Assembly: GCA_905480605.1 (NCBI GenBank)
Contig: CAJQRD010000023.1
Location: 1 to 64,000, forward strand
Length of the DNA stretch: 64,000 nt
DNA from: an uncultured Saprospiraceae bacterium
Lineage (GTDB): Bacteria > Bacteroidota > Bacteroidia > Chitinophagales > Saprospiraceae
Direction of reading: 5' to 3'
The translations under genes and the position numbers were made by a program. Positions within the stretch are counted from its first letter, which is position 1. Each line of letters opens with the position of its first letter. The notes below the pieces were generated by a model that was not told the DNA's origin, did not search any database, and saw nothing but the letters and a program-made list of their open reading frames with translations. Below, piece by piece: positions 1 through 64,000 of the stretch.

Positions 1-3000
1 GTATTTCAAGATGAATGTGGCAGTGGTGCTGTTATCGGATGTGCTGGAAGCCCATCTGGTAATATTACAGAAATAGCTGTAAGTGGAAATGTAACTTATT
101 ATATTGAAGTTTCTACTGGTGGGGGTGGAACTCCTGGTGATTTTGAATTGTGTGTGGCAACTGATGAAAGTGAGCAAGAATGTTCTACTGGAGAATTAGA
201 TCCAACAAGACCTGAATATCCTGGTGAAAACCCAGATGGACCTTACTGCCCGGGTGAAGTAGTTAATTTTTGTTATAGTGTAACCTTTACCGTCGATCCT
301 ATTGGACAAGGAAATAATTGTCAATGGATTCAAGGTATTATTCCTACTATTGGCGGAGGATGGGATTTAGAAGCTATGCCTTTAGATATTCAAGGACCTG
401 GAGGTTCTTGGTTTTGGTTGCCTGAGGAATCAGTAGCATACTTAGCACCTAGCTCAGCTTTAGGTTTAATTGATACACCTAATGGACTTGGATTAGAATT
501 TGGCCCAGGTAGCTTATCAAATGGAGATCTTCTACCAGGTGGCTGGTGGGCTACTTCAGATGGAGGTGGTGGATGCTCCAATGATGGAAATCCTAACACA
601 ATGTGGGGTTTACCAGCAAGTTGTGGTTCTACCCAGGATGTAGAATTCTGTTTTGATTTACAAGTTGGTTTTCTAGATGACATTGGGCAATGCGATGATG
701 AAGACTTTACAGATTTAAAAGTGCACATGTTTACAATGGCTGATGGACAAACAGGCTGTTGGTCTAACAACTCATGTTCAGGTGATACACCTGTAACATT
801 TAACGCGATTCTTGATTGTACATCTTTGGTATTTATTCTTGCCGAAGATGCTGAAATATGTAGCAATGGAGTCTTAAATATACCTCTTGAATCAGAAGAT
901 GGATCAGCTGTTAATATTATAGTTGATGTACTTGATGAAGGAAATACTTCTGGAGCATCTAGCAATGAGTTCTCTGGAGGAATGGGTACAATTGCAGACC
1001 AAATTGAAAATGATGGTTCAGATGTAGAAATTCTCGTTTATGAAGCTTATGCCCTTGATCCTAACTCGGTATGTGAAGGACCAAGAACTAGAATAGAGGT
1101 AACTGTCTATCCAAAAATTGAAATAGATGTCGATGACCCATATCCTATCTGCTATCAAGATCCTCAAGAAATAACTCCAATAGTGTCTGGTGGAAGTGGT
1201 GGACCATATGAGTTCTTGTGGGAGGATGGTAGTGATGATCCATCAATTACCTTACCTCTCGATCTAGAATTATTTCCTGGTGATTACGAAATTATATTGG
1301 TTGTAACTGATGATTTTGGTTGTACCGAAGAAGAAGTAATTCAATACGAAATTATCGAACCTGTTTATCCAATGATAATCAATCCTGTTGTCGGTATTTG
1401 TAAGGACGGTGTATTGGATCTGCCAGAATTATTTTTAGAATTCGAATCTATCGGAACTGGTCCGTATGAATTTGAGTGGGACTCAAACCCAGGCGGACTT
1501 CAATTTGAAAATGGTAATGAAGAACAAAATCTAATTATCAATGAAGAAGAATCGAGTGCTAGAACATATACTATCTTTGGTTCTGTTATTGATGAATATG
1601 GTTGTAAATATACCACAGAGGCGGAATTGACAGTAGACAATGGTCCAGATATGGTCTTAGAAGTAGATGAATGTTTTGGTACCTCTTTTAATTTGATTGG
1701 CTATGACCGTGATGGTTTACAAGTTACTTTTGAATTGTTTTTTGATGCAGAAGGGGATTGGCTTTATGATGGAGTGACTATTTTAAATGCAGTATCTGTA
1801 GCGCAGGTCTTTGGAGATAATATTACTTATCTGGCAGAAGACAATGGTACTTATATATTACTGGGAACATCTACAAACGGATGTAACGATTACGTAGAAC
1901 TAGATCTTCCGCCAGTTGCAACCCCAATATTTGAAGTTTTACCTAATGATACAATTTGTCAAGGAACTCAAATTACAATCACCGTTGCCAATAGCAATGA
2001 GTACACAAATTTTACATGGTCAACCGGAGACAACACAGCTACTTTAGTTGCTACTCCTTCAGATACAATAACATATTACCTGGTTGCTGAAACCAGCGAT
2101 GATTGTGAAATTACAGATAGTATTAGAATTGTAGTTAATCCTTTGCCTGAAATTTCGATAACAGGATCAACTTCAATTTGTCCTGGTTCTCAAACTGCAT
2201 TAACGGCTCAGGGTGATGTCAATAATAGTTATCTTTGGACTGGTCCAGGTGGGGCAATGATTACAACTCAAACGGCTACTATCTCAACTGTAGGTACTTG
2301 GATTGTTAATGTGTTAACGCCTTCTGGGTGCTTGGCAACTGAATCAGTTTTCATAGATGAAAATGCACAGTTAAATCCAGAAATTGATGGTGAAAACCTA
2401 TGTACTGGATCTTCTGCGACTCTAGATGGTGGTCCTGGTTTTGATAGTTATGAATGGTTAGATGAAGCTGGCGGAACAGCAGGCACAACTCAAACAATCG
2501 ATGTCATTACAGGTGGTGTTTATACTTTAAATGTTGTTTTGGGTTCTGGCGCTTCAGCATGTTCAGGATCTGATATGTTTACAGTTGAACAGTTTGATCC
2601 GCTTCCTAATGCATTGAATGCATTAGGTGCTTCCGTTTGCAATATAAATACTGGTGGTTTACAAACAACTTTAGATTTAACGAATTTTGAAACTGGCATA
2701 TCTGGAAATTGGTTAGATGAAAACAATTTGCCAATAATCGATCCTACCAGCCTTGATTTTGATGGAAGCTTACCTGGTCTTTTAGTTTATCAGTTTGTAA
2801 CCAATCAGGCACAAGCGCCATGTATGGATGATACATATACCTTCGCAATTGATATTTCTGATTGTGGTTGTCCTAGTGTTGCAATAAGCACACCGAGTGA
2901 TTTTTGTAATGAAGCGGATACTTTTAACCTTAATCTTATTACAATTACCTCAGAGCCAGGGTCATGGTCGGTGAGCCCGGTCGGTATGGAAATTTCCAAT

Positions 3001-5772
3001 AACCTTTTAATTTCCAATGATAATACTTCTGGTGGTATTTATAATTTAACCTTTACTCTGGATGATATAAATCAACCTTCAGCTTGTGCAATAGACTCGA
3101 CTGTTCAGTTTGCAGTTTTCGAAAGTTTGTCTGCCGATATAGAACAAGATAACTCGGTTTGTAATCAGGATACTGGCAATGGTCCTGACTTTATAGATTT
3201 AGATGATCTTTTTATTTCTGGTGACCCAGGAGTGTGGTCAACCAATGAAGTTGGTTTGACAATAGATGCAGATAATGTTGTTTCTTTTATGGGACAAGAT
3301 CTAGGAGATTATACATTCTTTTACTTTATGGAGGACTTAAATTCTCCATGTAATCCAGTTTCTATTCCTGTTGAAATAAGAGTTAGGGATTGTTCTTGTC
3401 CTGAACTGGCTCTGGCGGATTTGCCAGATTTATGTACAACAGGTGGAACGTTTGACTTAGAGAACTTTCTTTTAAATCCAGAAAGCGAAGCTGGGGTTTG
3501 GACTGTAGATGGACCAGATGATACAGCTCTCGTTGGGACAAGTGTTTTCTCAGATGGCAGATTAGATGGAGAATATGAATTCACATTTACTTTTACAAAT
3601 ACATTTGGTGGTTCGTGCACAAACGAAGTTTCTGGAATTTTAAATTTCTTAGCACCTCCTTCTGTTGATGTAGTTGATGCGATTGCTGCGTGTAATGGCA
3701 CAAACATTACTGTTTTACCTACATTTTTAGACTTCACAGAATTGGCAATTGGCGCTACAGGAGTGTGGTCGGCACCCGCTGATTTTAAAGGTGGTGTAAT
3801 TGATGATGTTACAAATGTTGACTTCTTAGGTGTTGATCCCGGAATGTATCTTTTTACGTTCATAACAGATTCAGCAGTTGCTCCTTGTGACAATGTGGAA
3901 TACACTATGCAGGTAGAAGTGAGAAATTGTAACTGTCCATCAGTTAACTTTATACCGCCTACGCCTTTATGTAATGATGGTCCCGCATTGGATCTAAACC
4001 TTTATCTACCAGCTGATGCTCCTGAAGGCGTTTGGTCTTTTATAAATGGAACACCTGCAGTTGCAATCGCCAATAGCTCGTTTGTAGATATTTCAGTTTT
4101 AGATGGATTTTATTTATTTCAATATACAATAAATGAAGTTCCTGTGGGCTGTCCTGATTTTGGACAAATTTCAGTTGAGGTAGTTAGTCCTCCTGATGTG
4201 ATCCATGTGCCTTCTGCAGATGTTTGTAACACAACAAGTATTAATGGCCCACTTTGTTTAGATTTAAATGATTTCTTATCAGGTGCTCCAGGAACTTGGA
4301 CTATCCCAGCAGGATATGATGGTGATGCTTCTGACGTTTCAAATATTTGCTTTGACAGTGAGGATGTTGGAGAAGTCCTAGCTTTTGTATTCAATACAGA
4401 TTCTGGATCAACAACTTGTGATGAAAGAAGTTATACAACAGAGATTACAGTTAAAGATTGTAATTGTCCAAATCTATCATTGATTGCTGGCCCGGAAATT
4501 TGTAATGATTCTGGTCTATTTGATTTGTCTATTTTGGAAACAGCCAATATAGATGAAGGAACATTTGTTCAAACAGGAGGAACCACAAGTTTGGCGATAA
4601 CTCAAGATCAAACAGACTTCACGGGTGCAGAACCTGGTACATACAGCTTTTCATATATTCCTGTAAATATGCCTTCTTCTGATTGTGACCAAATGGGAAC
4701 TACATCAATTGAGGTAATTGCGAATCCTTCAGTCGGAACTTTAGCGTTTACCGATTTGTGTGTAACCAATGGCGAAGTAATTGAATTGGCAGATATGTTG
4801 AACGATGAAACAAGCGGAGGTCTATGGTCGTCCGTTATCAATACGTCAGCGTTTGATTTTGTCAATAGTACTTTTACAGCAAATGGACAAGAGCCTGGTA
4901 TATATGAATTTATATATGCTTTTGAGAATATATCTCCTTGTCCAAACAATGCAATTGCTGTTACTTTAATAGTTTCTCCTGAAGTACAACCAGATGTTGA
5001 AAATTCTCCTTGTGCCCAAGCAAACGAAGGGTCGATTATCGTAGCAAGTGTTCCAGGTGGATCAGGCAGTTATTTATATTCGATAGATGGAGGTCTAACA
5101 TGGATATCAGATCCGATATTTAATAATTTAGCTCCAGGGACTTATACTTTAATGATTCAAGATCAGAATGGATGCGAAACTACGATGCCAAATATTACCG
5201 TTTCTGAACCTGGGCCATTTAGTGTGGATGCTGGTGAAGATAGACAAATAGAAGCCAGTAACGATTTTATAACATTGGAGTTAGCAACCTCTGTACCAGT
5301 AGAGGAAATTGTTTCTATTGTGTGGACAGAAGATGGAAATGTTATTTGCTCGGGTGGGGTAGATCAATGCTTTATTATAGAGGTTGATCCTGATGGTGCG
5401 GCAACTTATTGTGCAACAGTAACGGACATCAATGGATGTGTATCTGAAGATTGCGTATTTATCAGAGAACGTGTTGTAAAAGACGTTTATATTCCTAATG
5501 TATTTGATCCAACCAGCGGTAACAATGATGTGTTTTTTATTCAGTCTGACGAGTATGTAGATCTTGTTCAGGATTTTAGAATATATGACAGATGGGGTGA
5601 GCTTGTATTCTTTGCAGTTCCAAATCACAGTCCAAATGATAAAGATGAAGGTTGGGATGGGACATTCAATGATCAAATTGTAGTCCAAGGTGTTTATGTT
5701 TATGTTGTCAAAATTTTATTTACAGATGGCTCTACCGAAACATTTGCAGGGGATATAACAGTTTTAAGATAA
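1..5772 (+). CDS. Giant T9SS type B-sorted surface protein, 5' end outside the window
   Basis: The reading frame is open from base 1, so the gene starts upstream; 1923 residues are visible. The first 50 visible residues (YYIEVSTGG...GDFELCV) look like the end of a pre-peptidase-type beta domain. A long beta-sandwich region follows, then a regular array of about 177-residue repeats marked by DCxCP (from base 2860), then one SprB-type repeat (GGSGSYLYSIDGG...GTYTLMIQDQNGC, about bases 5040-5200). A module with IVWTEDGNVICSG precedes the C-terminal domain (VYIPNVFDP...YDRWGELVF...WDGTFN...GVYVYVVK...GDITVLR), the hallmark of type B sorting through the type IX secretion system. The protein is acidic and cysteine-rich. 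By family it is exported and attached to the cell surface as an adhesin or gliding-type filament; its ligand is unknown. It heads an array of four such genes, and a hairpin terminator follows it. Confidence 0.9.
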   Translation, partial: VFQDECGSGAVIGCAGSPSGNITEIAVSGNVTYYIEVSTGGGGTPGDFELCVATDESEQECSTGELDPTRPEYPGENPDGPYCPGEVVNFCYSVTFTVDPIGQGNNCQWIQGIIPTIGGGWDLEAMPLDIQGPGGSWFWLPEESVAYLAPSSALGLIDTPNGLGLEFGPGSLSNGDLLPGGWWATSDGGGGCSNDGNPNTMWGLPASCGSTQDVEFCFDLQVGFLDDIGQCDDEDFTDLKVHMFTMADGQTGCWSNNSCSGDTPVTFNAILDCTSLVFILAEDAEICSNGVLNIPLESEDGSAVNIIVDVLDEGNTSGASSNEFSGGMGTIADQIENDGSDVEILVYEAYALDPNSVCEGPRTRIEVTVYPKIEIDVDDPYPICYQDPQEITPIVSGGSGGPYEFLWEDGSDDPSITLPLDLELFPGDYEIILVVTDDFGCTEEEVIQYEIIEPVYPMIINPVVGICKDGVLDLPELFLEFESIGTGPYEFEWDSNPGGLQFENGNEEQNLIINEEESSARTYTIFGSVIDEYGCKYTTEAELTVDNGPDMVLEVDECFGTSFNLIGYDRDGLQVTFELFFDAEGDWLYDGVTILNAVSVAQVFGDNITYLAEDNGTYILLGTSTNGCNDYVELDLPPVATPIFEVLPNDTICQGTQITITVANSNEYTNFTWSTGDNTATLVATPSDTITYYLVAETSDDCEITDSIRIVVNPLPEISITGSTSICPGSQTALTAQGDVNNSYLWTGPGGAMITTQTATISTVGTWIVNVLTPSGCLATESVFIDENAQLNPEIDGENLCTGSSATLDGGPGFDSYEWLDEAGGTAGTTQTIDVITGGVYTLNVVLGSGASACSGSDMFTVEQFDPLPNALNALGASVCNINTGGLQTTLDLTNFETGISGNWLDENNLPIIDPTSLDFDGSLPGLLVYQFVTNQAQAPCMDDTYTFAIDISDCGCPSVAISTPSDFCNEADTFNLNLITITSEPGSWSVSPVGMEISNNLLISNDNTSGGIYNLTFTLDDINQPSACAIDSTVQFAVFESLSADIEQDNSVCNQDTGNGPDFIDLDDLFISGDPGVWSTNEVGLTIDADNVVSFMGQDLGDYTFFYFMEDLNSPCNPVSIPVEIRVRDCSCPELALADLPDLCTTGGTFDLENFLLNPESEAGVWTVDGPDDTALVGTSVFSDGRLDGEYEFTFTFTNTFGGSCTNEVSGILNFLAPPSVDVVDAIAACNGTNITVLPTFLDFTELAIGATGVWSAPADFKGGVIDDVTNVDFLGVDPGMYLFTFITDSAVAPCDNVEYTMQVEVRNCNCPSVNFIPPTPLCNDGPALDLNLYLPADAPEGVWSFINGTPAVAIANSSFVDISVLDGFYLFQYTINEVPVGCPDFGQISVEVVSPPDVIHVPSADVCNTTSINGPLCLDLNDFLSGAPGTWTIPAGYDGDASDVSNICFDSEDVGEVLAFVFNTDSGSTTCDERSYTTEITVKDCNCPNLSLIAGPEICNDSGLFDLSILETANIDEGTFVQTGGTTSLAITQDQTDFTGAEPGTYSFSYIPVNMPSSDCDQMGTTSIEVIANPSVGTLAFTDLCVTNGEVIELADMLNDETSGGLWSSVINTSAFDFVNSTFTANGQEPGIYEFIYAFENISPCPNNAIAVTLIVSPEVQPDVENSPCAQANEGSIIVASVPGGSGSYLYSIDGGLTWISDPIFNNLAPGTYTLMIQDQNGCETTMPNITVSEPGPFSVDAGEDRQIEASNDFITLELATSVPVEEIVSIVWTEDGNVICSGGVDQCFIIEVDPDGAATYCATVTDINGCVSEDCVFIRERVVKDVYIPNVFDPTSGNNDVFFIQSDEYVDLVQDFRIYDRWGELVFFAVPNHSPNDKDEGWDGTFNDQIVVQGVYVYVVKILFTDGSTETFAGDITVLR
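2620..4983 (+). repeat. In-frame tandem repeat, about 177 residues per unit, inside the first surface protein
   Basis: Units begin at the CxCP marker at bases 2860 (DCGCP), 3388 (DCSCP), 3925 (NCNCP) and 4456 (DCNCP), giving unit lengths of 528, 537 and 531 bases. Each unit has two halves. One half starts at CxCP and continues LCN...FDL...GVW. The other starts VCN...FLDL...G.W and ends in a Y(T)..I.VRDCxCP tail. A half unit precedes the first marker from about base 2620, and the last unit lacks a following CxCP. The units have diverged in sequence, so these are protein repeats under selection rather than recent DNA duplications. Confidence 0.8.
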
Positions 5773-5814
5773 GTTATCTAAATGAACTGAATTAAAAAAA
5801 TAGTTTTATATAAG

Positions 5815-5858
5815 CAATGTCCATACTGAGTTATCTTGGTAGGGACATTGTTGTTTTT
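5815..5858 (+). terminator. Rho-independent terminator after the first surface-protein gene
   Basis: The arms CAATGTCC (5815-5822) and GGACATTG (5843-5850) pair perfectly over 8 bp around a 20-base loop. The T-rich tail TTGTTTTT (5851-5858) follows directly. It lies 42 bases after the stop codon, so the next gene probably has its own promoter. Confidence 0.75.
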
Positions 5859-6036
5859 AGATGGTTTATGTGTAGGAATCACCAAGTTTCTTACTCCTAA
5901 ATGCTTTAACTTTATACTGTGGTTTTAAAACATAGTTAAAATTAATCGCGTTTATGTTGTAAATCACTTCACTTTATATCAGATAATACATTTGTAGCCT
6001 TTGATTGATAATAATTCTTTTTTGTTTAAGACTTTA

Positions 6037-9000
6037 ATGTCAAACAGATTGACAGTTCTGTTTATGGGGCTATGCACTTTACTTTTACCCACGACTGCTT
6101 TTAATCAAGATTGTGCTATAACAAGTGAGTTGACAATTGTTGCTGATGGTTCAAGCAATGTAATTTTAAATGTAGAAGGCCTCATTAACGATGATCTGGC
6201 AAACAATCAAACACTGTGTGGTGTCAGGCTTGTTTTTAAGCATGATTTGGTTGAAAATATTCGTATGACATTGGTTTCTCCTTCTGGTCAACGAGTGACC
6301 TTAGTAGGGCCAGGTAGGATAAATTCAGATCCATCTTTTGCTATCACTTGGAATGTGGCATTTGTTCCCTGCAGTGTACCTCCTTCACCAGATTCGGGAA
6401 TTTCTGGAGTTTGGGACAACGGAGAACCTTGGTCTACTTTCACAACATACACAGGCGTGTATCACCCATTTGATAATTGTCTTGAAGACTTTAATTTGGG
6501 GTCTGCAAATGGATCATGGACGCTTGAAATAGAGAACTTAGGTGATGTTGAGGGAATACTCCAGTTTTTTCAATTGATATTCTGCGACCCTGCAGGAAGT
6601 ATGTGTTCAGAATGTTTCCTTTTTGCAGGCAATTTTAACTTTACAACACCTGGTGGAATTTATTCATTTTGCGAAACGGATCCAATTTCTGATTTAATGG
6701 ATTTTAGATTAGATCAAGACTCTATACTTACAAGCAGCCAAGATTATACTTTTATTTACAGCCATAATGACTCAATTGTAAAATTTAGTGATTCACCCAA
6801 TGAGATATCGGATCTGATTCCAGGGATTTATAAGTTATGCGGTTTGGCATATCAATCCAGTATTGAAGATACTGTTTATCAACAAGAACTGCTGTCGCGA
6901 CTTGATTCCCTAATTGATGACAGATCCCTTTGTGCTGACTTAACTGAGGATTGTATCACACTTCGAATCTTGGAAATCGAAAACAAAATTACTATTGATA
7001 CAATTTTTTGTGATGGCGATTCAATCTCTTTTTTTGGAGAGACATTTTATGATGAAATAGATACAACTGTAATAATTTCAAATCTATTACAAGACAGATG
7101 TGATTCTTTAATTACTCTGTCAGCACGCAAAAGAATAGTCTCTTCAATTATTGACAATAATACCAATGTTTCCCAATGTGGGAGTTCAGTATTTTTGAAT
7201 GGAAATAACAGCAGTAGTAATCTAGGGCAAATTAACAATTATGAATGGTCAACAAATGATGGCAATTTCGAAATAAATATTGGCCCGATTGCTGAAGTCT
7301 CTTCTGGAGGCATCTATTATTTGACAACCCAATCCGAACAATGCTTTGCTTCGGATTCTATTGTTATACAGCAAATTGATACGTTTCAATGGAGTCTAAA
7401 TGTCGTTCCCCCTTTATGTTATTTAGATAGTTTTGTTTTAAATGTCAACAATGATCCTAGTAATGTAGATTTTATGTTTAGCGGACCAGCAGCTGTTGAA
7501 AGCATTGACAATATGTTGTTTTATACATTTACAGAAGGTACATATAAAATTGAAGCAAACCTTGGAACATGCAATGACAGCTTGGTTTTTATTTTAAATC
7601 ATGAGGCAACGGAATTGACTCTTGAAGTATCTTCTACTGTAATAACCTGTTTGGTGGATTCATCTGAAATTGTGATTAATACAAATGCCATAAATGCTGT
7701 TTTTGAATTGTCTGGACCTCAATCTGTAGTGACATCTTCAGATACTATCTTTAGTAGATTGAAAGGTATATACACAATAAAAGTTATTGATGAATTGGGT
7801 TGTGAGTTAATTCAATCGTTTACAATATTAGAAGAGCAGGATGATCCAGTTTTTGATGTACAAGATTTAAGTCATTTTTGCGATGAAGTTGTTCCAAATC
7901 TAGAAGCGCAAATTTCTTCACCCTTCGATTCAATATTGTGGAGAGGTCCCAATAGTTTTTCAAGTGATGACTTAATGGATTTTCCAATTGATGAGGGGAT
8001 CTATACCCTGACTGTTTTTGGGGTTAACGGCTGTACTTTATCAAAGTCAATTCTTTATACTATTAATAATGTTCCATTTCCTGTAGATATCACATATACA
8101 GATATTGATTGCGAAAATCAATCATCAGAAGTCTGCTACGATAATGGCAATAACCAACAAGTAAATTGGATGTTTAATAGTGAGACAATCTCTGAAAATA
8201 ATTGTTTTATGGCATTTGATCCAGGGAATTACATCCTAGAAGCTATTGATGATAATGGTTGTGTTGGGACAGATTCTGTTTTTATAAATGACCTGAGAAT
8301 TCCAATTGAAGTAAATCTGCGCACTGACCCTCAAACGAATATTTTGTCATGTAGCCAATCTTCAATTGTTATTGAAGCTGAAGTTATTGGAAGTCAAGCC
8401 AATCTCATTTATGATTGGGTTGAAGGCCCTAGCCTCATCAGCAATGATAATTCTATTACTGTTGATGAACCAACCGAGATAAAATTGGTTGTTACAGACA
8501 CTTTAACCAAATGTTTTTACGAAGAAATGATATCAATCATGGAAATTATTAATCCATTTGAAAATTTTGAAATAGATTTGGTACAGCCAGTTTGTAAAGA
8601 TGATTTCGGCAGTATCATTGAGATTTCACCCTTAAGTTTGGATGCTTATGATATCTTCCTAAACGGTAATTTGGTTATTAATAATGCACAATTGCAAATT
8701 TTGACTCCCGGTGATTATACACTTGAAATTATTGACGAAAATTCATGCCTCGCTGATACTGTATTTACAATAGAAAAAGGAAGAGAATTGACCTTGGATA
8801 TTGGTGAAGATGTGCAAACGGCCTTTGGCACTGAATTAACAATAGATGGGCAGCTGAATATAGATGAAAGTGATGTTGCAATTTATGAATGGAGTAACAA
8901 GGATTCTTTAAGCTGCATTAACTGTTTAACTCCTTCATTATCAGTGTATAGTAACGAAATTCTGATACTTGAAATAACCGATGATTTTGGATGTAAAGTG

Positions 9001-9327
9001 AGTGATACCCTGCAGATTTTCATAGATAATGATATCAAATTATTTGTGCCAAATGTATTTTCGCCAAACAATGATGGGGATAATGATAATTTATCAATTT
9101 ATCTCTCTGGCGGCATTTTGAAAGTTTTTGACTTCAGAGTTATGGATAGATGGGGAAATTTAGTACTTTTTCGTTCTGAAATATTAAATGAGAATGATAT
9201 TTTGATTTGGGATGGAAATTCTAATGGAAAATCCGTTGAGCAGGGCGTTTATATTTATGTGGCAAAATTATTGCTGATAGATGGTACAGAATCCCTAATT
9301 ACAGGAAATGTTACAGTAATTAGATAA
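6037..9327 (+). CDS. T9SS type B-sorted surface protein with N-terminal P-domain
   Basis: The product has 1096 residues if translation starts at ATG 6037, which begins a standard signal peptide (MSNRLTVLFMGLC...AFNQ). An upstream in-frame TTG at 6001 would add 12 residues before it and is less likely. Residues about 25-185 form a proprotein-convertase-like P-domain (GVRLVFKHDLVENIRMTLVS, GSANGSWTLEIEN...G.LQFF.L.FC). Kexin-type P-domains are common in Bacteroidota exoproteins as binding or stabilising modules. Many Ig/SprB-like beta modules follow, some with GIYTLTV..VNGC signatures. The end (LFVPNVFSPNNDGDND...MDRWGNLV...WDGNSNG...GVYIYVAK...GNVTVIR) is a type B sorting domain. No protease catalytic domain is visible, so an adhesive or structural role is inferred. 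A possible -7 element TACATTTG lies at 5987-5994. Confidence 0.9.
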   Translation: MSNRLTVLFMGLCTLLLPTTAFNQDCAITSELTIVADGSSNVILNVEGLINDDLANNQTLCGVRLVFKHDLVENIRMTLVSPSGQRVTLVGPGRINSDPSFAITWNVAFVPCSVPPSPDSGISGVWDNGEPWSTFTTYTGVYHPFDNCLEDFNLGSANGSWTLEIENLGDVEGILQFFQLIFCDPAGSMCSECFLFAGNFNFTTPGGIYSFCETDPISDLMDFRLDQDSILTSSQDYTFIYSHNDSIVKFSDSPNEISDLIPGIYKLCGLAYQSSIEDTVYQQELLSRLDSLIDDRSLCADLTEDCITLRILEIENKITIDTIFCDGDSISFFGETFYDEIDTTVIISNLLQDRCDSLITLSARKRIVSSIIDNNTNVSQCGSSVFLNGNNSSSNLGQINNYEWSTNDGNFEINIGPIAEVSSGGIYYLTTQSEQCFASDSIVIQQIDTFQWSLNVVPPLCYLDSFVLNVNNDPSNVDFMFSGPAAVESIDNMLFYTFTEGTYKIEANLGTCNDSLVFILNHEATELTLEVSSTVITCLVDSSEIVINTNAINAVFELSGPQSVVTSSDTIFSRLKGIYTIKVIDELGCELIQSFTILEEQDDPVFDVQDLSHFCDEVVPNLEAQISSPFDSILWRGPNSFSSDDLMDFPIDEGIYTLTVFGVNGCTLSKSILYTINNVPFPVDITYTDIDCENQSSEVCYDNGNNQQVNWMFNSETISENNCFMAFDPGNYILEAIDDNGCVGTDSVFINDLRIPIEVNLRTDPQTNILSCSQSSIVIEAEVIGSQANLIYDWVEGPSLISNDNSITVDEPTEIKLVVTDTLTKCFYEEMISIMEIINPFENFEIDLVQPVCKDDFGSIIEISPLSLDAYDIFLNGNLVINNAQLQILTPGDYTLEIIDENSCLADTVFTIEKGRELTLDIGEDVQTAFGTELTIDGQLNIDESDVAIYEWSNKDSLSCINCLTPSLSVYSNEILILEITDDFGCKVSDTLQIFIDNDIKLFVPNVFSPNNDGDNDNLSIYLSGGILKVFDFRVMDRWGNLVLFRSEILNENDILIWDGNSNGKSVEQGVYIYVAKLLLIDGTESLITGNVTVIR

Positions 9328-9403
9328 CCTTTAAAACCAAACAAAATTGATACATTTACTGTTTTAATTTTTGAATGATAATTTTTTACCGATTTAATAC
9401 ACC

Positions 9404-12400
9404 ATGATAAAGAACCTTTTACTCGTCTTATGCGTGACATTTGTGTCCGCTTCCATTTCATTTTCACAAGGTGAACTAAATTGTGATGATGCTGAATTAA
9501 ATGCTTTATGTGATATTGATGATATAGATGGGGTGGTTTTTACCAACCCAGATCCAGCCAATTCCGATGTGCCTTCAGATGCTCTTTGCACCGATGGAGG
9601 TGCTTTTCATAATCCAGGGTGGTTTTCTTTTGTTGCCGGTTCTACTGAAATTGAACTTTTGGTAACTCCTCTACCTATGATGTGTGATACTACTCCGGGT
9701 GGACTTACAGGAATCCAAGTTGCACTTTGGGAAGGTTGTCCCGGTGCAGGTGGAATGTGTGTCGCTGGTAATGCTGATTGTAATGATACGCCAATTACCT
9801 TAAATGCTGAAGATTTGGTAGTTGGAGAAACCTATAACCTCACAATTGATGGTTGTGGTGGTTCAATTTGTACTGTTTCTGTAGATATTACATCTGCTAC
9901 AGCATTTGCCTTGCCTGATTTAGATGACGTTGATGAAGAAGATGCAGAATATAACATTAGAGGTGGTTGTGATAATGCTTTGGGAGATGGTAATTTCTGT
10001 GCAGGTATTCCTGTCAACTTCTCAGTTGATGACGAATTTTACGAAACACTTGGTGCCCAATGGGAATGGAGTTTTACGGGACCCAATATAGGTGATATCG
10101 AATGGGATTTCGGTGCATTTTCTGGAGAAGGATCACCAGCGACAATTGGTGATGTTGATGGAGAAATGTTGGAAGGAAACGGTATAAATGTTGTTTTTCC
10201 AGATCCTGGAACATATACAATTTGTTTAAACAATGTTGAAACTTTTTGCGATAGAAATACTGAAGGTAAGCTAACATGGGAGATTAATATAATTCAACCA
10301 GGGTTGCAAGATTTTGGTGTCGTTTCAGTTTGTGCCTTGGATTTACTGGTAGGATGGGAGCCTGATTTTGAAGACGAAGATGGAAACCCATGGATTGCTG
10401 GACCAATAACTTTAGATCAAGTTGAAAATGCCAGCGATGGAATTATAAGCATTGAAACTCAAGATGATTGTGGATGCGATTTTGAACAAATGATTCAAGT
10501 AATAGTTGCAGGAACTATTGATAGAGAAGAAGTAGAGTTATACGTGTGGGAATGTATGATGCCATACACTTGGTATGATATAACATTCGATGAATTTGAC
10601 GACTTGCCTGTTGGCCAAGAAGAAGTATTAAGAGAGGGTTCTGCTGAAAGTGATTATGATGGAAATGTATGTGATAGTTTGGTTTCAATTACAATTATAC
10701 CCCTTACAATAGTTGACACTATTATTATTGGAGACTGTACTTCTTTAGGAACCGAATTTACTTTTGTTTTTACAGCATTAGATCCTGACGGTAATGATGT
10801 TACTATTACAAATCCAGTTATAGAATGGATTGACTCGACAAGTAATTCTGTTGTTGCAACAGGAGGTACTGCACTTTTGGAATCTGGTTCATACTATGTG
10901 GACTTCTTGGGATCTTTACAAGATCTCAATTACACAGATGATGAATTGGCAGGGATTACCTTAGATTCTGAATGTTCCCAGATATTTGGTCCTTTTGATC
11001 TCGTTGGTGGGTCCTCTACTTCACCAGAAATTCAACCATATCAAGAAGTCTATTGTGGTGACAATCTCAGTTTATTAACATTTACGCTTGACACTTTACC
11101 CGATACTGATTATACTTGGGTTATTCCACCTTCATATAATGTAATATTCCAATCGGAAGACAGTTTGGCTGTTAGTATTTCTACTTACGTTGAAACAGAT
11201 ACTTTATATGCTCAAGCAGCAAATGGATGTGGAACAAGTGACTCAATACCTTTACCAATATCTATTACTGATGGTCCAGATATTGATACTAATGGCGCAC
11301 CTAGCAATTGTGTAGGGTCAGAGCTTTTGGTAGGATACTCAGGATCAGCAGCAAATATTGCAACATATGCTTGGGATGTTACAGGTGGTAATATCACAAC
11401 TGGTGATGCAGCAAGTCAAAATATTGGCATCACTTATGACACACCTGGAATGTTCAGCTATACTCTTTTGGTAACAGATACGGAAGGATGTACTTCAATG
11501 GAATCTTATGATGTAGATATTGAAGCACCGCTTGAAAACCCTATGGTTACTTGTGATGGAGATCCGACAACAATTATATTTACTTGGGCAGATGTTACTG
11601 GGGCAACTTCATATGATATAAATGATGTCACACTACCAACTGGAGCAATAACTGACTTTGATGCAGTAAATAATACATATACAATTACAGGCATAAACCC
11701 TGGAGACCAAGCTACAATTCAAGTCATGTCTGTTGGGCCAACATCATGTGTTGAAATCCCTAATAACGTAACTTGTTCTGCTTCCTCATGTGATATTTCT
11801 GGGATTCAAGTTGTGAATTTCGAATCAATTGAAATATGTTTGGGAGACCCGGCCAATATGCCCATTCAATTTGAAATTACTTTACCGGCTAATTTTTCAG
11901 GCCTTTATACAGGAAGGGGTGTAGATCCATTTACTGGATTGTTTGATCCTAATTCTCCTGAAGTTATTGCAGGGACTTATGATATATCATTTGATTTTAC
12001 AGATGGTGGCGCTTGTGAAGGTATGTTCATGAGAACGCTCACCGTAAATGAAATACCATCAGCTGATATTGTACCTTCAGAGGCTGTTTTATGTGTAGGT
12101 GAAATAATCACTTTATCTGGTCCAGGCACTGTGGCAACATGGGATTTTGGTGCAGATGCTGTAGGTGACGAAACAGGTCTTTCTTATACAACACCTGGTA
12201 TCAAAATGGTGTCAGTAATGGTTGAAGATCCAACTTCTTTATGTTCTTCTGAAGGAATGATTGAATTGACAGTTAATGATGTTATTGAGGTACCAGTGAT
12301 CGTTTGTACACCTGGTACTGATAATATCCAATTTGATTGGCAAGATATAACAGGCGTAAGTGAGTTCGAAGTAAGTGTCAGTATAGGAGGTGGAACTCCG

Positions 12401-15121
12401 GAAGTAACTACTCAAACAAATTCTGATTTCAGTCAATTGGCTTTGAATGAAGGTGATATGGTTGAAATAATTGTTACAGCGGTTGCTGACAATGGCTGTA
12501 ATACAGAAATGGATACTGAATCTTGTCAAGCAAGAACTTGTGAAGTGCCTGTAATTGAATTATCTGCGACTCAACAAATCTTTTGTAGTAATGATGTGGT
12601 ATCAAATGCTGTAAATATTGTAATGCGTGTTGATGGTGCATCACCAGCTGATGGAACATTTACGATCGAAGGAGATGGTGTTACATTGGTTGGAACAAAT
12701 GCTACATTTGATCCAAATGGATTGGCAGCAGGGGATTATCTCGCTACTTTTACATACACAAATCCATCGGATATGTGTCAGACAGTAGATTTTATTGACT
12801 TTCAAGTGATTGTTGTTCCAGAACCAGCTATCGTTTTAGATAATGCCTCAATTTGTATCGATGAAGTGGTCACAGTAAACTTACCTCCTAAGCCTGACGA
12901 TGTCATAAGAAATATTAACAATTCAGATGGTATATTAAGTTTTATAAATCCAGATGAATTTACATTGGACTATGACATTCCTGGTGTTTTTAATATTGGC
13001 GTAACTTACGTAGTTGAAAATTGCCCTGAGGCATCAGTAACTGAGCAAGTTAATGTAAATGATACAATTCAAACACCTAACATTGTTTGTGTAAATGTAG
13101 ACACTGACTTTGTCGAATTCGGTTGGCAAGATCAAACTTTAGTGACCGAATATGAAATTTATATCGACGGTATTTTTGAAACAAATACTACAGATTCAGA
13201 TTTTAGAATAGACGGATTGTCGTCAGGAGAATCTGTAGATATCAGAGTAGTGGCGATTGACCCTATTTGTGGAAATAAAGAAAATATATTTACTTGTATG
13301 GCTCAAAGTTGTTTAGAACCAACGTGGACTTCTAATATTCCTGATGTGCAATGTTATACTCCAGGAAGTGGTCCAATTGTTCTTGATGTTGAAGCAATGA
13401 GTTTAACACCAAATTCAACTGGAACTTTATCATGGTTAGAACCTGAAGTTAATAGCAACAATGAATTTACACCAGGAACTGATACCCAAGAATATAACTT
13501 TACGGCTTTATTTACCGAAGGCAATTGTACTTCGCTTTTCCCGGTTACATTTACAATAAATGTTGAGCCAGTTGCCAATTTGGAATTGGTCGGGGAAAAT
13601 GTAATTTGTGTTGGAAGCTCAGTTTCAGTAGAAAGTATGTTTACCCCAGTAGCCAACGAGGAGGCTATTTGGGATTTTGATGGTGCCTCAGAATCCGGAA
13701 GTGGATTTGGTCCTTATCAAGTTACATTTGATACTCCAGGAACTTATAGGATTAGTGTTCTTGTTGATAACGAAGGCTGTCAAGGTCTTTCTGAGTCCGT
13801 AGAAATCACAGTTGAGCCAGAATTGGAAGCACCTGTCATAACATGTAACTCAACAGATATCAATTCAGTAGAGCTTTCATGGAGTTCAGTTGATTGTGCA
13901 GATGAATATGCTGTATTTGTAGGAGGTACTCAAGTAACAACAACCAGTAACTTAAATTTTACTGTCACAGGATTGACAGAGAATCAAGAAATAAATGTTT
14001 CAGTAGAAGCGATATCTGTCTGTGCTTGTAGCAATGTGATGTCACAAGATGTTTCTTGTACAACTAAACCATGTGACCCAACAACTTGGTCATTTTCTAG
14101 TAACGTGACTGATGAGTTTTGTTTAGATGGTTCAGTTCAATCATTTACAATAACTGCAACTCCTGATGATTTATCAGGAAACGGAACAGGTACTTGGTCA
14201 GGAGATCCTATCTCTAATGCAACGATAGGGGAGGTTGACCCAAGTTTAGTAGCAGCAGGTACATATGATGTTAATTATGCTTACGAAGAAGCTGGATGTT
14301 TTTATACAACTTCTGTTCAATTGACATTTGTTCCAGAACCTACTTTAGAATTGACAGCAATGGATCCTGCTTGTGCTATGGATGATGTGGGTTCTATTAC
14401 AGCAATTGGAATGGGAGGATCACCTGGGTATATGTTTGCAATTGATGGAGGATCATTACAATCATCTGGGGATTTCAGTAATTTGACTATTGGTACACAT
14501 ACAGTCGATATTGTTGATGCCAATGGTTGTGCAAATTCAGCTTCTATCTCAATTTTAGCTCCTGTAACTCCTAGTGTTACAATTCAGGGCGCCAATTCAG
14601 TTATAATTGATAATGACGCTATGTATACTATAGATATTCAAAACGCAGAAAATATTGAGAATATCATTTGGACAATTGCAGGTAATGTTGTCTGCAGTGG
14701 AGCGAATTGTTTGAACTACACTGTAATAGGCGCATCTCAGGATTTTGTTATAAATGTAGATGTCATTTATGATGGAGGTTGTATGGTCAGTGCTGCTGAG
14801 TTTGCTGTTAATGTAAAAGAAATTCAAGCTTTCTATATTCCCAATACCGTAGCATTGAACTCGGTTGATGGAAATGGTGAGTGGAAAATTTTCATCAAAG
14901 GCAGCGAAACGTTTCCAAAAAGTATCACTATATATGACAGATGGGGTAATTTAATGCATGAAGCTGTATTCAATTTAACCATGGGTGAAAAACAAGTTGT
15001 ACTCTGGGATGGAACATCCGATAATACAGAATTAGCTACTGGAGTCTATGTGTATGTTTTACAAATAGAAGTAGACGGCAGAAATGAAACTATTGGAGGA
15101 GATGTAACAATCTTGAGATAA
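9404..15121 (+). CDS. Giant T9SS type B-sorted surface protein with PKD and FN3-like repeats
   Basis: The product has 1905 residues. The signal peptide MIKNLLLVLCVTFVSASISFSQ supports the ATG at 9404. Residues about 22-165 form a module with GWFSFVAGS, GMCVAGNADC and TYNLTIDGCGG that recurs in the next gene. From about residue 700 the protein alternates FN3-like units (IVCTPGTDNIQFDWQDITGVSEFEV and relatives) with PKD-like units (ATWDFGADAVG...YTTPGIKMVSVMV). A SprB-type repeat (GGSPGYMFAIDGG...GTHTVDIVDANGC) and a module with IIWTIAGNVVCSG come next. The type B sorting domain (FYIPNTVALN...YDRWGNLM...WDGTSDN...GVYVYVLQ...GDVTILR) ends it. It is predicted to be exported by SecYEG, secreted by T9SS and anchored at the surface. 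PKD and FN3 modules point to adhesion; no enzyme domain was recognised. Confidence 0.92.
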   Translation: MIKNLLLVLCVTFVSASISFSQGELNCDDAELNALCDIDDIDGVVFTNPDPANSDVPSDALCTDGGAFHNPGWFSFVAGSTEIELLVTPLPMMCDTTPGGLTGIQVALWEGCPGAGGMCVAGNADCNDTPITLNAEDLVVGETYNLTIDGCGGSICTVSVDITSATAFALPDLDDVDEEDAEYNIRGGCDNALGDGNFCAGIPVNFSVDDEFYETLGAQWEWSFTGPNIGDIEWDFGAFSGEGSPATIGDVDGEMLEGNGINVVFPDPGTYTICLNNVETFCDRNTEGKLTWEINIIQPGLQDFGVVSVCALDLLVGWEPDFEDEDGNPWIAGPITLDQVENASDGIISIETQDDCGCDFEQMIQVIVAGTIDREEVELYVWECMMPYTWYDITFDEFDDLPVGQEEVLREGSAESDYDGNVCDSLVSITIIPLTIVDTIIIGDCTSLGTEFTFVFTALDPDGNDVTITNPVIEWIDSTSNSVVATGGTALLESGSYYVDFLGSLQDLNYTDDELAGITLDSECSQIFGPFDLVGGSSTSPEIQPYQEVYCGDNLSLLTFTLDTLPDTDYTWVIPPSYNVIFQSEDSLAVSISTYVETDTLYAQAANGCGTSDSIPLPISITDGPDIDTNGAPSNCVGSELLVGYSGSAANIATYAWDVTGGNITTGDAASQNIGITYDTPGMFSYTLLVTDTEGCTSMESYDVDIEAPLENPMVTCDGDPTTIIFTWADVTGATSYDINDVTLPTGAITDFDAVNNTYTITGINPGDQATIQVMSVGPTSCVEIPNNVTCSASSCDISGIQVVNFESIEICLGDPANMPIQFEITLPANFSGLYTGRGVDPFTGLFDPNSPEVIAGTYDISFDFTDGGACEGMFMRTLTVNEIPSADIVPSEAVLCVGEIITLSGPGTVATWDFGADAVGDETGLSYTTPGIKMVSVMVEDPTSLCSSEGMIELTVNDVIEVPVIVCTPGTDNIQFDWQDITGVSEFEVSVSIGGGTPEVTTQTNSDFSQLALNEGDMVEIIVTAVADNGCNTEMDTESCQARTCEVPVIELSATQQIFCSNDVVSNAVNIVMRVDGASPADGTFTIEGDGVTLVGTNATFDPNGLAAGDYLATFTYTNPSDMCQTVDFIDFQVIVVPEPAIVLDNASICIDEVVTVNLPPKPDDVIRNINNSDGILSFINPDEFTLDYDIPGVFNIGVTYVVENCPEASVTEQVNVNDTIQTPNIVCVNVDTDFVEFGWQDQTLVTEYEIYIDGIFETNTTDSDFRIDGLSSGESVDIRVVAIDPICGNKENIFTCMAQSCLEPTWTSNIPDVQCYTPGSGPIVLDVEAMSLTPNSTGTLSWLEPEVNSNNEFTPGTDTQEYNFTALFTEGNCTSLFPVTFTINVEPVANLELVGENVICVGSSVSVESMFTPVANEEAIWDFDGASESGSGFGPYQVTFDTPGTYRISVLVDNEGCQGLSESVEITVEPELEAPVITCNSTDINSVELSWSSVDCADEYAVFVGGTQVTTTSNLNFTVTGLTENQEINVSVEAISVCACSNVMSQDVSCTTKPCDPTTWSFSSNVTDEFCLDGSVQSFTITATPDDLSGNGTGTWSGDPISNATIGEVDPSLVAAGTYDVNYAYEEAGCFYTTSVQLTFVPEPTLELTAMDPACAMDDVGSITAIGMGGSPGYMFAIDGGSLQSSGDFSNLTIGTHTVDIVDANGCANSASISILAPVTPSVTIQGANSVIIDNDAMYTIDIQNAENIENIIWTIAGNVVCSGANCLNYTVIGASQDFVINVDVIYDGGCMVSAAEFAVNVKEIQAFYIPNTVALNSVDGNGEWKIFIKGSETFPKSITIYDRWGNLMHEAVFNLTMGEKQVVLWDGTSDNTELATGVYVYVLQIEVDGRNETIGGDVTILR

Positions 15122-15151
15122 ACTAACGATAAACTTAAGCCATATAGAAGA

Positions 15152-15190
15152 CTGTATTGACTGAACTAGCCTAAGTCAATACAGCTTTCT
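15152..15190 (+). terminator. Hairpin after the third surface-protein gene, probable terminator
   Basis: The arms CTGTATTGACT (15152-15162) and AGTCAATACAG (15174-15184) pair perfectly over 11 bp around an 11-base loop. The tail CTTTCTGCTTTAT is only moderately T-rich. The hairpin sits 30 bases after the stop codon, which favours a terminator over a regulatory site. Confidence 0.55.
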
Positions 15191-15235
15191 GCTTTATAAA
15201 TATTTTTAATAAAAGGCAACCTTTAACTTAATCTG

Positions 15236-18200
15236 ATGAAAAAACTTTACCTGATATTCTCATTAATTCTTGGGTTATTTGTAAACGAAAGTATAGCTCA
15301 GTTAACATTCGATACCGATCCTGTAAGTTTTACACTAGAATGTAACGATGATGACAACAACACCCAAATCGAAGATTATCTCAATGATCTTATCGCTATG
15401 GATGCTACATGTGCTAATGATCCTCTCATAACATGGGATTATTCAGATCCTGGTAATTTTGAAGACGGCGATGTCATAACAATTGAGATAATAGTTGAAG
15501 ATGACTGTGCTTCTTCTCCAGATTTGATTGTTCCAATTGATGTTACTATTGAAGATACTACAGCTCCAACTTTGGATGATGCGGCTGAGGATCTGACCGA
15601 GGCTTGTGATTTACCAAATAATGCAACGCTTCTTATGAACTGGGTTGATGATCATGCAGGGGCAACTTATTTGGACGATTGTAGTTCTGATGCTGAATTG
15701 ACTTGGTTTACAAATCCAGATCCAGTAGATATCAATGATATAGCTTTAGATTGTGGAGGTGATATAACAGTTGATTTTTGGGTTGAAGATGCTGCTGGTA
15801 ATTCTTCCACACCAACAACAGCAACATTTACATTAGAAGATACAGAAGATCCTTCTTTTAATGATGCAAATGGTTTGTGGGATATGGATTTTGAATGTGA
15901 TGGTGCTGGAAATATCGGTGATATTGCCTCACATATGGCAGATATTATTGCAGGATTAAATATATCAGATAATTGTACAGATGTGTCATTATTGATTTTG
16001 ACTGATAACTGGGATGGCGGTGGTTTTACTACCGCAGATTGTTCAGATACAGAAGCAGAAATTGAGGTAGAGTTTACACTCGAGGATGATTGTGGAAATA
16101 CAACAGTTTATACAGCAACATTTACTTTAATTGATACAACAGATCCAGAAGTAACTACGGCTGCAACGGATCTTGTATTAGAATGCGATGACGCAACCAA
16201 TGATACTGATATCCAAAATTGGTTGGATGCGGTTGGTAATGCGGTTTTTTCAGATATCTGTACCGATGCTCTTGACCTAATTATTGATAATGATTATGAT
16301 GGTTCTAAACCGGATTGTGATGGTAATACTGAGTTGGTAACTTTTACAATTACAGATTTATGTGGTAATGATATAGAGACCAGTGCTAATATAATTATAG
16401 ATGATACAATGCTACCAACAATTACTGGATTGGAAACAAGCCCAGCATCAATAGAATGTGTCAATGAAGTGATTACTAGCGAAGGTTTTGAAACATTAAT
16501 AAATAGCATAGTCGGTGCCGCTACATTAGAAGATGCCAATGATTGTACTGATCCATCTGATTTGATAATAATTATCACACCAGATCATACAACTCCTCCA
16601 GCTGGGGCAGATGTGCCAGATCCAGATTGTCCTGGTGGAACACTTACTGGACAGTATATTTTTGATGTTGTCATAGAAGATGAGTGTGGCAATCAATCAG
16701 CTTTAGAAACTATTACAATTACAGTTGAAGATACCACTGACCCACTTTTACCTGGTAATTTACCTGTCGATGAAACATACGATTGCGCTTCTGATATTCC
16801 TACTGGTATGGATATTTTTACGCCAGACGAATGTGAGTCACCAGCAGCTATTTTTGAAGAAGTTTATATTATAGAGAATTGTGATAATCAAGTTGAAATA
16901 GAACGAACTTGGATTTTTGAAGATTATTGTGGTAACTCAATAGGGGAGCATGTTCAAACTATTATTGTGGATGATCAAGATCCACCTGAATGGATTGGAG
17001 ATGAAGATGATTACTTACCTGGTGATATCAGTTTAGTTTTAGCAAATTGTGATGCTGGGTTTTCTTTTCCAAATGGAGTGTATGAAGATGAAGCCAATGG
17101 AGATATTTGGCCAATATATCCTCCAGCTGATGGATCTGAATTTGAAGACTTATGTCAACCTGTTACTTTCTCACAAATTGGACCACCTCCTACAGAACAA
17201 TTCGATGGTGGTGAAACATGTATCACTTTTATAGTTTCTGATGCTTGTGGCAATTCAATCACTCATGAGTTTTGTGTAGATATCATTTGCTCTAATTGTG
17301 AAGGTGGAGGTGTAGCTTGTGAACAGAGTTGTGGGACGGTGGAAGACGGATGTCATACATGTAATATTGAAGATTTATTAGATGGTTTTGAATCATGTAC
17401 ACCTAATTTTCAAGGAAGTGTTCTTGATTGGCCTCCATCATTATGTAATGGTAATGGTGTTCCACACAATATGTCATGGTTCTCATTTGTGGCAGGAAGT
17501 GCCGATCTTTGTGTCACAGTTGCACCTAATATGTGTGCAATGGGAACAGGAGCAGTTGGGCTTCAAGCTGGTGTTTATGATTTCTGCGAAGATGATGATG
17601 GAATGTGTTTAGCTGGTCAAGCTAACTGCTCTAACGGTTTGGATGAAATTGATTTCAGTTATAGTGAATTTGTTGTTGGTAATACATATTACATATTTGT
17701 GGATGGGTGTAATGGTGCAGAATGTGATTACGAAATTACCGTTGAAAAAGGTTTGGAGTTTGTACTTGATACGCCTGAAGAAGTTGTTGTTGAAGCATCA
17801 TGCGATCAAGTTATATCTTTTCCAGCTTTACAATTCTGCCCTCAAACTGAATTGACATTTAATATTTTTCATGAAGGAGATTCTCCTTCTGATCAAGGCG
17901 AGTATGATGATGCTGGACCTTATAATCCTGAACTTTCTGCTGAATTCTTTTGGACATTTAGTCCACCTATTCCTGGTATTGGAACTGATGGTTCATGGGA
18001 AACTGGTGAAGATGGAGAAGATGGGTTTCCAATTCCTCCAATAACATTCCCTAATGTAATGGTACCTACAACATGGACAATTTGTTTGACTGATATTGAA
18101 GCAGAGTGTTCAGATACAGAATGTGATGATTGTTGTTTAGATGTTGTTATTGCACCTTTACCTGATGAATTCTTTGGTCCTTATGAAGTTTGTGTTGAAG

Positions 18201-21200
18201 ATTTATTAGAGATAAATGGTTGGGATCCTGGTATAGTAGGAGAGGATCCTAATGGTGATGGAATAGAGTGGTTAGGTCCTGATAATATAATGTTAGAGCA
18301 AGTAGAGGATGCCATCAAAGATGACATGGGTATCATGACTTTTGAAGTTTTTGATCCAGAATGTGGTTGTATGTTTAATCAATCTCTGCAAATTATTCCA
18401 ATCGGAAACCTAGAACCTATAGAAGTTACTTTATATATGTTTGATTGCCAGTTCAGAGATGAAGATGGTGATCTTGATACCTATATTTGGGAATGGCCAG
18501 AGGATACTTATGAACTGAATGTGGATATGGAGGATTTCTTTTTGAATATTCCAGAAGGATCAGAAGTAAGAGATTGGGAAAATTCAAGATGTGATTCATT
18601 GCTATTGATAACTGTTGATACAGCTATTGTAGAAGGTATACTTACTCAAGGGCCATGTACCCCAGCAGGAACAGAATATTGTTTTGAGCTTTTGATTGAT
18701 CTTTTAGAAGATAATCACGATATGCATCCTACTATCAATCCAGATTATTTTGGTATGAAATGGGTAGATGCTGCTACTGGGTTTAATGCAGGTCAAGGAC
18801 CATGTTTTGCAGTAACACCTGGAACTTCTGGTAGTTATTTTGTTGAGCTAGAGTACAGTTTCATTGATGGAGCTTATGATGCTTCGCAGCAAGTCGTAGG
18901 AGAATGTACCAAAATTTTTGGACCGTTTGATTTAGATAGTGGTACAGCTTTACCGCCTGTAGTAACTGGTGAAAATACTTTTTGTGTAAATGATCTTAGT
19001 GGAAAGTTATTTAATGTTACAGATCCAATTGATGGGTATGTTTATTCCTGGACTTTCCAAGGTGGTGCAACAGGTTCAACTTTAAATGCACCAGCTAACG
19101 ATATGGCAGACATTGATTTTACAAATTATGACTTTGGTGGTAATTTACCAATGCTCGTAATCGCTGATACTCCTTGTGGAATTAGTGAAGCTTTTGAGGT
19201 TTTTGTGACCACAATACCTTTACCTGTGCCTGATTTTGCTGTATCTTCTCCTGTATGTGTTGGTCAATTGGCATCAGCAAACTTTACAGGAGATCAGAGT
19301 CAAATAAGCGAATATATATGGTCTTCGGATAACTTTAACAGTGGTAATCAAAGTGGTCCTGGACCTGTTGATTATAGTGCTTCTGTTGAGGGTACCTATG
19401 AAGTAAGTTTAATTATAGTAAACAATGAAGGTTGTCAATCTTTACCTGTAACCAGAACATTTGATGTTATTGCGCCATTACAAGCGCCAGTTATAGATTG
19501 TTCTGAGACTGCATCTTCCGTTGGATTCTCATGGGAAGCTATTGAAGGAGCAACAGGATATGATATTACAGTTTTACAGCACCCAACAGATCCGCCAGGA
19601 ACATTTATTGGCAATTCAGCTACTGAATTATCTGTAGACTTTACAGGACTTAGTGTTAACTCGATTGTTGAAATTTCTGTTGTTGCAACCGGAGGTCAAC
19701 CATGTGGTAATGGCCCTGCTGCTTCACTAGAATGTCAAGCACAGGATTGTCCTGATCCTGATTGGATATTTAATGTTTGGGCTGATACTTCTTTTTGTGT
19801 GAATGCATTGATTGATGCATACAGTTTTGACGTAAGTGGAGCAAATGGTACGGCATCATATGAAAGTGGTGTTCCTGGAGTTGTAGATGCTAATGGATTG
19901 ATTGATCCTTCTGCATTTCCAGTAGGTACAACTACAGTCACAATGATATATAACTATCAGAATGGAGATTGTGAAAGGTCTAGAAGTATAAATGTTGTAG
20001 TATTCCCTCAGCCTAGTGCTGATTTTACAGCTTCTGCAATGGAAGTGTGTTTAGGAGAATGCATAACAATTGATGATAGTAATGTTGATAACGTGGCGAC
20101 TTGGGATTATGGAGTTGACGGGTCAATTGATGCAAATGGACAAGTTTGTTGGACCAGTTCAGGAATGAAAACAATAGCAGTATCAGTAACAACACCAGAC
20201 TTAATAGGGTCTTGTGCAAATGCAAGTTCTATTGATGTTATGGTCTTAGATACTTTAATTATGGGCGAAATATCTTGTATAAATCAAGATCTTGATTTCG
20301 TTGAATTTGATTGGGGTGATGTTGTGGGTGCTACTGGTTATGATATCTCTTATACTATTAATGATATAACACCGCCTACTGAACTTAATATTACAGAGTC
20401 TACGATTTTGATTGATAATTTAATGCCAGATGATGAAGTAATTATTTCTGTAACTGCTTTAAGTCCAAATCAATGTAGTGATGTAACTAAAACTGCTGAG
20501 TGTGTTGCTATCAGCTGTGTTCCTTTAGTCTTTAATAATCCAGTTTGTGCTGAAGAAGGTATCGATTTCGTATTTTTTGAATGGGATGCCGTGGTTGGTG
20601 CAAGTATGTATGAAATTTCAATTAATGGTACGGTAGTTACTACTCAAGCTGAGCTCACATATTTGGTTGACGGATTGGATGCCGGAGATATTGTAACAAT
20701 TACAGTTACAGCACTAAACGATTTAACAAATTGTCCTGATGTTACAAGAACTAAAGATTGTACAGCTGGCGAATGTCCAGAAGGTACATTTACTTTTACA
20801 CCTGTTGATGAGCCTTGTTACAATGCTGCACTTGGTGGTATACAGTTAACGGATCCTACAATAGCTGGTGTATTGGGAACAGGAACAGGAAGTTGGAATT
20901 CTTCATTTGTAGATGCAAATGGTTTATTTACGCCAGATGCTGAAACAGATATGATTTACATGCTCGAATACGAATATGTTGAAGGTACTTGTACATACGA
21001 TGCAGAATTAGAAGTGGAAATAATCATAATTCCAATTGGTGATATTGATGTTTCTGATGATGATATATGTGTTACAGAATCTACAACTGTTGAAGGATCA
21101 AGTGAATTTGGAAACAATGAAACGGCTATTTGGGATTTCGGAAATGGTGTTAATGCTGTAGGAACTGGATTTGGACCCTATGAATTGACTTTCGATGCTC

Positions 21201-22597
21201 CTGGTACATATGAGATCACCTTAACTTTGGACAACGAAGGTTGTTTATCTGATCCTGTAGTAACGAGTATAGAAGTTGATGCAGAATTAATAACACCAGA
21301 AATCAATTGTTTGGCTTCAAACTCATCAGTTGAATGGAATTGGGACGATGTTGTAGGGGTAAACCAATATAGCATAAGTATAGATAATGTATTTCAAACA
21401 ACTCAAACTGAATCTAGCTTTAGAGTTGATGGATTATCAGAAGGTGAAAATATAGAAATAACAATTTCATTTATCAGTGACAGTTCTTGTCCAATAGAAG
21501 ATTTGGTTGATGTTTGTACAACAAATGCATGTCCAAATTCTACTTTTGATATCGGGGCTTTTGACAATGAAATTTGTTTGGATGGCTCTGAATCAAATAT
21601 ACAGTTAGAAATAGATGTGATAAATGCTCCTCCAGGTGAAACCGGTATGGGATCCTGGTCAGGACCTGGCGTATCTGCTTCTGGTTTATTTAATCCAACT
21701 GGATTGGTGGGTGTTCAAGAGTTAACTTATTCTATTGAATACAGTGTATGTCAGTATCAAACAAGTATTAATATAACAGTATTTGATGCACCACAGGTTA
21801 CAGCAATCAATCCAATTAACCCGGATTGTTATTTAACCCAAATCGGTGGAATTATGCCAGAAGTATCAGGAGGCACTGAGCCTTACATGTACACTGTAGA
21901 TAATTTACCTTCTCAAGATTTTCCTGCGTTTATAGATGTTTTAACCCCAGGTTTACATGATTTAATGGTTACAGATGCTAATGGTTGTACAACTGAACAA
22001 ACTATTGAAATCTTTGCAGCTGTTGAACCAACATTAGGAATTAATGGTCCTCTAAGTGTATTGGTTGGTGAAACTGGTGAATACACTTTAGATACAAATG
22101 CTGAAAACATAGGTGATGTTATCTGGTTGGCAAATGGTATTGTTATTTGTCAAGGTACGGATTGTGAACCTGTAAGTTTGATTTCAACATTATTCCCAGA
22201 TACGGACAATGTAGAATTGGTTGTGCAGGTATTCTTTAATGAAGACTGTTTTGTTGAAACATCAATTCGAGTTGACTTCTTTGAAATTCAGAAGTACTAC
22301 ATACCTAATGTAATATCTGAATTTGCAGAAGATCCCAATAATCAAGTATGGTCAATGTACACTAAAGGTGGTGCTATATTGGTGAAAACTGTTAAAATAT
22401 ATGATAGATGGGGTGAACTTGTTCATGATCAGGTAATAAATGAGCAAGCAGAAGGGCGTATTGATTTGCTTTGGGATGGTAGATGGACTGAAGATGGTGG
22501 ACCAGAAGTGATTCCAGGTGTTTATGTATATATGATAGAAATGGAAGTTGATGGCAGAGATGTTGTTGAATCTGGTGATATTACCGTGATACGATAA
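15236..22597 (+). CDS. Giant T9SS type B-sorted surface protein with HYR-like array, paralogue of the preceding gene
   Basis: The product has 2453 residues, the largest in the window. MKKLYLIFSLILGLFVNESIAQ is a clear signal peptide. Residues about 23-690 hold six or seven HYR-like units of roughly 100 residues, with boundaries such as EDTTAPTL, EDTEDPSF, IDTTDPEV, EDTTDPLL and DDQDPPEW and conserved DCGN/ECD cysteines. Residues about 720-850 repeat the module of the preceding gene (SWFSFVAGS, GMCLAGQANC, TYYIFVDGCNG). From there to the C-terminus the FN3-like/PKD alternation, SprB-type repeat, VIWLANGIVICQG module and sorting domain (YYIPNVISEF...YDRWGELV...WDGRW...GVYVYMIEM...GDITVIR) match the preceding protein in order. 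It is therefore that protein with an HYR array added at the front. HYR domains are associated with adhesion. Confidence 0.93.
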   Translation: MKKLYLIFSLILGLFVNESIAQLTFDTDPVSFTLECNDDDNNTQIEDYLNDLIAMDATCANDPLITWDYSDPGNFEDGDVITIEIIVEDDCASSPDLIVPIDVTIEDTTAPTLDDAAEDLTEACDLPNNATLLMNWVDDHAGATYLDDCSSDAELTWFTNPDPVDINDIALDCGGDITVDFWVEDAAGNSSTPTTATFTLEDTEDPSFNDANGLWDMDFECDGAGNIGDIASHMADIIAGLNISDNCTDVSLLILTDNWDGGGFTTADCSDTEAEIEVEFTLEDDCGNTTVYTATFTLIDTTDPEVTTAATDLVLECDDATNDTDIQNWLDAVGNAVFSDICTDALDLIIDNDYDGSKPDCDGNTELVTFTITDLCGNDIETSANIIIDDTMLPTITGLETSPASIECVNEVITSEGFETLINSIVGAATLEDANDCTDPSDLIIIITPDHTTPPAGADVPDPDCPGGTLTGQYIFDVVIEDECGNQSALETITITVEDTTDPLLPGNLPVDETYDCASDIPTGMDIFTPDECESPAAIFEEVYIIENCDNQVEIERTWIFEDYCGNSIGEHVQTIIVDDQDPPEWIGDEDDYLPGDISLVLANCDAGFSFPNGVYEDEANGDIWPIYPPADGSEFEDLCQPVTFSQIGPPPTEQFDGGETCITFIVSDACGNSITHEFCVDIICSNCEGGGVACEQSCGTVEDGCHTCNIEDLLDGFESCTPNFQGSVLDWPPSLCNGNGVPHNMSWFSFVAGSADLCVTVAPNMCAMGTGAVGLQAGVYDFCEDDDGMCLAGQANCSNGLDEIDFSYSEFVVGNTYYIFVDGCNGAECDYEITVEKGLEFVLDTPEEVVVEASCDQVISFPALQFCPQTELTFNIFHEGDSPSDQGEYDDAGPYNPELSAEFFWTFSPPIPGIGTDGSWETGEDGEDGFPIPPITFPNVMVPTTWTICLTDIEAECSDTECDDCCLDVVIAPLPDEFFGPYEVCVEDLLEINGWDPGIVGEDPNGDGIEWLGPDNIMLEQVEDAIKDDMGIMTFEVFDPECGCMFNQSLQIIPIGNLEPIEVTLYMFDCQFRDEDGDLDTYIWEWPEDTYELNVDMEDFFLNIPEGSEVRDWENSRCDSLLLITVDTAIVEGILTQGPCTPAGTEYCFELLIDLLEDNHDMHPTINPDYFGMKWVDAATGFNAGQGPCFAVTPGTSGSYFVELEYSFIDGAYDASQQVVGECTKIFGPFDLDSGTALPPVVTGENTFCVNDLSGKLFNVTDPIDGYVYSWTFQGGATGSTLNAPANDMADIDFTNYDFGGNLPMLVIADTPCGISEAFEVFVTTIPLPVPDFAVSSPVCVGQLASANFTGDQSQISEYIWSSDNFNSGNQSGPGPVDYSASVEGTYEVSLIIVNNEGCQSLPVTRTFDVIAPLQAPVIDCSETASSVGFSWEAIEGATGYDITVLQHPTDPPGTFIGNSATELSVDFTGLSVNSIVEISVVATGGQPCGNGPAASLECQAQDCPDPDWIFNVWADTSFCVNALIDAYSFDVSGANGTASYESGVPGVVDANGLIDPSAFPVGTTTVTMIYNYQNGDCERSRSINVVVFPQPSADFTASAMEVCLGECITIDDSNVDNVATWDYGVDGSIDANGQVCWTSSGMKTIAVSVTTPDLIGSCANASSIDVMVLDTLIMGEISCINQDLDFVEFDWGDVVGATGYDISYTINDITPPTELNITESTILIDNLMPDDEVIISVTALSPNQCSDVTKTAECVAISCVPLVFNNPVCAEEGIDFVFFEWDAVVGASMYEISINGTVVTTQAELTYLVDGLDAGDIVTITVTALNDLTNCPDVTRTKDCTAGECPEGTFTFTPVDEPCYNAALGGIQLTDPTIAGVLGTGTGSWNSSFVDANGLFTPDAETDMIYMLEYEYVEGTCTYDAELEVEIIIIPIGDIDVSDDDICVTESTTVEGSSEFGNNETAIWDFGNGVNAVGTGFGPYELTFDAPGTYEITLTLDNEGCLSDPVVTSIEVDAELITPEINCLASNSSVEWNWDDVVGVNQYSISIDNVFQTTQTESSFRVDGLSEGENIEITISFISDSSCPIEDLVDVCTTNACPNSTFDIGAFDNEICLDGSESNIQLEIDVINAPPGETGMGSWSGPGVSASGLFNPTGLVGVQELTYSIEYSVCQYQTSINITVFDAPQVTAINPINPDCYLTQIGGIMPEVSGGTEPYMYTVDNLPSQDFPAFIDVLTPGLHDLMVTDANGCTTEQTIEIFAAVEPTLGINGPLSVLVGETGEYTLDTNAENIGDVIWLANGIVICQGTDCEPVSLISTLFPDTDNVELVVQVFFNEDCFVETSIRVDFFEIQKYYIPNVISEFAEDPNNQVWSMYTKGGAILVKTVKIYDRWGELVHDQVINEQAEGRIDLLWDGRWTEDGGPEVIPGVYVYMIEMEVDGRDVVESGDITVIR
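15300..17290 (+). repeat. HYR-like repeat array inside the fourth surface protein
   Basis: Six to seven units of roughly 300 bases encode domains that start near D(T/D)T.P and contain a central ECD/NC and a late DxCGN motif. Examples of boundaries are EDTTAP (about base 15553), IDTTDP (about 16132) and EDTTDP (about 16732). The DNA copies are diverged, so the repeat is visible at protein level only. Confidence 0.65.
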
Positions 22598-22645
22598 ATT
22601 TGAATCTGAAGTGTTAAACACTTATAGATACTAATAAATATATAA

Positions 22646-22680
22646 GTCCATTTTGATTTTTTTCAAAATGGGCTTTTTTT
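22646..22680 (+). terminator. Rho-independent terminator after the surface-protein array
   Basis: The arms 22646-22656 (GTCCATTTTGA) and 22663-22673 (TCAAAATGGGC) pair over 11 bp with one G-T wobble and a 6-base T loop. Seven Ts (22674-22680) follow. It separates the adhesin array from cmk. Confidence 0.85.
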
Positions 22681-22702
22681 ATACATATATTTCTATTTTT
22701 TT

Positions 22703-22710
22703 TAGTTTTG
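22703..22710 (+). promoter_or_regulatory. Candidate -7 element (TAnnTTTG) immediately upstream of cmk
   Basis: TAGTTTTG matches the Bacteroidota -7 consensus TAnnTTTG and ends four bases before the cmk ATG. No clear -33 TTG was seen at the expected distance. If it is used, the transcript would be leaderless or nearly so. Confidence 0.35.
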
Positions 22711-22714
22711 CAGT

Positions 22715-23398
22715 ATGATTGATGAGAAAATAAATATAGCTATAGATGGTCATTCTTCTTGTGGTAAATCTACCTTAGCAAAAGCTATTGCTAAAAAACT
22801 TGGCTATGTATATATCGACTCTGGAGCAATGTACAGGGCTGTGGCATTATATTATATTGAAAATGGAATCAGTACTGAAAACAAAGAAGAAGCGATTCTA
22901 GCGCTACCTCAAATTAATATTGATTTAAAATCGGTCGACAATAAGTTTTGTATCTATTTAAATGGTAGAGATGTAACACAACGAATTATAGCTATTGACG
23001 TTTCATCAATCGTGTCAGAAGTTGCTGCAATAAGCGCTGTGAGAAGAAAACTTGTCCAATTACAGCAAGAGGTAGGAGAGAACAAAGGTGTGGTCATGGA
23101 TGGTAGAGATATTGGAACTGTAGTCTTTCCAAATGCAGAATTGAAATTATTTGTTACAGCGAATATTGATGTTCGAACTGAAAGGCGCTATTTAGAATTA
23201 AATGCCAAAGGAATGCCTACCGATTATGAGGCAGTCCAACATAATCTGAATCATAGGGATAATATTGATAGTTCAAGAGATGACAGCCCACTGCAAAAGG
23301 CGGAAGATGCGGTTTTAATTGACAACAGCTATATGACCAAAGAAGAACAATTGTTTCTTGTTGAAAAGTTGGTGGCTGAAAAATGCGATTGTTTGTAA
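22715..23398 (+). CDS. cmk: Cytidylate kinase
   Basis: The product has 227 residues, the usual length for bacterial CMP kinase. It phosphorylates CMP and dCMP to the diphosphates with ATP in the cytoplasm, in pyrimidine nucleotide salvage and supply. The P-loop GHSSCGKST is at residues 12-20, followed by YIDSGAMYRA, the DGRDIGTVVFP motif, and the C-terminal RD..DS.R..SPL.KAEDAVLID signature that forms the lid and CMP-binding region. It lies just after the terminator of the adhesin array. Identification is secure. Confidence 0.97.
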   Translation: MIDEKINIAIDGHSSCGKSTLAKAIAKKLGYVYIDSGAMYRAVALYYIENGISTENKEEAILALPQINIDLKSVDNKFCIYLNGRDVTQRIIAIDVSSIVSEVAAISAVRRKLVQLQQEVGENKGVVMDGRDIGTVVFPNAELKLFVTANIDVRTERRYLELNAKGMPTDYEAVQHNLNHRDNIDSSRDDSPLQKAEDAVLIDNSYMTKEEQLFLVEKLVAEKCDCL

Positions 23399-23524
23399 TT
23401 TATAACCATTCTAATCGTGTAGTTTAAAACTCTAAAGTGCTATTATTTAGATCAAATTTGTATTCATTGTTTTATAAAAATGCTTACTTTTCTACTATTA
23501 ATTAATCAGAATTAAATTTAAGCC

Positions 23525-23869
23525 ATGGCCAATTTTTTAATCGAAGAATTTAAAAAGTACAAAGTAACTTTATATAGCAATACAAAGAATAATCACGAAC
23601 TGTATGCAATACACTTAAAATTACCTTCTGGGGAGGCAATTTTAAAGTTTGGGGATGTAGCATTAGATGAAAATTCACATACTGAAACAGTAAACAATCG
23701 CAGTAAATATATCTTGCACTTTCATGCAAATAGATTTCCAGCGTTTATTGATATTTTAAGGAATGAAAAACCTTTGTTTTTTTATTTTAATATTGATTTA
23801 AACCAGGGTTATATAACAACATCTGATGAGCCTGTTGGCGAAGGAGAAATTGAACAAAAAGAGGATTAA
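23525..23869 (+). CDS. Conserved hypothetical small protein
   Basis: This is a 114-residue protein of a family I do not recognise. It has no signal peptide and no membrane segment, so it is probably cytoplasmic. The sequence is mixed alpha/beta with conserved-looking blocks (LKLPSGEAILKFGDVAL, KYILHFHANRFPAFIDILRNEKPLFFYF) and an acidic tail (GEGEIEQKED). ATG 23525 is preceded by AT-rich sequence without a Shine-Dalgarno. It sits between cmk and the desaturase gene on the same strand, with 126 and 93 base gaps. Even codon use and length support a real gene. Confidence 0.7.
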   Translation: MANFLIEEFKKYKVTLYSNTKNNHELYAIHLKLPSGEAILKFGDVALDENSHTETVNNRSKYILHFHANRFPAFIDILRNEKPLFFYFNIDLNQGYITTSDEPVGEGEIEQKED

Positions 23870-23940
23870 GCTCTATTAAGACGGAGAACTTATTTGAGAA
23901 AATGATGTTAATATATTATAAACAAGAGTTCTATAATACG

Positions 23941-23948
23941 TAGTTTTG
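23941..23948 (+). promoter_or_regulatory. Candidate -7 element (TAnnTTTG) of the desaturase gene
   Basis: TAGTTTTG matches the Bacteroidota -7 consensus and ends 14 bases before the ATG at 23963. No convincing -33 TTG was found at 18-20 bases upstream, so support is partial. Confidence 0.35.
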
Positions 23949-23962
23949 TAAAAATATTTCAA

Positions 23963-24988
23963 ATGTCTGACAAATCATTGGATTTTAAGTACAGCAATGG
24001 TGAAGAACCACATATTCAACGTACAAAAGATATAATTCGAAAGTACCCTGAAATTAAGAAATTAATGGGAAGGTACCCGAAAACCTTTTTATATGCATTT
24101 TTTGTGGTTGCATTACAATTAGCAATCGCTTATATCCTTAGAGATCAAGCTTGGTGGATGGTGTTGATTGCAGCGTATGGTGTGGGAGCATTTGCAAATC
24201 ATGCTTTGTTCGTGTTGATTCATGAGTTTACACACAATATGGTGTTTAAAAGTAAGGTCGCCAATTTATGGGGAGGAATTATGTGTGACCTTCCTAACGC
24301 TTTTCCAAGTTCTGCTGCGTTCAGAAAATATCACCTTAAGCATCATGCATTTCAAGGGCACTATGATATTGATGCGGACTTGGCAAGTAAATGGGAAGCC
24401 AAACTGATAGGTTCTAACTTTATTGGTAAATCATTTTGGTTGCTATTTTTTCCATTGTTTCAAGCAGTAAGGCCACCAAGATTGAAAGAAATCAAGTTCC
24501 AAAGTTCTTGGATATGGGTTAATCTATTAACTGTGTTAGCTTTTGATGTTGTTGTTTATATGATAGCTGGTCCAATGGCTATTCTATACTTTGTAGCTTC
24601 ATTTTTCTTTTCAGTTGGTTTACACCCTCTAGGAGCGAGATGGATACAAGAGCATTTCTTGGTTGCTCCTCCTCAAGAAACATACAGTTATTATGGACCA
24701 CTAAATTACTTGGCATTTAATGTTGGATACCATAATGAACATCATGACTTCGCTTACGTACCGTGGGTTAATTTACCTAAAATTAGAGAAATAGCGCCTG
24801 AGTATTATAACAATTTGGTTTATCATAAATCTTGGACCAAATTATGGTTGAAGTTTATTTTTGATAATGAATTGTCGCTCTTTTCAAGAATATTAAGAAG
24901 TGACAAAGGAGGATTAGAAGTAAGTTCAGATTCTGAAAATGATTACTTCAGAGGAAGAGATCAAAAAGAAAACATAGCTATAAATTAA
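23963..24988 (+). CDS. Membrane fatty acid/sphingolipid desaturase, DES1 (delta-4 dihydroceramide desaturase)-like
   Basis: This 341-residue integral membrane di-iron desaturase has three histidine boxes: HEFTHN (residues 87-92), HLKHH (124-128) and HNEHHDF (257-263). Their spacing and surrounding sequence resemble eukaryotic sphingolipid delta-4 desaturase DES1. The N-terminal block YPEIKKLM, the NHALFVLIHE and HPLGARWIQEHF segments, and ETYSYYGPLNYLAFNVGYHNEHHDF all correspond to DES1 blocks as I know them. Family members introduce the 4,5-trans double bond of ceramide using O2 and cytochrome b5-type electrons. Several hydrophobic segments (about 44-60, 68-86, 170-190, 198-225) fit an inner-membrane enzyme. 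Bacteroidota make dihydroceramides, so a sphingoid substrate is plausible but inferred; an acyl-lipid desaturase is the alternative. No serine palmitoyltransferase gene lies in the window. Confidence 0.85.
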   Translation: MSDKSLDFKYSNGEEPHIQRTKDIIRKYPEIKKLMGRYPKTFLYAFFVVALQLAIAYILRDQAWWMVLIAAYGVGAFANHALFVLIHEFTHNMVFKSKVANLWGGIMCDLPNAFPSSAAFRKYHLKHHAFQGHYDIDADLASKWEAKLIGSNFIGKSFWLLFFPLFQAVRPPRLKEIKFQSSWIWVNLLTVLAFDVVVYMIAGPMAILYFVASFFFSVGLHPLGARWIQEHFLVAPPQETYSYYGPLNYLAFNVGYHNEHHDFAYVPWVNLPKIREIAPEYYNNLVYHKSWTKLWLKFIFDNELSLFSRILRSDKGGLEVSSDSENDYFRGRDQKENIAIN

Positions 24989-25101
24989 TTTACTGAGCTA
25001 AAAAATAGTTGCGAAACTATATAGTTCGAGGTTATAGGGTGATTTAAAATTTTTGGTAAATTGATATAAATTTGCTTGACTTTTTAAATCACTTTTTAAT
25101 T

Positions 25102-25683
25102 TTAGCCAACTGAAAACCATAATTCATTACCTGCTCTTGGATCAATAGAATTGTAACAATCCTCCATAGTTTTTATCTCAAAATGATTTCCAAACAATTC
25201 TAAGTAATAGGAGAGATCACCACCAAAAGGTGGTCCATCTGTATCTGATAATTCCATGTGCTGAAACAATAAACCGACATATTTGCCATTTAAATTTAAC
25301 ATGCTTTTTATATGATTCAGATATTGATTTCTTAAATGAGGCTCTAAAGCGCAAAAGCATGTTTGCTCAATTATAATATCGTATTTTCCAGTATGTTCAA
25401 ATAAGTCTTGAACATGAATTTGACTTTCAGGAAACGTGGGGTATCTTTTTTTAAAAGTATCCATTGCAAGCTCGGACATGTCTATTATATGAATATTTTC
25501 AAATCCTTGCTGGTGAATGTATTCTGCTTCGTGTGAAGGTCCAGACCCTGGAGTCAAAATTGATAAACTCTTATCTTCAAGTTGATCGATATATTCTTTG
25601 ATCGGTCTTGTTATATATCCTGTATCCCATCCCGTTGTACCTTCAACGTACCTGTTTTCCCAATAATCTTTATCTAAGTTCAT
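25102..25683 (-). CDS. TPMT/HOL-family SAM-dependent methyltransferase
   Basis: This 193-residue class I methyltransferase belongs to the thiopurine S-methyltransferase-like family. The diagnostic N-terminus YWENRYVEGTTGWDTGY is at residues 7-23. The SAM-binding motif I is TPGSGPSHEA (44-53), where most relatives have PGCGxGxD. The adenosine-binding acid follows in IIDMSEL, and the EQTCFCAL motif IV is typical of this family. The family methylates thiols, halides or small nucleophiles; the substrate here cannot be read from sequence. It is the second gene of a minus-strand pair, starting 30 bases after the miaE stop, so the two are likely co-transcribed. Confidence 0.85.
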   Translation of the reverse strand: MNLDKDYWENRYVEGTTGWDTGYITRPIKEYIDQLEDKSLSILTPGSGPSHEAEYIHQQGFENIHIIDMSELAMDTFKKRYPTFPESQIHVQDLFEHTGKYDIIIEQTCFCALEPHLRNQYLNHIKSMLNLNGKYVGLLFQHMELSDTDGPPFGGDLSYYLELFGNHFEIKTMEDCYNSIDPRAGNELWFSVG

Positions 25684-25713
25684 GACCTTATTTAATTAAA
25701 CATGCAATACTGA

Positions 25714-26295
25714 TTAATGCATTCTATCACCTCTTAAATCTAAGTTTTTCATGATTCCAGCTTCATATTCGAGATATTCATTCCATCTCGTTTTTACAGC
25801 ATCTTCACCAGCATAATGCTTGGCTAAATCTATAAACATCTTGTAATGACCTGCTTCTGAAACCATAAAACCATGATAAAACTCTTTGAGAGATTCCTCA
25901 TTAATATGCAGAGATAATAATCTGAATCTCTCACAACTCCTTGCTTCAATTAATGCGAATGTAAGAAGTCGTTCAAGTAATCCTTTTTCTCTAGATCCGC
26001 CTTTTTCTTGAAATTTTAAAAGTTGATTGACATATTCATCTTTTCTTTGGAAACCAAGCTTGAGATTTCTTTTTTCTAACTCTCTCAAAACCAACCTAAA
26101 GTGACCCCATTCTTCAGTAACGATTGGAGATATTTCTTTAACCAGTCTTTCATGATCAGGATAACCTTGAATTAATGAGATACATGAAGTCGCTGCTTTT
26201 TGCTCACAGTAAGCATGATCTGTCAATATATCTTCCAAACTAATCTCAGCAAGATTGACCCACCTTGGATCTGTTGGTAATTTTAATCCCAGCAT
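25714..26295 (-). CDS. miaE: tRNA-(ms2io6A)-hydroxylase MiaE
   Basis: This 193-residue ferritin-like non-haem di-iron protein hydroxylates the isopentenyl side chain of ms2i6A at tRNA position 37, in the cytoplasm. Iron ligands are visible in DHAYCEQKAATS, EEWGHFRLVL, EARSCERFRLL and SEAGHYKMF, in the order expected for the family. The N-terminal LKLPTDPRWVNLA block is characteristic of MiaE. The ATG at 26295 is preceded by AT-rich sequence. It leads the pair with the TPMT-like methyltransferase gene. Activity would need MiaA and MiaB, which are not in the window. Confidence 0.92.
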   Translation of the reverse strand: MLGLKLPTDPRWVNLAEISLEDILTDHAYCEQKAATSCISLIQGYPDHERLVKEISPIVTEEWGHFRLVLRELEKRNLKLGFQRKDEYVNQLLKFQEKGGSREKGLLERLLTFALIEARSCERFRLLSLHINEESLKEFYHGFMVSEAGHYKMFIDLAKHYAGEDAVKTRWNEYLEYEAGIMKNLDLRGDRMH

Positions 26296-26408
26296 AGTAT
26301 TTTTATTGTGGCTCGAAGATATATCAGTTAGGTAATATTTACAATGAGAAACTAATATAATTTAATATTTAAAAAGTGTTAAAGCATTGTTGACATTGAA
26401 TCATTGAT

Positions 26409-27011
26409 TCAATGTTCTAAACATTCTAACTGATTCTGAATTAGGCCGCTGTTTTGAATATTGTATTCTTGATATCCTTCTTCCCAAATTAAACCTATTC
26501 TTACTATCCTATGTTTTTTCAATGCCTTGACCTTATAGTTTTCAAGAGCAAAAACACCTTGATATAATGTAAAGTCTCTATTGCGGTTGACCTTGCCTTT
26601 ATCTCTTTCAATGTTTTCTAAATATATAAATTCTCCATTGCTTAAAAAACATTTCATTTTTGCTCTAAAGTCAAGTCTGCCATAAGTATCTTTGGCATTT
26701 TCAGAATTTATTTTGAAGTCTGTAATTAAGTAGATGGCTTTGTCTGCTTTATAAATATGAGCAGAACCTTCAACAAGGTATTTGCTGCCCATCCATTTTT
26801 TAAATTCAGGTAAAGTGTGCATAAACCATTGCTTTGACTCCAGCTCTTTGACATTGGTTTTTAGTGATTCGTCATAGCCCTCTTTAACAATGATGCAATC
26901 ACCACTTCTACTCTGAAAAGCGTCACTGTTTATTTCAGGATTGTAAATATCAAACCATGGAATAGCATCTTGAGCATTCATGTTAATATTTATAACAGAT
27001 ATGAGTAGCAT
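26409..27011 (-). CDS. Exported hypothetical protein with ambiguous start
   Basis: This 200-residue protein has no family I recognise. From ATG 27011 the N-terminus (MLLISVININMNAQ) is a clipped signal peptide. The frame stays open upstream and encodes SKLIKYKRHIFFL in front of it, which supplies the missing basic n-region, but no ATG, GTG or TTG occurs before the stop at 27054-27056. A rare ATC start at 27041 or a lost start codon are both possible. The mature part (PWFDIYNPEI..., WFMHTLPEFKKWMGSKYLVEG, IYLITDFKIN) looks beta-rich and lacks membrane segments, so a periplasmic protein is inferred. It is divergent from the prolyl oligopeptidase gene. Confidence 0.65.
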   Translation of the reverse strand: MLLISVININMNAQDAIPWFDIYNPEINSDAFQSRSGDCIIVKEGYDESLKTNVKELESKQWFMHTLPEFKKWMGSKYLVEGSAHIYKADKAIYLITDFKINSENAKDTYGRLDFRAKMKCFLSNGEFIYLENIERDKGKVNRNRDFTLYQGVFALENYKVKALKKHRIVRIGLIWEEGYQEYNIQNSGLIQNQLECLEH

Positions 27012-27211
27012 TAAAAAGAAAATATGTCGTTTGTATTTGATGAGTTTGGAATTTTAATTAAAGATACATTCTTATTTATGACAAGGAAAAGCAAGTATAT
27101 AGATTTAACAGTAAACAATTTAAATCACTTTGTCTATAAAAAGGTAAATTTAAGTGCAAGTCCTCTTATATTTATGATAAATCAGATATTTTTACCTTAT
27201 AACCACTTATA

Positions 27212-29356
27212 ATGAAAAAGATAATAGTTTTTTGTATTGGAATTACTTTATTAATGAGCTGTAACAGCGAGATGAAGAAAATTGAGAAGAATTCTATGAA
27301 GTTAAATTATCCAGAAACAAAGAAGGGAGAAACAGTTGACAATTATCATGGAAAAGATGTTAAAGATGAATACCGGTGGTTGGAAACGGATACTGCTGAT
27401 GATGTGAAAAAATGGGTGGGTGAGCAGAATAAAGTGACACAGTCCTACCTTTCTCAAATACCATACAGAGATAAAATCAAAGAAAGATATGCTGAATTGT
27501 TCAATTATGTAAAATTGAGTTCTCCGTTCAAAGTAGGAGAGTATTATTTCTTCAGTAAAAATGATGGCTTACAAAATCAAGCTGTTATCTACTATCAAAA
27601 AGGTTTGAATGGCGAACCTTCTGTTTTTATTGATCCTAATCAATTGTCAAAAGAAGGTACCGCTTCAATAGGCTTGATTGGATTTTCAAAAGATGACAAA
27701 TATGTTGCATATTCAAGACAAGATGCAGGAAGTGATTGGCAAGAAATTCATGTTATGGAAATTGCAACTAAGAAAAAAATGCCTGACGTTTTGAAATGGG
27801 TCAAATTTTCTGGAGCAAATTGGAGTAATGGAGGTTTTTATTACAGCCGTTATCCAAAACCAGATGGAAGATCTGGCTTGTCTGCCGCGAATGAATACCA
27901 TACAGTATACTATCACAAATTAGGAACTGAACAAAGCGAAGATAAAGTTGTGTATTCTGACCCTAAAAATCCAAAATTATATCACTTTACAGGAATTACA
28001 GAGGATAAGAAATTTCTTGTGCTGTATGTATCAACTGGAACTGATGGATTCGAAACACATTATAAAGATTTAACGAAGCCCAATTCTAACTTTGTGAAGT
28101 TATTTTCTGGTTTTAAAAACAAGAGTAATATTATAGATCATAAAGATGGTAAATTTCTAGTAATCACAGATATTGATGCTCCAAAGTATAAGTTAATTTC
28201 TGTAGATATAAATAACCCTACTAAGAAAAACTGGGTCGATGTCATTCCTCAAAATGAGTTCCTATTGCAAAGCGTTTCAACTGGGGGCGGAAAACTTTGG
28301 GCTAACTATCTCAAAGATGTGACAACAAGAATATACAGATATGATTATAATGGCAGTAATAAGTCTGAAATAAAACTGCCAGGCTTAGGAAGTGCTGGAG
28401 GTTTTGGAGGTAGAAAAGGTGATGACCACTTCTTTTATTCATTTTCTTCTTTTACTATTCCCAATTCTATCTATAAGTTTGATATTAATACAGGCCAGTC
28501 TTCAGATTTTTTTGAATCTGAATTAAAGTTTGATCCAAATGATTATGAAGAAAAACAGATTTTTTATACTAGCAAGGATGGATCAAAAATCCCAATGTTT
28601 ATTGTGCATAAAAAAGGATTAAAATTGGATGGTAATAATCCAACCTACCTCTATGCATATGGTGGGTTCAATGTGAGTTTAACGCCATACTTCAGTGCAT
28701 CGAGAATGGTATTGTTGGAAAACGGTGGCGTGTTTGCACTTCCTAGTCTTAGAGGTGGAGGAGAGTACGGTGAGGATTGGCACCAGGCAGGCATGTTACA
28801 TAAAAAGCAAAATGTATTTGATGACTTTATAGCAGCCGCTGAGTATTTAATTGATAATAAATATACATCTAAAGAGAAATTGGCGGTTGCCGGTGGATCA
28901 AATGGAGGCTTACTGGTTGGTGCTGTTATGACTCAACGACCTGATTTATATGCAGCTGCCTTTCCAGCTGTTGGGGTAATGGATATGTTGAGATATCATA
29001 AGTTTACTGTGGGCTGGGGCTGGGTTCCCGAATATGGGTCAAGTGAAGATGAAGAACACTTTGATAACCTTTTGAGTTATTCGCCTCTGCATAACTTAGT
29101 ACCTGGTACATCTTATCCTGCGACAATGATTACAACAGCGGATCATGATGATAGGGTAGTACCAGCACATTCATTTAAATTTGGGGCTAGGTTGCAGGAA
29201 TGCCATGAAGGTGAAAATCCTGTAATATTAAGAATCGATGTGGATGCTGGTCATGGAGCGGGCAAACCGACATCGAAAATAATAGACGAAGAAGCCGATA
29301 GGTGGTCATTTTTCTTTTACAATACAGATAGTCCTGTTAAATATATAGAGGGTTAA
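27212..29356 (+). CDS. Lipoprotein prolyl oligopeptidase, family S9A
   Basis: The product has 714 residues. It begins with a lipoprotein signal (IGITLLMSC, cysteine at residue 17), so it is probably anchored in the outer or inner membrane facing the periplasm. The N-terminal YPETKKGETVDNYHG and EYRWLE block, a seven-bladed propeller (about residues 90-440) and a C-terminal alpha/beta hydrolase domain match prolyl oligopeptidase. The catalytic serine is S563 in GGSNGG, the aspartate is D646 or D647 in HDDRVVP, and the histidine is H681 in GHGAGKP. The enzyme cleaves after proline in short peptides. Its stop overlaps the cdaA start by one base (TAATG), so the two are co-translated. Confidence 0.95.
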   Translation: MKKIIVFCIGITLLMSCNSEMKKIEKNSMKLNYPETKKGETVDNYHGKDVKDEYRWLETDTADDVKKWVGEQNKVTQSYLSQIPYRDKIKERYAELFNYVKLSSPFKVGEYYFFSKNDGLQNQAVIYYQKGLNGEPSVFIDPNQLSKEGTASIGLIGFSKDDKYVAYSRQDAGSDWQEIHVMEIATKKKMPDVLKWVKFSGANWSNGGFYYSRYPKPDGRSGLSAANEYHTVYYHKLGTEQSEDKVVYSDPKNPKLYHFTGITEDKKFLVLYVSTGTDGFETHYKDLTKPNSNFVKLFSGFKNKSNIIDHKDGKFLVITDIDAPKYKLISVDINNPTKKNWVDVIPQNEFLLQSVSTGGGKLWANYLKDVTTRIYRYDYNGSNKSEIKLPGLGSAGGFGGRKGDDHFFYSFSSFTIPNSIYKFDINTGQSSDFFESELKFDPNDYEEKQIFYTSKDGSKIPMFIVHKKGLKLDGNNPTYLYAYGGFNVSLTPYFSASRMVLLENGGVFALPSLRGGGEYGEDWHQAGMLHKKQNVFDDFIAAAEYLIDNKYTSKEKLAVAGGSNGGLLVGAVMTQRPDLYAAAFPAVGVMDMLRYHKFTVGWGWVPEYGSSEDEEHFDNLLSYSPLHNLVPGTSYPATMITTADHDDRVVPAHSFKFGARLQECHEGENPVILRIDVDAGHGAGKPTSKIIDEEADRWSFFFYNTDSPVKYIEG

Positions 29357-30165
29357 TGCTAGGAATACTATTTACTGTTGGAGGAATAGAAATCCCAGTG
29401 TTGGCGATTTTAGATGTGCTCATCGTAGCATACTTGTCCTATCTTATTTATAAGTATGTAAAAGGAACTTCAGGAGTCCGAATATTTATAGGTGTAATTC
29501 TTTTCTTGGTTCTTTTAACTATAGTTCGTGAATTTGAAATGCGTCTGCTATCACTAATTCTAGGATCCATTGCGAGCATAGGGTTAATCAGTATTATCGT
29601 AATTTTCCAACCAGAAATAAGGCGACTCCTCCTAATGATTGGTAACAATACAGTAAGAGGAAGGTTTAGTTTTTTTGAAAAGTACCTTAAGATGGTAGGT
29701 ATTGAAAATCAAGACTTTACATCAACTGTTTCAGATAAGGTCATTAAAGTTGTTGAAAAATTAAGCAAGGATAAAATCGGCGCATTGATATTAATTTCGA
29801 AAGTGGACAACCTTACCTTTATCAATACTGGAGTTTTGATAGATAGTTTAATAAGTGTCGAATTGTTAGAAACGATTTTTGACAAAACAACTCCTTTACA
29901 TGATGGTGCTGTGATTATTCAGGGCGAAAGGTTGGTTGCTGCCAGTTGTATTCTTCCAGTGTCAGACAGAGGTAATATTCCCTCCGAAGCTGGACTTAGA
30001 CACCGTGCAGCCTTAGGTGCTTCGGAGAGCACAAATAACTTAACCATTATTGTTTCCGAAGAAAACGGAAAGACATCTTATGCTTACAACAATAAGCTAT
30101 ACTACAATGTAACAATAGATGAATTGAAAATTAAGTTGCAAAATTTTAGAGCTGATAAAGGCTGA
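29356..30165 (+). CDS. cdaA: Diadenylate cyclase CdaA
   Basis: This 269-residue membrane-bound diadenylate cyclase makes c-di-AMP from two ATP. Three hydrophobic helices occupy about residues 1-90. They are followed by a linker (FQPEIRRLL) and a DAC domain with the catalytic DGA motif (D183-A185, in TPLHDGAVII) and the RHR motif (R215-R217, in GLRHRAALG). The start codon overlaps the preceding peptidase stop. In other bacteria c-di-AMP controls potassium and osmotic balance and cell-wall growth. No phosphodiesterase or GlmM gene is adjacent here. The chromosomal neighbour downstream is a decayed region. Confidence 0.95.
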   Translation: MLGILFTVGGIEIPVLAILDVLIVAYLSYLIYKYVKGTSGVRIFIGVILFLVLLTIVREFEMRLLSLILGSIASIGLISIIVIFQPEIRRLLLMIGNNTVRGRFSFFEKYLKMVGIENQDFTSTVSDKVIKVVEKLSKDKIGALILISKVDNLTFINTGVLIDSLISVELLETIFDKTTPLHDGAVIIQGERLVAASCILPVSDRGNIPSEAGLRHRAALGASESTNNLTIIVSEENGKTSYAYNNKLYYNVTIDELKIKLQNFRADKG

Positions 30166-30254
30166 TTTCTTTTTTTTAACAAGTTAAGTAAGACTTATTC
30201 GAAATATTCTATTTGATTTTATTGTGTTATTTCTAAATAACAAATTCGCAAATC

Positions 30255-30974
30255 ATGTAGCTTATACTTATCTTATTGTCTTCATTATTATTTGGAGTAA
30301 ACTTCAATAATAGGTATCCACTTCCTATTAAAGATTAATTAAAAACAAAGCATTTCAATATACAATATGCTAAAAATTCAAGTGGGATTTTAGATTTAAA
30401 TGAAGATGTGTTAAACTCTGGGGAGACCTACTTTCAACATTAGGCATGTCAGGATTATCCATTTGTAAATGTTAGCAAAGAGGCAGCCAATTTGTACTGG
30501 AATGGTTGAAAGAAAATTAGCTAAAAATCTAGAAATAAATCCATTTGATATTGATGTAAGAATAGAATCCAAAATTGAATGGATATTTGTAGCGAAAGCT
30601 GCAAAGTCTGAAAATGTATACGGATGGAATGGGCTTTTTTTAAGAAATGCTGTAGGTAAGTTTATGGCAAATTTAATACAAGTCTTTCAGGTTAAGATAT
30701 TGTATTTGATCAGGCTACCAATTCCTATAAAGTAATCATAAATTCTCCATATACTTCAAATAGTATGTGATGACATGCCAGGTCTTATTTACCATATGAT
30801 TTGGGTCTGTTAGATATGAAAGGTAATGTTGCTGAGTATGTATAAGATGATTCAAATGTAGCTATGGGTGGATCATACATGTCAACGAGTTATGATATTC
30901 GTGCAAAATTTGAAGTTGTTGTTGAAGCCAGTAATTGCCTTATTGGTTTTAGACCAATTTTGATTTTCAAGTAG
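30255..30974 (+). pseudogene. Decayed exported FGE-sulfatase-domain (SUMF1/GldJ/GldK-like) gene
   Basis: Frame 3 begins with ATG 30255, hits a TAG at codon 2, and then encodes a signal-like LILILLSSLLFGVN. It continues DLNEDVLNSGETYFQH, a stop, then ACQDYPFVNVSKEAANLYWNG and another stop. Frame 1 carries ESKIEWIFVAKAA and VYGWNGLFLRNAVGKFMANL (about 30568-30680). Frame 3 resumes with LPYDLGLLDMKGNVAEYV (30789 on), a stop, then MGGSYMSTSYDIRAKFE and CLIGFRP, ending at 30974. The order YFxHP..DYPVVNVS, EWEFAAK, MxGNVxEW, GGS and GFR is that of formylglycine-generating-enzyme/SUMF1-fold proteins, including the gliding lipoproteins GldJ and GldK. At least two frameshifts and four stops show a dead gene. 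Confidence 0.85.
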
Positions 30975-31047
30975 GTTGATGTACATGAATAATTAGAGAC
31001 CTGTCTTATTATTAAGAAATAAATTTAGGAAAAAGATTGAGTCAGAT

Positions 31048-31564
31048 TTAGAAAATTAGTGCTAATCCAATACCACTTTTTTGTATTCCAATATTCAATA
31101 AAATATTATTTTTTGGAGTTGATTGAACTATTGTGAATTGATTGAAGATATAAATTGATTTTCTTTGTATTTCAAAGCCAACAATCATGTTTATAATCGC
31201 TGCTATTCCATTACTTCCACTAACTACAAATGCCAAGAACGATAAAACTGCATGATTGGTGAGACAGTAAAACCCTGGACAATATACAACTTGTTCAATC
31301 TGTGAAAATTCAACTAATCCATAAGTTAAAGTAGCTAGTGAAATCAATCCAGATATTGATGCTGTTTTTTATAGAGCATTGACCGTTGATACATGATGTT
31401 GGTGTTTGGAGATTTTAAAAGGATATTTTGTAATTCATTGTACTTATATAATTCTCCTTTATATGAAAACCTAGGAGGTTTTCCAGTTCTTTTATCAATG
31501 AGTTTTGACTTTTTAAACTGAGAAAAGCGATAGATAAAAGCAAAATTATGAGATTAGTCTTCAT
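31048..31564 (-). pseudogene. Frameshifted exported protein gene of unknown family
   Basis: On the minus strand ATG 31564 starts a good signal peptide (MKTNLIILLLSIAFLSLKSQ). The frame breaks soon after and continues in a second frame (DKRTGKPPRFSYKGELYKYNEL, then MYQRSMLYKK). It changes again to a third frame that runs to the stop at 31048 (TASISGLISLATLTYGLVEF...GFEIQRKSIYIFNQF...GIGLALIF). The three pieces join into one protein of about 170 residues if two indels are repaired. The C-terminal half is hydrophobic, with likely membrane or beta-barrel segments and a terminal phenylalanine. I do not recognise the family. It converges with the neighbouring decayed SUMF1-type gene. Confidence 0.7.
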
Positions 31565-31679
31565 AGCCCAATTTTAATAAATATATAGGCAAATACTAAA
31601 CAGAATGTCTCAATAAGGGCAAATGTATTTGGATTGGATAATATGGTACCACTTTGCCCAGTTAAATTAAGATCTGAAT

Positions 31680-32777
31680 CTATTTAGAGATACTTTTGAT
31701 ATAGGCACTTGGGGTACTGCCAGTTATTTTTTTAAAAACGCGATTGAACGAAGCTTTAGAATTGAATCCACAATCAGAAGCAATGCCTAGAATACTAAAA
31801 TTTTCAGCTTCGCCATCATCAAGTCTCTGTTTAACTTCATTAACCCTATATGTATTTATAAAATCATAAAAATTCTGATTCAATGAAGTATTCAGAATTT
31901 TAGATATTTTGTATTGGGGCAATTTCGAAATTTCAGAAAGCTTATTGATACTCAAGAGAGGATCTAAATACGGTTTTTGTTCTTGCATAACATTTATCAA
32001 AGAGTTTAGATCATTGTTGTCGAGATCTATCTTCTTCTCCAGTGCCTTCTCAATTCCTTCATCTTGTAATTTAGCAGGTGTGTCTTCATTTCTTTTTTTA
32101 TGAAAAATATCGGTGTACTTAAAAGCCACAAAGGCCAATACAAATAAATAAAGCGATAAAAATGACAACACATATATATCATACAAAAGTGTTTTGTGAC
32201 CTTGGTTAATATTATTATAGATATATCCAGCAAGTGCTAAAAACCATAATGCCACTGCACCTACGGTAACCCATGTCAGCCAGAACAATTTTATTTTTTG
32301 ATCAAAAGCAAATTGATCCAAAAGTCTCTTTCTGTAATTGCTTAACAGTTTTAGTACAGCAAATAGGTAGAAAGGCGTAATCACCAACTTAATTAATGGA
32401 TGTCCTACGTGTTTTGATTCTAAAAGCTGATAACTAGATAACAAAGGACTAATGAGGATAACAAAGAACACAAGAAAGGGAGCAAAGTGTAATAGTTGGC
32501 GACCCTCAATTTTAAACGAAATGTTTGTTACAGCATTTGCATAAAGCCAAAGGAGAGGGGGATACAGTAACGGAATTGCATAGTTTAATTCTGAGAAAAA
32601 CTTCACATAATAAAACTCTTCTTGATTATGGAAGCTGAATACATAAATTGAATTAACCGTGATCAATAAGAATATTGTTCCCAGAAGAGTATGCTCTAAG
32701 TTTCTAGTTTTCTTAGAGACAAGCAATAAGAAAAAAAGAGCTGAAAATACGCCGCTGATTACAAAAAGATATTCCAT
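31680..32777 (-). CDS. Membrane-bound AraC-family transcriptional regulator
   Basis: The product has 365 residues. The N-terminal 225 residues are strongly hydrophobic with about seven predicted membrane helices. A charged linker (about 226-260) follows, and the C-terminal 100 residues form an AraC/XylS DNA-binding domain with two helix-turn-helix units (LSINKLSEISKLPQYKISKILN and FSILGIASDCGFNSKASFNRVFKKITGSTPSAY). This layout is common in Bacteroidota and suggests a regulator that senses a membrane or periplasmic signal and binds DNA at the membrane. No adjacent target gene is obvious. The gene is flanked by the decayed region and by the spacer with two palindromes. Confidence 0.92.
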   Translation of the reverse strand: MEYLFVISGVFSALFFLLLVSKKTRNLEHTLLGTIFLLITVNSIYVFSFHNQEEFYYVKFFSELNYAIPLLYPPLLWLYANAVTNISFKIEGRQLLHFAPFLVFFVILISPLLSSYQLLESKHVGHPLIKLVITPFYLFAVLKLLSNYRKRLLDQFAFDQKIKLFWLTWVTVGAVALWFLALAGYIYNNINQGHKTLLYDIYVLSFLSLYLFVLAFVAFKYTDIFHKKRNEDTPAKLQDEGIEKALEKKIDLDNNDLNSLINVMQEQKPYLDPLLSINKLSEISKLPQYKISKILNTSLNQNFYDFINTYRVNEVKQRLDDGEAENFSILGIASDCGFNSKASFNRVFKKITGSTPSAYIKSISK

Positions 32778-32847
32778 TGAAAGTTTTAGAATGTTAGAAC
32801 ACTTAAAAATAGTATTTATTTATAAGTATACAACGTGCAACAAGAAG

Positions 32848-32886
32848 GCTTAGCTCTGACAGAGCGGAGCTCTGTCAGAGCTAAGC
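32848..32886. repeat. Perfect 17-bp inverted repeat
   Basis: The arms 32848-32864 (GCTTAGCTCTGACAGAG) and 32870-32886 are exact reverse complements around a 5-base loop (CGGAG). No T-run follows on either strand, so it is not a classical terminator. It shares a block of about 20 bases (AGAGCGGAGCTCTG then CAGAGCT, one difference) with the palindrome at 32985-33019. Confidence 0.9.
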
Positions 32887-32984
32887 ATTGAATATCTTTA
32901 GCGAAAGAAAGATATTCATATCATATATAAAATAAATAGATGTATTTATACTTGATAATCAATGTTTTGATATTTTGTAGACCT

Positions 32985-33019
32985 CCTAGAGCGGAGCTCT
33001 GACAGAGCTCCGCTCTAGG
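32985..33019. repeat. Perfect 16-bp inverted repeat related to the one 100 bases upstream
   Basis: The arms 32985-33000 (CCTAGAGCGGAGCTCT) and 33004-33019 are exact reverse complements around the loop GAC. The sequence is GC-rich against an AT-rich background. The region 32778-33135 otherwise holds no gene; it separates the divergent AraC regulator and M20 peptidase genes. Confidence 0.9.
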
Positions 33020-33109
33020 CAGTTTTAAATTAAGAATCTCCATTTTCCTAATAATATCACAGCACACATAAATATTCCTTAAAATTCTGCCAAATAACTC
33101 TAAACACAT

Positions 33110-33117
33110 TACCTTTG
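33110..33117 (+). promoter_or_regulatory. Candidate -7 element of the M20 peptidase-FKBP-trmD operon
   Basis: TACCTTTG fits TAnnTTTG and ends 18 bases before ATG 33136. A weak -33 candidate (TTCTG, 33085-33089) lies about 20 bases upstream. The element also argues against the in-frame TTG at 33115 as a start, because that codon lies inside it. Confidence 0.45.
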
Positions 33118-33135
33118 CGCCAAATTTATTATAAT

Positions 33136-34527
33136 ATGTCCGATATAAATTCTTATATAAAAAAGAACAAAGAGAAATTTCTTAATGAGCTTTTGGATTT
33201 CCTTAGAATTCCGTCAATTAGTGCAGATCCTGCATATGTTAAGGATGTTAAAAAAGCGGCCCAATTTCTAAAAGAACGAATGAAAGAGGTTGGACTTAAA
33301 CATGTAAAAGTACATCAGACGAAAGGTCACCCTATAGTTTACGGTGATTACATTGTTGATAAAAAGCTTCCTACAGTTTTGGTATACGGACACTATGACG
33401 TGCAACCTCCAGATCCGATAGAATTATGGGATAGTGGTCCATTTGATCCTGTGATTAAAAAAACAAAAATCCACCCTAGAGGCGCAATCTTTGCAAGAGG
33501 CGCATGTGATGATAAAGGTCAAGCATATATGCACATAAAAGCTTTCGAAGCGATGATGGCAAATGAGGGCGTGCCTTGTAATGTGAAGTTTATGATTGAA
33601 GGTGAGGAAGAGGTTGGATCTGTTCACTTGGAAGAATTCTGCAGAGCCAATAGTAAACTATTGGCAGCTGACGTAGTGCTTATATCCGATACCTCTATTA
33701 TCGCTAATGATATTCCTAGTGTTACCGTCGGCTTAAGAGGCTTGAGTTATTTAGAAGTTGAAGTAACTGGTCCAAATAAAGATCTACACTCTGGTGTATA
33801 TGGAGGTGCTGTTGCCAACCCGATAAATGTTTTATGTAATATGATCGCTTCTTTGAAAGATGAAAATGGGCACATCACAATACCAAAGTTCTACAAAGAT
33901 GTTGTTGAACTTTCTGAAGGTGAAAGAAAGGCCATTAACAAAGCACCATTTAGTTTAAAAAATTATAAAGCAGGTCTAGGGATAAAAGATATAGATGGCG
34001 AAAAAGGATATACAACTATTGAAAGATCTTCCACCAGACCAACCTTAGATGTCAACGGTATCTGGGGAGGTTATATCGGCGAAGGTGCAAAAACAGTCTT
34101 GCCTTCTAAAGCATTTGCAAAAATCAGCATGCGCTTAGTGCCAAATCAAGAGCCGGAAAAGATTACGAAATTATTCAGTACATACTTTAAAAAAATAGCT
34201 CCTAAAGGTGTTACTATAAAAGTAACTCCGCATCATGGTGGAATGCCAGCTGTTACACCAACAGATACTATTGAATATGAGGCGGCACACCTTGCCATGA
34301 AAGAGTCATACGGAAAAACGCCGATTCCTGTACGAGGAGGAGGCAGTATTCCAATTGTTTCTATGTTTGAAGATGTATTCGGAATTAAATCTGTACTTAT
34401 GGGTTTTGGATTAAATTCAGACGACATTCATTCACCAAATGAACATTATGGGCTATTCAATTATTATAAAGGAATAGAAACGATACCATTATATTTTAAA
34501 TATTATTCAGAATTAAAATCAAAATAA
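33136..34527 (+). CDS. M20-family dipeptidase (zinc-dependent, ArgE/DapE fold)
   Basis: The product has 463 residues from ATG 33136 (MSDINSYIKKNKEKFLNELL). It lacks a signal peptide and is probably cytoplasmic. The metal-binding residues of the M20 family are visible: H in VLVYGHYDVQPPD, D in GACDDKGQ, the catalytic/metal pair in MIEGEEEVGS, a further D in LISDTS, and H near the end in DDIHSPNEHYG. The dimerisation insertion (GLRGLSYLEVEVTGPNKDLHSG) is typical of the dipeptidase/carnosinase-like branch. These enzymes hydrolyse dipeptides or N-acylated amino acids; exact substrate is open. The stop overlaps the FKBP gene start (TAATG). Confidence 0.92.
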   Translation: MSDINSYIKKNKEKFLNELLDFLRIPSISADPAYVKDVKKAAQFLKERMKEVGLKHVKVHQTKGHPIVYGDYIVDKKLPTVLVYGHYDVQPPDPIELWDSGPFDPVIKKTKIHPRGAIFARGACDDKGQAYMHIKAFEAMMANEGVPCNVKFMIEGEEEVGSVHLEEFCRANSKLLAADVVLISDTSIIANDIPSVTVGLRGLSYLEVEVTGPNKDLHSGVYGGAVANPINVLCNMIASLKDENGHITIPKFYKDVVELSEGERKAINKAPFSLKNYKAGLGIKDIDGEKGYTTIERSSTRPTLDVNGIWGGYIGEGAKTVLPSKAFAKISMRLVPNQEPEKITKLFSTYFKKIAPKGVTIKVTPHHGGMPAVTPTDTIEYEAAHLAMKESYGKTPIPVRGGGSIPIVSMFEDVFGIKSVLMGFGLNSDDIHSPNEHYGLFNYYKGIETIPLYFKYYSELKSK

Positions 34528-35171
34528 TGATGCGATTTATCATTTTATTATTTATTATTTGTCAAACACAATTAAACGCACAGATGGACACAACCAGTTA
34601 CAGTATTGGAGTAGTGATTGCTAAAAATTTAAAATCTCAAGGATTTAAAGACATTGATATGGCTTCTTTTCAAGATGCTATGAATGATGTATTTCAAAGT
34701 GGAACTCTTAAAGTGAGTTTGGAAGATGCCAATCAAAATGTGCAAGCTCATTTGAAAGGTGCTCAAGAAGAAATGCATTCTGGAAATAAAGATGCAGGAG
34801 TTGCTTTTTTAGCAGAAAATAAAAAAAGATCAGGTGTAATGGAAACTAGTACCGGTCTTCAGTATGAAATTCTTGAAAAAGGTACAGGGACAGAACATCC
34901 GTCTTTATTAAATGAAGTGAACGTTCACTATCATGGTACTACTATTGATGGAAATGTTTTTGACTCTTCAGTAGATAGAGGAGAACCTATTTCTTTTCCT
35001 TTGAATGGCGTTATAATAGGTTGGCAAGAAGGTTTACAATTGATGACAGTAGGTTCAAAATTTAAATTCTATATACCATTTAACTTAGCGTACGGAGACA
35101 GGGGAGCAGGTGCTGCTATCGGTCCATACTCTGCATTGATATTCGAAGTTTCATTATTAGATATAAAATAA
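34527..35171 (+). CDS. Exported FKBP-type peptidyl-prolyl cis-trans isomerase (FkpA/Mip-like)
   Basis: This 214-residue protein has a signal peptide (MMRFIILLFIICQTQLNAQ). An N-terminal dimerisation helix region (SYSIGVVIAKNLKSQGF, about residues 24-105) and an FKBP domain (about 110-214) follow. The FKBP core is visible in VNVHYHGTTIDGNVFDSS, FPLNGVIIGWQEGLQLM and YIPFNLAYGDRG. It probably catalyses proline isomerisation and acts as a folding chaperone in the periplasm. ATG 34527 overlaps the previous stop by one base; ATG 34530 is an equally good start. The trmD gene follows after three bases in the same reading frame. Confidence 0.93.
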   Translation: MMRFIILLFIICQTQLNAQMDTTSYSIGVVIAKNLKSQGFKDIDMASFQDAMNDVFQSGTLKVSLEDANQNVQAHLKGAQEEMHSGNKDAGVAFLAENKKRSGVMETSTGLQYEILEKGTGTEHPSLLNEVNVHYHGTTIDGNVFDSSVDRGEPISFPLNGVIIGWQEGLQLMTVGSKFKFYIPFNLAYGDRGAGAAIGPYSALIFEVSLLDIK

Positions 35172-35174
35172 GCT

Positions 35175-35855
35175 TTGGTATTTGACATCATTTCTGCAGT
35201 TCCGGATTTATTAAAAAGTCCATTTGAGCATTCTATAATGAAACGCGCAATAGATAATAATCTAATTGAGATTAATATTATTGCCTTGCGTGATTATGGA
35301 ATAGGAAAACACCAACAGATTGATGACTACCAATATGGGGGAGGAGCAGGATTAGTACTTATGCCTGTTCCTCTTCACAATTGTATAGAAGAACTAAAGT
35401 CTAAAAACGACTATGACGAAGTGATATTCGTCACTCCCGATGGAGAAAGCTACAATCAATCAACGGCAAACAGACTTTCACTTCTGAAGAGAGTCATGAT
35501 CATTTTAGGACATTACAAGGGTATAGATGATCGTATCAGACAAAAGCATGTGACAATGGAACTTTCAATCGGAGATTATGTATTGTCTGGTGGTGAATTG
35601 CCAGCTGCAGTTTTGGTTGATTCAATCGCAAGATTAATTCCTGGTGTTTTAAATGATGCCACTTCAGCATTGACGGATAGTCATCAGGACAAGTTATTAG
35701 CACCTCCTGTTTTTACAAGACCTGCAAATTTTGAAGGTATTAAAGTTCCTGAGATTTTGCTCTCTGGCGACGATGCAAAAATAGATGATTGGAGATACCA
35801 ACAATCACTAGACAAAACACAAAGAATAAGACCTGATTTATTAGAGGATGTATAA
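35175..35855 (+). CDS. trmD: tRNA (guanine-37-N1)-methyltransferase TrmD
   Basis: The product has 226 residues. It methylates G37 of tRNAs using SAM and prevents +1 frameshifting in the cytoplasm. The family blocks are present: FDIISAVPDLLKSPFEHSI at the start, DDYQYGGGAGLVLMPVP, ILGHYKGIDDR, and SIGDYVLSGGELPA, which builds the trefoil-knot SAM site. The start is TTG 35175 (LVFDIISAVP..., matching the usual M.iDIIT.fPe): the codon two before it is the FKBP stop, so no upstream start is possible in this frame. The downstream YRFR-type end is shortened to WRYQQSLDKTQRIRPDLL. Third gene of the M20-FKBP-trmD operon. Confidence 0.95.
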   Translation: MVFDIISAVPDLLKSPFEHSIMKRAIDNNLIEINIIALRDYGIGKHQQIDDYQYGGGAGLVLMPVPLHNCIEELKSKNDYDEVIFVTPDGESYNQSTANRLSLLKRVMIILGHYKGIDDRIRQKHVTMELSIGDYVLSGGELPAAVLVDSIARLIPGVLNDATSALTDSHQDKLLAPPVFTRPANFEGIKVPEILLSGDDAKIDDWRYQQSLDKTQRIRPDLLEDV

Positions 35856-38409
<2,554 letters not shown>

Positions 38410-38449
38410 GATGTGAATAATGCAATAACTGGATTGTACTAAATAAACG

Positions 38450-38492
38450 AAAGAGGTTGGCTTATAATTTATAAGATCAACCTCTTTTTTTT
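38450..38492 (+). terminator. Rho-independent terminator after katG
   Basis: The outer arms AAAGAGGTTG (38450-38459) and CAACCTCTTT (38478-38487) pair over 10 bp. An inner CTTAT/ATAAG pairing extends the stem. A T-run continues to 38492. It lies after the restored KatG stop, not after the premature one, which supports the longer frame as the ancestral gene. Confidence 0.85.
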
Positions 38493-38541
38493 AACTGATT
38501 TTAGCTCAAAATGATTCAAACAAAATATAATTTGGTGATTC

Positions 38542-38599
38542 ATGGCTTATTTGGGCAGGAGACCCCTCTCTGCCAGAGAGGGGTCTCTGCCAGAGCCAT
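38542..38599. repeat. Imperfect GC-rich palindrome between katG and the UbiA-like gene
   Basis: A perfect 12-bp core, GAGACCCCTCTC (38559-38570) and GAGAGGGGTCTC (38576-38587), is extended by GGCA/TGCC (38554-38557 and 38588-38591) with one bulged G. Outer ATGGCT/AGCCAT arms (38542-38547 and 38594-38599) also pair. It contains CTCTGCCAGAG-type sequence reminiscent of the two palindromes near 32850-33020 but is not the same element. No T-run follows. Confidence 0.85.
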
Positions 38600-38626
38600 T
38601 TTTGAACAGTTTTTCATCACATCACA

Positions 38627-39523
38627 TCATATCATAGCAAGATAACATCCCACAATGATCAATAGCGATCTTAATATAATTACCCCATCCAACATTCCTG
38701 AATAATAAAGGTCAGACCTTTTTCCTTTTGATTTTTTTACAGCCCAATAGCTTATAAGATATGCCAATATTATTGCAGCAATTGCCATTGGTCGATAACC
38801 CAATAGCTTAATAGAAATTGTCAAAAATGAAATTCCACTTAATATCAGTAAAAAGTCAATTATCTTATAGGTATTGCCATGTCCCCAGAGCGAAGGAAAG
38901 GTTTTTACATTTGTATGTTTGTCAATGGTCTCGTCTCTGATGTCAAATGGAAGTGTAATAGCAAATATGTATAAAAATTTCTCAATAAAAAGACCGATCC
39001 AAATCCAATTACCTAGTGTAAATAGAGAAGGTGAAATGTGATTTGAATATCCCTGACTCCAAATTTCTACATAGGCTACACAAGCCCAGGTCAATGCAAT
39101 TAAAATTATTTTTATATAATTGAAATCTCGCAGCCTTTTCCTATTAGCCAATACAGGTATTGTGTAAAGAGCAGAAATTAAGGCTGGCAATACTAGAAAT
39201 AAAAGCACTCTCTGTGGCAGCCTAAAGAGAAGAATTACAGTAACAAAAAAAGAGATTAAAGCATAGGTGAAAATATGAGACTTATATTTCTTAATAGTCT
39301 TAAATCTGCCCTCTATAAACTTATCTTCAAGTTTTCTAAAACCAATAATCCTATGAACAGAATATGTTAACATAGTAGCAAAAAAAACAAATACTATGTA
39401 TTCAAGATTGATTGGTACTCCAGATAGAGTATAACATTCCAATGTAAACAGCGCCGCAGCAATCGAAATATGAATACTGCTATAAATGTAAAAATTTACT
39501 ATCGGTCTAATCCCCGAATTCAC
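38627..39523 (-). CDS. UbiA-like integral membrane protein
   Basis: This 298-residue protein has about eight hydrophobic helices and resembles Bacteroidota members of the UbiA prenyltransferase superfamily. The second aspartate-rich motif appears as FDIRDETIDKHTNVKTFPSLWG. The first motif region is TYSVHRIIGFRKLED, which lacks the usual NDxxDxxxD spacing. The enzyme may therefore transfer a prenyl group to an unknown acceptor, or may have changed function. It is the last gene of the minus-strand pyrE-M42 peptidase operon, beginning three bases after the peptidase stop. UbiA membership is moderately sure, substrate unknown. Confidence 0.75.
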   Translation of the reverse strand: MNSGIRPIVNFYIYSSIHISIAAALFTLECYTLSGVPINLEYIVFVFFATMLTYSVHRIIGFRKLEDKFIEGRFKTIKKYKSHIFTYALISFFVTVILLFRLPQRVLLFLVLPALISALYTIPVLANRKRLRDFNYIKIILIALTWACVAYVEIWSQGYSNHISPSLFTLGNWIWIGLFIEKFLYIFAITLPFDIRDETIDKHTNVKTFPSLWGHGNTYKIIDFLLILSGISFLTISIKLLGYRPMAIAAIILAYLISYWAVKKSKGKRSDLYYSGMLDGVIILRSLLIIVGCYLAMI

Positions 39524-39526
39524 GGA

Positions 39527-40606
39527 TTAGAAATATTTGAAATTATGATTTTTCTTGATCGATAATAAAGAGTGATAAATCAATAATGTAACATTTTTAA
39601 TATCATCCTGGTGTGCCATTTCAACTGTTGTGTGCATGTATTTTAAAGGCAATGAAATTAAAACAGATGGAACACCTTGGTTTGAGTATGCAAATGCATC
39701 AGTATCTGTACCCGTTGATCTTGAAGCTGCTGATCTTTGGAATGGTATCTTCTCTTTTTCAGCTGCTTTGATAACCAATTGTAATAATTTAGTATGAACT
39801 GCTGGCGCGTATGTTAATACTGGTCCGAGACCTCCTTTTAGATCTCCTTGTTCTTTTACCTTCATCAAAGGTGATGATGTATCATGTGTTACATCTGTAA
39901 CAATAGCAACATTTGGTTTGATTCTATTTGCTATCATTTCTGCACCTCTCAATCCAATCTCTTCTTGAACCGCATTTACGATATAAAGGGAATAAGGAAG
40001 TTTCTTTTTACTTTTCTTCAGCAAACGTGCTACTTCAGCAATACAAAATCCACCCATTTTGTTGTCCAGTGCCTTACCTGCATAATATCTGTTGTTAAGT
40101 TTGGTCAATTCATCGTCGAATGTAATTACACAACCAACGTGAACACCCATTTTTTCAACTTCTTTCTTGTCTTTGGCTCCAACATCAATAAAAATGTTTT
40201 CCATTTTTGGTGAAAGGTTGGAATCCTTTCCTTTTCTCACATGAATAGCTGGCCATCCAAAAACACCATTTACGATTCCTTTAGCCGTATGAATATTTAC
40301 TCTTTTTGAAGGGGCAATGATATGATCTGAACCACCATTTCTAATAACGCTTATATATCCGTCATCAGATATATAGTTTACAAACCATGCAATTTCATCT
40401 GCGTGTGCTTCAATTACGACTTTATAGGGTTGGCCAGGATTTATAATAGCATATGCTGTACCATAATCGTCTAGATGAGTTTCATCAACAAATGGTTTCA
40501 TATATTCTAACCATACTTTTTGACCTTCTGCTTCAAATCCAGTTGGAGATGTTGCATTCAGGTACTTATACATAAATGATTCTGATGACTTAGTTATTAC
40601 ATTCAT
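39527..40606 (-). CDS. M42-family metallo-aminopeptidase
   Basis: The product has 359 residues with no signal peptide, so it is cytoplasmic. The M42 (glutamyl aminopeptidase/FrvX, tetrahedral aminopeptidase) fold is shown by ATSPTGFEAEGQ at the start and by the metal and catalytic residues in VIEAHADEIAWFV, GKALDNKMGGF, VNAVQEEIGLRGAEM, VTDVTHDT and the C-terminal MHTTVEMAHQDD. The STGTDTDAFAYS block is also typical. Family members are large cobalt- or zinc-dependent assemblies that trim peptides. It lies 11 bases after pyrE and 3 bases before the UbiA-like gene in a minus-strand operon. Confidence 0.93.
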   Translation of the reverse strand: MNVITKSSESFMYKYLNATSPTGFEAEGQKVWLEYMKPFVDETHLDDYGTAYAIINPGQPYKVVIEAHADEIAWFVNYISDDGYISVIRNGGSDHIIAPSKRVNIHTAKGIVNGVFGWPAIHVRKGKDSNLSPKMENIFIDVGAKDKKEVEKMGVHVGCVITFDDELTKLNNRYYAGKALDNKMGGFCIAEVARLLKKSKKKLPYSLYIVNAVQEEIGLRGAEMIANRIKPNVAIVTDVTHDTSSPLMKVKEQGDLKGGLGPVLTYAPAVHTKLLQLVIKAAEKEKIPFQRSAASRSTGTDTDAFAYSNQGVPSVLISLPLKYMHTTVEMAHQDDIKNVTLLIYHSLLSIKKNHNFKYF

Positions 40607-40617
40607 TTATTTTTACT

Positions 40618-41256
40618 TTAAATTAGATTTTCTCCCCAAGTTTTTGGGTCCTTGTTCCACGATTCTAAAATAGATTTTTCTTCTTCTGATATATAATTTA
40701 TATATAAAGCTTCATCTAGCAAATTTCTATAGTTGCTTAATGTATCCATTGGAATGGCTTTGTCAGTAAAAACTTTTTTCGCACTTTCAAAGCCATAGGT
40801 AAATATAGCCAAAACACCAATAACATCTGCACCTGCTTCAATTAAAGCATCACAGGCAGCCATACTGCTTTTTCCAGTCGAGATTAAATCTTCAACGACC
40901 AATACTTTTGAATTTTCTGGCAATCTTCCTTCAATCAGGTTTTGCATGCCATGTCCCTTTGGTTTAGAACGAACATATATAAATGGTTTTTCCAAGATGT
41001 CTGCCAAAAGGGCCCCATGTGCTATTCCTGCGGTGGCAACACCTGCGACAACATCAAATGGTTTAAAAACCCTTATTTTATCTGCCAAAGCATTTTTAAC
41101 CAAATTTCGGATGTCTGGATACGAAAGCAAAACTCTGTTATCACAATAGATTGGTGACTTCAATCCTGATGCCCATGTAAATGGATTATTAGGTTGTAGC
41201 TTAATAGCTTTGATTTCTAATAGTTTGTTTGCAATTTGCGCTGCTATTGTACTCAT
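40618..41256 (-). CDS. pyrE: Orotate phosphoribosyltransferase
   Basis: This 212-residue enzyme joins orotate and PRPP to orotidine 5'-phosphate in de novo pyrimidine synthesis. The PRPP-binding loop is VLVVEDLISTGKSS. The catalytic flexible loop is YVRSKPKGHGMQNLIEG, with lysines and the GHG motif in place. The N-terminal FTWASGLKSPIYCDNR binds orotate and phosphate. It is the first gene of the minus-strand pyrE-M42-UbiA operon. Its start lies 18 bases from the start of the divergent Nudix gene, and the -7-like TAATTTTG for pyrE sits inside the Nudix coding region. Confidence 0.96.
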   Translation of the reverse strand: MSTIAAQIANKLLEIKAIKLQPNNPFTWASGLKSPIYCDNRVLLSYPDIRNLVKNALADKIRVFKPFDVVAGVATAGIAHGALLADILEKPFIYVRSKPKGHGMQNLIEGRLPENSKVLVVEDLISTGKSSMAACDALIEAGADVIGVLAIFTYGFESAKKVFTDKAIPMDTLSNYRNLLDEALYINYISEEEKSILESWNKDPKTWGENLI

Positions 41257-41274
41257 TAAAATTTTTGAATATAA

Positions 41275-41898
41275 ATGTACAAAATTAACATAAACGATAA
41301 TACACTATATTTAATTCAGACAGATAAACTGAAAAAAGAAAAGTTTTCAAAAAATGCTTTGATATCTCCATATAGTGGAAAAACAAAGAATTTATTGTCA
41401 TTTATTGATATGCTTGAGAATACTAACCGTTTTGATGAGATCGCTATACATTTTCATGATGTAAAAGTGCTTAAAAGTGATTTTGAAGGACTTTTTAAGG
41501 TTGTCAGAGCCAGTGGTGGTGTTGTTCTAAACCCGAAAGGAAAGATATTGATGATTTTTCGAAAAGGACACTGGGATTTACCGAAAGGTAAAATTGACAT
41601 TGGTGAAAAGAAAAAAGATGCCGCTTCACGAGAGGTGCAGGAAGAAACAGGTGTTGAGGAATTGATTGTCGATGAAAAAGTTATTACAACAAGACATGTA
41701 TACCGCTTGAAAAATGGCAAGCGCGCCATAAAAAAAACATATTGGTATAAGATGAAAGCCTTGGCGCAACCTCTAGTCCCACAAATTGAGGAAGATATAG
41801 AAAAAGCAGAATGGATGAATGTTAAGACTTTTGTCACTCCATATATTAAAATCTATCCTAGTATTTTAGATGTTTTAAAGGCAGCAAAATATATTTAG
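41275..41898 (+). CDS. Nudix hydrolase
   Basis: This 207-residue protein carries a complete Nudix box, G-K-I-D-I-G-E-KKKDAAS-REVQEETGVEEL (about residues 104-128). It has the glutates that bind magnesium and hydrolyse a nucleoside diphosphate linked to another moiety. An N-terminal extension of about 75 residues (MYKININDNTLYLIQT...FDEIAIHF) precedes the domain and is not found in short MutT-type enzymes. The substrate cannot be told. The gene is divergent from pyrE with only 18 bases between start codons. It shares a bidirectional terminator with the convergent protease gene. Confidence 0.9.
   Translation: MYKININDNTLYLIQTDKLKKEKFSKNALISPYSGKTKNLLSFIDMLENTNRFDEIAIHFHDVKVLKSDFEGLFKVVRASGGVVLNPKGKILMIFRKGHWDLPKGKIDIGEKKKDAASREVQEETGVEELIVDEKVITTRHVYRLKNGKRAIKKTYWYKMKALAQPLVPQIEEDIEKAEWMNVKTFVTPYIKIYPSILDVLKAAKYI
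41280..41287 (-). promoter_or_regulatory. Candidate -7 element for pyrE
   Basis: On the minus strand the sequence reads TAATTTTG, matching TAnnTTTG, 23 bases before the pyrE ATG. It overlaps codons 2-5 of the divergent Nudix gene. No clear -33 TTG was found. Confidence 0.4.
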
Positions 41899-41928
41899 AA
41901 TTTTAATAACTAAGTACATAGTGAATAA

Positions 41929-41968
41929 AAAAAGGCGAACAACATAATTAAATGTTATTCGCCTTTTT
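41929..41968. terminator. Bidirectional terminator between the Nudix and protease genes
   Basis: The arms 41929-41945 (AAAAAGGCGAACAACAT) and 41952-41968 pair over 17 bp with a single C/A mismatch. The run of As on the left and Ts on the right makes it a terminator for both converging genes. Confidence 0.88.
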
Positions 41969-41997
41969 ATTTAAAACCATTTGGTTAATTCAATCGT

Positions 41998-44418
41998 TTA
42001 ATCCAGTAATTTTTCTATTCTGGCTTTCATTGCAATGGCATGTACTTCGCTGCTAATCAATTTATTTTTAAGTTTTTGAAGACTGGCAAACGCATAAGCT
42101 GTTAATTCAGTATGCCGATCATTTTCTTCGTCTGATTCTAAGATCTGCTCCAACCTATCAACGTACAATCGATGAAGGTTCTTTCTTGGAATTGTAACTT
42201 TATCATCATTTACATCCTTAAAAATATTAGCCTCAAGATCATTAAACATTTCATTTACAGTATATACATTTGAACCATTAACCAACTCATTTTCAGTCAT
42301 TCTATCTATTCTACTTGAACTTAGCAATACTCTCAATGCGGTTGATTGTAAACCATTTATTGGATCAAAGGCGCCATTATTTGTTATTCTGTCTAAGATC
42401 GCTTTATCAAGTAACCAATCTGGTGTATCCAGTACGTTATCAGAAATAAAATTCATCGCTTCTTTCTGCTTTTCTTTTGAAACATGCGAATAAATTGGTT
42501 CTTGCTGATCTGCAGTTTTATACATTTCATAAACCCCACCTACATTGTTTCCTACATGTCCAATATAACGTCTAAATTGACCAACCAATGCATTGTAAAG
42601 TTCTTCAAGCTGGTCATAATTTTGACCCTCTTCATAACTCCATTTGATAAGATTCGGAACTATTCTTTTTAGGTTCTTCAAACCAAGTTCACTAGCTTCA
42701 ACTGCATCAGCACCAAGGTCTTCAGTTTGAGAGGAGGGATCAATTACTCTTCCTTGCTGACGTCCATACCTGAATAATGGGTTGCCTGCTTTTTCCTTAA
42801 TCCAATCATTTGTCAATTTTGAATCTTCATCGGGGTTATCATTAGCACTGGTTAATCTGTAACCATACTCTATTGACCAATCATCATATGGGCCGATACC
42901 TGGTGTCAAAGACACATCACCATCTTCAGGTTGAGCCACGTAATTGAATCTAGCATAATCCATAATTGAAGGAGACGTTCCCATCGATTTTGTAAATGAG
43001 GGTGATCTCAAAGAATCAATCGGGTAGGCCACTGATGCACCCATGTTATGAGGTAGTCCCAATGTATGCCCAACTTCATGAGCAGAAACGAATCGAACAC
43101 ATTCACCCATTATTTCATCTCTGAATTTAACTTTTTGCGCTTCAGGATTGACAGCAGCCGTTTGAATGAAGTACCAATTTCTCAAAAGTTTAAGAATGTT
43201 GTGGTACCAAATTATATCACTTTCGATAATCTCCCCAGTTCTTGGATCATGAACATGTGGACCCATTGCATTCTGTATATCTGTACTTACATATCTGATT
43301 ACTGAATATCTTACATCTTCAGCTGACCATTCAGGATCCTCTTCAGGAGTTGGAGGATCTAAAGCATAAATGGCGTTTTTAAAACCCGCTTTTTCAAATG
43401 CTTTTTGCCAGTCATTTACTCCTTGTTTGATGTATGGCTTCCACCTTTCTGGTGTTGCCGGGTCAACATAATAAACGATTGGCTTTACAGGTTCTACCAA
43501 TTCACCTCTGTTGTAAGCATCCCAATCTTTTGGCTCTAAACGCCATCTTGTGATATATCTTTTTGAATCTGCGCGATGAGCATCTGAACTATAATCTGTT
43601 TGTCTAACGGAAAAATATCCCACTCGGTCATCGTAATTTCTTTTAATCCACGGTTCTTCTGGAAGCATGATAATAGACTGATTCATTTCTACAGACAAGG
43701 TCCCAGTAACTTGATTGTCGGGTAATTTTGAGCCCGTATAAGTCATAACGTGCCTTACTTCAATGTTTTTAGGGTAAGATTTTATATTGTTTATGAATGA
43801 TTTATTTTTTACCAAGCTTCGGATGCCAAATGTTTTACGTTGAAAAGAACTCATAGGTCCTATCATTTCAACATCACTTTCAAACAATGAATTGGCTATA
43901 AAAACAATCGATGTTGAATCCTTATTAAAGGCTTTGATGTCAAATACCTCAATTATCGGTTCGAAATTATTATTCTTTACCGACTGATAAATGGGTTCAT
44001 CAAAATCTGCAACACTGTTGTAGGATACTGATCTTAAGATTATTTTATCGTCTTTCCTTTGCCACCTTATAACTTGTTGTGGTTTCGATTTTACACCTGC
44101 TCCACCAAAATTTAAATTCTTAACGAATCCAGAAATTCGACTAACTATAAGCATTTCCTTTTCCAATAATTCCATTGGAATTTCAAAGAAATAATCTGTG
44201 TCCATTTTGTGAGTAATAAAAAGACCAGAATCAGTTTTGGCTTCCTTGGTGATTACCTCAGTGTATGGTTTTATAGAAGACTCTTTCTTTTTTTTCTTCT
44301 TGCTTTCAGTAGCATCGGTCTTTTTCTTTTTCTTTTTAAATATTTGGGCTTCAACAGAAGTTGAAGATAAGCATACCAGAAAGCTCAGTATGCATAATTG
44401 TAGAAAGCGCTTTTTCAT
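41998..44418 (-). CDS. Zinc-dependent metalloprotease, DUF5117/DUF5118 family
   Basis: This 806-residue exported protein has a signal peptide (MKKRFLQLCILSFLVCLSSTSVEAQ). Two lysine runs (KKKKKK, twice within residues 27-48) follow it at once. An N-terminal beta-rich DUF5118/DUF5117 region (about 70-400) precedes a metzincin-like catalytic core with HEVGHTLGLPHN (H447, E448, H451, H457) and a Met-turn in SIMDYARFNY. The C-terminal half carries the DUF4953-type helical extension. The protein is predicted to be periplasmic or surface-located; its substrate is unknown, though the family is widespread in Bacteroidota. It is convergent with the Nudix gene and divergent from nusB. Confidence 0.9.
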   Translation of the reverse strand: MKKRFLQLCILSFLVCLSSTSVEAQIFKKKKKKTDATESKKKKKKESSIKPYTEVITKEAKTDSGLFITHKMDTDYFFEIPMELLEKEMLIVSRISGFVKNLNFGGAGVKSKPQQVIRWQRKDDKIILRSVSYNSVADFDEPIYQSVKNNNFEPIIEVFDIKAFNKDSTSIVFIANSLFESDVEMIGPMSSFQRKTFGIRSLVKNKSFINNIKSYPKNIEVRHVMTYTGSKLPDNQVTGTLSVEMNQSIIMLPEEPWIKRNYDDRVGYFSVRQTDYSSDAHRADSKRYITRWRLEPKDWDAYNRGELVEPVKPIVYYVDPATPERWKPYIKQGVNDWQKAFEKAGFKNAIYALDPPTPEEDPEWSAEDVRYSVIRYVSTDIQNAMGPHVHDPRTGEIIESDIIWYHNILKLLRNWYFIQTAAVNPEAQKVKFRDEIMGECVRFVSAHEVGHTLGLPHNMGASVAYPIDSLRSPSFTKSMGTSPSIMDYARFNYVAQPEDGDVSLTPGIGPYDDWSIEYGYRLTSANDNPDEDSKLTNDWIKEKAGNPLFRYGRQQGRVIDPSSQTEDLGADAVEASELGLKNLKRIVPNLIKWSYEEGQNYDQLEELYNALVGQFRRYIGHVGNNVGGVYEMYKTADQQEPIYSHVSKEKQKEAMNFISDNVLDTPDWLLDKAILDRITNNGAFDPINGLQSTALRVLLSSSRIDRMTENELVNGSNVYTVNEMFNDLEANIFKDVNDDKVTIPRKNLHRLYVDRLEQILESDEENDRHTELTAYAFASLQKLKNKLISSEVHAIAMKARIEKLLD

Positions 44419-44702
44419 TTTTACTCTATTAGGTTGTGCCCAACATTAAATAATTATTTCATTTATTCTATAAATAATTTTAATGCTGTTATGAATAATG
44501 AACGTAAAATGCAAAAAAAACAATTAATATTAGTGACATTTTTTAAGAATTAATTCTTATTGTATCATATATTATGAGATTTCTTAATATAATTCACACT
44601 TAAGCTCGATTTATACCTAAAAAAGTATTTTATTTGTGGATTGAATAACACAGTGTTTAATGTCAAATCAGAATAAGGCTAAACATAAAAATGTTTGTGT
44701 AA

Positions 44703-45638
44703 ATGCTAAGTAGAAGAAGTGTCCGTGTAAAAGTAATGCAATTGTTATATGCCCAAGATAGAGATGCTCTACTCAAGGACAAAGAGGTGATAAATGCATA
44801 TCACAATGAACTGAAAAGAAGCTACGATTTGTTTCTTTTTAATCTATACGTTATTATGCGTGTAGCAGATTGTGCAACTCTTGATGGCAAAAAGCGGAAG
44901 TCAAAGCATCTACCGACAGATATTGATAAGATATTTTCGAATAAACTCTATACCAACGAAATAATTTCTGGAATCTCAGAAAATAAAATACTTTCTAAAC
45001 AGTTTGATGATTTAAAATTCGAATCACAGGTAAACAATGATTATATCAACAAGATATATGAAGAATTTGCTAAAAAAGATGAGTATTTAGAATACCTCAA
45101 AAATGAATTTACTCAGGAGCAATTGATCGAGCTTTTACTAGAGCTTTACCGTTTTTGCCGTCAGGATGAGTACTTCAATGAAATGCTTGAAGATTCTTAT
45201 TATAACTGGTTAGATGATAAGTCATTAGTTGTAGGTTCTGTAAAGAAATTCTTGAAAGCTATTCCGGAAGAAGGGCACAGTTTTATTGATTCCTTTAAGC
45301 CAGATGAAGAAACAACTATAGATTTTGGTTTGAATCTATTAAAAATAGCAATAAAGAATAAAGAATCTAATATGGAGTTGATTATTCCAGTATTAGAAAA
45401 CTGGGATCATGAACGTTTAGCTATAGTAGATACCATATTCTTGAGAATGGCATTGACAGAATTATTGGATTTCCCGACAATTCCCAGTAAAGTTACCTTA
45501 AATGAGTATGTTGAATTGGCTAAACAATACAGTACTGTTAAGAGTAAGGAGTTTATTAACGGAATTCTAGATAAGTTAATGAAGGATTTACAGGAAAAAG
45601 GAACTCTTAAAAAAGAAGGACGAGGACTAATTACTTAA
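44703..45638 (+). CDS. nusB: Transcription antitermination factor NusB, long Bacteroidota form
   Basis: This 311-residue cytoplasmic protein has an extended N-terminal region. It starts with SRRSVRVKVMQLLYAQDRD, the usual NusB first helix. An acidic helical insertion of about 170 residues follows. The C-terminal NusB fold covers about residues 220-305 (LENWDHERLAIVDTIFLRMALTELL, IPSKVTLNEYVELAKQYSTVKSKEFINGILDKL). NusB binds boxA RNA together with NusE (ribosomal protein S10) and prevents termination in rRNA operons. The proximal intergenic region (44419-44702) holds no further gene. Confidence 0.94.
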   Translation: MLSRRSVRVKVMQLLYAQDRDALLKDKEVINAYHNELKRSYDLFLFNLYVIMRVADCATLDGKKRKSKHLPTDIDKIFSNKLYTNEIISGISENKILSKQFDDLKFESQVNNDYINKIYEEFAKKDEYLEYLKNEFTQEQLIELLLELYRFCRQDEYFNEMLEDSYYNWLDDKSLVVGSVKKFLKAIPEEGHSFIDSFKPDEETTIDFGLNLLKIAIKNKESNMELIIPVLENWDHERLAIVDTIFLRMALTELLDFPTIPSKVTLNEYVELAKQYSTVKSKEFINGILDKLMKDLQEKGTLKKEGRGLIT

Positions 45639-45822
45639 CCTTATATCCGTGTTTACCCCAACTGAATTAATATAGAAGTGAATAAAAATATCCATGATTC
45701 TACTATTTTTCATGAAAAAAAGGTAAACCTATTGACATTTTGCCAGTTAGTACCGATCTTTTCATAGATTTTAAAGAAATTCAAAGCAAATTATACCTAA
45801 AGTAACTCAAAGGCCATTATAA

Positions 45823-45830
45823 TAACTTTG
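45823..45830 (+). promoter_or_regulatory. Candidate -7 element of the small OmpA-like protein gene
   Basis: TAACTTTG fits TAnnTTTG and ends 32 bases before the ATG at 45863. No matching TTG was seen at 18-20 bases upstream. Confidence 0.35.
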
Positions 45831-45862
45831 TAAGCTTAAATGCTTCATTTAATTATACACCC

Positions 45863-46465
45863 ATGAAAAATATACCCGTTTTTACACTTTTAACAATCTT
45901 ATTGTTTGTTTCTACTCAATCAATTGGTCAGGTGAAAGTTCTAATTAATGAAGTGGCAACAGATGTTGAACACTCAAAAGGAAATCTTACTGCGTCATAC
46001 AAACAATATCATAACTATATGAATGGCTATGAAAAAGCACCATTTGATCCATTTACAAAAGTTCCACCAAGATTAAATGTGCAAAACTACGCTGATACTG
46101 CTTTGGCCTCTTCGAAGATTACCCCCGAAATTACGAAACCAGCATCAACTCCAATTCCTAATTCAAATCAAGTAATTAGGGAAGATAAACTTGTCTATTT
46201 TATAGGAAATACTTTAAAGTTGAAGAAAAATTCTCTTTCTATTGTGAGTTCTTTTTCTGATAGGATAGCCAAAGGTAAATCCAAATCTATTCTTATAACA
46301 GGTTGGTACAAGACTGATGATAAAGCCAGTCACAAACGTGTAAAAGAAAGGTTAGAAGCTTGTAAAGCCAGATTAGAAACAAGTGGCGTACCATCAAATT
46401 TAATTTTGACTTCTATTTTTGGTTCAAATAATGAAAGAAGTTACCTTTCTGTTATTCCTCAATAA
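45863..46465 (+). CDS. Exported small protein with a possible degenerate OmpA-like C-terminus
   Basis: The product has 200 residues. The signal peptide (MKNIPVFTLLTILLFVSTQSIG) is clear. Residues about 25-105 are polar and proline-rich without a recognised domain. The last 90 residues (LVYFIGNTLKLKKNSLSIVSSFSDRI, KSILITGWYKTDD, HKRVKERLEACKARLETSGV, LILTSIFGSNNE) follow the strand-helix-strand-helix order of OmpA-family peptidoglycan-binding domains. However, the canonical TD..G....N..LS.RRA motif is eroded. It may be a periplasmic protein near the cell wall. It lies between nusB and guaA with its own weak promoter. Function not established. Confidence 0.7.
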   Translation: MKNIPVFTLLTILLFVSTQSIGQVKVLINEVATDVEHSKGNLTASYKQYHNYMNGYEKAPFDPFTKVPPRLNVQNYADTALASSKITPEITKPASTPIPNSNQVIREDKLVYFIGNTLKLKKNSLSIVSSFSDRIAKGKSKSILITGWYKTDDKASHKRVKERLEACKARLETSGVPSNLILTSIFGSNNERSYLSVIPQ

Positions 46466-46547
46466 GATTGAATTCTATAAAGTTCATTGCTAAGTCATTG
46501 TTGGTGCTATTGAATTTGTGATTGGGTTTATTTAGCTTTTTCATACC

Positions 46548-46576
46548 TTGAAAAAGTATAGAAAAGTCTATATTTG
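46548..46576 (+). promoter_or_regulatory. Promoter of the guaA operon (TTG-N18-TATATTTG)
   Basis: TTG at 46548-46550 and TATATTTG at 46569-46576 are separated by 18 bases, matching the Bacteroidota sigma-ABfr-type promoter. The -7 element ends six bases before ATG 46583, so the mRNA start would lie at or next to the start codon. Confidence 0.7.
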
Positions 46577-46582
46577 TTGGCC

Positions 46583-48121
46583 ATGGAGAAAATTATAATC
46601 TTAGATTTTGGTTCGCAATACACTCAGCTTATTGCCAGGCGCTTGAGAGAACTTCAAGTTTATTCAGAAATCTTGCCGTACAATTCACAAATTGACTTTT
46701 CTGATGCTGATATTCAGGGTGTTATCCTATCGGGTAGTCCTTGTTCAGTTAATGATGAAGAGTTTTTTGATGTAAATATTGCATCGATCTTGAATGAAAA
46801 ACCAGTTTTAGCAATTTGTTATGGTGCTCAATTGGCTGCTAAAAACTTTGGAGGTCGGGTTGAAAAATCTGAGAAAAGAGAATACGGTAAAGCCAAGATC
46901 AATATTTCAGCTGATAGTATAATCTTTAAAGATATTGATCAAAATACCCAAGTCTGGATGTCTCATGGGGATACTATAAAAGAATTACCATCTCAATTTG
47001 AAGTTTTAGCCCAAACTTCTTCAATTCCAGTTGCAGCATATAAGTCTAAAGACAATGCTTTTCCAAATAGCTTTTTTGGATTACAGTTTCATCCAGAAGT
47101 AACCCATTCTCTTCAAGGAATTGGCATTCTAGAAAATTTTATAAAACATATTACGAAGTGCAGTCAATCCTGGACGTCAGAATCATTTATTGAAGACACT
47201 GTAACTGATCTTAAAAATAAACTAGGTGATGACCATGTAATATTAGGATTGTCTGGAGGAGTTGATTCTACCGTCGCAGCAATGTTATTGCATAAGGCAA
47301 TTGGTCCAAACCTGACAGGTATCTTTGTAAATAATGGCTTGCTTAGAAAAAATGAATTTGAAGAAGTTTTAAAGTCCTATGAAGTTTTAGGACTTAATGT
47401 TGTTGGTGTTGATGCTACAGATGAATTTCTAGATGAACTTACAGGTGTTTCAGATCCAGAGCAAAAAAGAAAAATTATTGGTCGCGTATTTATTGAAGTA
47501 TTTGACCGGGAAGCGCACAAAATGGAAAATGTAAAATGGCTGGCTCAAGGCACTATTTATCCTGATGTTATTGAATCAGTATCCGTGAAAGGACCATCTG
47601 CCACTATCAAGTCTCACCACAATGTTGGTGGGTTACCAGAAATATTAAACCTTAAAATTGTTGAGCCACTTCGATCATTGTTTAAAGATGAGGTAAGGTC
47701 AGTTGGCCGTAAGTTAGGGTTAGCCGAATCGTTTATAGGAAGACATCCTTTTCCTGGTCCAGGTATGGCTATTCGCGTTTTAGGAGAACTTACACGCGAA
47801 AAACTAAAGTTAAATCAGGACGCGGATCACATTTATATAAATAAATTAAAAGCGGCTGGCTGGTATGACAAAATTTGGCAAGCTGGTACAATTTTATTAC
47901 CTGTCAAATCCGTTGGAGTAATGGGTGATGAAAGAACGTACGAATTTACTGTGGCATTGCGTGCTGTAAATTCAAACGATGGAATGACTGCTGAATGGAC
48001 AAATATCCCTTATGAATTATTGGCAGAAATTTCTAATGAAATAATTAATCAAGTTAAAGGTATTAACAGAGTAGTATATGACATCAGCACAAAACCACCA
48101 GCAACTATTGAATGGGAATAA
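46583..48121 (+). CDS. guaA: GMP synthase (glutamine-hydrolysing)
   Basis: The product has 512 residues from ATG 46583; an upstream in-frame TTG at 46574 lies inside the promoter. The enzyme aminates XMP to GMP with glutamine and ATP. The class I glutaminase domain has catalytic C79 (AICYGAQ) and H170/E172 (QFHPEVTHS). The ATP-pyrophosphatase P-loop is SGGVDST (about 224-230). The C-terminal dimerisation domain ends with the typical IEWE. The stop overlaps the next gene by 44 bases. Likely operon head for the lipoprotein, trmH, mmcQ and oxidoreductase genes. Identification is secure. Confidence 0.97.
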
Positions 48122-49454
48122 ATTCCTTTTCTTTATTCTGGCTTGCTTTCTTTTAAGTCTTTCTGCTTGCAGTGGCACGAAAAAGGCAACAAAGCCAAAA
48201 GTTATTAAGCCTTCAACCTCTAAAAATGACAAATCAGTTCAACGAGGCGGAGGAAGAATGGACACAATCCAGTGGACAGAAGTTGATAGAACAAAAGAAT
48301 ATAATTCAACAATAGAAGACCTTGATCTTGAAAAGAAAGATAGATATAAAATCAGTCTTTTATTTCCTTTTGAAATAAGCACATCAGACCAAGGAGATGT
48401 TATGGATCAAAAATCCAAGTTGGGAAAAATGACCAATTATTATGCTGGTGTGCGAATGGCTTTGAATCAATTGGAAAATGAAGGGATTAATTTAGATGTT
48501 GATGTGTTGGATGCAGAATCTGGAAATTTCGATAGAAAACTACAGCAGTGCCGTGATGCAGATGTTATAATAGGTCCAAGGTCTAAAGAACACCTTTCAG
48601 TGACTGCGAACTTTGGAAGAAACAACAATATACCTGTCATTTCCCCTTGGAGATCTAGCACCAAAATAACAAGTGACAACAATTTTTTCGTGCAATTGAA
48701 AACAAGTTTGAGAAATCATTTCACTAAAATTGTTGAACATGCAAAATCAGAATACAGTGATGATCAAATAGTTTTGCTTGGACGCCAACGTACAAAAACA
48801 GATTTCAGTTACATGAAATATATGCAACAAGTTGCTGCAGCAATTAACAATGATGGAAATAACAATCCTTTGCAAGAATTTTATTTGGATGTGGATTCTT
48901 TGAGTACTGGAGAGTTTGCCTTTGATAGTACTTTTATTGAAGGTAAAACAACAGTTTTCTTGTTGCCAAATCATTCTTTTTCCGCTGATGAAGACTTCGT
49001 GTATAACGCCGCTAGAAAAATGAATGGTGAGAAAGGATTGGAAAATGTTGTATTGTATGGAATGCCAATTCTATTGGAATCAGATAAAATTAAGTATGAC
49101 CTTCATCGTGGTTTAAATATGCGTATTTGCCGATCAAGTTATGTAGACCGCAATAACATTCAAATTAAGGAATTTAGACAGAAGTATTTTGATGTGTACA
49201 GTGGATTCCCCTCTGATGAAGCGATGGAGGGATATGACATGATGATTTTTATTGGCAGAAGCATGTTCAATTATGGAAAGAAATTCCAATACTTTTTAGA
49301 CACCTATGAATCAAGTTTGCTACAGACAAAATTCGATATCAAAAAAGTATTTAAAGAAGATACCGATGATAATTTTAAAAATGTTCAATATTTTCAAAAT
49401 GACCATTTGTATATTTTGACTTTTGAAAATAATAAGTTTGAAGCCCGTCAATAA
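48078..49454 (+). CDS. Lipoprotein with a type I periplasmic-binding-protein fold
   Basis: This 458-residue protein has a hydrophobic signal ending in a lipobox (LLSLSACSG, cysteine at about residue 32). A charged linker follows, and then a region from about residue 90 that resembles the Leu/Ile/Val-binding-protein (receptor) fold: [77 protein letters not shown]. It probably sits in the outer or inner membrane and senses or binds a small ligand. No ABC transporter genes are adjacent. Its start codon lies within guaA, 44 bases before the guaA stop, and no later start codon keeps the whole signal peptide, so the overlap is likely real. Confidence 0.82.
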
Positions 49455-49460
49455 TACTCT

Positions 49461-50099
49461 ATGATTTCAGAAAGACGCGAAGAAAAACTTAGAACAGTTG
49501 CTGCAAACCGACAGAATTTTACCGTCATTTTGGAGAACGTTCATAACCCTCATAATATTGGTGCAGTAATGAGAACCTGCGATGCCGTTGGTATCTATGA
49601 AGTCTATATATTATATACCGATCCACGACAAAGGTCAATTACTTTGAGGGACTTGCAAACCACATCTACAGGTGTTAAAAAATGGGTTGATATCCACTTA
49701 TTTAATGACAGTGAAAGTTGTTTTAAGGCTGTTAGAAAAAAGTATAATAAAATATATGCAACTCATTTAAATGCAGACGCGAAGAGTATTTATAAAACAG
49801 ACTTGACTGAAAATGTGGCATTGATGTTTGGCAATGAACATGCAGGATTAACTAAAGAAGTTCTTTCTCATGCAGATGGTAATATCTTAATTCCGCAGGT
49901 AGGTATGGCGCAAAGTCTTAATATATCTGTTGCATGTGCGGTCACTCTTTATGAAACAATGAGACAGCGTGAAGTTGCTGGCATGTACTCAAATGAAATA
50001 GGGGCGGATAATGTATTGAACAATGAGATTTATAATTCATATCTTGAAAAGCATAATGAAGCTTATTTAAGAGGAAGAATTAAACCAGAAACCCAATAA
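49461..50099 (+). CDS. trmH: tRNA (guanosine-2'-O-)-methyltransferase TrmH (SpoU family)
   Basis: This 212-residue SpoU-class enzyme uses SAM to methylate a ribose 2'-OH, by family Gm18 in tRNA. The three SpoU motifs are visible: NVHNPHNIGAVMRTCDA, ALMFGNEHAGLTKEVL and ILIPQVGMAQSLNISVACAVTLYE, the last two forming the trefoil knot and SAM site. The length and absence of an N-terminal RNA-binding domain match TrmH rather than RlmB. It starts six bases after the lipoprotein stop and one base before the mmcQ gene, within the guaA operon. Confidence 0.92.
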   Translation: MISERREEKLRTVAANRQNFTVILENVHNPHNIGAVMRTCDAVGIYEVYILYTDPRQRSITLRDLQTTSTGVKKWVDIHLFNDSESCFKAVRKKYNKIYATHLNADAKSIYKTDLTENVALMFGNEHAGLTKEVLSHADGNILIPQVGMAQSLNISVACAVTLYETMRQREVAGMYSNEIGADNVLNNEIYNSYLEKHNEAYLRGRIKPETQ

Positions 50100-50100
50100 G

Positions 50101-50457
50101 ATGGATCTTGAATCCTTTAGAGAGTATTGTTTGTCAAAAAAAGCGTGTGAAGAAACATTTCCTTTTGATGAGGTTACTTTGGTCTTTAAAGTAATGGGAA
50201 AGATCTTTGCTCTTGTTCCTTTGGACAATGAAATTGCAAGCAGCAATCTTAAAGCTGACCCAGAGTGGTCTATTGAGCTGAGAGAATCTCATTATCAAAT
50301 TACGCCGGGGTTTCACATGAGTAAAAAACATTGGAACACAGTTTTGTTGGAACAAGGTCTTGATGATAAACTTATTATGCAAATGATTGATCATTCTTAT
50401 GACTTGGTTGTTTCAAAACTTACGAAAGGCAATAAAGAAATTTTGAAGAAATTATAA
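50101..50457 (+). CDS. MmcQ/YjbR-family protein
   Basis: The product has 118 residues. It has the compact YjbR/MmcQ fold: FREYCLSKKACEETFPFDEVTLVFKVMGKIFALV at the start, ALVPLD, and the late ITPGFHMSKKHWNTVLL and LIDHSYDLVVSKL blocks. The family is small and resembles cyanophage MotB/TfoX-type DNA-binding proteins, but its role is unknown. It starts one base after trmH ends and ends one base before the next gene's TTG start, so it is translated within the same operon. Confidence 0.9.
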   Translation: MDLESFREYCLSKKACEETFPFDEVTLVFKVMGKIFALVPLDNEIASSNLKADPEWSIELRESHYQITPGFHMSKKHWNTVLLEQGLDDKLIMQMIDHSYDLVVSKLTKGNKEILKKL

Positions 50458-50458
50458 A

Positions 50459-51517
50459 TTGAACCGAGAGAAGAAAATATTAATTGTTGGTCAAGGATTG
50501 GCTGGAACATTATTGTCTCAGCAACTGTATAAGAGAGGAATTGAGTTCCATTTCATTGACAATGCCCATCAAGCGGCTTCAACGAAAGTCGCAGCCGGAT
50601 TGATAAATCCAATTACAGGTCGCCGATATATTAAGAGTTGGCTCATAGATGAGTTGCTTCCAGAAGCTTTAGAACAATATCAGGCTTTTGAAAAGTTACT
50701 TGGGATTCAAATCGTATATCAAAAAAACATTCTTAGGACTTTAAGAAATCCAAAACAAATTAACTTGTGGGATGATGCAAGCACCAGACCTGGTTACACT
50801 TCTTACATGGAAGAGCATCCTGATGCTGAAAACTTTGAAAAATTCGTGGCAGATCCTTGTAGATATGCTGAAGTTAAAAACTCCTATAGAATTAATATCA
50901 GTTTGCTCATTGAGCAATATCAAAAATGGTTGTTGGGTAAAGATATATTGAGTTTAGATACTTTTGATTTTGAAAAATTGCTTGTCAATAATCAAGTTGT
51001 AGAATACAATGGAGTTGAGTATGCATCTGTGATTTTTTGTCAAGGGCATGCTTCCTTACAAAATCCCTTTTTTGGAGAATTAGGTTTTCAACTGGCAAAA
51101 GGTCAAGTATTGACTTTAAAATTTGATGATTTTACATCTCAAAAGATACTGAGAGATGATATTTTCTTTGCTTCAGATCATAAAGGGCAGTTTTGGTGCG
51201 GTGGTGGTTATTACTGGGCATTTGAAGATGATAAACCAACCAAAGAGTGGAGAGCAGAATGGGAAGAAAAAATAAAGGCTATAACAAAATTACCATATAC
51301 CATAGTAGAACATAAAGCTGCGATTCGACCTTGCGTCTTAGATCGCAAACCCTTATTAGGTAGACATACTACACATGAGAATTTGGTATTGTTCAACGGT
51401 TTAGGGACAAAAGGAACATCGCTAGGGCCTTATTTTGCAAAGCACTTAATTGAGCATTTGTTTGATGGAAAAAATTTAATGTCAGAAGTTGATTGGAGGA
51501 GATATATCAAACCTTAA
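50459..51517 (+). CDS. FAD-dependent oxidoreductase, DAO (D-amino acid oxidase) family
   Basis: The product has 352 residues. The Rossmann FAD-binding start is KILIVGQGLAGTLLSQQLYKRG (GxGxxG pattern), with the acid that contacts FAD ribose after FHFID. The central KVAAGLINPITGRRYIKSW block and the late GLGTKGTSLGP block are typical of the DAO/glycine-oxidase-like group in Bacteroidota. It oxidises an amine or amino acid; the substrate is not known. The start is TTG 50459, immediately after the mmcQ stop, as no ATG fits the Rossmann start. It ends the guaA operon chain. Confidence 0.88.
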   Translation: MNREKKILIVGQGLAGTLLSQQLYKRGIEFHFIDNAHQAASTKVAAGLINPITGRRYIKSWLIDELLPEALEQYQAFEKLLGIQIVYQKNILRTLRNPKQINLWDDASTRPGYTSYMEEHPDAENFEKFVADPCRYAEVKNSYRINISLLIEQYQKWLLGKDILSLDTFDFEKLLVNNQVVEYNGVEYASVIFCQGHASLQNPFFGELGFQLAKGQVLTLKFDDFTSQKILRDDIFFASDHKGQFWCGGGYYWAFEDDKPTKEWRAEWEEKIKAITKLPYTIVEHKAAIRPCVLDRKPLLGRHTTHENLVLFNGLGTKGTSLGPYFAKHLIEHLFDGKNLMSEVDWRRYIKP

Positions 51518-51670
51518 CTTCAATAACCATCCTTTTAACAGTTTTTCTACCTAAAATTTTAAATAACACACAAAGTTTTGTTAAATACTATATTACAAAG
51601 AAATTTATTTGATTTGAATTATGTAATGTAGTTAGACGTAGCGTCATTTGAATGAATAAGAAATTTAAAT

Positions 51671-54600
51671 ATGAAACATATATTAATAATACTCTTGACT
51701 TTATTGTCAGGGAACAGCTTTTCAGAGATGGAGAATGATGGTTTTGATAAACTCTGGGCTGAAGTAGAAGCATTTGAAAAGCAGAGACTGCCAAAATCTG
51801 CGTATGAAATTGTAAATACTATTTATAAGAAAGCAAAATCCGAAAAAGCTGATGATCAATTGGTCAAAGCTGCTATTTATAAATTGAAACTTTCTGCTCA
51901 GTTTGAAGATCGTGATCCTGCAGAATTCATCATTGAATTTGAAGGTGAATTGACTTCAATTAAAAGTAAGGCCACTAAGAAAGTATTAATGTCAATGCTG
52001 GGTGAACTCTATCATCAATATGGCATGAGAAATATGGGGCGTTTTCAGAATAGAACTGAAGCGGTAGAGGAAGAAAAGTCTAATAAATTATCGTTGATGT
52101 CTTTGGCAGAACTTCAAACGACATCTTACAATTACTATCTTCATTCAATTGAAGAGATTCCTGATTTGGATATTTCGGATTTTAAGTTATTGACATTATC
52201 CGCAACGAGTTTGCGATTTCTTATTGAGGCAAAGTCTCTGGAACAACTGCTATATTTGAGAGCTATTGAACATTTTGGAAATAGCCAGTCCTTGCTTGCC
52301 TTACCAATAAATAATTACAGTTTAAATAACAAATATTTTTTTGAATCAGATAAAACTTTTGTAGGCTTAGACATTCCGCAAAAGAATGAACAGGACTTTA
52401 AACTGGAGGCTCTTCGTTTGTATCAGAATATAGCAAAATCAACCTTATTCTCAACAGATCAAAAATTGCGTTTTCAATTCAAAAGAGTAGAGTATATACG
52501 ATCAAATTCAGATATCAATAACAAAGACAAACTATATGTTGAAACTTTAAAAAATATCGCTCAGGAATATAAAGACAATCCTTCAATGCAATTGGCTTAC
52601 ATTAAATTGACAGAGTATTACTTACAATTGGCAGAAAGAAATAATAATCAAGATAGTGATTCTGAAATTGATGCATACAAAGAAGTGTACCGTTGGATTC
52701 AAAAAGGGAAAGTTGAGTTTCCTAAAGGGGAGTATAATGATATTGTTGAAGACCAAAGAATGCGTCTCAATAAGCAATCTTTGAAAGTTCAAACTGAGCA
52801 AGTTGTTGTAGCCAATACTGATTTTCTTGCAAATGTGCAATATCGAAATTCGCCAACTGTTTATTTGATGCTTTTAAAGCTAAATACAGAACAGTTAGAT
52901 CAATATAATTTAAAAAGAAGACAAGATGATAAGTTGTCATACTTACTCAGTCAATCTAAATTGAAGGAGTGGAATATTAAATTACCTAAGGCTGATGATT
53001 TTAACAATCATAGTATTGAGATTCCAATTGATGGTTTAGATTTTGGCACTTATTTCTTATTGTCAAGTACAAATTCAAATTTTGAATATGACGATTATGA
53101 TTTAGATCTTATCAACCAATTTCAAGTATCTAACTTGAGTTATGTGCATCAGAATAGAGATGGAAGTCTAGAAGGGTATGTACTTGATCGAAATGATGGG
53201 ACACCTATTGCAGGAGTGAATGTGGATGTTTTTATTTCGCAATACTTGCCAAGTGAAAGAAGATCTGAGTGGCAGAAGGTCGAATCTTTAAAATCGGATG
53301 AAGATGGATTTTTCAGATACAAAGGTGGACAGAATAATTTTTCCGTAAAAATTTCTAAAGGAAAGGATGTATTAGATCAAAGGGTTTCTCATTACAATTA
53401 TAATAATAGTAAGGATCGTGAAATGAGTTCTGTAACCCTATTTACTGATCGTGCTATCTATAGACCTGGACAACTTGTCTACTTCAAAGGAATTGTTCTT
53501 AATAAATCAAGTAAAGAACGTGTTCCGAATATAGTCAGTGGCACTAAAGTCATTGTTAAATTTAAGGATGCCAATTGGCAGGACATTTCTGAGCAAACTT
53601 TTACAACAAACGAATATGGAACATTCAACGGTAAATTTGTTGCACCTTCTTCAGGATTATTAGGAAGGTACTCATTAGTCGTGGAGCTAAGAAATGGAAA
53701 TGGGCAAAAACAAATCCAAATTGAAGAATACAAAAGACCTAAATTTTATGTTGAGTTTGATAAGTTGAAAGACTCTAATGTTTTGGGCGACGATATAATA
53801 ATTAAAGGAAATGCTATTGCTTTTTCTGGAGTTAGAATGTCAGGAGCTAAAGTGAAATATTATGTTTTAAGAAAACAAAACTATTATCCATACTACTACA
53901 GTTGGAGACGTCCAGGCAACCAAAGAACGGAGGAGATTATCGAAAGGGGAGAAGTAATGACAAATAGGGACGGTGATTTTGAAATAGATTTCTCAACTGA
54001 GTCTTCTTTTAAAAAGAATCAAACTTATATATATGAATTGAAAGTTGATGTTACTGATCTTACAGGAATGTCAAGTTCTGGTAGCAAACAAATAGTAGTG
54101 AGTCAAGTACCATTTAACTTTAAAAGCAATTTCCCTAAAAATGCTTTCGATACTGATCTTGATAAGTATAGCTTGGAAGTTAACAATAATGAAGGCGAAG
54201 CAATCGCATCTAAAGTAAAGATGACTGTTACTTTATTACAATCTCCAGAATTGGCAAAGAAAACTAGGTACTGGGAAGTTCCGGATATCATGTATTTACC
54301 ACTTGATGAATTTTCCAAGGGACTACCGAATGAATCTTATGGCGACAATCAAAGTCCCGATAAGTGGAAGGTGAAGAAAGTTGTTAAATCTGAAGAATTT
54401 GAATTTTCTAAACCATTTGGTGTTTCTCTAAAGGGTTTAAATAAAGGGGCTTACAAAATTGATTTTATAGTTTCTGATACGAATGGTAATTCAAAAAAAT
54501 ATACAGAATATTTAAACGTTTCCTCAGCAAAAGGTTGTGCTATCCCAACCGATTATATATGGAATTCAAATTTGAAATCTAAATACCAACCAGGGGATAA

Positions 54601-57600
54601 GTTAAACTTGAATCTTAATTTTCCTTACAAGAAATTCAATGTTTACTACAGAATTAGTCAAGGTGATAGAGTATTGAAATCTGGGACTATAACAAAACGA
54701 ACTAAAGGAATTGATTACACCATTAATGAAATCGATAGAGGGAATTTGGATGTTGAATTGATGTATGTAAAACACAATCGAATAAATTCTAAACGTTTGA
54801 CTGTAAATGTTCCCTGGGACAACAAAAAATTAAATTTAAGTATTGATAAATTTCGAGATAAATTAGAACCAGGAAGTGATGAAAATTGGACTGTTAGAGT
54901 AAAGGACAATGATGGTAATAATGTAACTGCTGAGATTCTGGCAGGAATGTATGATAGCAGCTTGGACCAATTTGTTGATAATTCTTGGATGTCTTCATTC
55001 TTTCCTAGTTACTATTCTCAAATGAGATTTAACGGTGTAGGATTTTCAGCAAATAATGCAATCACCTTAAAAAGATATAATAACCAAAGTTATCAAACTT
55101 ACTTATCTGGATATTCTCCATATTTAAATTGGTTTAATTTCAGTTTGCCTTATCGTGGATATGGGAACAGTGGAGGTAGAATAATGAAACGGAGTGGCGC
55201 ACCTATGGCATCGCAAGCCATGCCAATGGAAGTTGATGAGTCTGCAATGATGGAATCAAGTGCAGCTGATGGAGATCAGAATGAAAGGGATGCCATTGGA
55301 ACCAACGATTCAAATAAAACTACTGATAAACCTGTATCTGAAAAACCAATCAATGTAAGAGAAAATTTAAATGAAACTGTTTTCTTTTATCCTGAAATAA
55401 AGACATCTGATACAGGTGAAGCAAGTCTTTCCTTTAAAATGAACGAGGCATTGACAAAGTGGAAATTGTTGATTTTTGCACATACTACTGATCTGAAATA
55501 TACATTTGATGAATTTATACTTGAGACTTCTAAAGATTTAATTATTGAACCCAATTTACCACGGTTTTTAAGGCAAGGTGACAATTTATCACTGAATGCT
55601 AAAGTGACAAACCTAAGTGATGGTGTCTTGGATGTGTCCTCAATAATAAATTTGATGACGCACACTACAAAGGTTGATGTAACAGATTCGATGTTGGGCG
55701 ATATTTCCGAAGAACAAACACTAACGTTAGCTGCGGGCGAAAGTAAAATTGTTTCTTGGTCGGTTAAAGTACCAAAAGATTTTATAGACTTTCTTGACAT
55801 TAAAATGACAGTAAATAACGATATTGTTTCTGATGGTGAATTGAATCAATTGCCTGTATTGTCAAATAGAATGTTGGTTACCGAAAGTATGGTAATGCAT
55901 GTTGGAGCACTTGAAACCGAAGTGTTTAAGTTTGATGCGATGCGCAAAATGGACAGTTCTACTACATTGGAAAACTTTAAATATTCACTAGAGTTTTATA
56001 CGAACCCATCTTGGTTGGTATTAAAATCCTTGCCTTCGATGATAGACCAGGAATCTATTGTTACAACCAATATATTTGACACCTACTATGCTACAAGTTT
56101 GGGTTTTGATTTGGTAAATAAAGATCAACGTGTTAAGAATATGATCCAAGTTTGGAATGCTGATAATGAGCAAGGAAATTTGGCAACAAACCATGATCTA
56201 AAGTTGTCTGACTTGAAAGAAACTCCTTGGGTTAGAGAATCAATTGCTGAAGATGAAAACATAAGAATGTTGTCTTCATTTCTTGATGAAAACAATGTCA
56301 CTCAGAATCTTATGGAACTTTCAAAACGTATAAAGGATAGACAGTTATCTAATGGTGGGTTTACCTGGACACCTGGAGGTAGAGACAATTGGTATATAAC
56401 GCAATACATACTGGAGGGTCTTTCTAGATTAAATTCACTAGGAGTTGATATAAGTAGTTTTGATAAATCTATGTTAGATGAAGCTGTTTTTTATACAGAT
56501 CAAGCAATGTTGACGATGTACAACAAACGAGGTATTGACAATAAAAATCTTGATCCAATAGTCGTGCAATACTTATATGTTCGTCCACAGTATAAGAATG
56601 TACCAGTAAGTCGTCAGTTGCGCTCGGTAATGGATCATTATCAGAATTTGATTCTGGAAAATTGGACAAAACGAGGCAGTTATGAACAGGGATTGATGGC
56701 ATATGGCTTGTACTTGGATGATAAAACTAAAGAAGCAATAAGTATCTTAAATTCATTGAAAGAAAGATTGGTCAGAGATGAGAAGTTAGGCTACTATTGG
56801 AATGACCAAGCAGGTTATTATTGGTATAACGCTGATGTAGAAAAGCAAGCGTTTATGATTGGCTTGTTCAAGTTGATGGATAATGATCAATTAATAATTG
56901 ATGGATTAAAATTATGGTTATTGAAGAACAAGCAAACCAATAGCTGGAAGACTAGTAAGGCGACCTCTTCAGCAGTTTACGCTTTTATGAAGGACAGTGA
57001 TAATTGGATAGAGAATGCAGGAGATGTGAAAGTTAGTTTTCCTATTCTCAATGAGGATGTAGAATCCAATGCTGCAAAATCAAATGGACTAATAATTAGA
57101 AAAGAGTGGCAAGGTAAAGAAGTGACGTCTAAACTAAATGAAGTTAAAGTTGAGAATCCAAACAGCCATGTAACTTGGGGCGCTTCCTATTGGCAGTATT
57201 TCGAAGACTTGGATAATATTGAAAGTTTCACAGGGACTCCTTTGAAACTGGAAAAGAAGTTGTACAAAGTTGTACAAAGTGATAAAGGCGATCAGTTAAT
57301 GGCTCTTGATAACAAAACCAAATTAGAAGCAGGAGATAAACTCCGTGTTAAGATATATCTTAATGTTGATCGTCCTATGGAGTTTGTTCAAATGAAGGAC
57401 TTAAGAGGCAGTGGATTGGAGCCGATCAATGTTTTGTCAAAATACAAATGGCAAGATGGATTAGGATATTATGAAAGTACCAAGGATGTAGCCACTTACT
57501 TCTATTTTGACTATTTACCAAAGGGTAATTTTGTTTTTGAATATGAAACTTTTGTAGTACATGAAGGTACTTACTCAAACGGTAATTGTTCTATTCAATC

Positions 57601-57658
57601 AATGTATGCACCTGAGTTTGGAAGTCATAGTGCTGGTGAGGTGTTAATAGTGGAGTAG
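51671..57658 (+). CDS. Alpha-2-macroglobulin-like exported protein lacking the thioester
   Basis: This 1995-residue protein has a signal peptide (MKHILIILLTLLSGNSFS). Helical repeats occupy about residues 25-370. An MG2 domain (TLFTDRAIYRPGQLVYFKGIV, about 585-690) and further macroglobulin-like modules follow, then a bait-like stretch with GCAIPTDYIWNS. A methionine-rich acidic linker (about 1175-1215) precedes the A2M domain (FNETVFFYPEIKT.., LPRFLRQGD, about 1235-1310). The region where the thioester motif CxEQ sits in relatives reads V1464-T-T-N1467 (DQESIVTTNIFDTYYATS), so both the thioester cysteine and glutamine are missing. The alpha-alpha barrel continues (GGFTWTPGGRDNWYITQYIL). Family members guard the periplasm against proteases; this one must work without covalent trapping. 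No penicillin-binding partner gene adjoins it. Confidence 0.93.
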   Translation: MKHILIILLTLLSGNSFSEMENDGFDKLWAEVEAFEKQRLPKSAYEIVNTIYKKAKSEKADDQLVKAAIYKLKLSAQFEDRDPAEFIIEFEGELTSIKSKATKKVLMSMLGELYHQYGMRNMGRFQNRTEAVEEEKSNKLSLMSLAELQTTSYNYYLHSIEEIPDLDISDFKLLTLSATSLRFLIEAKSLEQLLYLRAIEHFGNSQSLLALPINNYSLNNKYFFESDKTFVGLDIPQKNEQDFKLEALRLYQNIAKSTLFSTDQKLRFQFKRVEYIRSNSDINNKDKLYVETLKNIAQEYKDNPSMQLAYIKLTEYYLQLAERNNNQDSDSEIDAYKEVYRWIQKGKVEFPKGEYNDIVEDQRMRLNKQSLKVQTEQVVVANTDFLANVQYRNSPTVYLMLLKLNTEQLDQYNLKRRQDDKLSYLLSQSKLKEWNIKLPKADDFNNHSIEIPIDGLDFGTYFLLSSTNSNFEYDDYDLDLINQFQVSNLSYVHQNRDGSLEGYVLDRNDGTPIAGVNVDVFISQYLPSERRSEWQKVESLKSDEDGFFRYKGGQNNFSVKISKGKDVLDQRVSHYNYNNSKDREMSSVTLFTDRAIYRPGQLVYFKGIVLNKSSKERVPNIVSGTKVIVKFKDANWQDISEQTFTTNEYGTFNGKFVAPSSGLLGRYSLVVELRNGNGQKQIQIEEYKRPKFYVEFDKLKDSNVLGDDIIIKGNAIAFSGVRMSGAKVKYYVLRKQNYYPYYYSWRRPGNQRTEEIIERGEVMTNRDGDFEIDFSTESSFKKNQTYIYELKVDVTDLTGMSSSGSKQIVVSQVPFNFKSNFPKNAFDTDLDKYSLEVNNNEGEAIASKVKMTVTLLQSPELAKKTRYWEVPDIMYLPLDEFSKGLPNESYGDNQSPDKWKVKKVVKSEEFEFSKPFGVSLKGLNKGAYKIDFIVSDTNGNSKKYTEYLNVSSAKGCAIPTDYIWNSNLKSKYQPGDKLNLNLNFPYKKFNVYYRISQGDRVLKSGTITKRTKGIDYTINEIDRGNLDVELMYVKHNRINSKRLTVNVPWDNKKLNLSIDKFRDKLEPGSDENWTVRVKDNDGNNVTAEILAGMYDSSLDQFVDNSWMSSFFPSYYSQMRFNGVGFSANNAITLKRYNNQSYQTYLSGYSPYLNWFNFSLPYRGYGNSGGRIMKRSGAPMASQAMPMEVDESAMMESSAADGDQNERDAIGTNDSNKTTDKPVSEKPINVRENLNETVFFYPEIKTSDTGEASLSFKMNEALTKWKLLIFAHTTDLKYTFDEFILETSKDLIIEPNLPRFLRQGDNLSLNAKVTNLSDGVLDVSSIINLMTHTTKVDVTDSMLGDISEEQTLTLAAGESKIVSWSVKVPKDFIDFLDIKMTVNNDIVSDGELNQLPVLSNRMLVTESMVMHVGALETEVFKFDAMRKMDSSTTLENFKYSLEFYTNPSWLVLKSLPSMIDQESIVTTNIFDTYYATSLGFDLVNKDQRVKNMIQVWNADNEQGNLATNHDLKLSDLKETPWVRESIAEDENIRMLSSFLDENNVTQNLMELSKRIKDRQLSNGGFTWTPGGRDNWYITQYILEGLSRLNSLGVDISSFDKSMLDEAVFYTDQAMLTMYNKRGIDNKNLDPIVVQYLYVRPQYKNVPVSRQLRSVMDHYQNLILENWTKRGSYEQGLMAYGLYLDDKTKEAISILNSLKERLVRDEKLGYYWNDQAGYYWYNADVEKQAFMIGLFKLMDNDQLIIDGLKLWLLKNKQTNSWKTSKATSSAVYAFMKDSDNWIENAGDVKVSFPILNEDVESNAAKSNGLIIRKEWQGKEVTSKLNEVKVENPNSHVTWGASYWQYFEDLDNIESFTGTPLKLEKKLYKVVQSDKGDQLMALDNKTKLEAGDKLRVKIYLNVDRPMEFVQMKDLRGSGLEPINVLSKYKWQDGLGYYESTKDVATYFYFDYLPKGNFVFEYETFVVHEGTYSNGNCSIQSMYAPEFGSHSAGEVLIVE

Positions 57659-57706
57659 GAATAATTTTTAAGGAAATGTATTGGTTAAGAAAATGAATTT
57701 CATTCG

Positions 57707-57739
57707 GAGCATTCAAATGGTGAGAATATTTGGATGCTC
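57707..57739 (+). terminator. Hairpin after the alpha-2-macroglobulin gene, weak terminator
   Basis: The arms 57707-57718 (GAGCATTCAAAT) and 57728-57739 pair over 12 bp with one G-T wobble and a 9-base loop. No T-run follows, so termination strength is doubtful. Confidence 0.4.
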
Positions 57740-57780
57740 TAGTCTGTTAATAGACATTTATATCAAACCATCTTTATTAA

Positions 57781-58176
57781 ATGCAGAATAAGCCAAACTC
57801 AAAACTTAAAAAACTCTTCTTAATTGATGGTCTAGGAGCATTGTTATCTATATTCTTTTTAAGTGTAGTATTGACGTATTATGAAAGTGTTTTTGGAATA
57901 CCAAAATCTACACTTTATTTTCTAGCTTTTTGGCCTTTCCTTTTTGTGCTTTATGATTTGTATTGTTATTACAAAATGGAGAACAAAGCAGGACTCTTTT
58001 TAAAAGGTATTGCTTACGCAAATATCACTTATTGTATACTTTCAATAGCCACAGCATTTTATCACAGTTCAACAATCACTCATTTTGGATGGATGTATAT
58101 TGTCTTGGAAATATTTATTGTTATAATACTTGTTAAAATAGAACTTAAAGTTGCCAAAGATCAAACGCCTAATTAA
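57781..58176 (+). CDS. Small four-helix membrane protein of unknown function
   Basis: This 131-residue protein has four predicted membrane helices (about residues 13-34, 44-62, 71-91 and 102-122). A short basic N-terminus (MQNKPNSKLKKL) would stay in the cytoplasm. No motif was recognised and no catalytic residues stand out. It lies between the alpha-2-macroglobulin gene and the propeller cassette, with its own 122-base upstream spacer. The coding pattern and helix spacing support a real gene; its role is unknown. Confidence 0.75.
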   Translation: MQNKPNSKLKKLFLIDGLGALLSIFFLSVVLTYYESVFGIPKSTLYFLAFWPFLFVLYDLYCYYKMENKAGLFLKGIAYANITYCILSIATAFYHSSTITHFGWMYIVLEIFIVIILVKIELKVAKDQTPN

Positions 58177-58270
58177 ACAACAAAGCATTGGATTTACTTC
58201 GTTTTTAGTGCTTTTACGGCTTGTTTATAATTATTTACAGAGTATTTACATTGTTTTACAATTGGGAACG

Positions 58271-58299
58271 TTGTTGAGAACTGCTTGATCTTATATTTG
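58271..58299 (+). promoter_or_regulatory. Promoter of the first propeller lipoprotein (TTG-N18-TATATTTG)
   Basis: TTG at 58271-58273 and TATATTTG at 58292-58299 have the same 18-base spacing as the guaA promoter. It fixes the start at ATG 58318 or 58321 and rules out the in-frame TTG at 58285, which lies within it. Confidence 0.7.
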
Positions 58300-58317
58300 G
58301 ATCAACATAAAATTTAC

Positions 58318-59451
58318 ATGATGAAGGATTATTTATACAGTACATTAATTACGTTATTACTACTATCAACAACTTTATTAAACTGCAGTAGTCAGGATAA
58401 AAATAACGGTTTAAATAATCTAGAAGAGTATCGCTTAGAATACAATGATAAAGTTCTTGATGAGTCATCTGATAAAATTGGTACGACTGTAATGAAAATA
58501 TATGAAGACAGTAACGGGAATTTATGGTTTGGTACAAAAGACAATGGTGTTGCAAAATACGACGGAAATGCACTTACATATTTAACAGTAGATGATGGCC
58601 TTTGTGGCAATGATGTTGCCAATATCACAGAAGACGAAGATGGGAATATGTGGTTTGGTACATACTCCGATATGTGTAAATATGATGGACAGACATTCAC
58701 TTCTTTTCCGCGTGATTCAGAGGGTGTTCCTGCCTTAGGTTGGGGTTGGAAGAGTGTCAAAACAGATAAAAATGGTCAGATTTGGGTTAATACACATCAT
58801 GGTGTTTTCAAGTGTTCTAATAATGCATCTTTAGCTTCTGAGATTAAGTTTACAAAAATTGATGTTCCAATTGATGAAGAGAAGAAAGAGGGATCATCCT
58901 TTTGTAATACTCCTGGTATAATATCAATGGACCTCGTAGATAGCAATGATAATATGTGGTTTGGAACTGATGGCATGGGCGTATACATGTTTGATGGAAA
59001 TAAGTATTCTCATTTAACAAAGGATGATGGTTTGCCAAGTAACAATGTATTAAGTATTATCGAAGATAAAAAGGGTAATATTTGGTTTACGTGTGTACAA
59101 GGGTTGATCCCAGATAATAAGAATGATGGTGGAATAGCGTATTACGACGGACATAAAATTACCAACTTTGCAAATGTCAAAGCTGTAAGCAATACAAATG
59201 TATATACTATATATGCTGACAGTAAAGATAATGTATGGGTTGTGGCTAAAGACATAGGTGTTTATCAATATGATGGTAAGGGTTTTCAATTATACAATTT
59301 GCCTGAAGGTCAAAAATTATCTGGAGATTTTGGAGCTCAAAGTATTTTGGAAGATAGTAATGGAACTATGTGGTTTGGGTTTCGAGGTAATCTTTTCCGT
59401 CTTGATAATAAATCGTTGGTTAGCATTGCCAAGAATGGTCCTTGGTTATAG
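58318..59451 (+). CDS. Two-component-regulator-type beta-propeller lipoprotein
   Basis: The product has 377 residues from ATG 58318 (ATG 58321 is equally possible). A lipobox (LLLLSTTLLNC) predicts lipid anchoring. Seven blade motifs of the reg_prop type can be read: IYEDSNGNLWFGT, ITEDEDGNMWFGT, VKTDKNGQIWVNT, LVDSNDNMWFGT, IIEDKKGNIWFTC, IYADSKDNVWVVA and ILEDSNGTMWFGF. They make one complete seven-bladed propeller. The Y_Y_Y domain, histidine kinase and response regulator that normally follow such propellers are absent, so it is a stand-alone sensor or binding protein. It heads a three-gene cassette with a TonB_C-type protein and a second propeller lipoprotein. Confidence 0.88.
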   Translation: MMKDYLYSTLITLLLLSTTLLNCSSQDKNNGLNNLEEYRLEYNDKVLDESSDKIGTTVMKIYEDSNGNLWFGTKDNGVAKYDGNALTYLTVDDGLCGNDVANITEDEDGNMWFGTYSDMCKYDGQTFTSFPRDSEGVPALGWGWKSVKTDKNGQIWVNTHHGVFKCSNNASLASEIKFTKIDVPIDEEKKEGSSFCNTPGIISMDLVDSNDNMWFGTDGMGVYMFDGNKYSHLTKDDGLPSNNVLSIIEDKKGNIWFTCVQGLIPDNKNDGGIAYYDGHKITNFANVKAVSNTNVYTIYADSKDNVWVVAKDIGVYQYDGKGFQLYNLPEGQKLSGDFGAQSILEDSNGTMWFGFRGNLFRLDNKSLVSIAKNGPWL

Positions 59452-59493
59452 CATTGAATAAAAAATTGATTTTAAAAATAATAACTTGGTAAT

Positions 59494-60267
59494 ATGAAAT
59501 ATATTCTAAACAGTTTAATTGCAATTCTTTTCTTGAATTTTACATTTGTAAATCAAAGCGTCTCTCAAGAATCTACAGATAACCCAATGTCTTATGATGT
59601 GTATCGTGTTTATCCTGCAATTTCATTTTCAAAGGATGAATTCAGTAAGGCAAAAAGTATCATCGATATTAATGACAGATTCAAACCGGAATGGGTTAAG
59701 AAATATGTTTCTGTTAAAATAACTGCGATGAAAAATGGTAAATCGGTAAACGCTTTTGGTAAGACTGAAGAACTTACACAAGATCAAATACAGTTAATTA
59801 ATTCTGCAGACTTAAATACTGAGATTGCCGTTTCTGTGAAATACTTTCCTGATAATAATTTAAGCCATAATGATGTTCAGGAAGAAAGGTTTAATTTTTA
59901 TTTAGATCCTGAAGTTGATGCAATATATTCTGGGACAAAAGATGAAATGCTTCAAAATATTAAAAAGAATGCAATAGACAAAATTCCTTCAGATGCATTT
60001 GGTCAGTATCAGCTTTCTGCAGTTACTTTTACAGTAAATGAAAAAGGGCAGATTGTAGATGTCAATGTATTACTTCCAACAGAAAGTGAAACAATTGACA
60101 AGCTATTGTTTGATGCAGTTTGCAATATGGGACAGTGGACGCCTGCAGAGTATGCTGACGGCACTAAAGTTAAACAAGAATATGTTTTGACTGTGGGCAA
60201 CATAGAAAGTTGTAATACCAATCTGATTAATATCCGTACTGGAAATAGAAATGACGAAGAGTTTTAA
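59494..60267 (+). CDS. Exported protein with a TonB C-terminal-type domain
   Basis: The product has 257 residues. It has a signal peptide (MKYILNSLIAILFLNFTFVNQSVSQ). The middle (YRVYPAISFSKDEFSKAKSIID) has no known family. The C-terminal 90 residues (LSAVTFTVNEKGQIVDVNVLLPTESETIDKLLFDAVCNMGQWTPAEYADGTKVKQEYVLTV) follow the TonB_C pattern: strand, GxIxDVxV, helix, W.PA...G..V...Y.L.V. Bacteroidota use this domain in energy transducers and in unattached periplasmic proteins. No transmembrane anchor other than the signal is present. It lies 42 bases after the first propeller gene and 95 bases before the second. Confidence 0.82.
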   Translation: MKYILNSLIAILFLNFTFVNQSVSQESTDNPMSYDVYRVYPAISFSKDEFSKAKSIIDINDRFKPEWVKKYVSVKITAMKNGKSVNAFGKTEELTQDQIQLINSADLNTEIAVSVKYFPDNNLSHNDVQEERFNFYLDPEVDAIYSGTKDEMLQNIKKNAIDKIPSDAFGQYQLSAVTFTVNEKGQIVDVNVLLPTESETIDKLLFDAVCNMGQWTPAEYADGTKVKQEYVLTVGNIESCNTNLINIRTGNRNDEEF

Positions 60268-60362
60268 ATAGATAATCAATTAATAAATTGACTCATCAGT
60301 TAGGATTCAATAATTGACCATTGATTCTAGATCTATATTCTGTAATAAAATACTATTATTTA

Positions 60363-61460
60363 ATGAGCAATCAACTTAAGATCAATTTTATTCTTCTATT
60401 GCTTTTTGGACAAACTTTTTTATCGTCTTGCCAAGGGCAGAAAGGTTCTGATGATCCTCAACCAGTTGGAAAATTTGTTTCTAAAATTGATCAGGCTGCT
60501 GGCAATATTTTTCAAGATTCAAAAAGTAATTATTGGTTTGGAACTTTAGAACAAGGTGTTTTCAAATATGATGGCAAGTCAATAATTCAATTTACTGCAA
60601 CAGACGGTTTGAGTGGAAATAGGATAAGAGGAATTCAGGAGGATAGAAAAGGAAATATTTATTTTGACACTGGACAAGGCATAAATAAATATGATGGAAA
60701 ATCGATAATTACATTAGAGAAAAGTGATGCTCCAAAAGGCAATTGGAAGTTAGAGCTTGCTGATTTATGGTTTGCAGGTAATTGGAATGAAAATGGCCCT
60801 TACCGTTATGATGGTGAATATTTACATCATTTAGAAATTCCCAAGCATGAGCTGGAAGATGAATTTTATCGAATAAATAAATTGGCAACCTATAGCCCAT
60901 ATGAAGTCTATAAAATTTATAAAGACAGGAAAGGAAATATTTGGATTGGCACATCAGTTTTTGGAGCTTGTCGATTTGATGGAAATGAAATTAATTGGAT
61001 CTCTGAAAGAGAGATGACAGAAATAGATGAAGGTCCTGCTCCTGGTGTACGGTCGATTTTAGAGGATGGCGATGGGAATTTTTGGTTTAGCAGTAATGTC
61101 AATCACAAGTATAAGGTGCTTGAAGAAAAGTCATTACCGCTTGATAGCAAACTGAGGTATGAAAAAGTAGAAGCCATAGATAATTCATCTGAACCAGAAA
61201 TGAGTTCTTACTTTATGTCTATTCTAGAAGATAATGTTGGAGATATTTGGATGGCGACATATGATTCAGGCGTTTGGAGGCATGATGGACAAGAGTTATA
61301 TCATTATGATGTTATCATTGATAAAAAGGACGTTTCTATTTTTACTATCTACAAAGACAATTCTGGTGAGCTATGGTTAGGAACACATGATGCAGGACCA
61401 CTTAAGTTTAATGGTAAAACATTTGAGAAATATCTTCCAGAAATCACATTAGACAATTAA
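60363..61460 (+). CDS. Second two-component-regulator-type beta-propeller lipoprotein
   Basis: This 365-residue paralogue of the first propeller protein starts at ATG 60363; the upstream TTG 60321 would put 14 extra residues before the signal. The lipobox is FGQTFLSSC. Blades read IFQDSKSNYWFGT, IQEDRKGNIYFDT, a degenerate LELADLWFAG, IYKDRKGNIWIGT, ILEDGDGNFWFSS, ILEDNVGDIWMAT and IYKDNSGELWLGT, again seven. It lacks any kinase or DNA-binding domain. Sequence between blades is quite different from the first protein, so the two may bind different partners. It closes the propeller-TonB_C-propeller cassette. Confidence 0.88.
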   Translation: MSNQLKINFILLLLFGQTFLSSCQGQKGSDDPQPVGKFVSKIDQAAGNIFQDSKSNYWFGTLEQGVFKYDGKSIIQFTATDGLSGNRIRGIQEDRKGNIYFDTGQGINKYDGKSIITLEKSDAPKGNWKLELADLWFAGNWNENGPYRYDGEYLHHLEIPKHELEDEFYRINKLATYSPYEVYKIYKDRKGNIWIGTSVFGACRFDGNEINWISEREMTEIDEGPAPGVRSILEDGDGNFWFSSNVNHKYKVLEEKSLPLDSKLRYEKVEAIDNSSEPEMSSYFMSILEDNVGDIWMATYDSGVWRHDGQELYHYDVIIDKKDVSIFTIYKDNSGELWLGTHDAGPLKFNGKTFEKYLPEITLDN

Positions 61461-61745
61461 CGCATGGTAATTTTATTTAATTATCCATATCCAGAAATAC
61501 TTTAATAATTGACTTTATAATTAATTGGACTTGCATGATCTTTTCTAGCTTTTCATTGTTCATATATAGAGTGGAAAGAGCAATTAGAAAAACTTAAAAA
61601 TATAGTAAGTCAAACAAGAGGATTTTTTAATTTGAACCCTTAAGTAATTCATTCAGCCCTGATTCAGTTAGCTATTGGAATTGTTTTATTTTTGGATCAT
61701 GATAAATAGGTTTTTCTAAATAATCGTCTAGAATACAATTAAGTT

Positions 61746-62636
61746 ATGAAAAAGTGGATTGTTGCCATGAGATTAAGAACCTTGCCCTTGGCATTGGCTT
61801 CTATTGGAATGGGTGTTTTTTTGGCGGTATCTAAAGATAAATTTGATTTAACTATATCAATAATGTGTTTTTTGACTACACTAAGTCTTCAGATATTGTC
61901 AAATTTGGCAAATGATTATGGGGACAGTGTGCATGGTGCAGACCATGCTCAACGACAGGGGCCACAACGCGCTGTTCAAGCTGGTGAGATTACTTCGGGT
62001 CAAATGAAAACGGCGATCAAGATCGCAGTTGTTATCTCTTTAGCCCTTGGTATAGCTTTGCTTTTCGTTTCTAAGATACCAATTCAGGTTTTTATATCAT
62101 TTTTAGCATTGGGTGTATTGTCAATAGTGGCTGCCATTCTATATACAAACGGTAAATTACCTTATGGTTATATCGGACTAGGTGATATTTCTGTTTATCT
62201 ATTTTTTGGAATTTTAGGTGTTTTAGGCACATTTTATTTACAGACAAAATACATCGATTGGACAATGTTACTTCCTGCAACAAGTTGTGGATTGCTAACG
62301 GTTGGAGTGCTTAATATAAATAATATTCGTGATATTGATTCTGATATCGAAGCCGGAAAACGATCGATTCCCGTCATGTTGGGAAAATACAAATCAAGGA
62401 TTTACCACCTGCTGTTATTGACAATTGCAATGGTGACTGCTTTGGTCTATATTTCATTGCATTTTGTAGGTATTAAACATTATATTTTCCTGTTTTCTTT
62501 ACCTCTTTTTATTTTAAATGCAGTCCGCGTTTATAAACGATATGATCCACAAACATTGGATCCTTTGCTGAAACAATTGGCCTTATCTACAGTTTTATTC
62601 GTTGCCTTATTTGGTTTGTCAATAAACTTATCTTGA
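61746..62636 (+). CDS. menA: 1,4-dihydroxy-2-naphthoate octaprenyltransferase
   Basis: This 296-residue integral membrane UbiA-superfamily enzyme attaches the prenyl chain to DHNA in menaquinone synthesis. The first aspartate motif is NLANDYGDSVHGAD (Mg-prenyl diphosphate binding) with GPQRAVQAG following. The second is NNIRDIDSDIEAGKRSIPVMLG. About eight or nine helices are spaced across the length, as expected. It is single in its neighbourhood with 285 bases upstream holding no clear gene. Menaquinone as the quinone fits Bacteroidota. Confidence 0.94.
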   Translation: MKKWIVAMRLRTLPLALASIGMGVFLAVSKDKFDLTISIMCFLTTLSLQILSNLANDYGDSVHGADHAQRQGPQRAVQAGEITSGQMKTAIKIAVVISLALGIALLFVSKIPIQVFISFLALGVLSIVAAILYTNGKLPYGYIGLGDISVYLFFGILGVLGTFYLQTKYIDWTMLLPATSCGLLTVGVLNINNIRDIDSDIEAGKRSIPVMLGKYKSRIYHLLLLTIAMVTALVYISLHFVGIKHYIFLFSLPLFILNAVRVYKRYDPQTLDPLLKQLALSTVLFVALFGLSINLS

Positions 62637-62800
62637 TTTATTCCCTTTTTGTAATTATTTCACGCTGATTAATCGAGAAAACCCAATTGAAGAAACTTCT
62701 TTGTTGTATTTTTCATTTATAATTGTAGGAACAAGGTTTAATAAATTGTGATTAATCTATATTAAGCCATAGAATTTACTTCGTTTAAATATTAAGAATA

Positions 62801-63448
62801 ATGACAGAGGAAGAAAAAAAAGCAAAATCAGGACATTCAAATTCTATAATTAAAAATCATATGATTTGGTCAATGGGTGCTGGGTTTATTCCAATTCCAA
62901 TAGCTGATTTTTTTGCAGTCAGTGCGATACAATTGGATATGATTCGCCAATTGTGCAAGGTTTATGATATTAATTTCAAAGAAACTGAAGGTAAAGCAGT
63001 AATTACGGCACTTACGGGTTCAGGTTTGGCCAGGTTAGGTGCTAGAGCAGTTAAGTTTATTCCAGGTGTTGGATCTGTATTGGGTGGTATTACTATGGCC
63101 GTTCTTTCTGGGGGGAGTACATACGCATTGGGTGAGGTATTTAAAAAGCACTTTGAAACAGGTGGTACTTTCTTAGACTTCGACCCTAGTAGGTTGAAAA
63201 AGTTCTATGATGAGAAATTTGAGAAGGGCAAACAAATGGCTCGTGAAATGGAAAAAGATGTGAGAGTTAAGCATGACAAGGCTGAAGAAAAAGTTACAAA
63301 AGCAGAAGTTACACCAGAACCAGTAGAGGAAAAAGCGAAAGATGTAGTTTCTCAATTACAAGCTTTACATGATCTTAAGGTTGATGGTGTTATTACAGAA
63401 GAAGAGTTTGAAATTCTAAAGAAAAAACTATTTGCGGCTAAGTTATAA
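62801..63448 (+). CDS. DUF697-like membrane protein with C-terminal SHOCT motif
   Basis: The product has 215 residues. Residues about 15-130 form a YcjF/DUF697-type region with a hydrophobic pair (SMGAGFIPIPIADFFAVSAIQLDMIRQL and FIPGVGSVLGGITMAVLSGGSTYALG). A charged helical stretch (about 131-180) leads to a short C-terminal SHOCT module (VSQLQALHDLKVDGVITEEEFEILKKKLF). The SHOCT motif is thought to mediate oligomer assembly. The role of the DUF697 family is not known. It is followed by a strong terminator shared with the convergent SGNH gene. Confidence 0.85.
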   Translation: MTEEEKKAKSGHSNSIIKNHMIWSMGAGFIPIPIADFFAVSAIQLDMIRQLCKVYDINFKETEGKAVITALTGSGLARLGARAVKFIPGVGSVLGGITMAVLSGGSTYALGEVFKKHFETGGTFLDFDPSRLKKFYDEKFEKGKQMAREMEKDVRVKHDKAEEKVTKAEVTPEPVEEKAKDVVSQLQALHDLKVDGVITEEEFEILKKKLFAAKL

Positions 63449-63494
63449 TATTGATTCTGTTTGCAATACATTATTCTGAATGAAAAAAATATAT

Positions 63495-63526
63495 AAATCC
63501 AGATTCACTTGAGTCTGGATTTTTTT
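63495..63526 (+). terminator. Rho-independent terminator after the DUF697/SHOCT gene
   Basis: The arms 63495-63506 (AAATCCAGATTC) and 63511-63522 (GAGTCTGGATTT) pair over 12 bp with one T-G wobble. A T-run continues to 63526. The reverse strand also has a fairly T-rich tail, so it may serve the convergent SGNH gene too. Confidence 0.82.
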
Positions 63527-63560
63527 ACTTTTTTGAGAAGTATCAGGATTAAGTCATAAT

Positions 63561-64000
63561 TTATTTCAAATTTTTAATTGATTCCTCAATTATGGATTCC
63601 ATGACTTTATATCCATTTTTATCTGGATGTACACCATCATAAGTATAATCGTCCATTAGGCCGTTTCTCTCATCAACCATTCGCGAAAAGTAGTCTACAT
63701 AGGTTAGCCTTAATTCTTTACATATATTTTTTATGCCTTCGTTCAAGTCAATTATTCTTTGAGCGGGTTCTAATCCTGGTTTCCAGGAATAATCATATAC
63801 CGGTAGTATTGAACACAACATGACCTGAATATCATTAGCCAAAGCAATCTCGGCCATTGATTTAATATTGTCGAGGATCATATTGTTAGTACACTCTCCA
63901 GTGTTTCCCGCTACATCATTTGTACCTGCTAATATAATTACGGACTTGGGTTTGAGTTGTACAACATCCTGCCTAAACCTTACAAGCAATTGCGGAGTAG
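63561..64000 (-). CDS. SGNH/GDSL-family hydrolase, 5' end outside the window
   Basis: The visible 146 residues are the C-terminal two-thirds of an SGNH esterase. The frame stays open to the end of the window (TPQLLVRFRQDV at the edge), so the TTG at 63989 is not the real start. Block III is AGTNDVAGN (catalytic asparagine), and block V is DYTYDGVHPDKNGYK with the catalytic Asp-His pair. Block II (TPQ...VRF) is partly visible; block I with the serine lies outside. These enzymes deacetylate or hydrolyse esters and lipids, and the cell location cannot be told from this part. Confidence 0.92.
   Translation of the reverse strand, partial: TPQLLVRFRQDVVQLKPKSVIILAGTNDVAGNTGECTNNMILDNIKSMAEIALANDIQVMLCSILPVYDYSWKPGLEPAQRIIDLNEGIKNICKELRLTYVDYFSRMVDERNGLMDDYTYDGVHPDKNGYKVMESIIEESIKNLK

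What the first reader, a model, noticed from the sequence alone, without database searches (positions are those of the whole stretch)
23963..24988. Bacterial desaturase that looks like eukaryotic sphingolipid delta-4 desaturase (DES1)
The protein is colinear with DES1: histidine boxes at residues 87, 124 and 257 sit close to where I recall them in the human enzyme (about 89, 128, 259). Several non-box blocks also match (YPEIKKLM, HPLGARWIQEHF, ETYSYYGPLNYLAFNVGYHNEHHDF). Bacterial sphingolipids are usually saturated dihydroceramides, so a delta-4 desaturase would give true ceramides with a trans 4,5 double bond. A transfer from a eukaryote, or an ancient bacterial origin of the family, are both possible.
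Basis: partly seen in the sequence, partly recalled or inferred. Interest (0 to 1): 0.75.

Follow-up and report, generated by a model that had tools for sequence, protein, structure and literature searches.

The report
Bacterial relative of the ceramide desaturase
This bacterium carries a membrane enzyme from the same family as the one that makes true ceramides in animals and plants, together with the gene that starts sphingolipid synthesis, which suggests that some bacteria may also make unsaturated ceramide-like lipids.

Summary
Window 23963-24988 encodes an intact 341-residue membrane desaturase with histidine boxes at residues 87, 124 and 257. The bacterial Lipid_DES proteins I collected form two groups: a small one (HP..GHFISEHY) that joins DES1 with full support, and a larger one (R and W in HPLGARWIQEHF) that holds the window gene. 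The host has serine palmitoyltransferase (SPT) and no detected cysteate acyltransferase. In 60 genomes (own and relatives), 18 of 20 with the desaturase have an SPT-type gene, against 3 of 40 without it; at 90% completeness or more, 12 of 12 against 2 of 33. I conclude: a di-iron enzyme that modifies long-chain bases, most likely a delta-4 desaturase, from a bacterial sister group of DES1 seen in records of several phyla. The reaction is unproven; a hydroxylase remains possible. Recent transfer from a eukaryote is not supported.

The parts
23963..24988 (+). Lipid_DES-type membrane di-iron desaturase gene (341 aa)
23981..24079 (+). Lipid_DES N-terminal domain (residues 7-39)
   Evidence: PF08557, 48.5 bits; same place in the six-frame genome search
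24152..24826 (+). FA_desaturase domain (residues 64-288)
   Evidence: PF00487, 97.6 bits
24221..24235 (+). histidine box 1, HEFTH (87-91)
   Evidence: both His invariant in alignments A1 and A2
24332..24346 (+). histidine box 2, HLKHH (124-128)
   Evidence: His 124, 127, 128 invariant in A1 and A2
24623..24658 (+). group mark HPLGARWIQEHF (221-232): R226 and W227 in 116 of 116 group A rows; H and F in 9 of 9 rows of group B plus recalled DES1
24731..24745 (+). histidine box 3, HNEHH (257-261)
   Evidence: His 257, 260, 261 invariant in A1 and A2
23525..23869 (+). upstream 114-aa ORF, no Pfam or NCBIfam match; not shown to belong to the function
   Evidence: homologues in 5 of 80 named DES loci

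Best explanation
The gene encodes a membrane di-iron desaturase of a bacterial sister group of eukaryotic DES1 that acts on long-chain-base lipids. In this host SPT condenses serine with an acyl thioester to a 3-ketosphingoid base; the base is reduced and N-acylated (candidate acyltransferase: the GNAT gene beside SPT); the window enzyme then most likely removes hydrogens at C4 and C5 of the resulting dihydroceramide (or dihydrosphingoid base) to give a sphingosine-type 4,5 double bond. Shown here: gene, domains, conserved histidines, phylogenetic group, SPT in the genome, co-occurrence with SPT-type genes in relatives. Inferred: substrate class and the role of the GNAT. Inferred from the DES1 family alone: position, type and geometry of the reaction.
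For: Lipid_DES and FA_desaturase over their curated cut-offs. 47 residues kept in at least 97% of 116 group A rows and in 9 of 9 group B and recalled DES1 rows, including the eight box histidines, H221 and H231. SPT in the own genome: NF047600 678.9 bits, cut-off 640; best PDB matches are serine palmitoyltransferases 3a2b/8guh, 519 bits, against 250-253 bits for 7u7h and 28eh, which are the two that a cysteate-type enzyme, L058, matches at 593-596 bits (28eh is named Cysteate-C-fatty acyltransferase). No cysteate acyltransferase at E <= 1e-100 in the own genome. Co-occurrence in 60 genomes (own included; SPT-type gene at E <= 1e-120): 18 of 20 with the desaturase, 3 of 40 without, Fisher p 2e-10; by genus 6 of 7 against 2 of 39, p 2e-5; genomes at least 90% complete 12 of 12 against 2 of 33; with the curated SPT cut-off alone 13 of 20 against 3 of 40, p 5e-6. 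Own class in the phylum sample, curated cut-off: 9 of 15 against 9 of 83, p 9e-5. In a Kiritimatiellae record a group A homologue follows a GNAT gene, related to the one beside SPT, and an epimerase-type reductase gene (L113). A model with mean pLDDT 87.5 has the fold of membrane di-iron AlkB.
Against: The six neighbouring genes that I scanned are not sphingolipid genes. In 80 named loci (flanks up to 8 kb) SPT and cysteate acyltransferase homologues lie near the desaturase in none, the GNAT in one, the PAP2 in one. In the 18 genomes with both genes, mostly drafts, desaturase and SPT share a contig in none. The window enzyme lies outside the DES1 plus group B clade and differs from it at R226, W227, Q229 and W268, so the reaction could differ. 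6 of 15 desaturase genomes of the own class have no SPT over the cut-off, only a cysteate acyltransferase. G008 and G032 (78% and 89% complete) have the desaturase and no SPT-type gene. Of 16 named desaturase hosts, 2 show only a KBL or BioF with the SPT model and 2 an unassigned relative; one of the two without is the L113 host. One paper says that Saprospiraceae do not possess sphingophospholipids (PMC5167729, passage). No lipid data.
Confidence: 0.6

Rival explanations
1. It modifies the same lipids but as a hydroxylase: C4 hydroxylation of the base (as DES2 does, recalled) or 2-hydroxylation of the N-acyl chain.
For: Membrane di-iron enzymes switch between desaturation and hydroxylation (recalled). 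In Caulobacter a DesA-family desaturase/hydroxylase, CC_0202, is reported to hydroxylate the amide-linked acyl chain of sphingolipids (PMC11324152, passage). Bacteroidota sphingolipids are mostly described as saturated (recalled).
Against: The control genome Caulobacter vibrioides rings for FA_desaturase but not for Lipid_DES, so the acyl hydroxylase reported there probably carries no Lipid_DES domain (CC_0202 itself was not scanned). Most characterised Lipid_DES enzymes are delta-4 desaturases (recalled).
Confidence: 0.22
2. It acts on cysteate-derived capnoid bases (sulfonolipids) in general, and on serine-derived bases only where those replace them; the reaction would be the 4,5 unsaturation of some sulfonolipids (RIF-2 and flavocristamide A, structures recalled and not confirmed from any call).
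For: The six desaturase genomes of the own class without SPT over the cut-off have a cysteate acyltransferase. A group A homologue occurs in a Cyclobacteriaceae record whose only match to the SPT model at E <= 1e-90 is a KBL (L131).
Against: In the 60 genomes the desaturase goes with SPT and against cysteate acyltransferase: 5 of 20 against 28 of 40, p 0.002. The window's own genome has no detected cysteate acyltransferase. All 98 own-class genomes of the phylum sample have one of the two synthases, so the presence of one there says little.
Confidence: 0.12
3. It is an ordinary acyl-lipid or acyl-CoA desaturase of membrane fatty acids.
For: FA_desaturase domain; the fold is shared with AlkB and, more weakly, SCD1.
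Against: The same genome has two other FA_desaturase genes that I read as acyl type (L164, L166) and that it does not match at E <= 10; Lipid_DES domain; co-occurrence with SPT.
Confidence: 0.06

Closest known systems
Eukaryotic sphingolipid delta-4 desaturase DES1/DEGS1 (Pfam PF08557 + PF00487)
   Same: Both domains (domain content of DES1 recalled), three histidine boxes at nearly the same positions, 47 shared conserved residues, host with SPT
   Different: 37-41% identity to recalled rows; outside the DES1 plus group B clade; ARWIQEH in place of GHFI[SA]EH; reaction not tested
Bacterial group B Lipid_DES proteins (L003, L010, L014-L017)
   Same: Same family; the three hosts looked at (G018, G050, G248) have SPT-type genes of 467-569 bits, below the curated cut-off
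   Different: 41.7-50.5% identical to recalled DES1 and joined to it (100/100); 39-42% to the window protein
Caulobacter CC_0202 DesA-family sphingolipid acyl hydroxylase (PMC11324152, passage)
   Same: Bacterial membrane desaturase/hydroxylase reported to act on sphingolipids
   Different: No Lipid_DES gene rings in the Caulobacter control genome
AlkB alkane monooxygenase and stearoyl-CoA desaturase SCD1
   Different: 12% and 8% identity; other substrates (recalled)

Membership tests
Pfam Lipid_DES family (PF08557) | N-terminal Lipid_DES domain over the curated cut-off, followed by FA_desaturase | tested here: met
   48.5 bits, cut-off 23; 97.6 bits, cut-off 29.7
Pfam Lipid_DES family (PF08557) | Three histidine boxes HxxxH, HxxHH, HxxHH in family spacing | tested here: met
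   87, 124, 257; spacing compared with recalled DES1 rows
DES1 orthologue (sphingolipid delta-4 desaturase proper) | Falls inside the clade of eukaryotic DES1 to the exclusion of other bacterial groups | tested here: not met
DES1 orthologue (sphingolipid delta-4 desaturase proper) | HP.[SA]GHFI[SA]EHY block (as in the recalled rows) | tested here: not met
   HPLGARWIQEHF
DES1 orthologue (sphingolipid delta-4 desaturase proper) | Introduces a trans 4,5 double bond in dihydroceramide | not testable with these tools
   needs an enzyme assay or lipidomics
Sphingolipid pathway enzyme (any) | Host has SPT | tested here: met
   NF047600 678.9 bits, cut-off 640
Sphingolipid pathway enzyme (any) | Gene co-occurs with SPT in relatives | tested here: met
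   18 of 20 against 3 of 40; 13 of 20 against 3 of 40 with the curated cut-off
Sphingolipid pathway enzyme (any) | Gene lies beside other sphingolipid genes | tested here: inconclusive
   only in L113 with GNAT and reductase, and a PAP2 gene within 3 kb in L130, of 80 loci; none among the scanned neighbours in the window

The most novel reading that the evidence does not exclude
The Lipid_DES family is at root a bacterial family of long-chain-base delta-4 desaturases, seen in records of Bacteroidota, Ignavibacteria, KSB1, Leptospiraceae, Gemmatimonadota, Kiritimatiellae and others and serving sphingolipids as well as sulfonolipids; true 4-unsaturated ceramides are thus made by many bacteria, and eukaryotic DES1 descends from, or shares an ancestor with, bacterial group B.
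Probability: 0.35. Interest if true: 0.8.

Novelty: new variant of a known kind. Interest (0 to 1): 0.58.

Why it matters
The 4,5 double bond separates dihydroceramide from ceramide and matters for signalling in animals (recalled). A bacterial sister group of DES1 that goes with SPT makes the question directly testable, offers a candidate gene for unsaturated bases in sulfonolipids, and bears on the origin of eukaryotic ceramide synthesis.

Full report
What is there. The window's ORF at 23963-24988 (+) is intact and encodes 341 residues. It stands alone: the upstream 114-aa ORF ends 93 bases before it, and the next gene runs the other way. Scanned neighbours are a cytidylate kinase, the 114-aa ORF (no match), a TPMT-like methyltransferase, a MiaE-like protein, an ORF without a match and a DAC-domain protein; none is a sphingolipid gene. 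The rest of the window was not scanned for families. The protein carries Lipid_DES (residues 7-39, 48.5 bits) and FA_desaturase (64-288, 97.6 bits), both over their curated cut-offs. Lipid_DES rings once in the own genome and in 0 of 14 control genomes.

Host. The nearest named relative is a Saprospiraceae MAG, 84% identical (L060). Its genome gives the same SPT place (C49:25363-26535) as G006, a genome of the window's own genus, so the window most likely comes from an uncultured Saprospiraceae genus.

Relation to DES1. The window protein is 36.7, 36.9 and 40.9% identical to them; six group B bacterial proteins are 41.7-50.5%. In two trees (53 rows with two other desaturases of the own genome as outgroup, 51 without) eukaryotic DES1 joins group B with 100/100 support and the window lies in the other group; holding the window's Saprospiraceae rows together with the eukaryotes costs 101.5 log-likelihood units, AU p 0.0003 (the group was named after the first tree). 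Six positions separate group A from B plus DES1, among them R226, W227, Q229 and W268; 47 are shared, including the eight box histidines, H221 and H231 (116 group A rows, some near-identical or from one genome twice). That H221 or H231 binds metal is my inference.

Distribution. Lipid_DES genes occur in 40 of 395 sampled genomes of the phylum and in 20 of 60 genomes of the relatives sample, the own genome counted in both. Named group A homologues come from records labelled Saprospiraceae, Melioribacter and other Ignavibacteria, Chitinophagales, Mucilaginibacter, Cyclobacteriaceae, KSB1, Gemmatimonadota, Leptospiraceae, Dadabacteria and Kiritimatiellae (the best 80 of 582 confirmed places, itself a capped list). 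Most are MAGs, where stray contigs are possible.

Host pathway. The own genome has SPT (678.9 bits, cut-off 640; PDB serine palmitoyltransferase 519 bits), preceded by a PAP2 protein related to phosphoinositol dihydroceramide synthase (233.8 bits, below its cut-off of 480) and followed by a GNAT acyltransferase. In Caulobacter, spt, an acyltransferase (bcerS) and a reductase (cerR) are the key genes of sphingolipid synthesis (PMC11087976, abstract and a passage); that the GNAT here is such an acyltransferase is inference. No cysteate acyltransferase was found at E <= 1e-100, so serine-derived bases are the likely substrate here.

Co-occurrence. In the 60 genomes the desaturase and an SPT-type gene (E <= 1e-120) are found together in 18, desaturase alone in 2, SPT alone in 3, neither in 37 (p 2e-10). 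By genus: 6 of 7 against 2 of 39 (p 2e-5); without the window's genus 5 of 6 against 2 of 39 (p 1e-4); group A genera alone 4 of 5 against 2 of 39 (p 5e-4, groups). Genomes at least 90% complete: 12 of 12 against 2 of 33; curated SPT cut-off alone: 13 of 20 against 3 of 40. Cysteate acyltransferase goes the other way: 5 of 20 against 28 of 40 (p 0.002). In the own class of the phylum sample (98 genomes, counted from the listing) it is 9 of 15 against 9 of 83 (p 9e-5), five of the first nine from one genus; the other 6 of the 15 have only a cysteate acyltransferase. These tests do not correct fully for shared ancestry.

Physical linkage is weak: desaturase and SPT share a contig in none of the 18 genomes with both, mostly drafts. 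The one clear cluster is in a Kiritimatiellae record (L113): a GNAT related to the SPT-linked GNAT (257.6 bits), an epimerase-type reductase, then the desaturase (homology from about 8001, first ATG at 8061). That genome gave no SPT by this model at E <= 1e-90, only a BioF, which weakens the argument.

Verdict. A real, intact member of the DES1 family, in a bacterial sister group with its own block, in a host that has the first sphingolipid enzyme. The substrate class is well supported by co-occurrence; the delta-4 reaction is the best guess and untested. Of papers I saw search listings, abstracts or found passages only, never a whole text.

Noticed in passing
window 9404-15121 and 15236-22597: Two very large adjacent ORFs (1905 and 2453 aa) with similar C-terminal ends (IYDRWG... 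GD[VI]T[IV][LI]R), which look like the sorting ends of secreted Bacteroidota proteins (recalled, not tested).
   Followed up: no
L164, L166, L167 (own genome C4, C27, C45): Three further FA_desaturase genes of the own genome without a Lipid_DES match; I read two as acyl-type and L167 as AlkB-like, untested.
   Followed up: partly
own family: Of 23 other genera of the family (one genome each), 11 have cysteate acyltransferase and no SPT-type gene, 5 have an SPT-type gene (2 of them both), 7 neither; the window's genus has SPT in 13 of 14 genomes and cysteate acyltransferase in 5 of 14. This looks like a switch between sulfonolipid and sphingolipid synthesis.
   Followed up: partly
other classes of the phylum: An SPT relative below NCBI's cut-off (526 bits at best) is near universal outside the own class (280 of 297 genomes). 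In 2 Melioribacter, 2 of 3 KSB1 and 1 Gemmatimonadota locus such a relative has the GNAT of the SPT operon in the same locus, so it may be a second SPT type.
   Followed up: partly
window 23525-23869: 114-aa ORF without any Pfam or NCBIfam match, with homologues in 5 of 80 named desaturase loci, all labelled Saprospiraceae.
   Followed up: no
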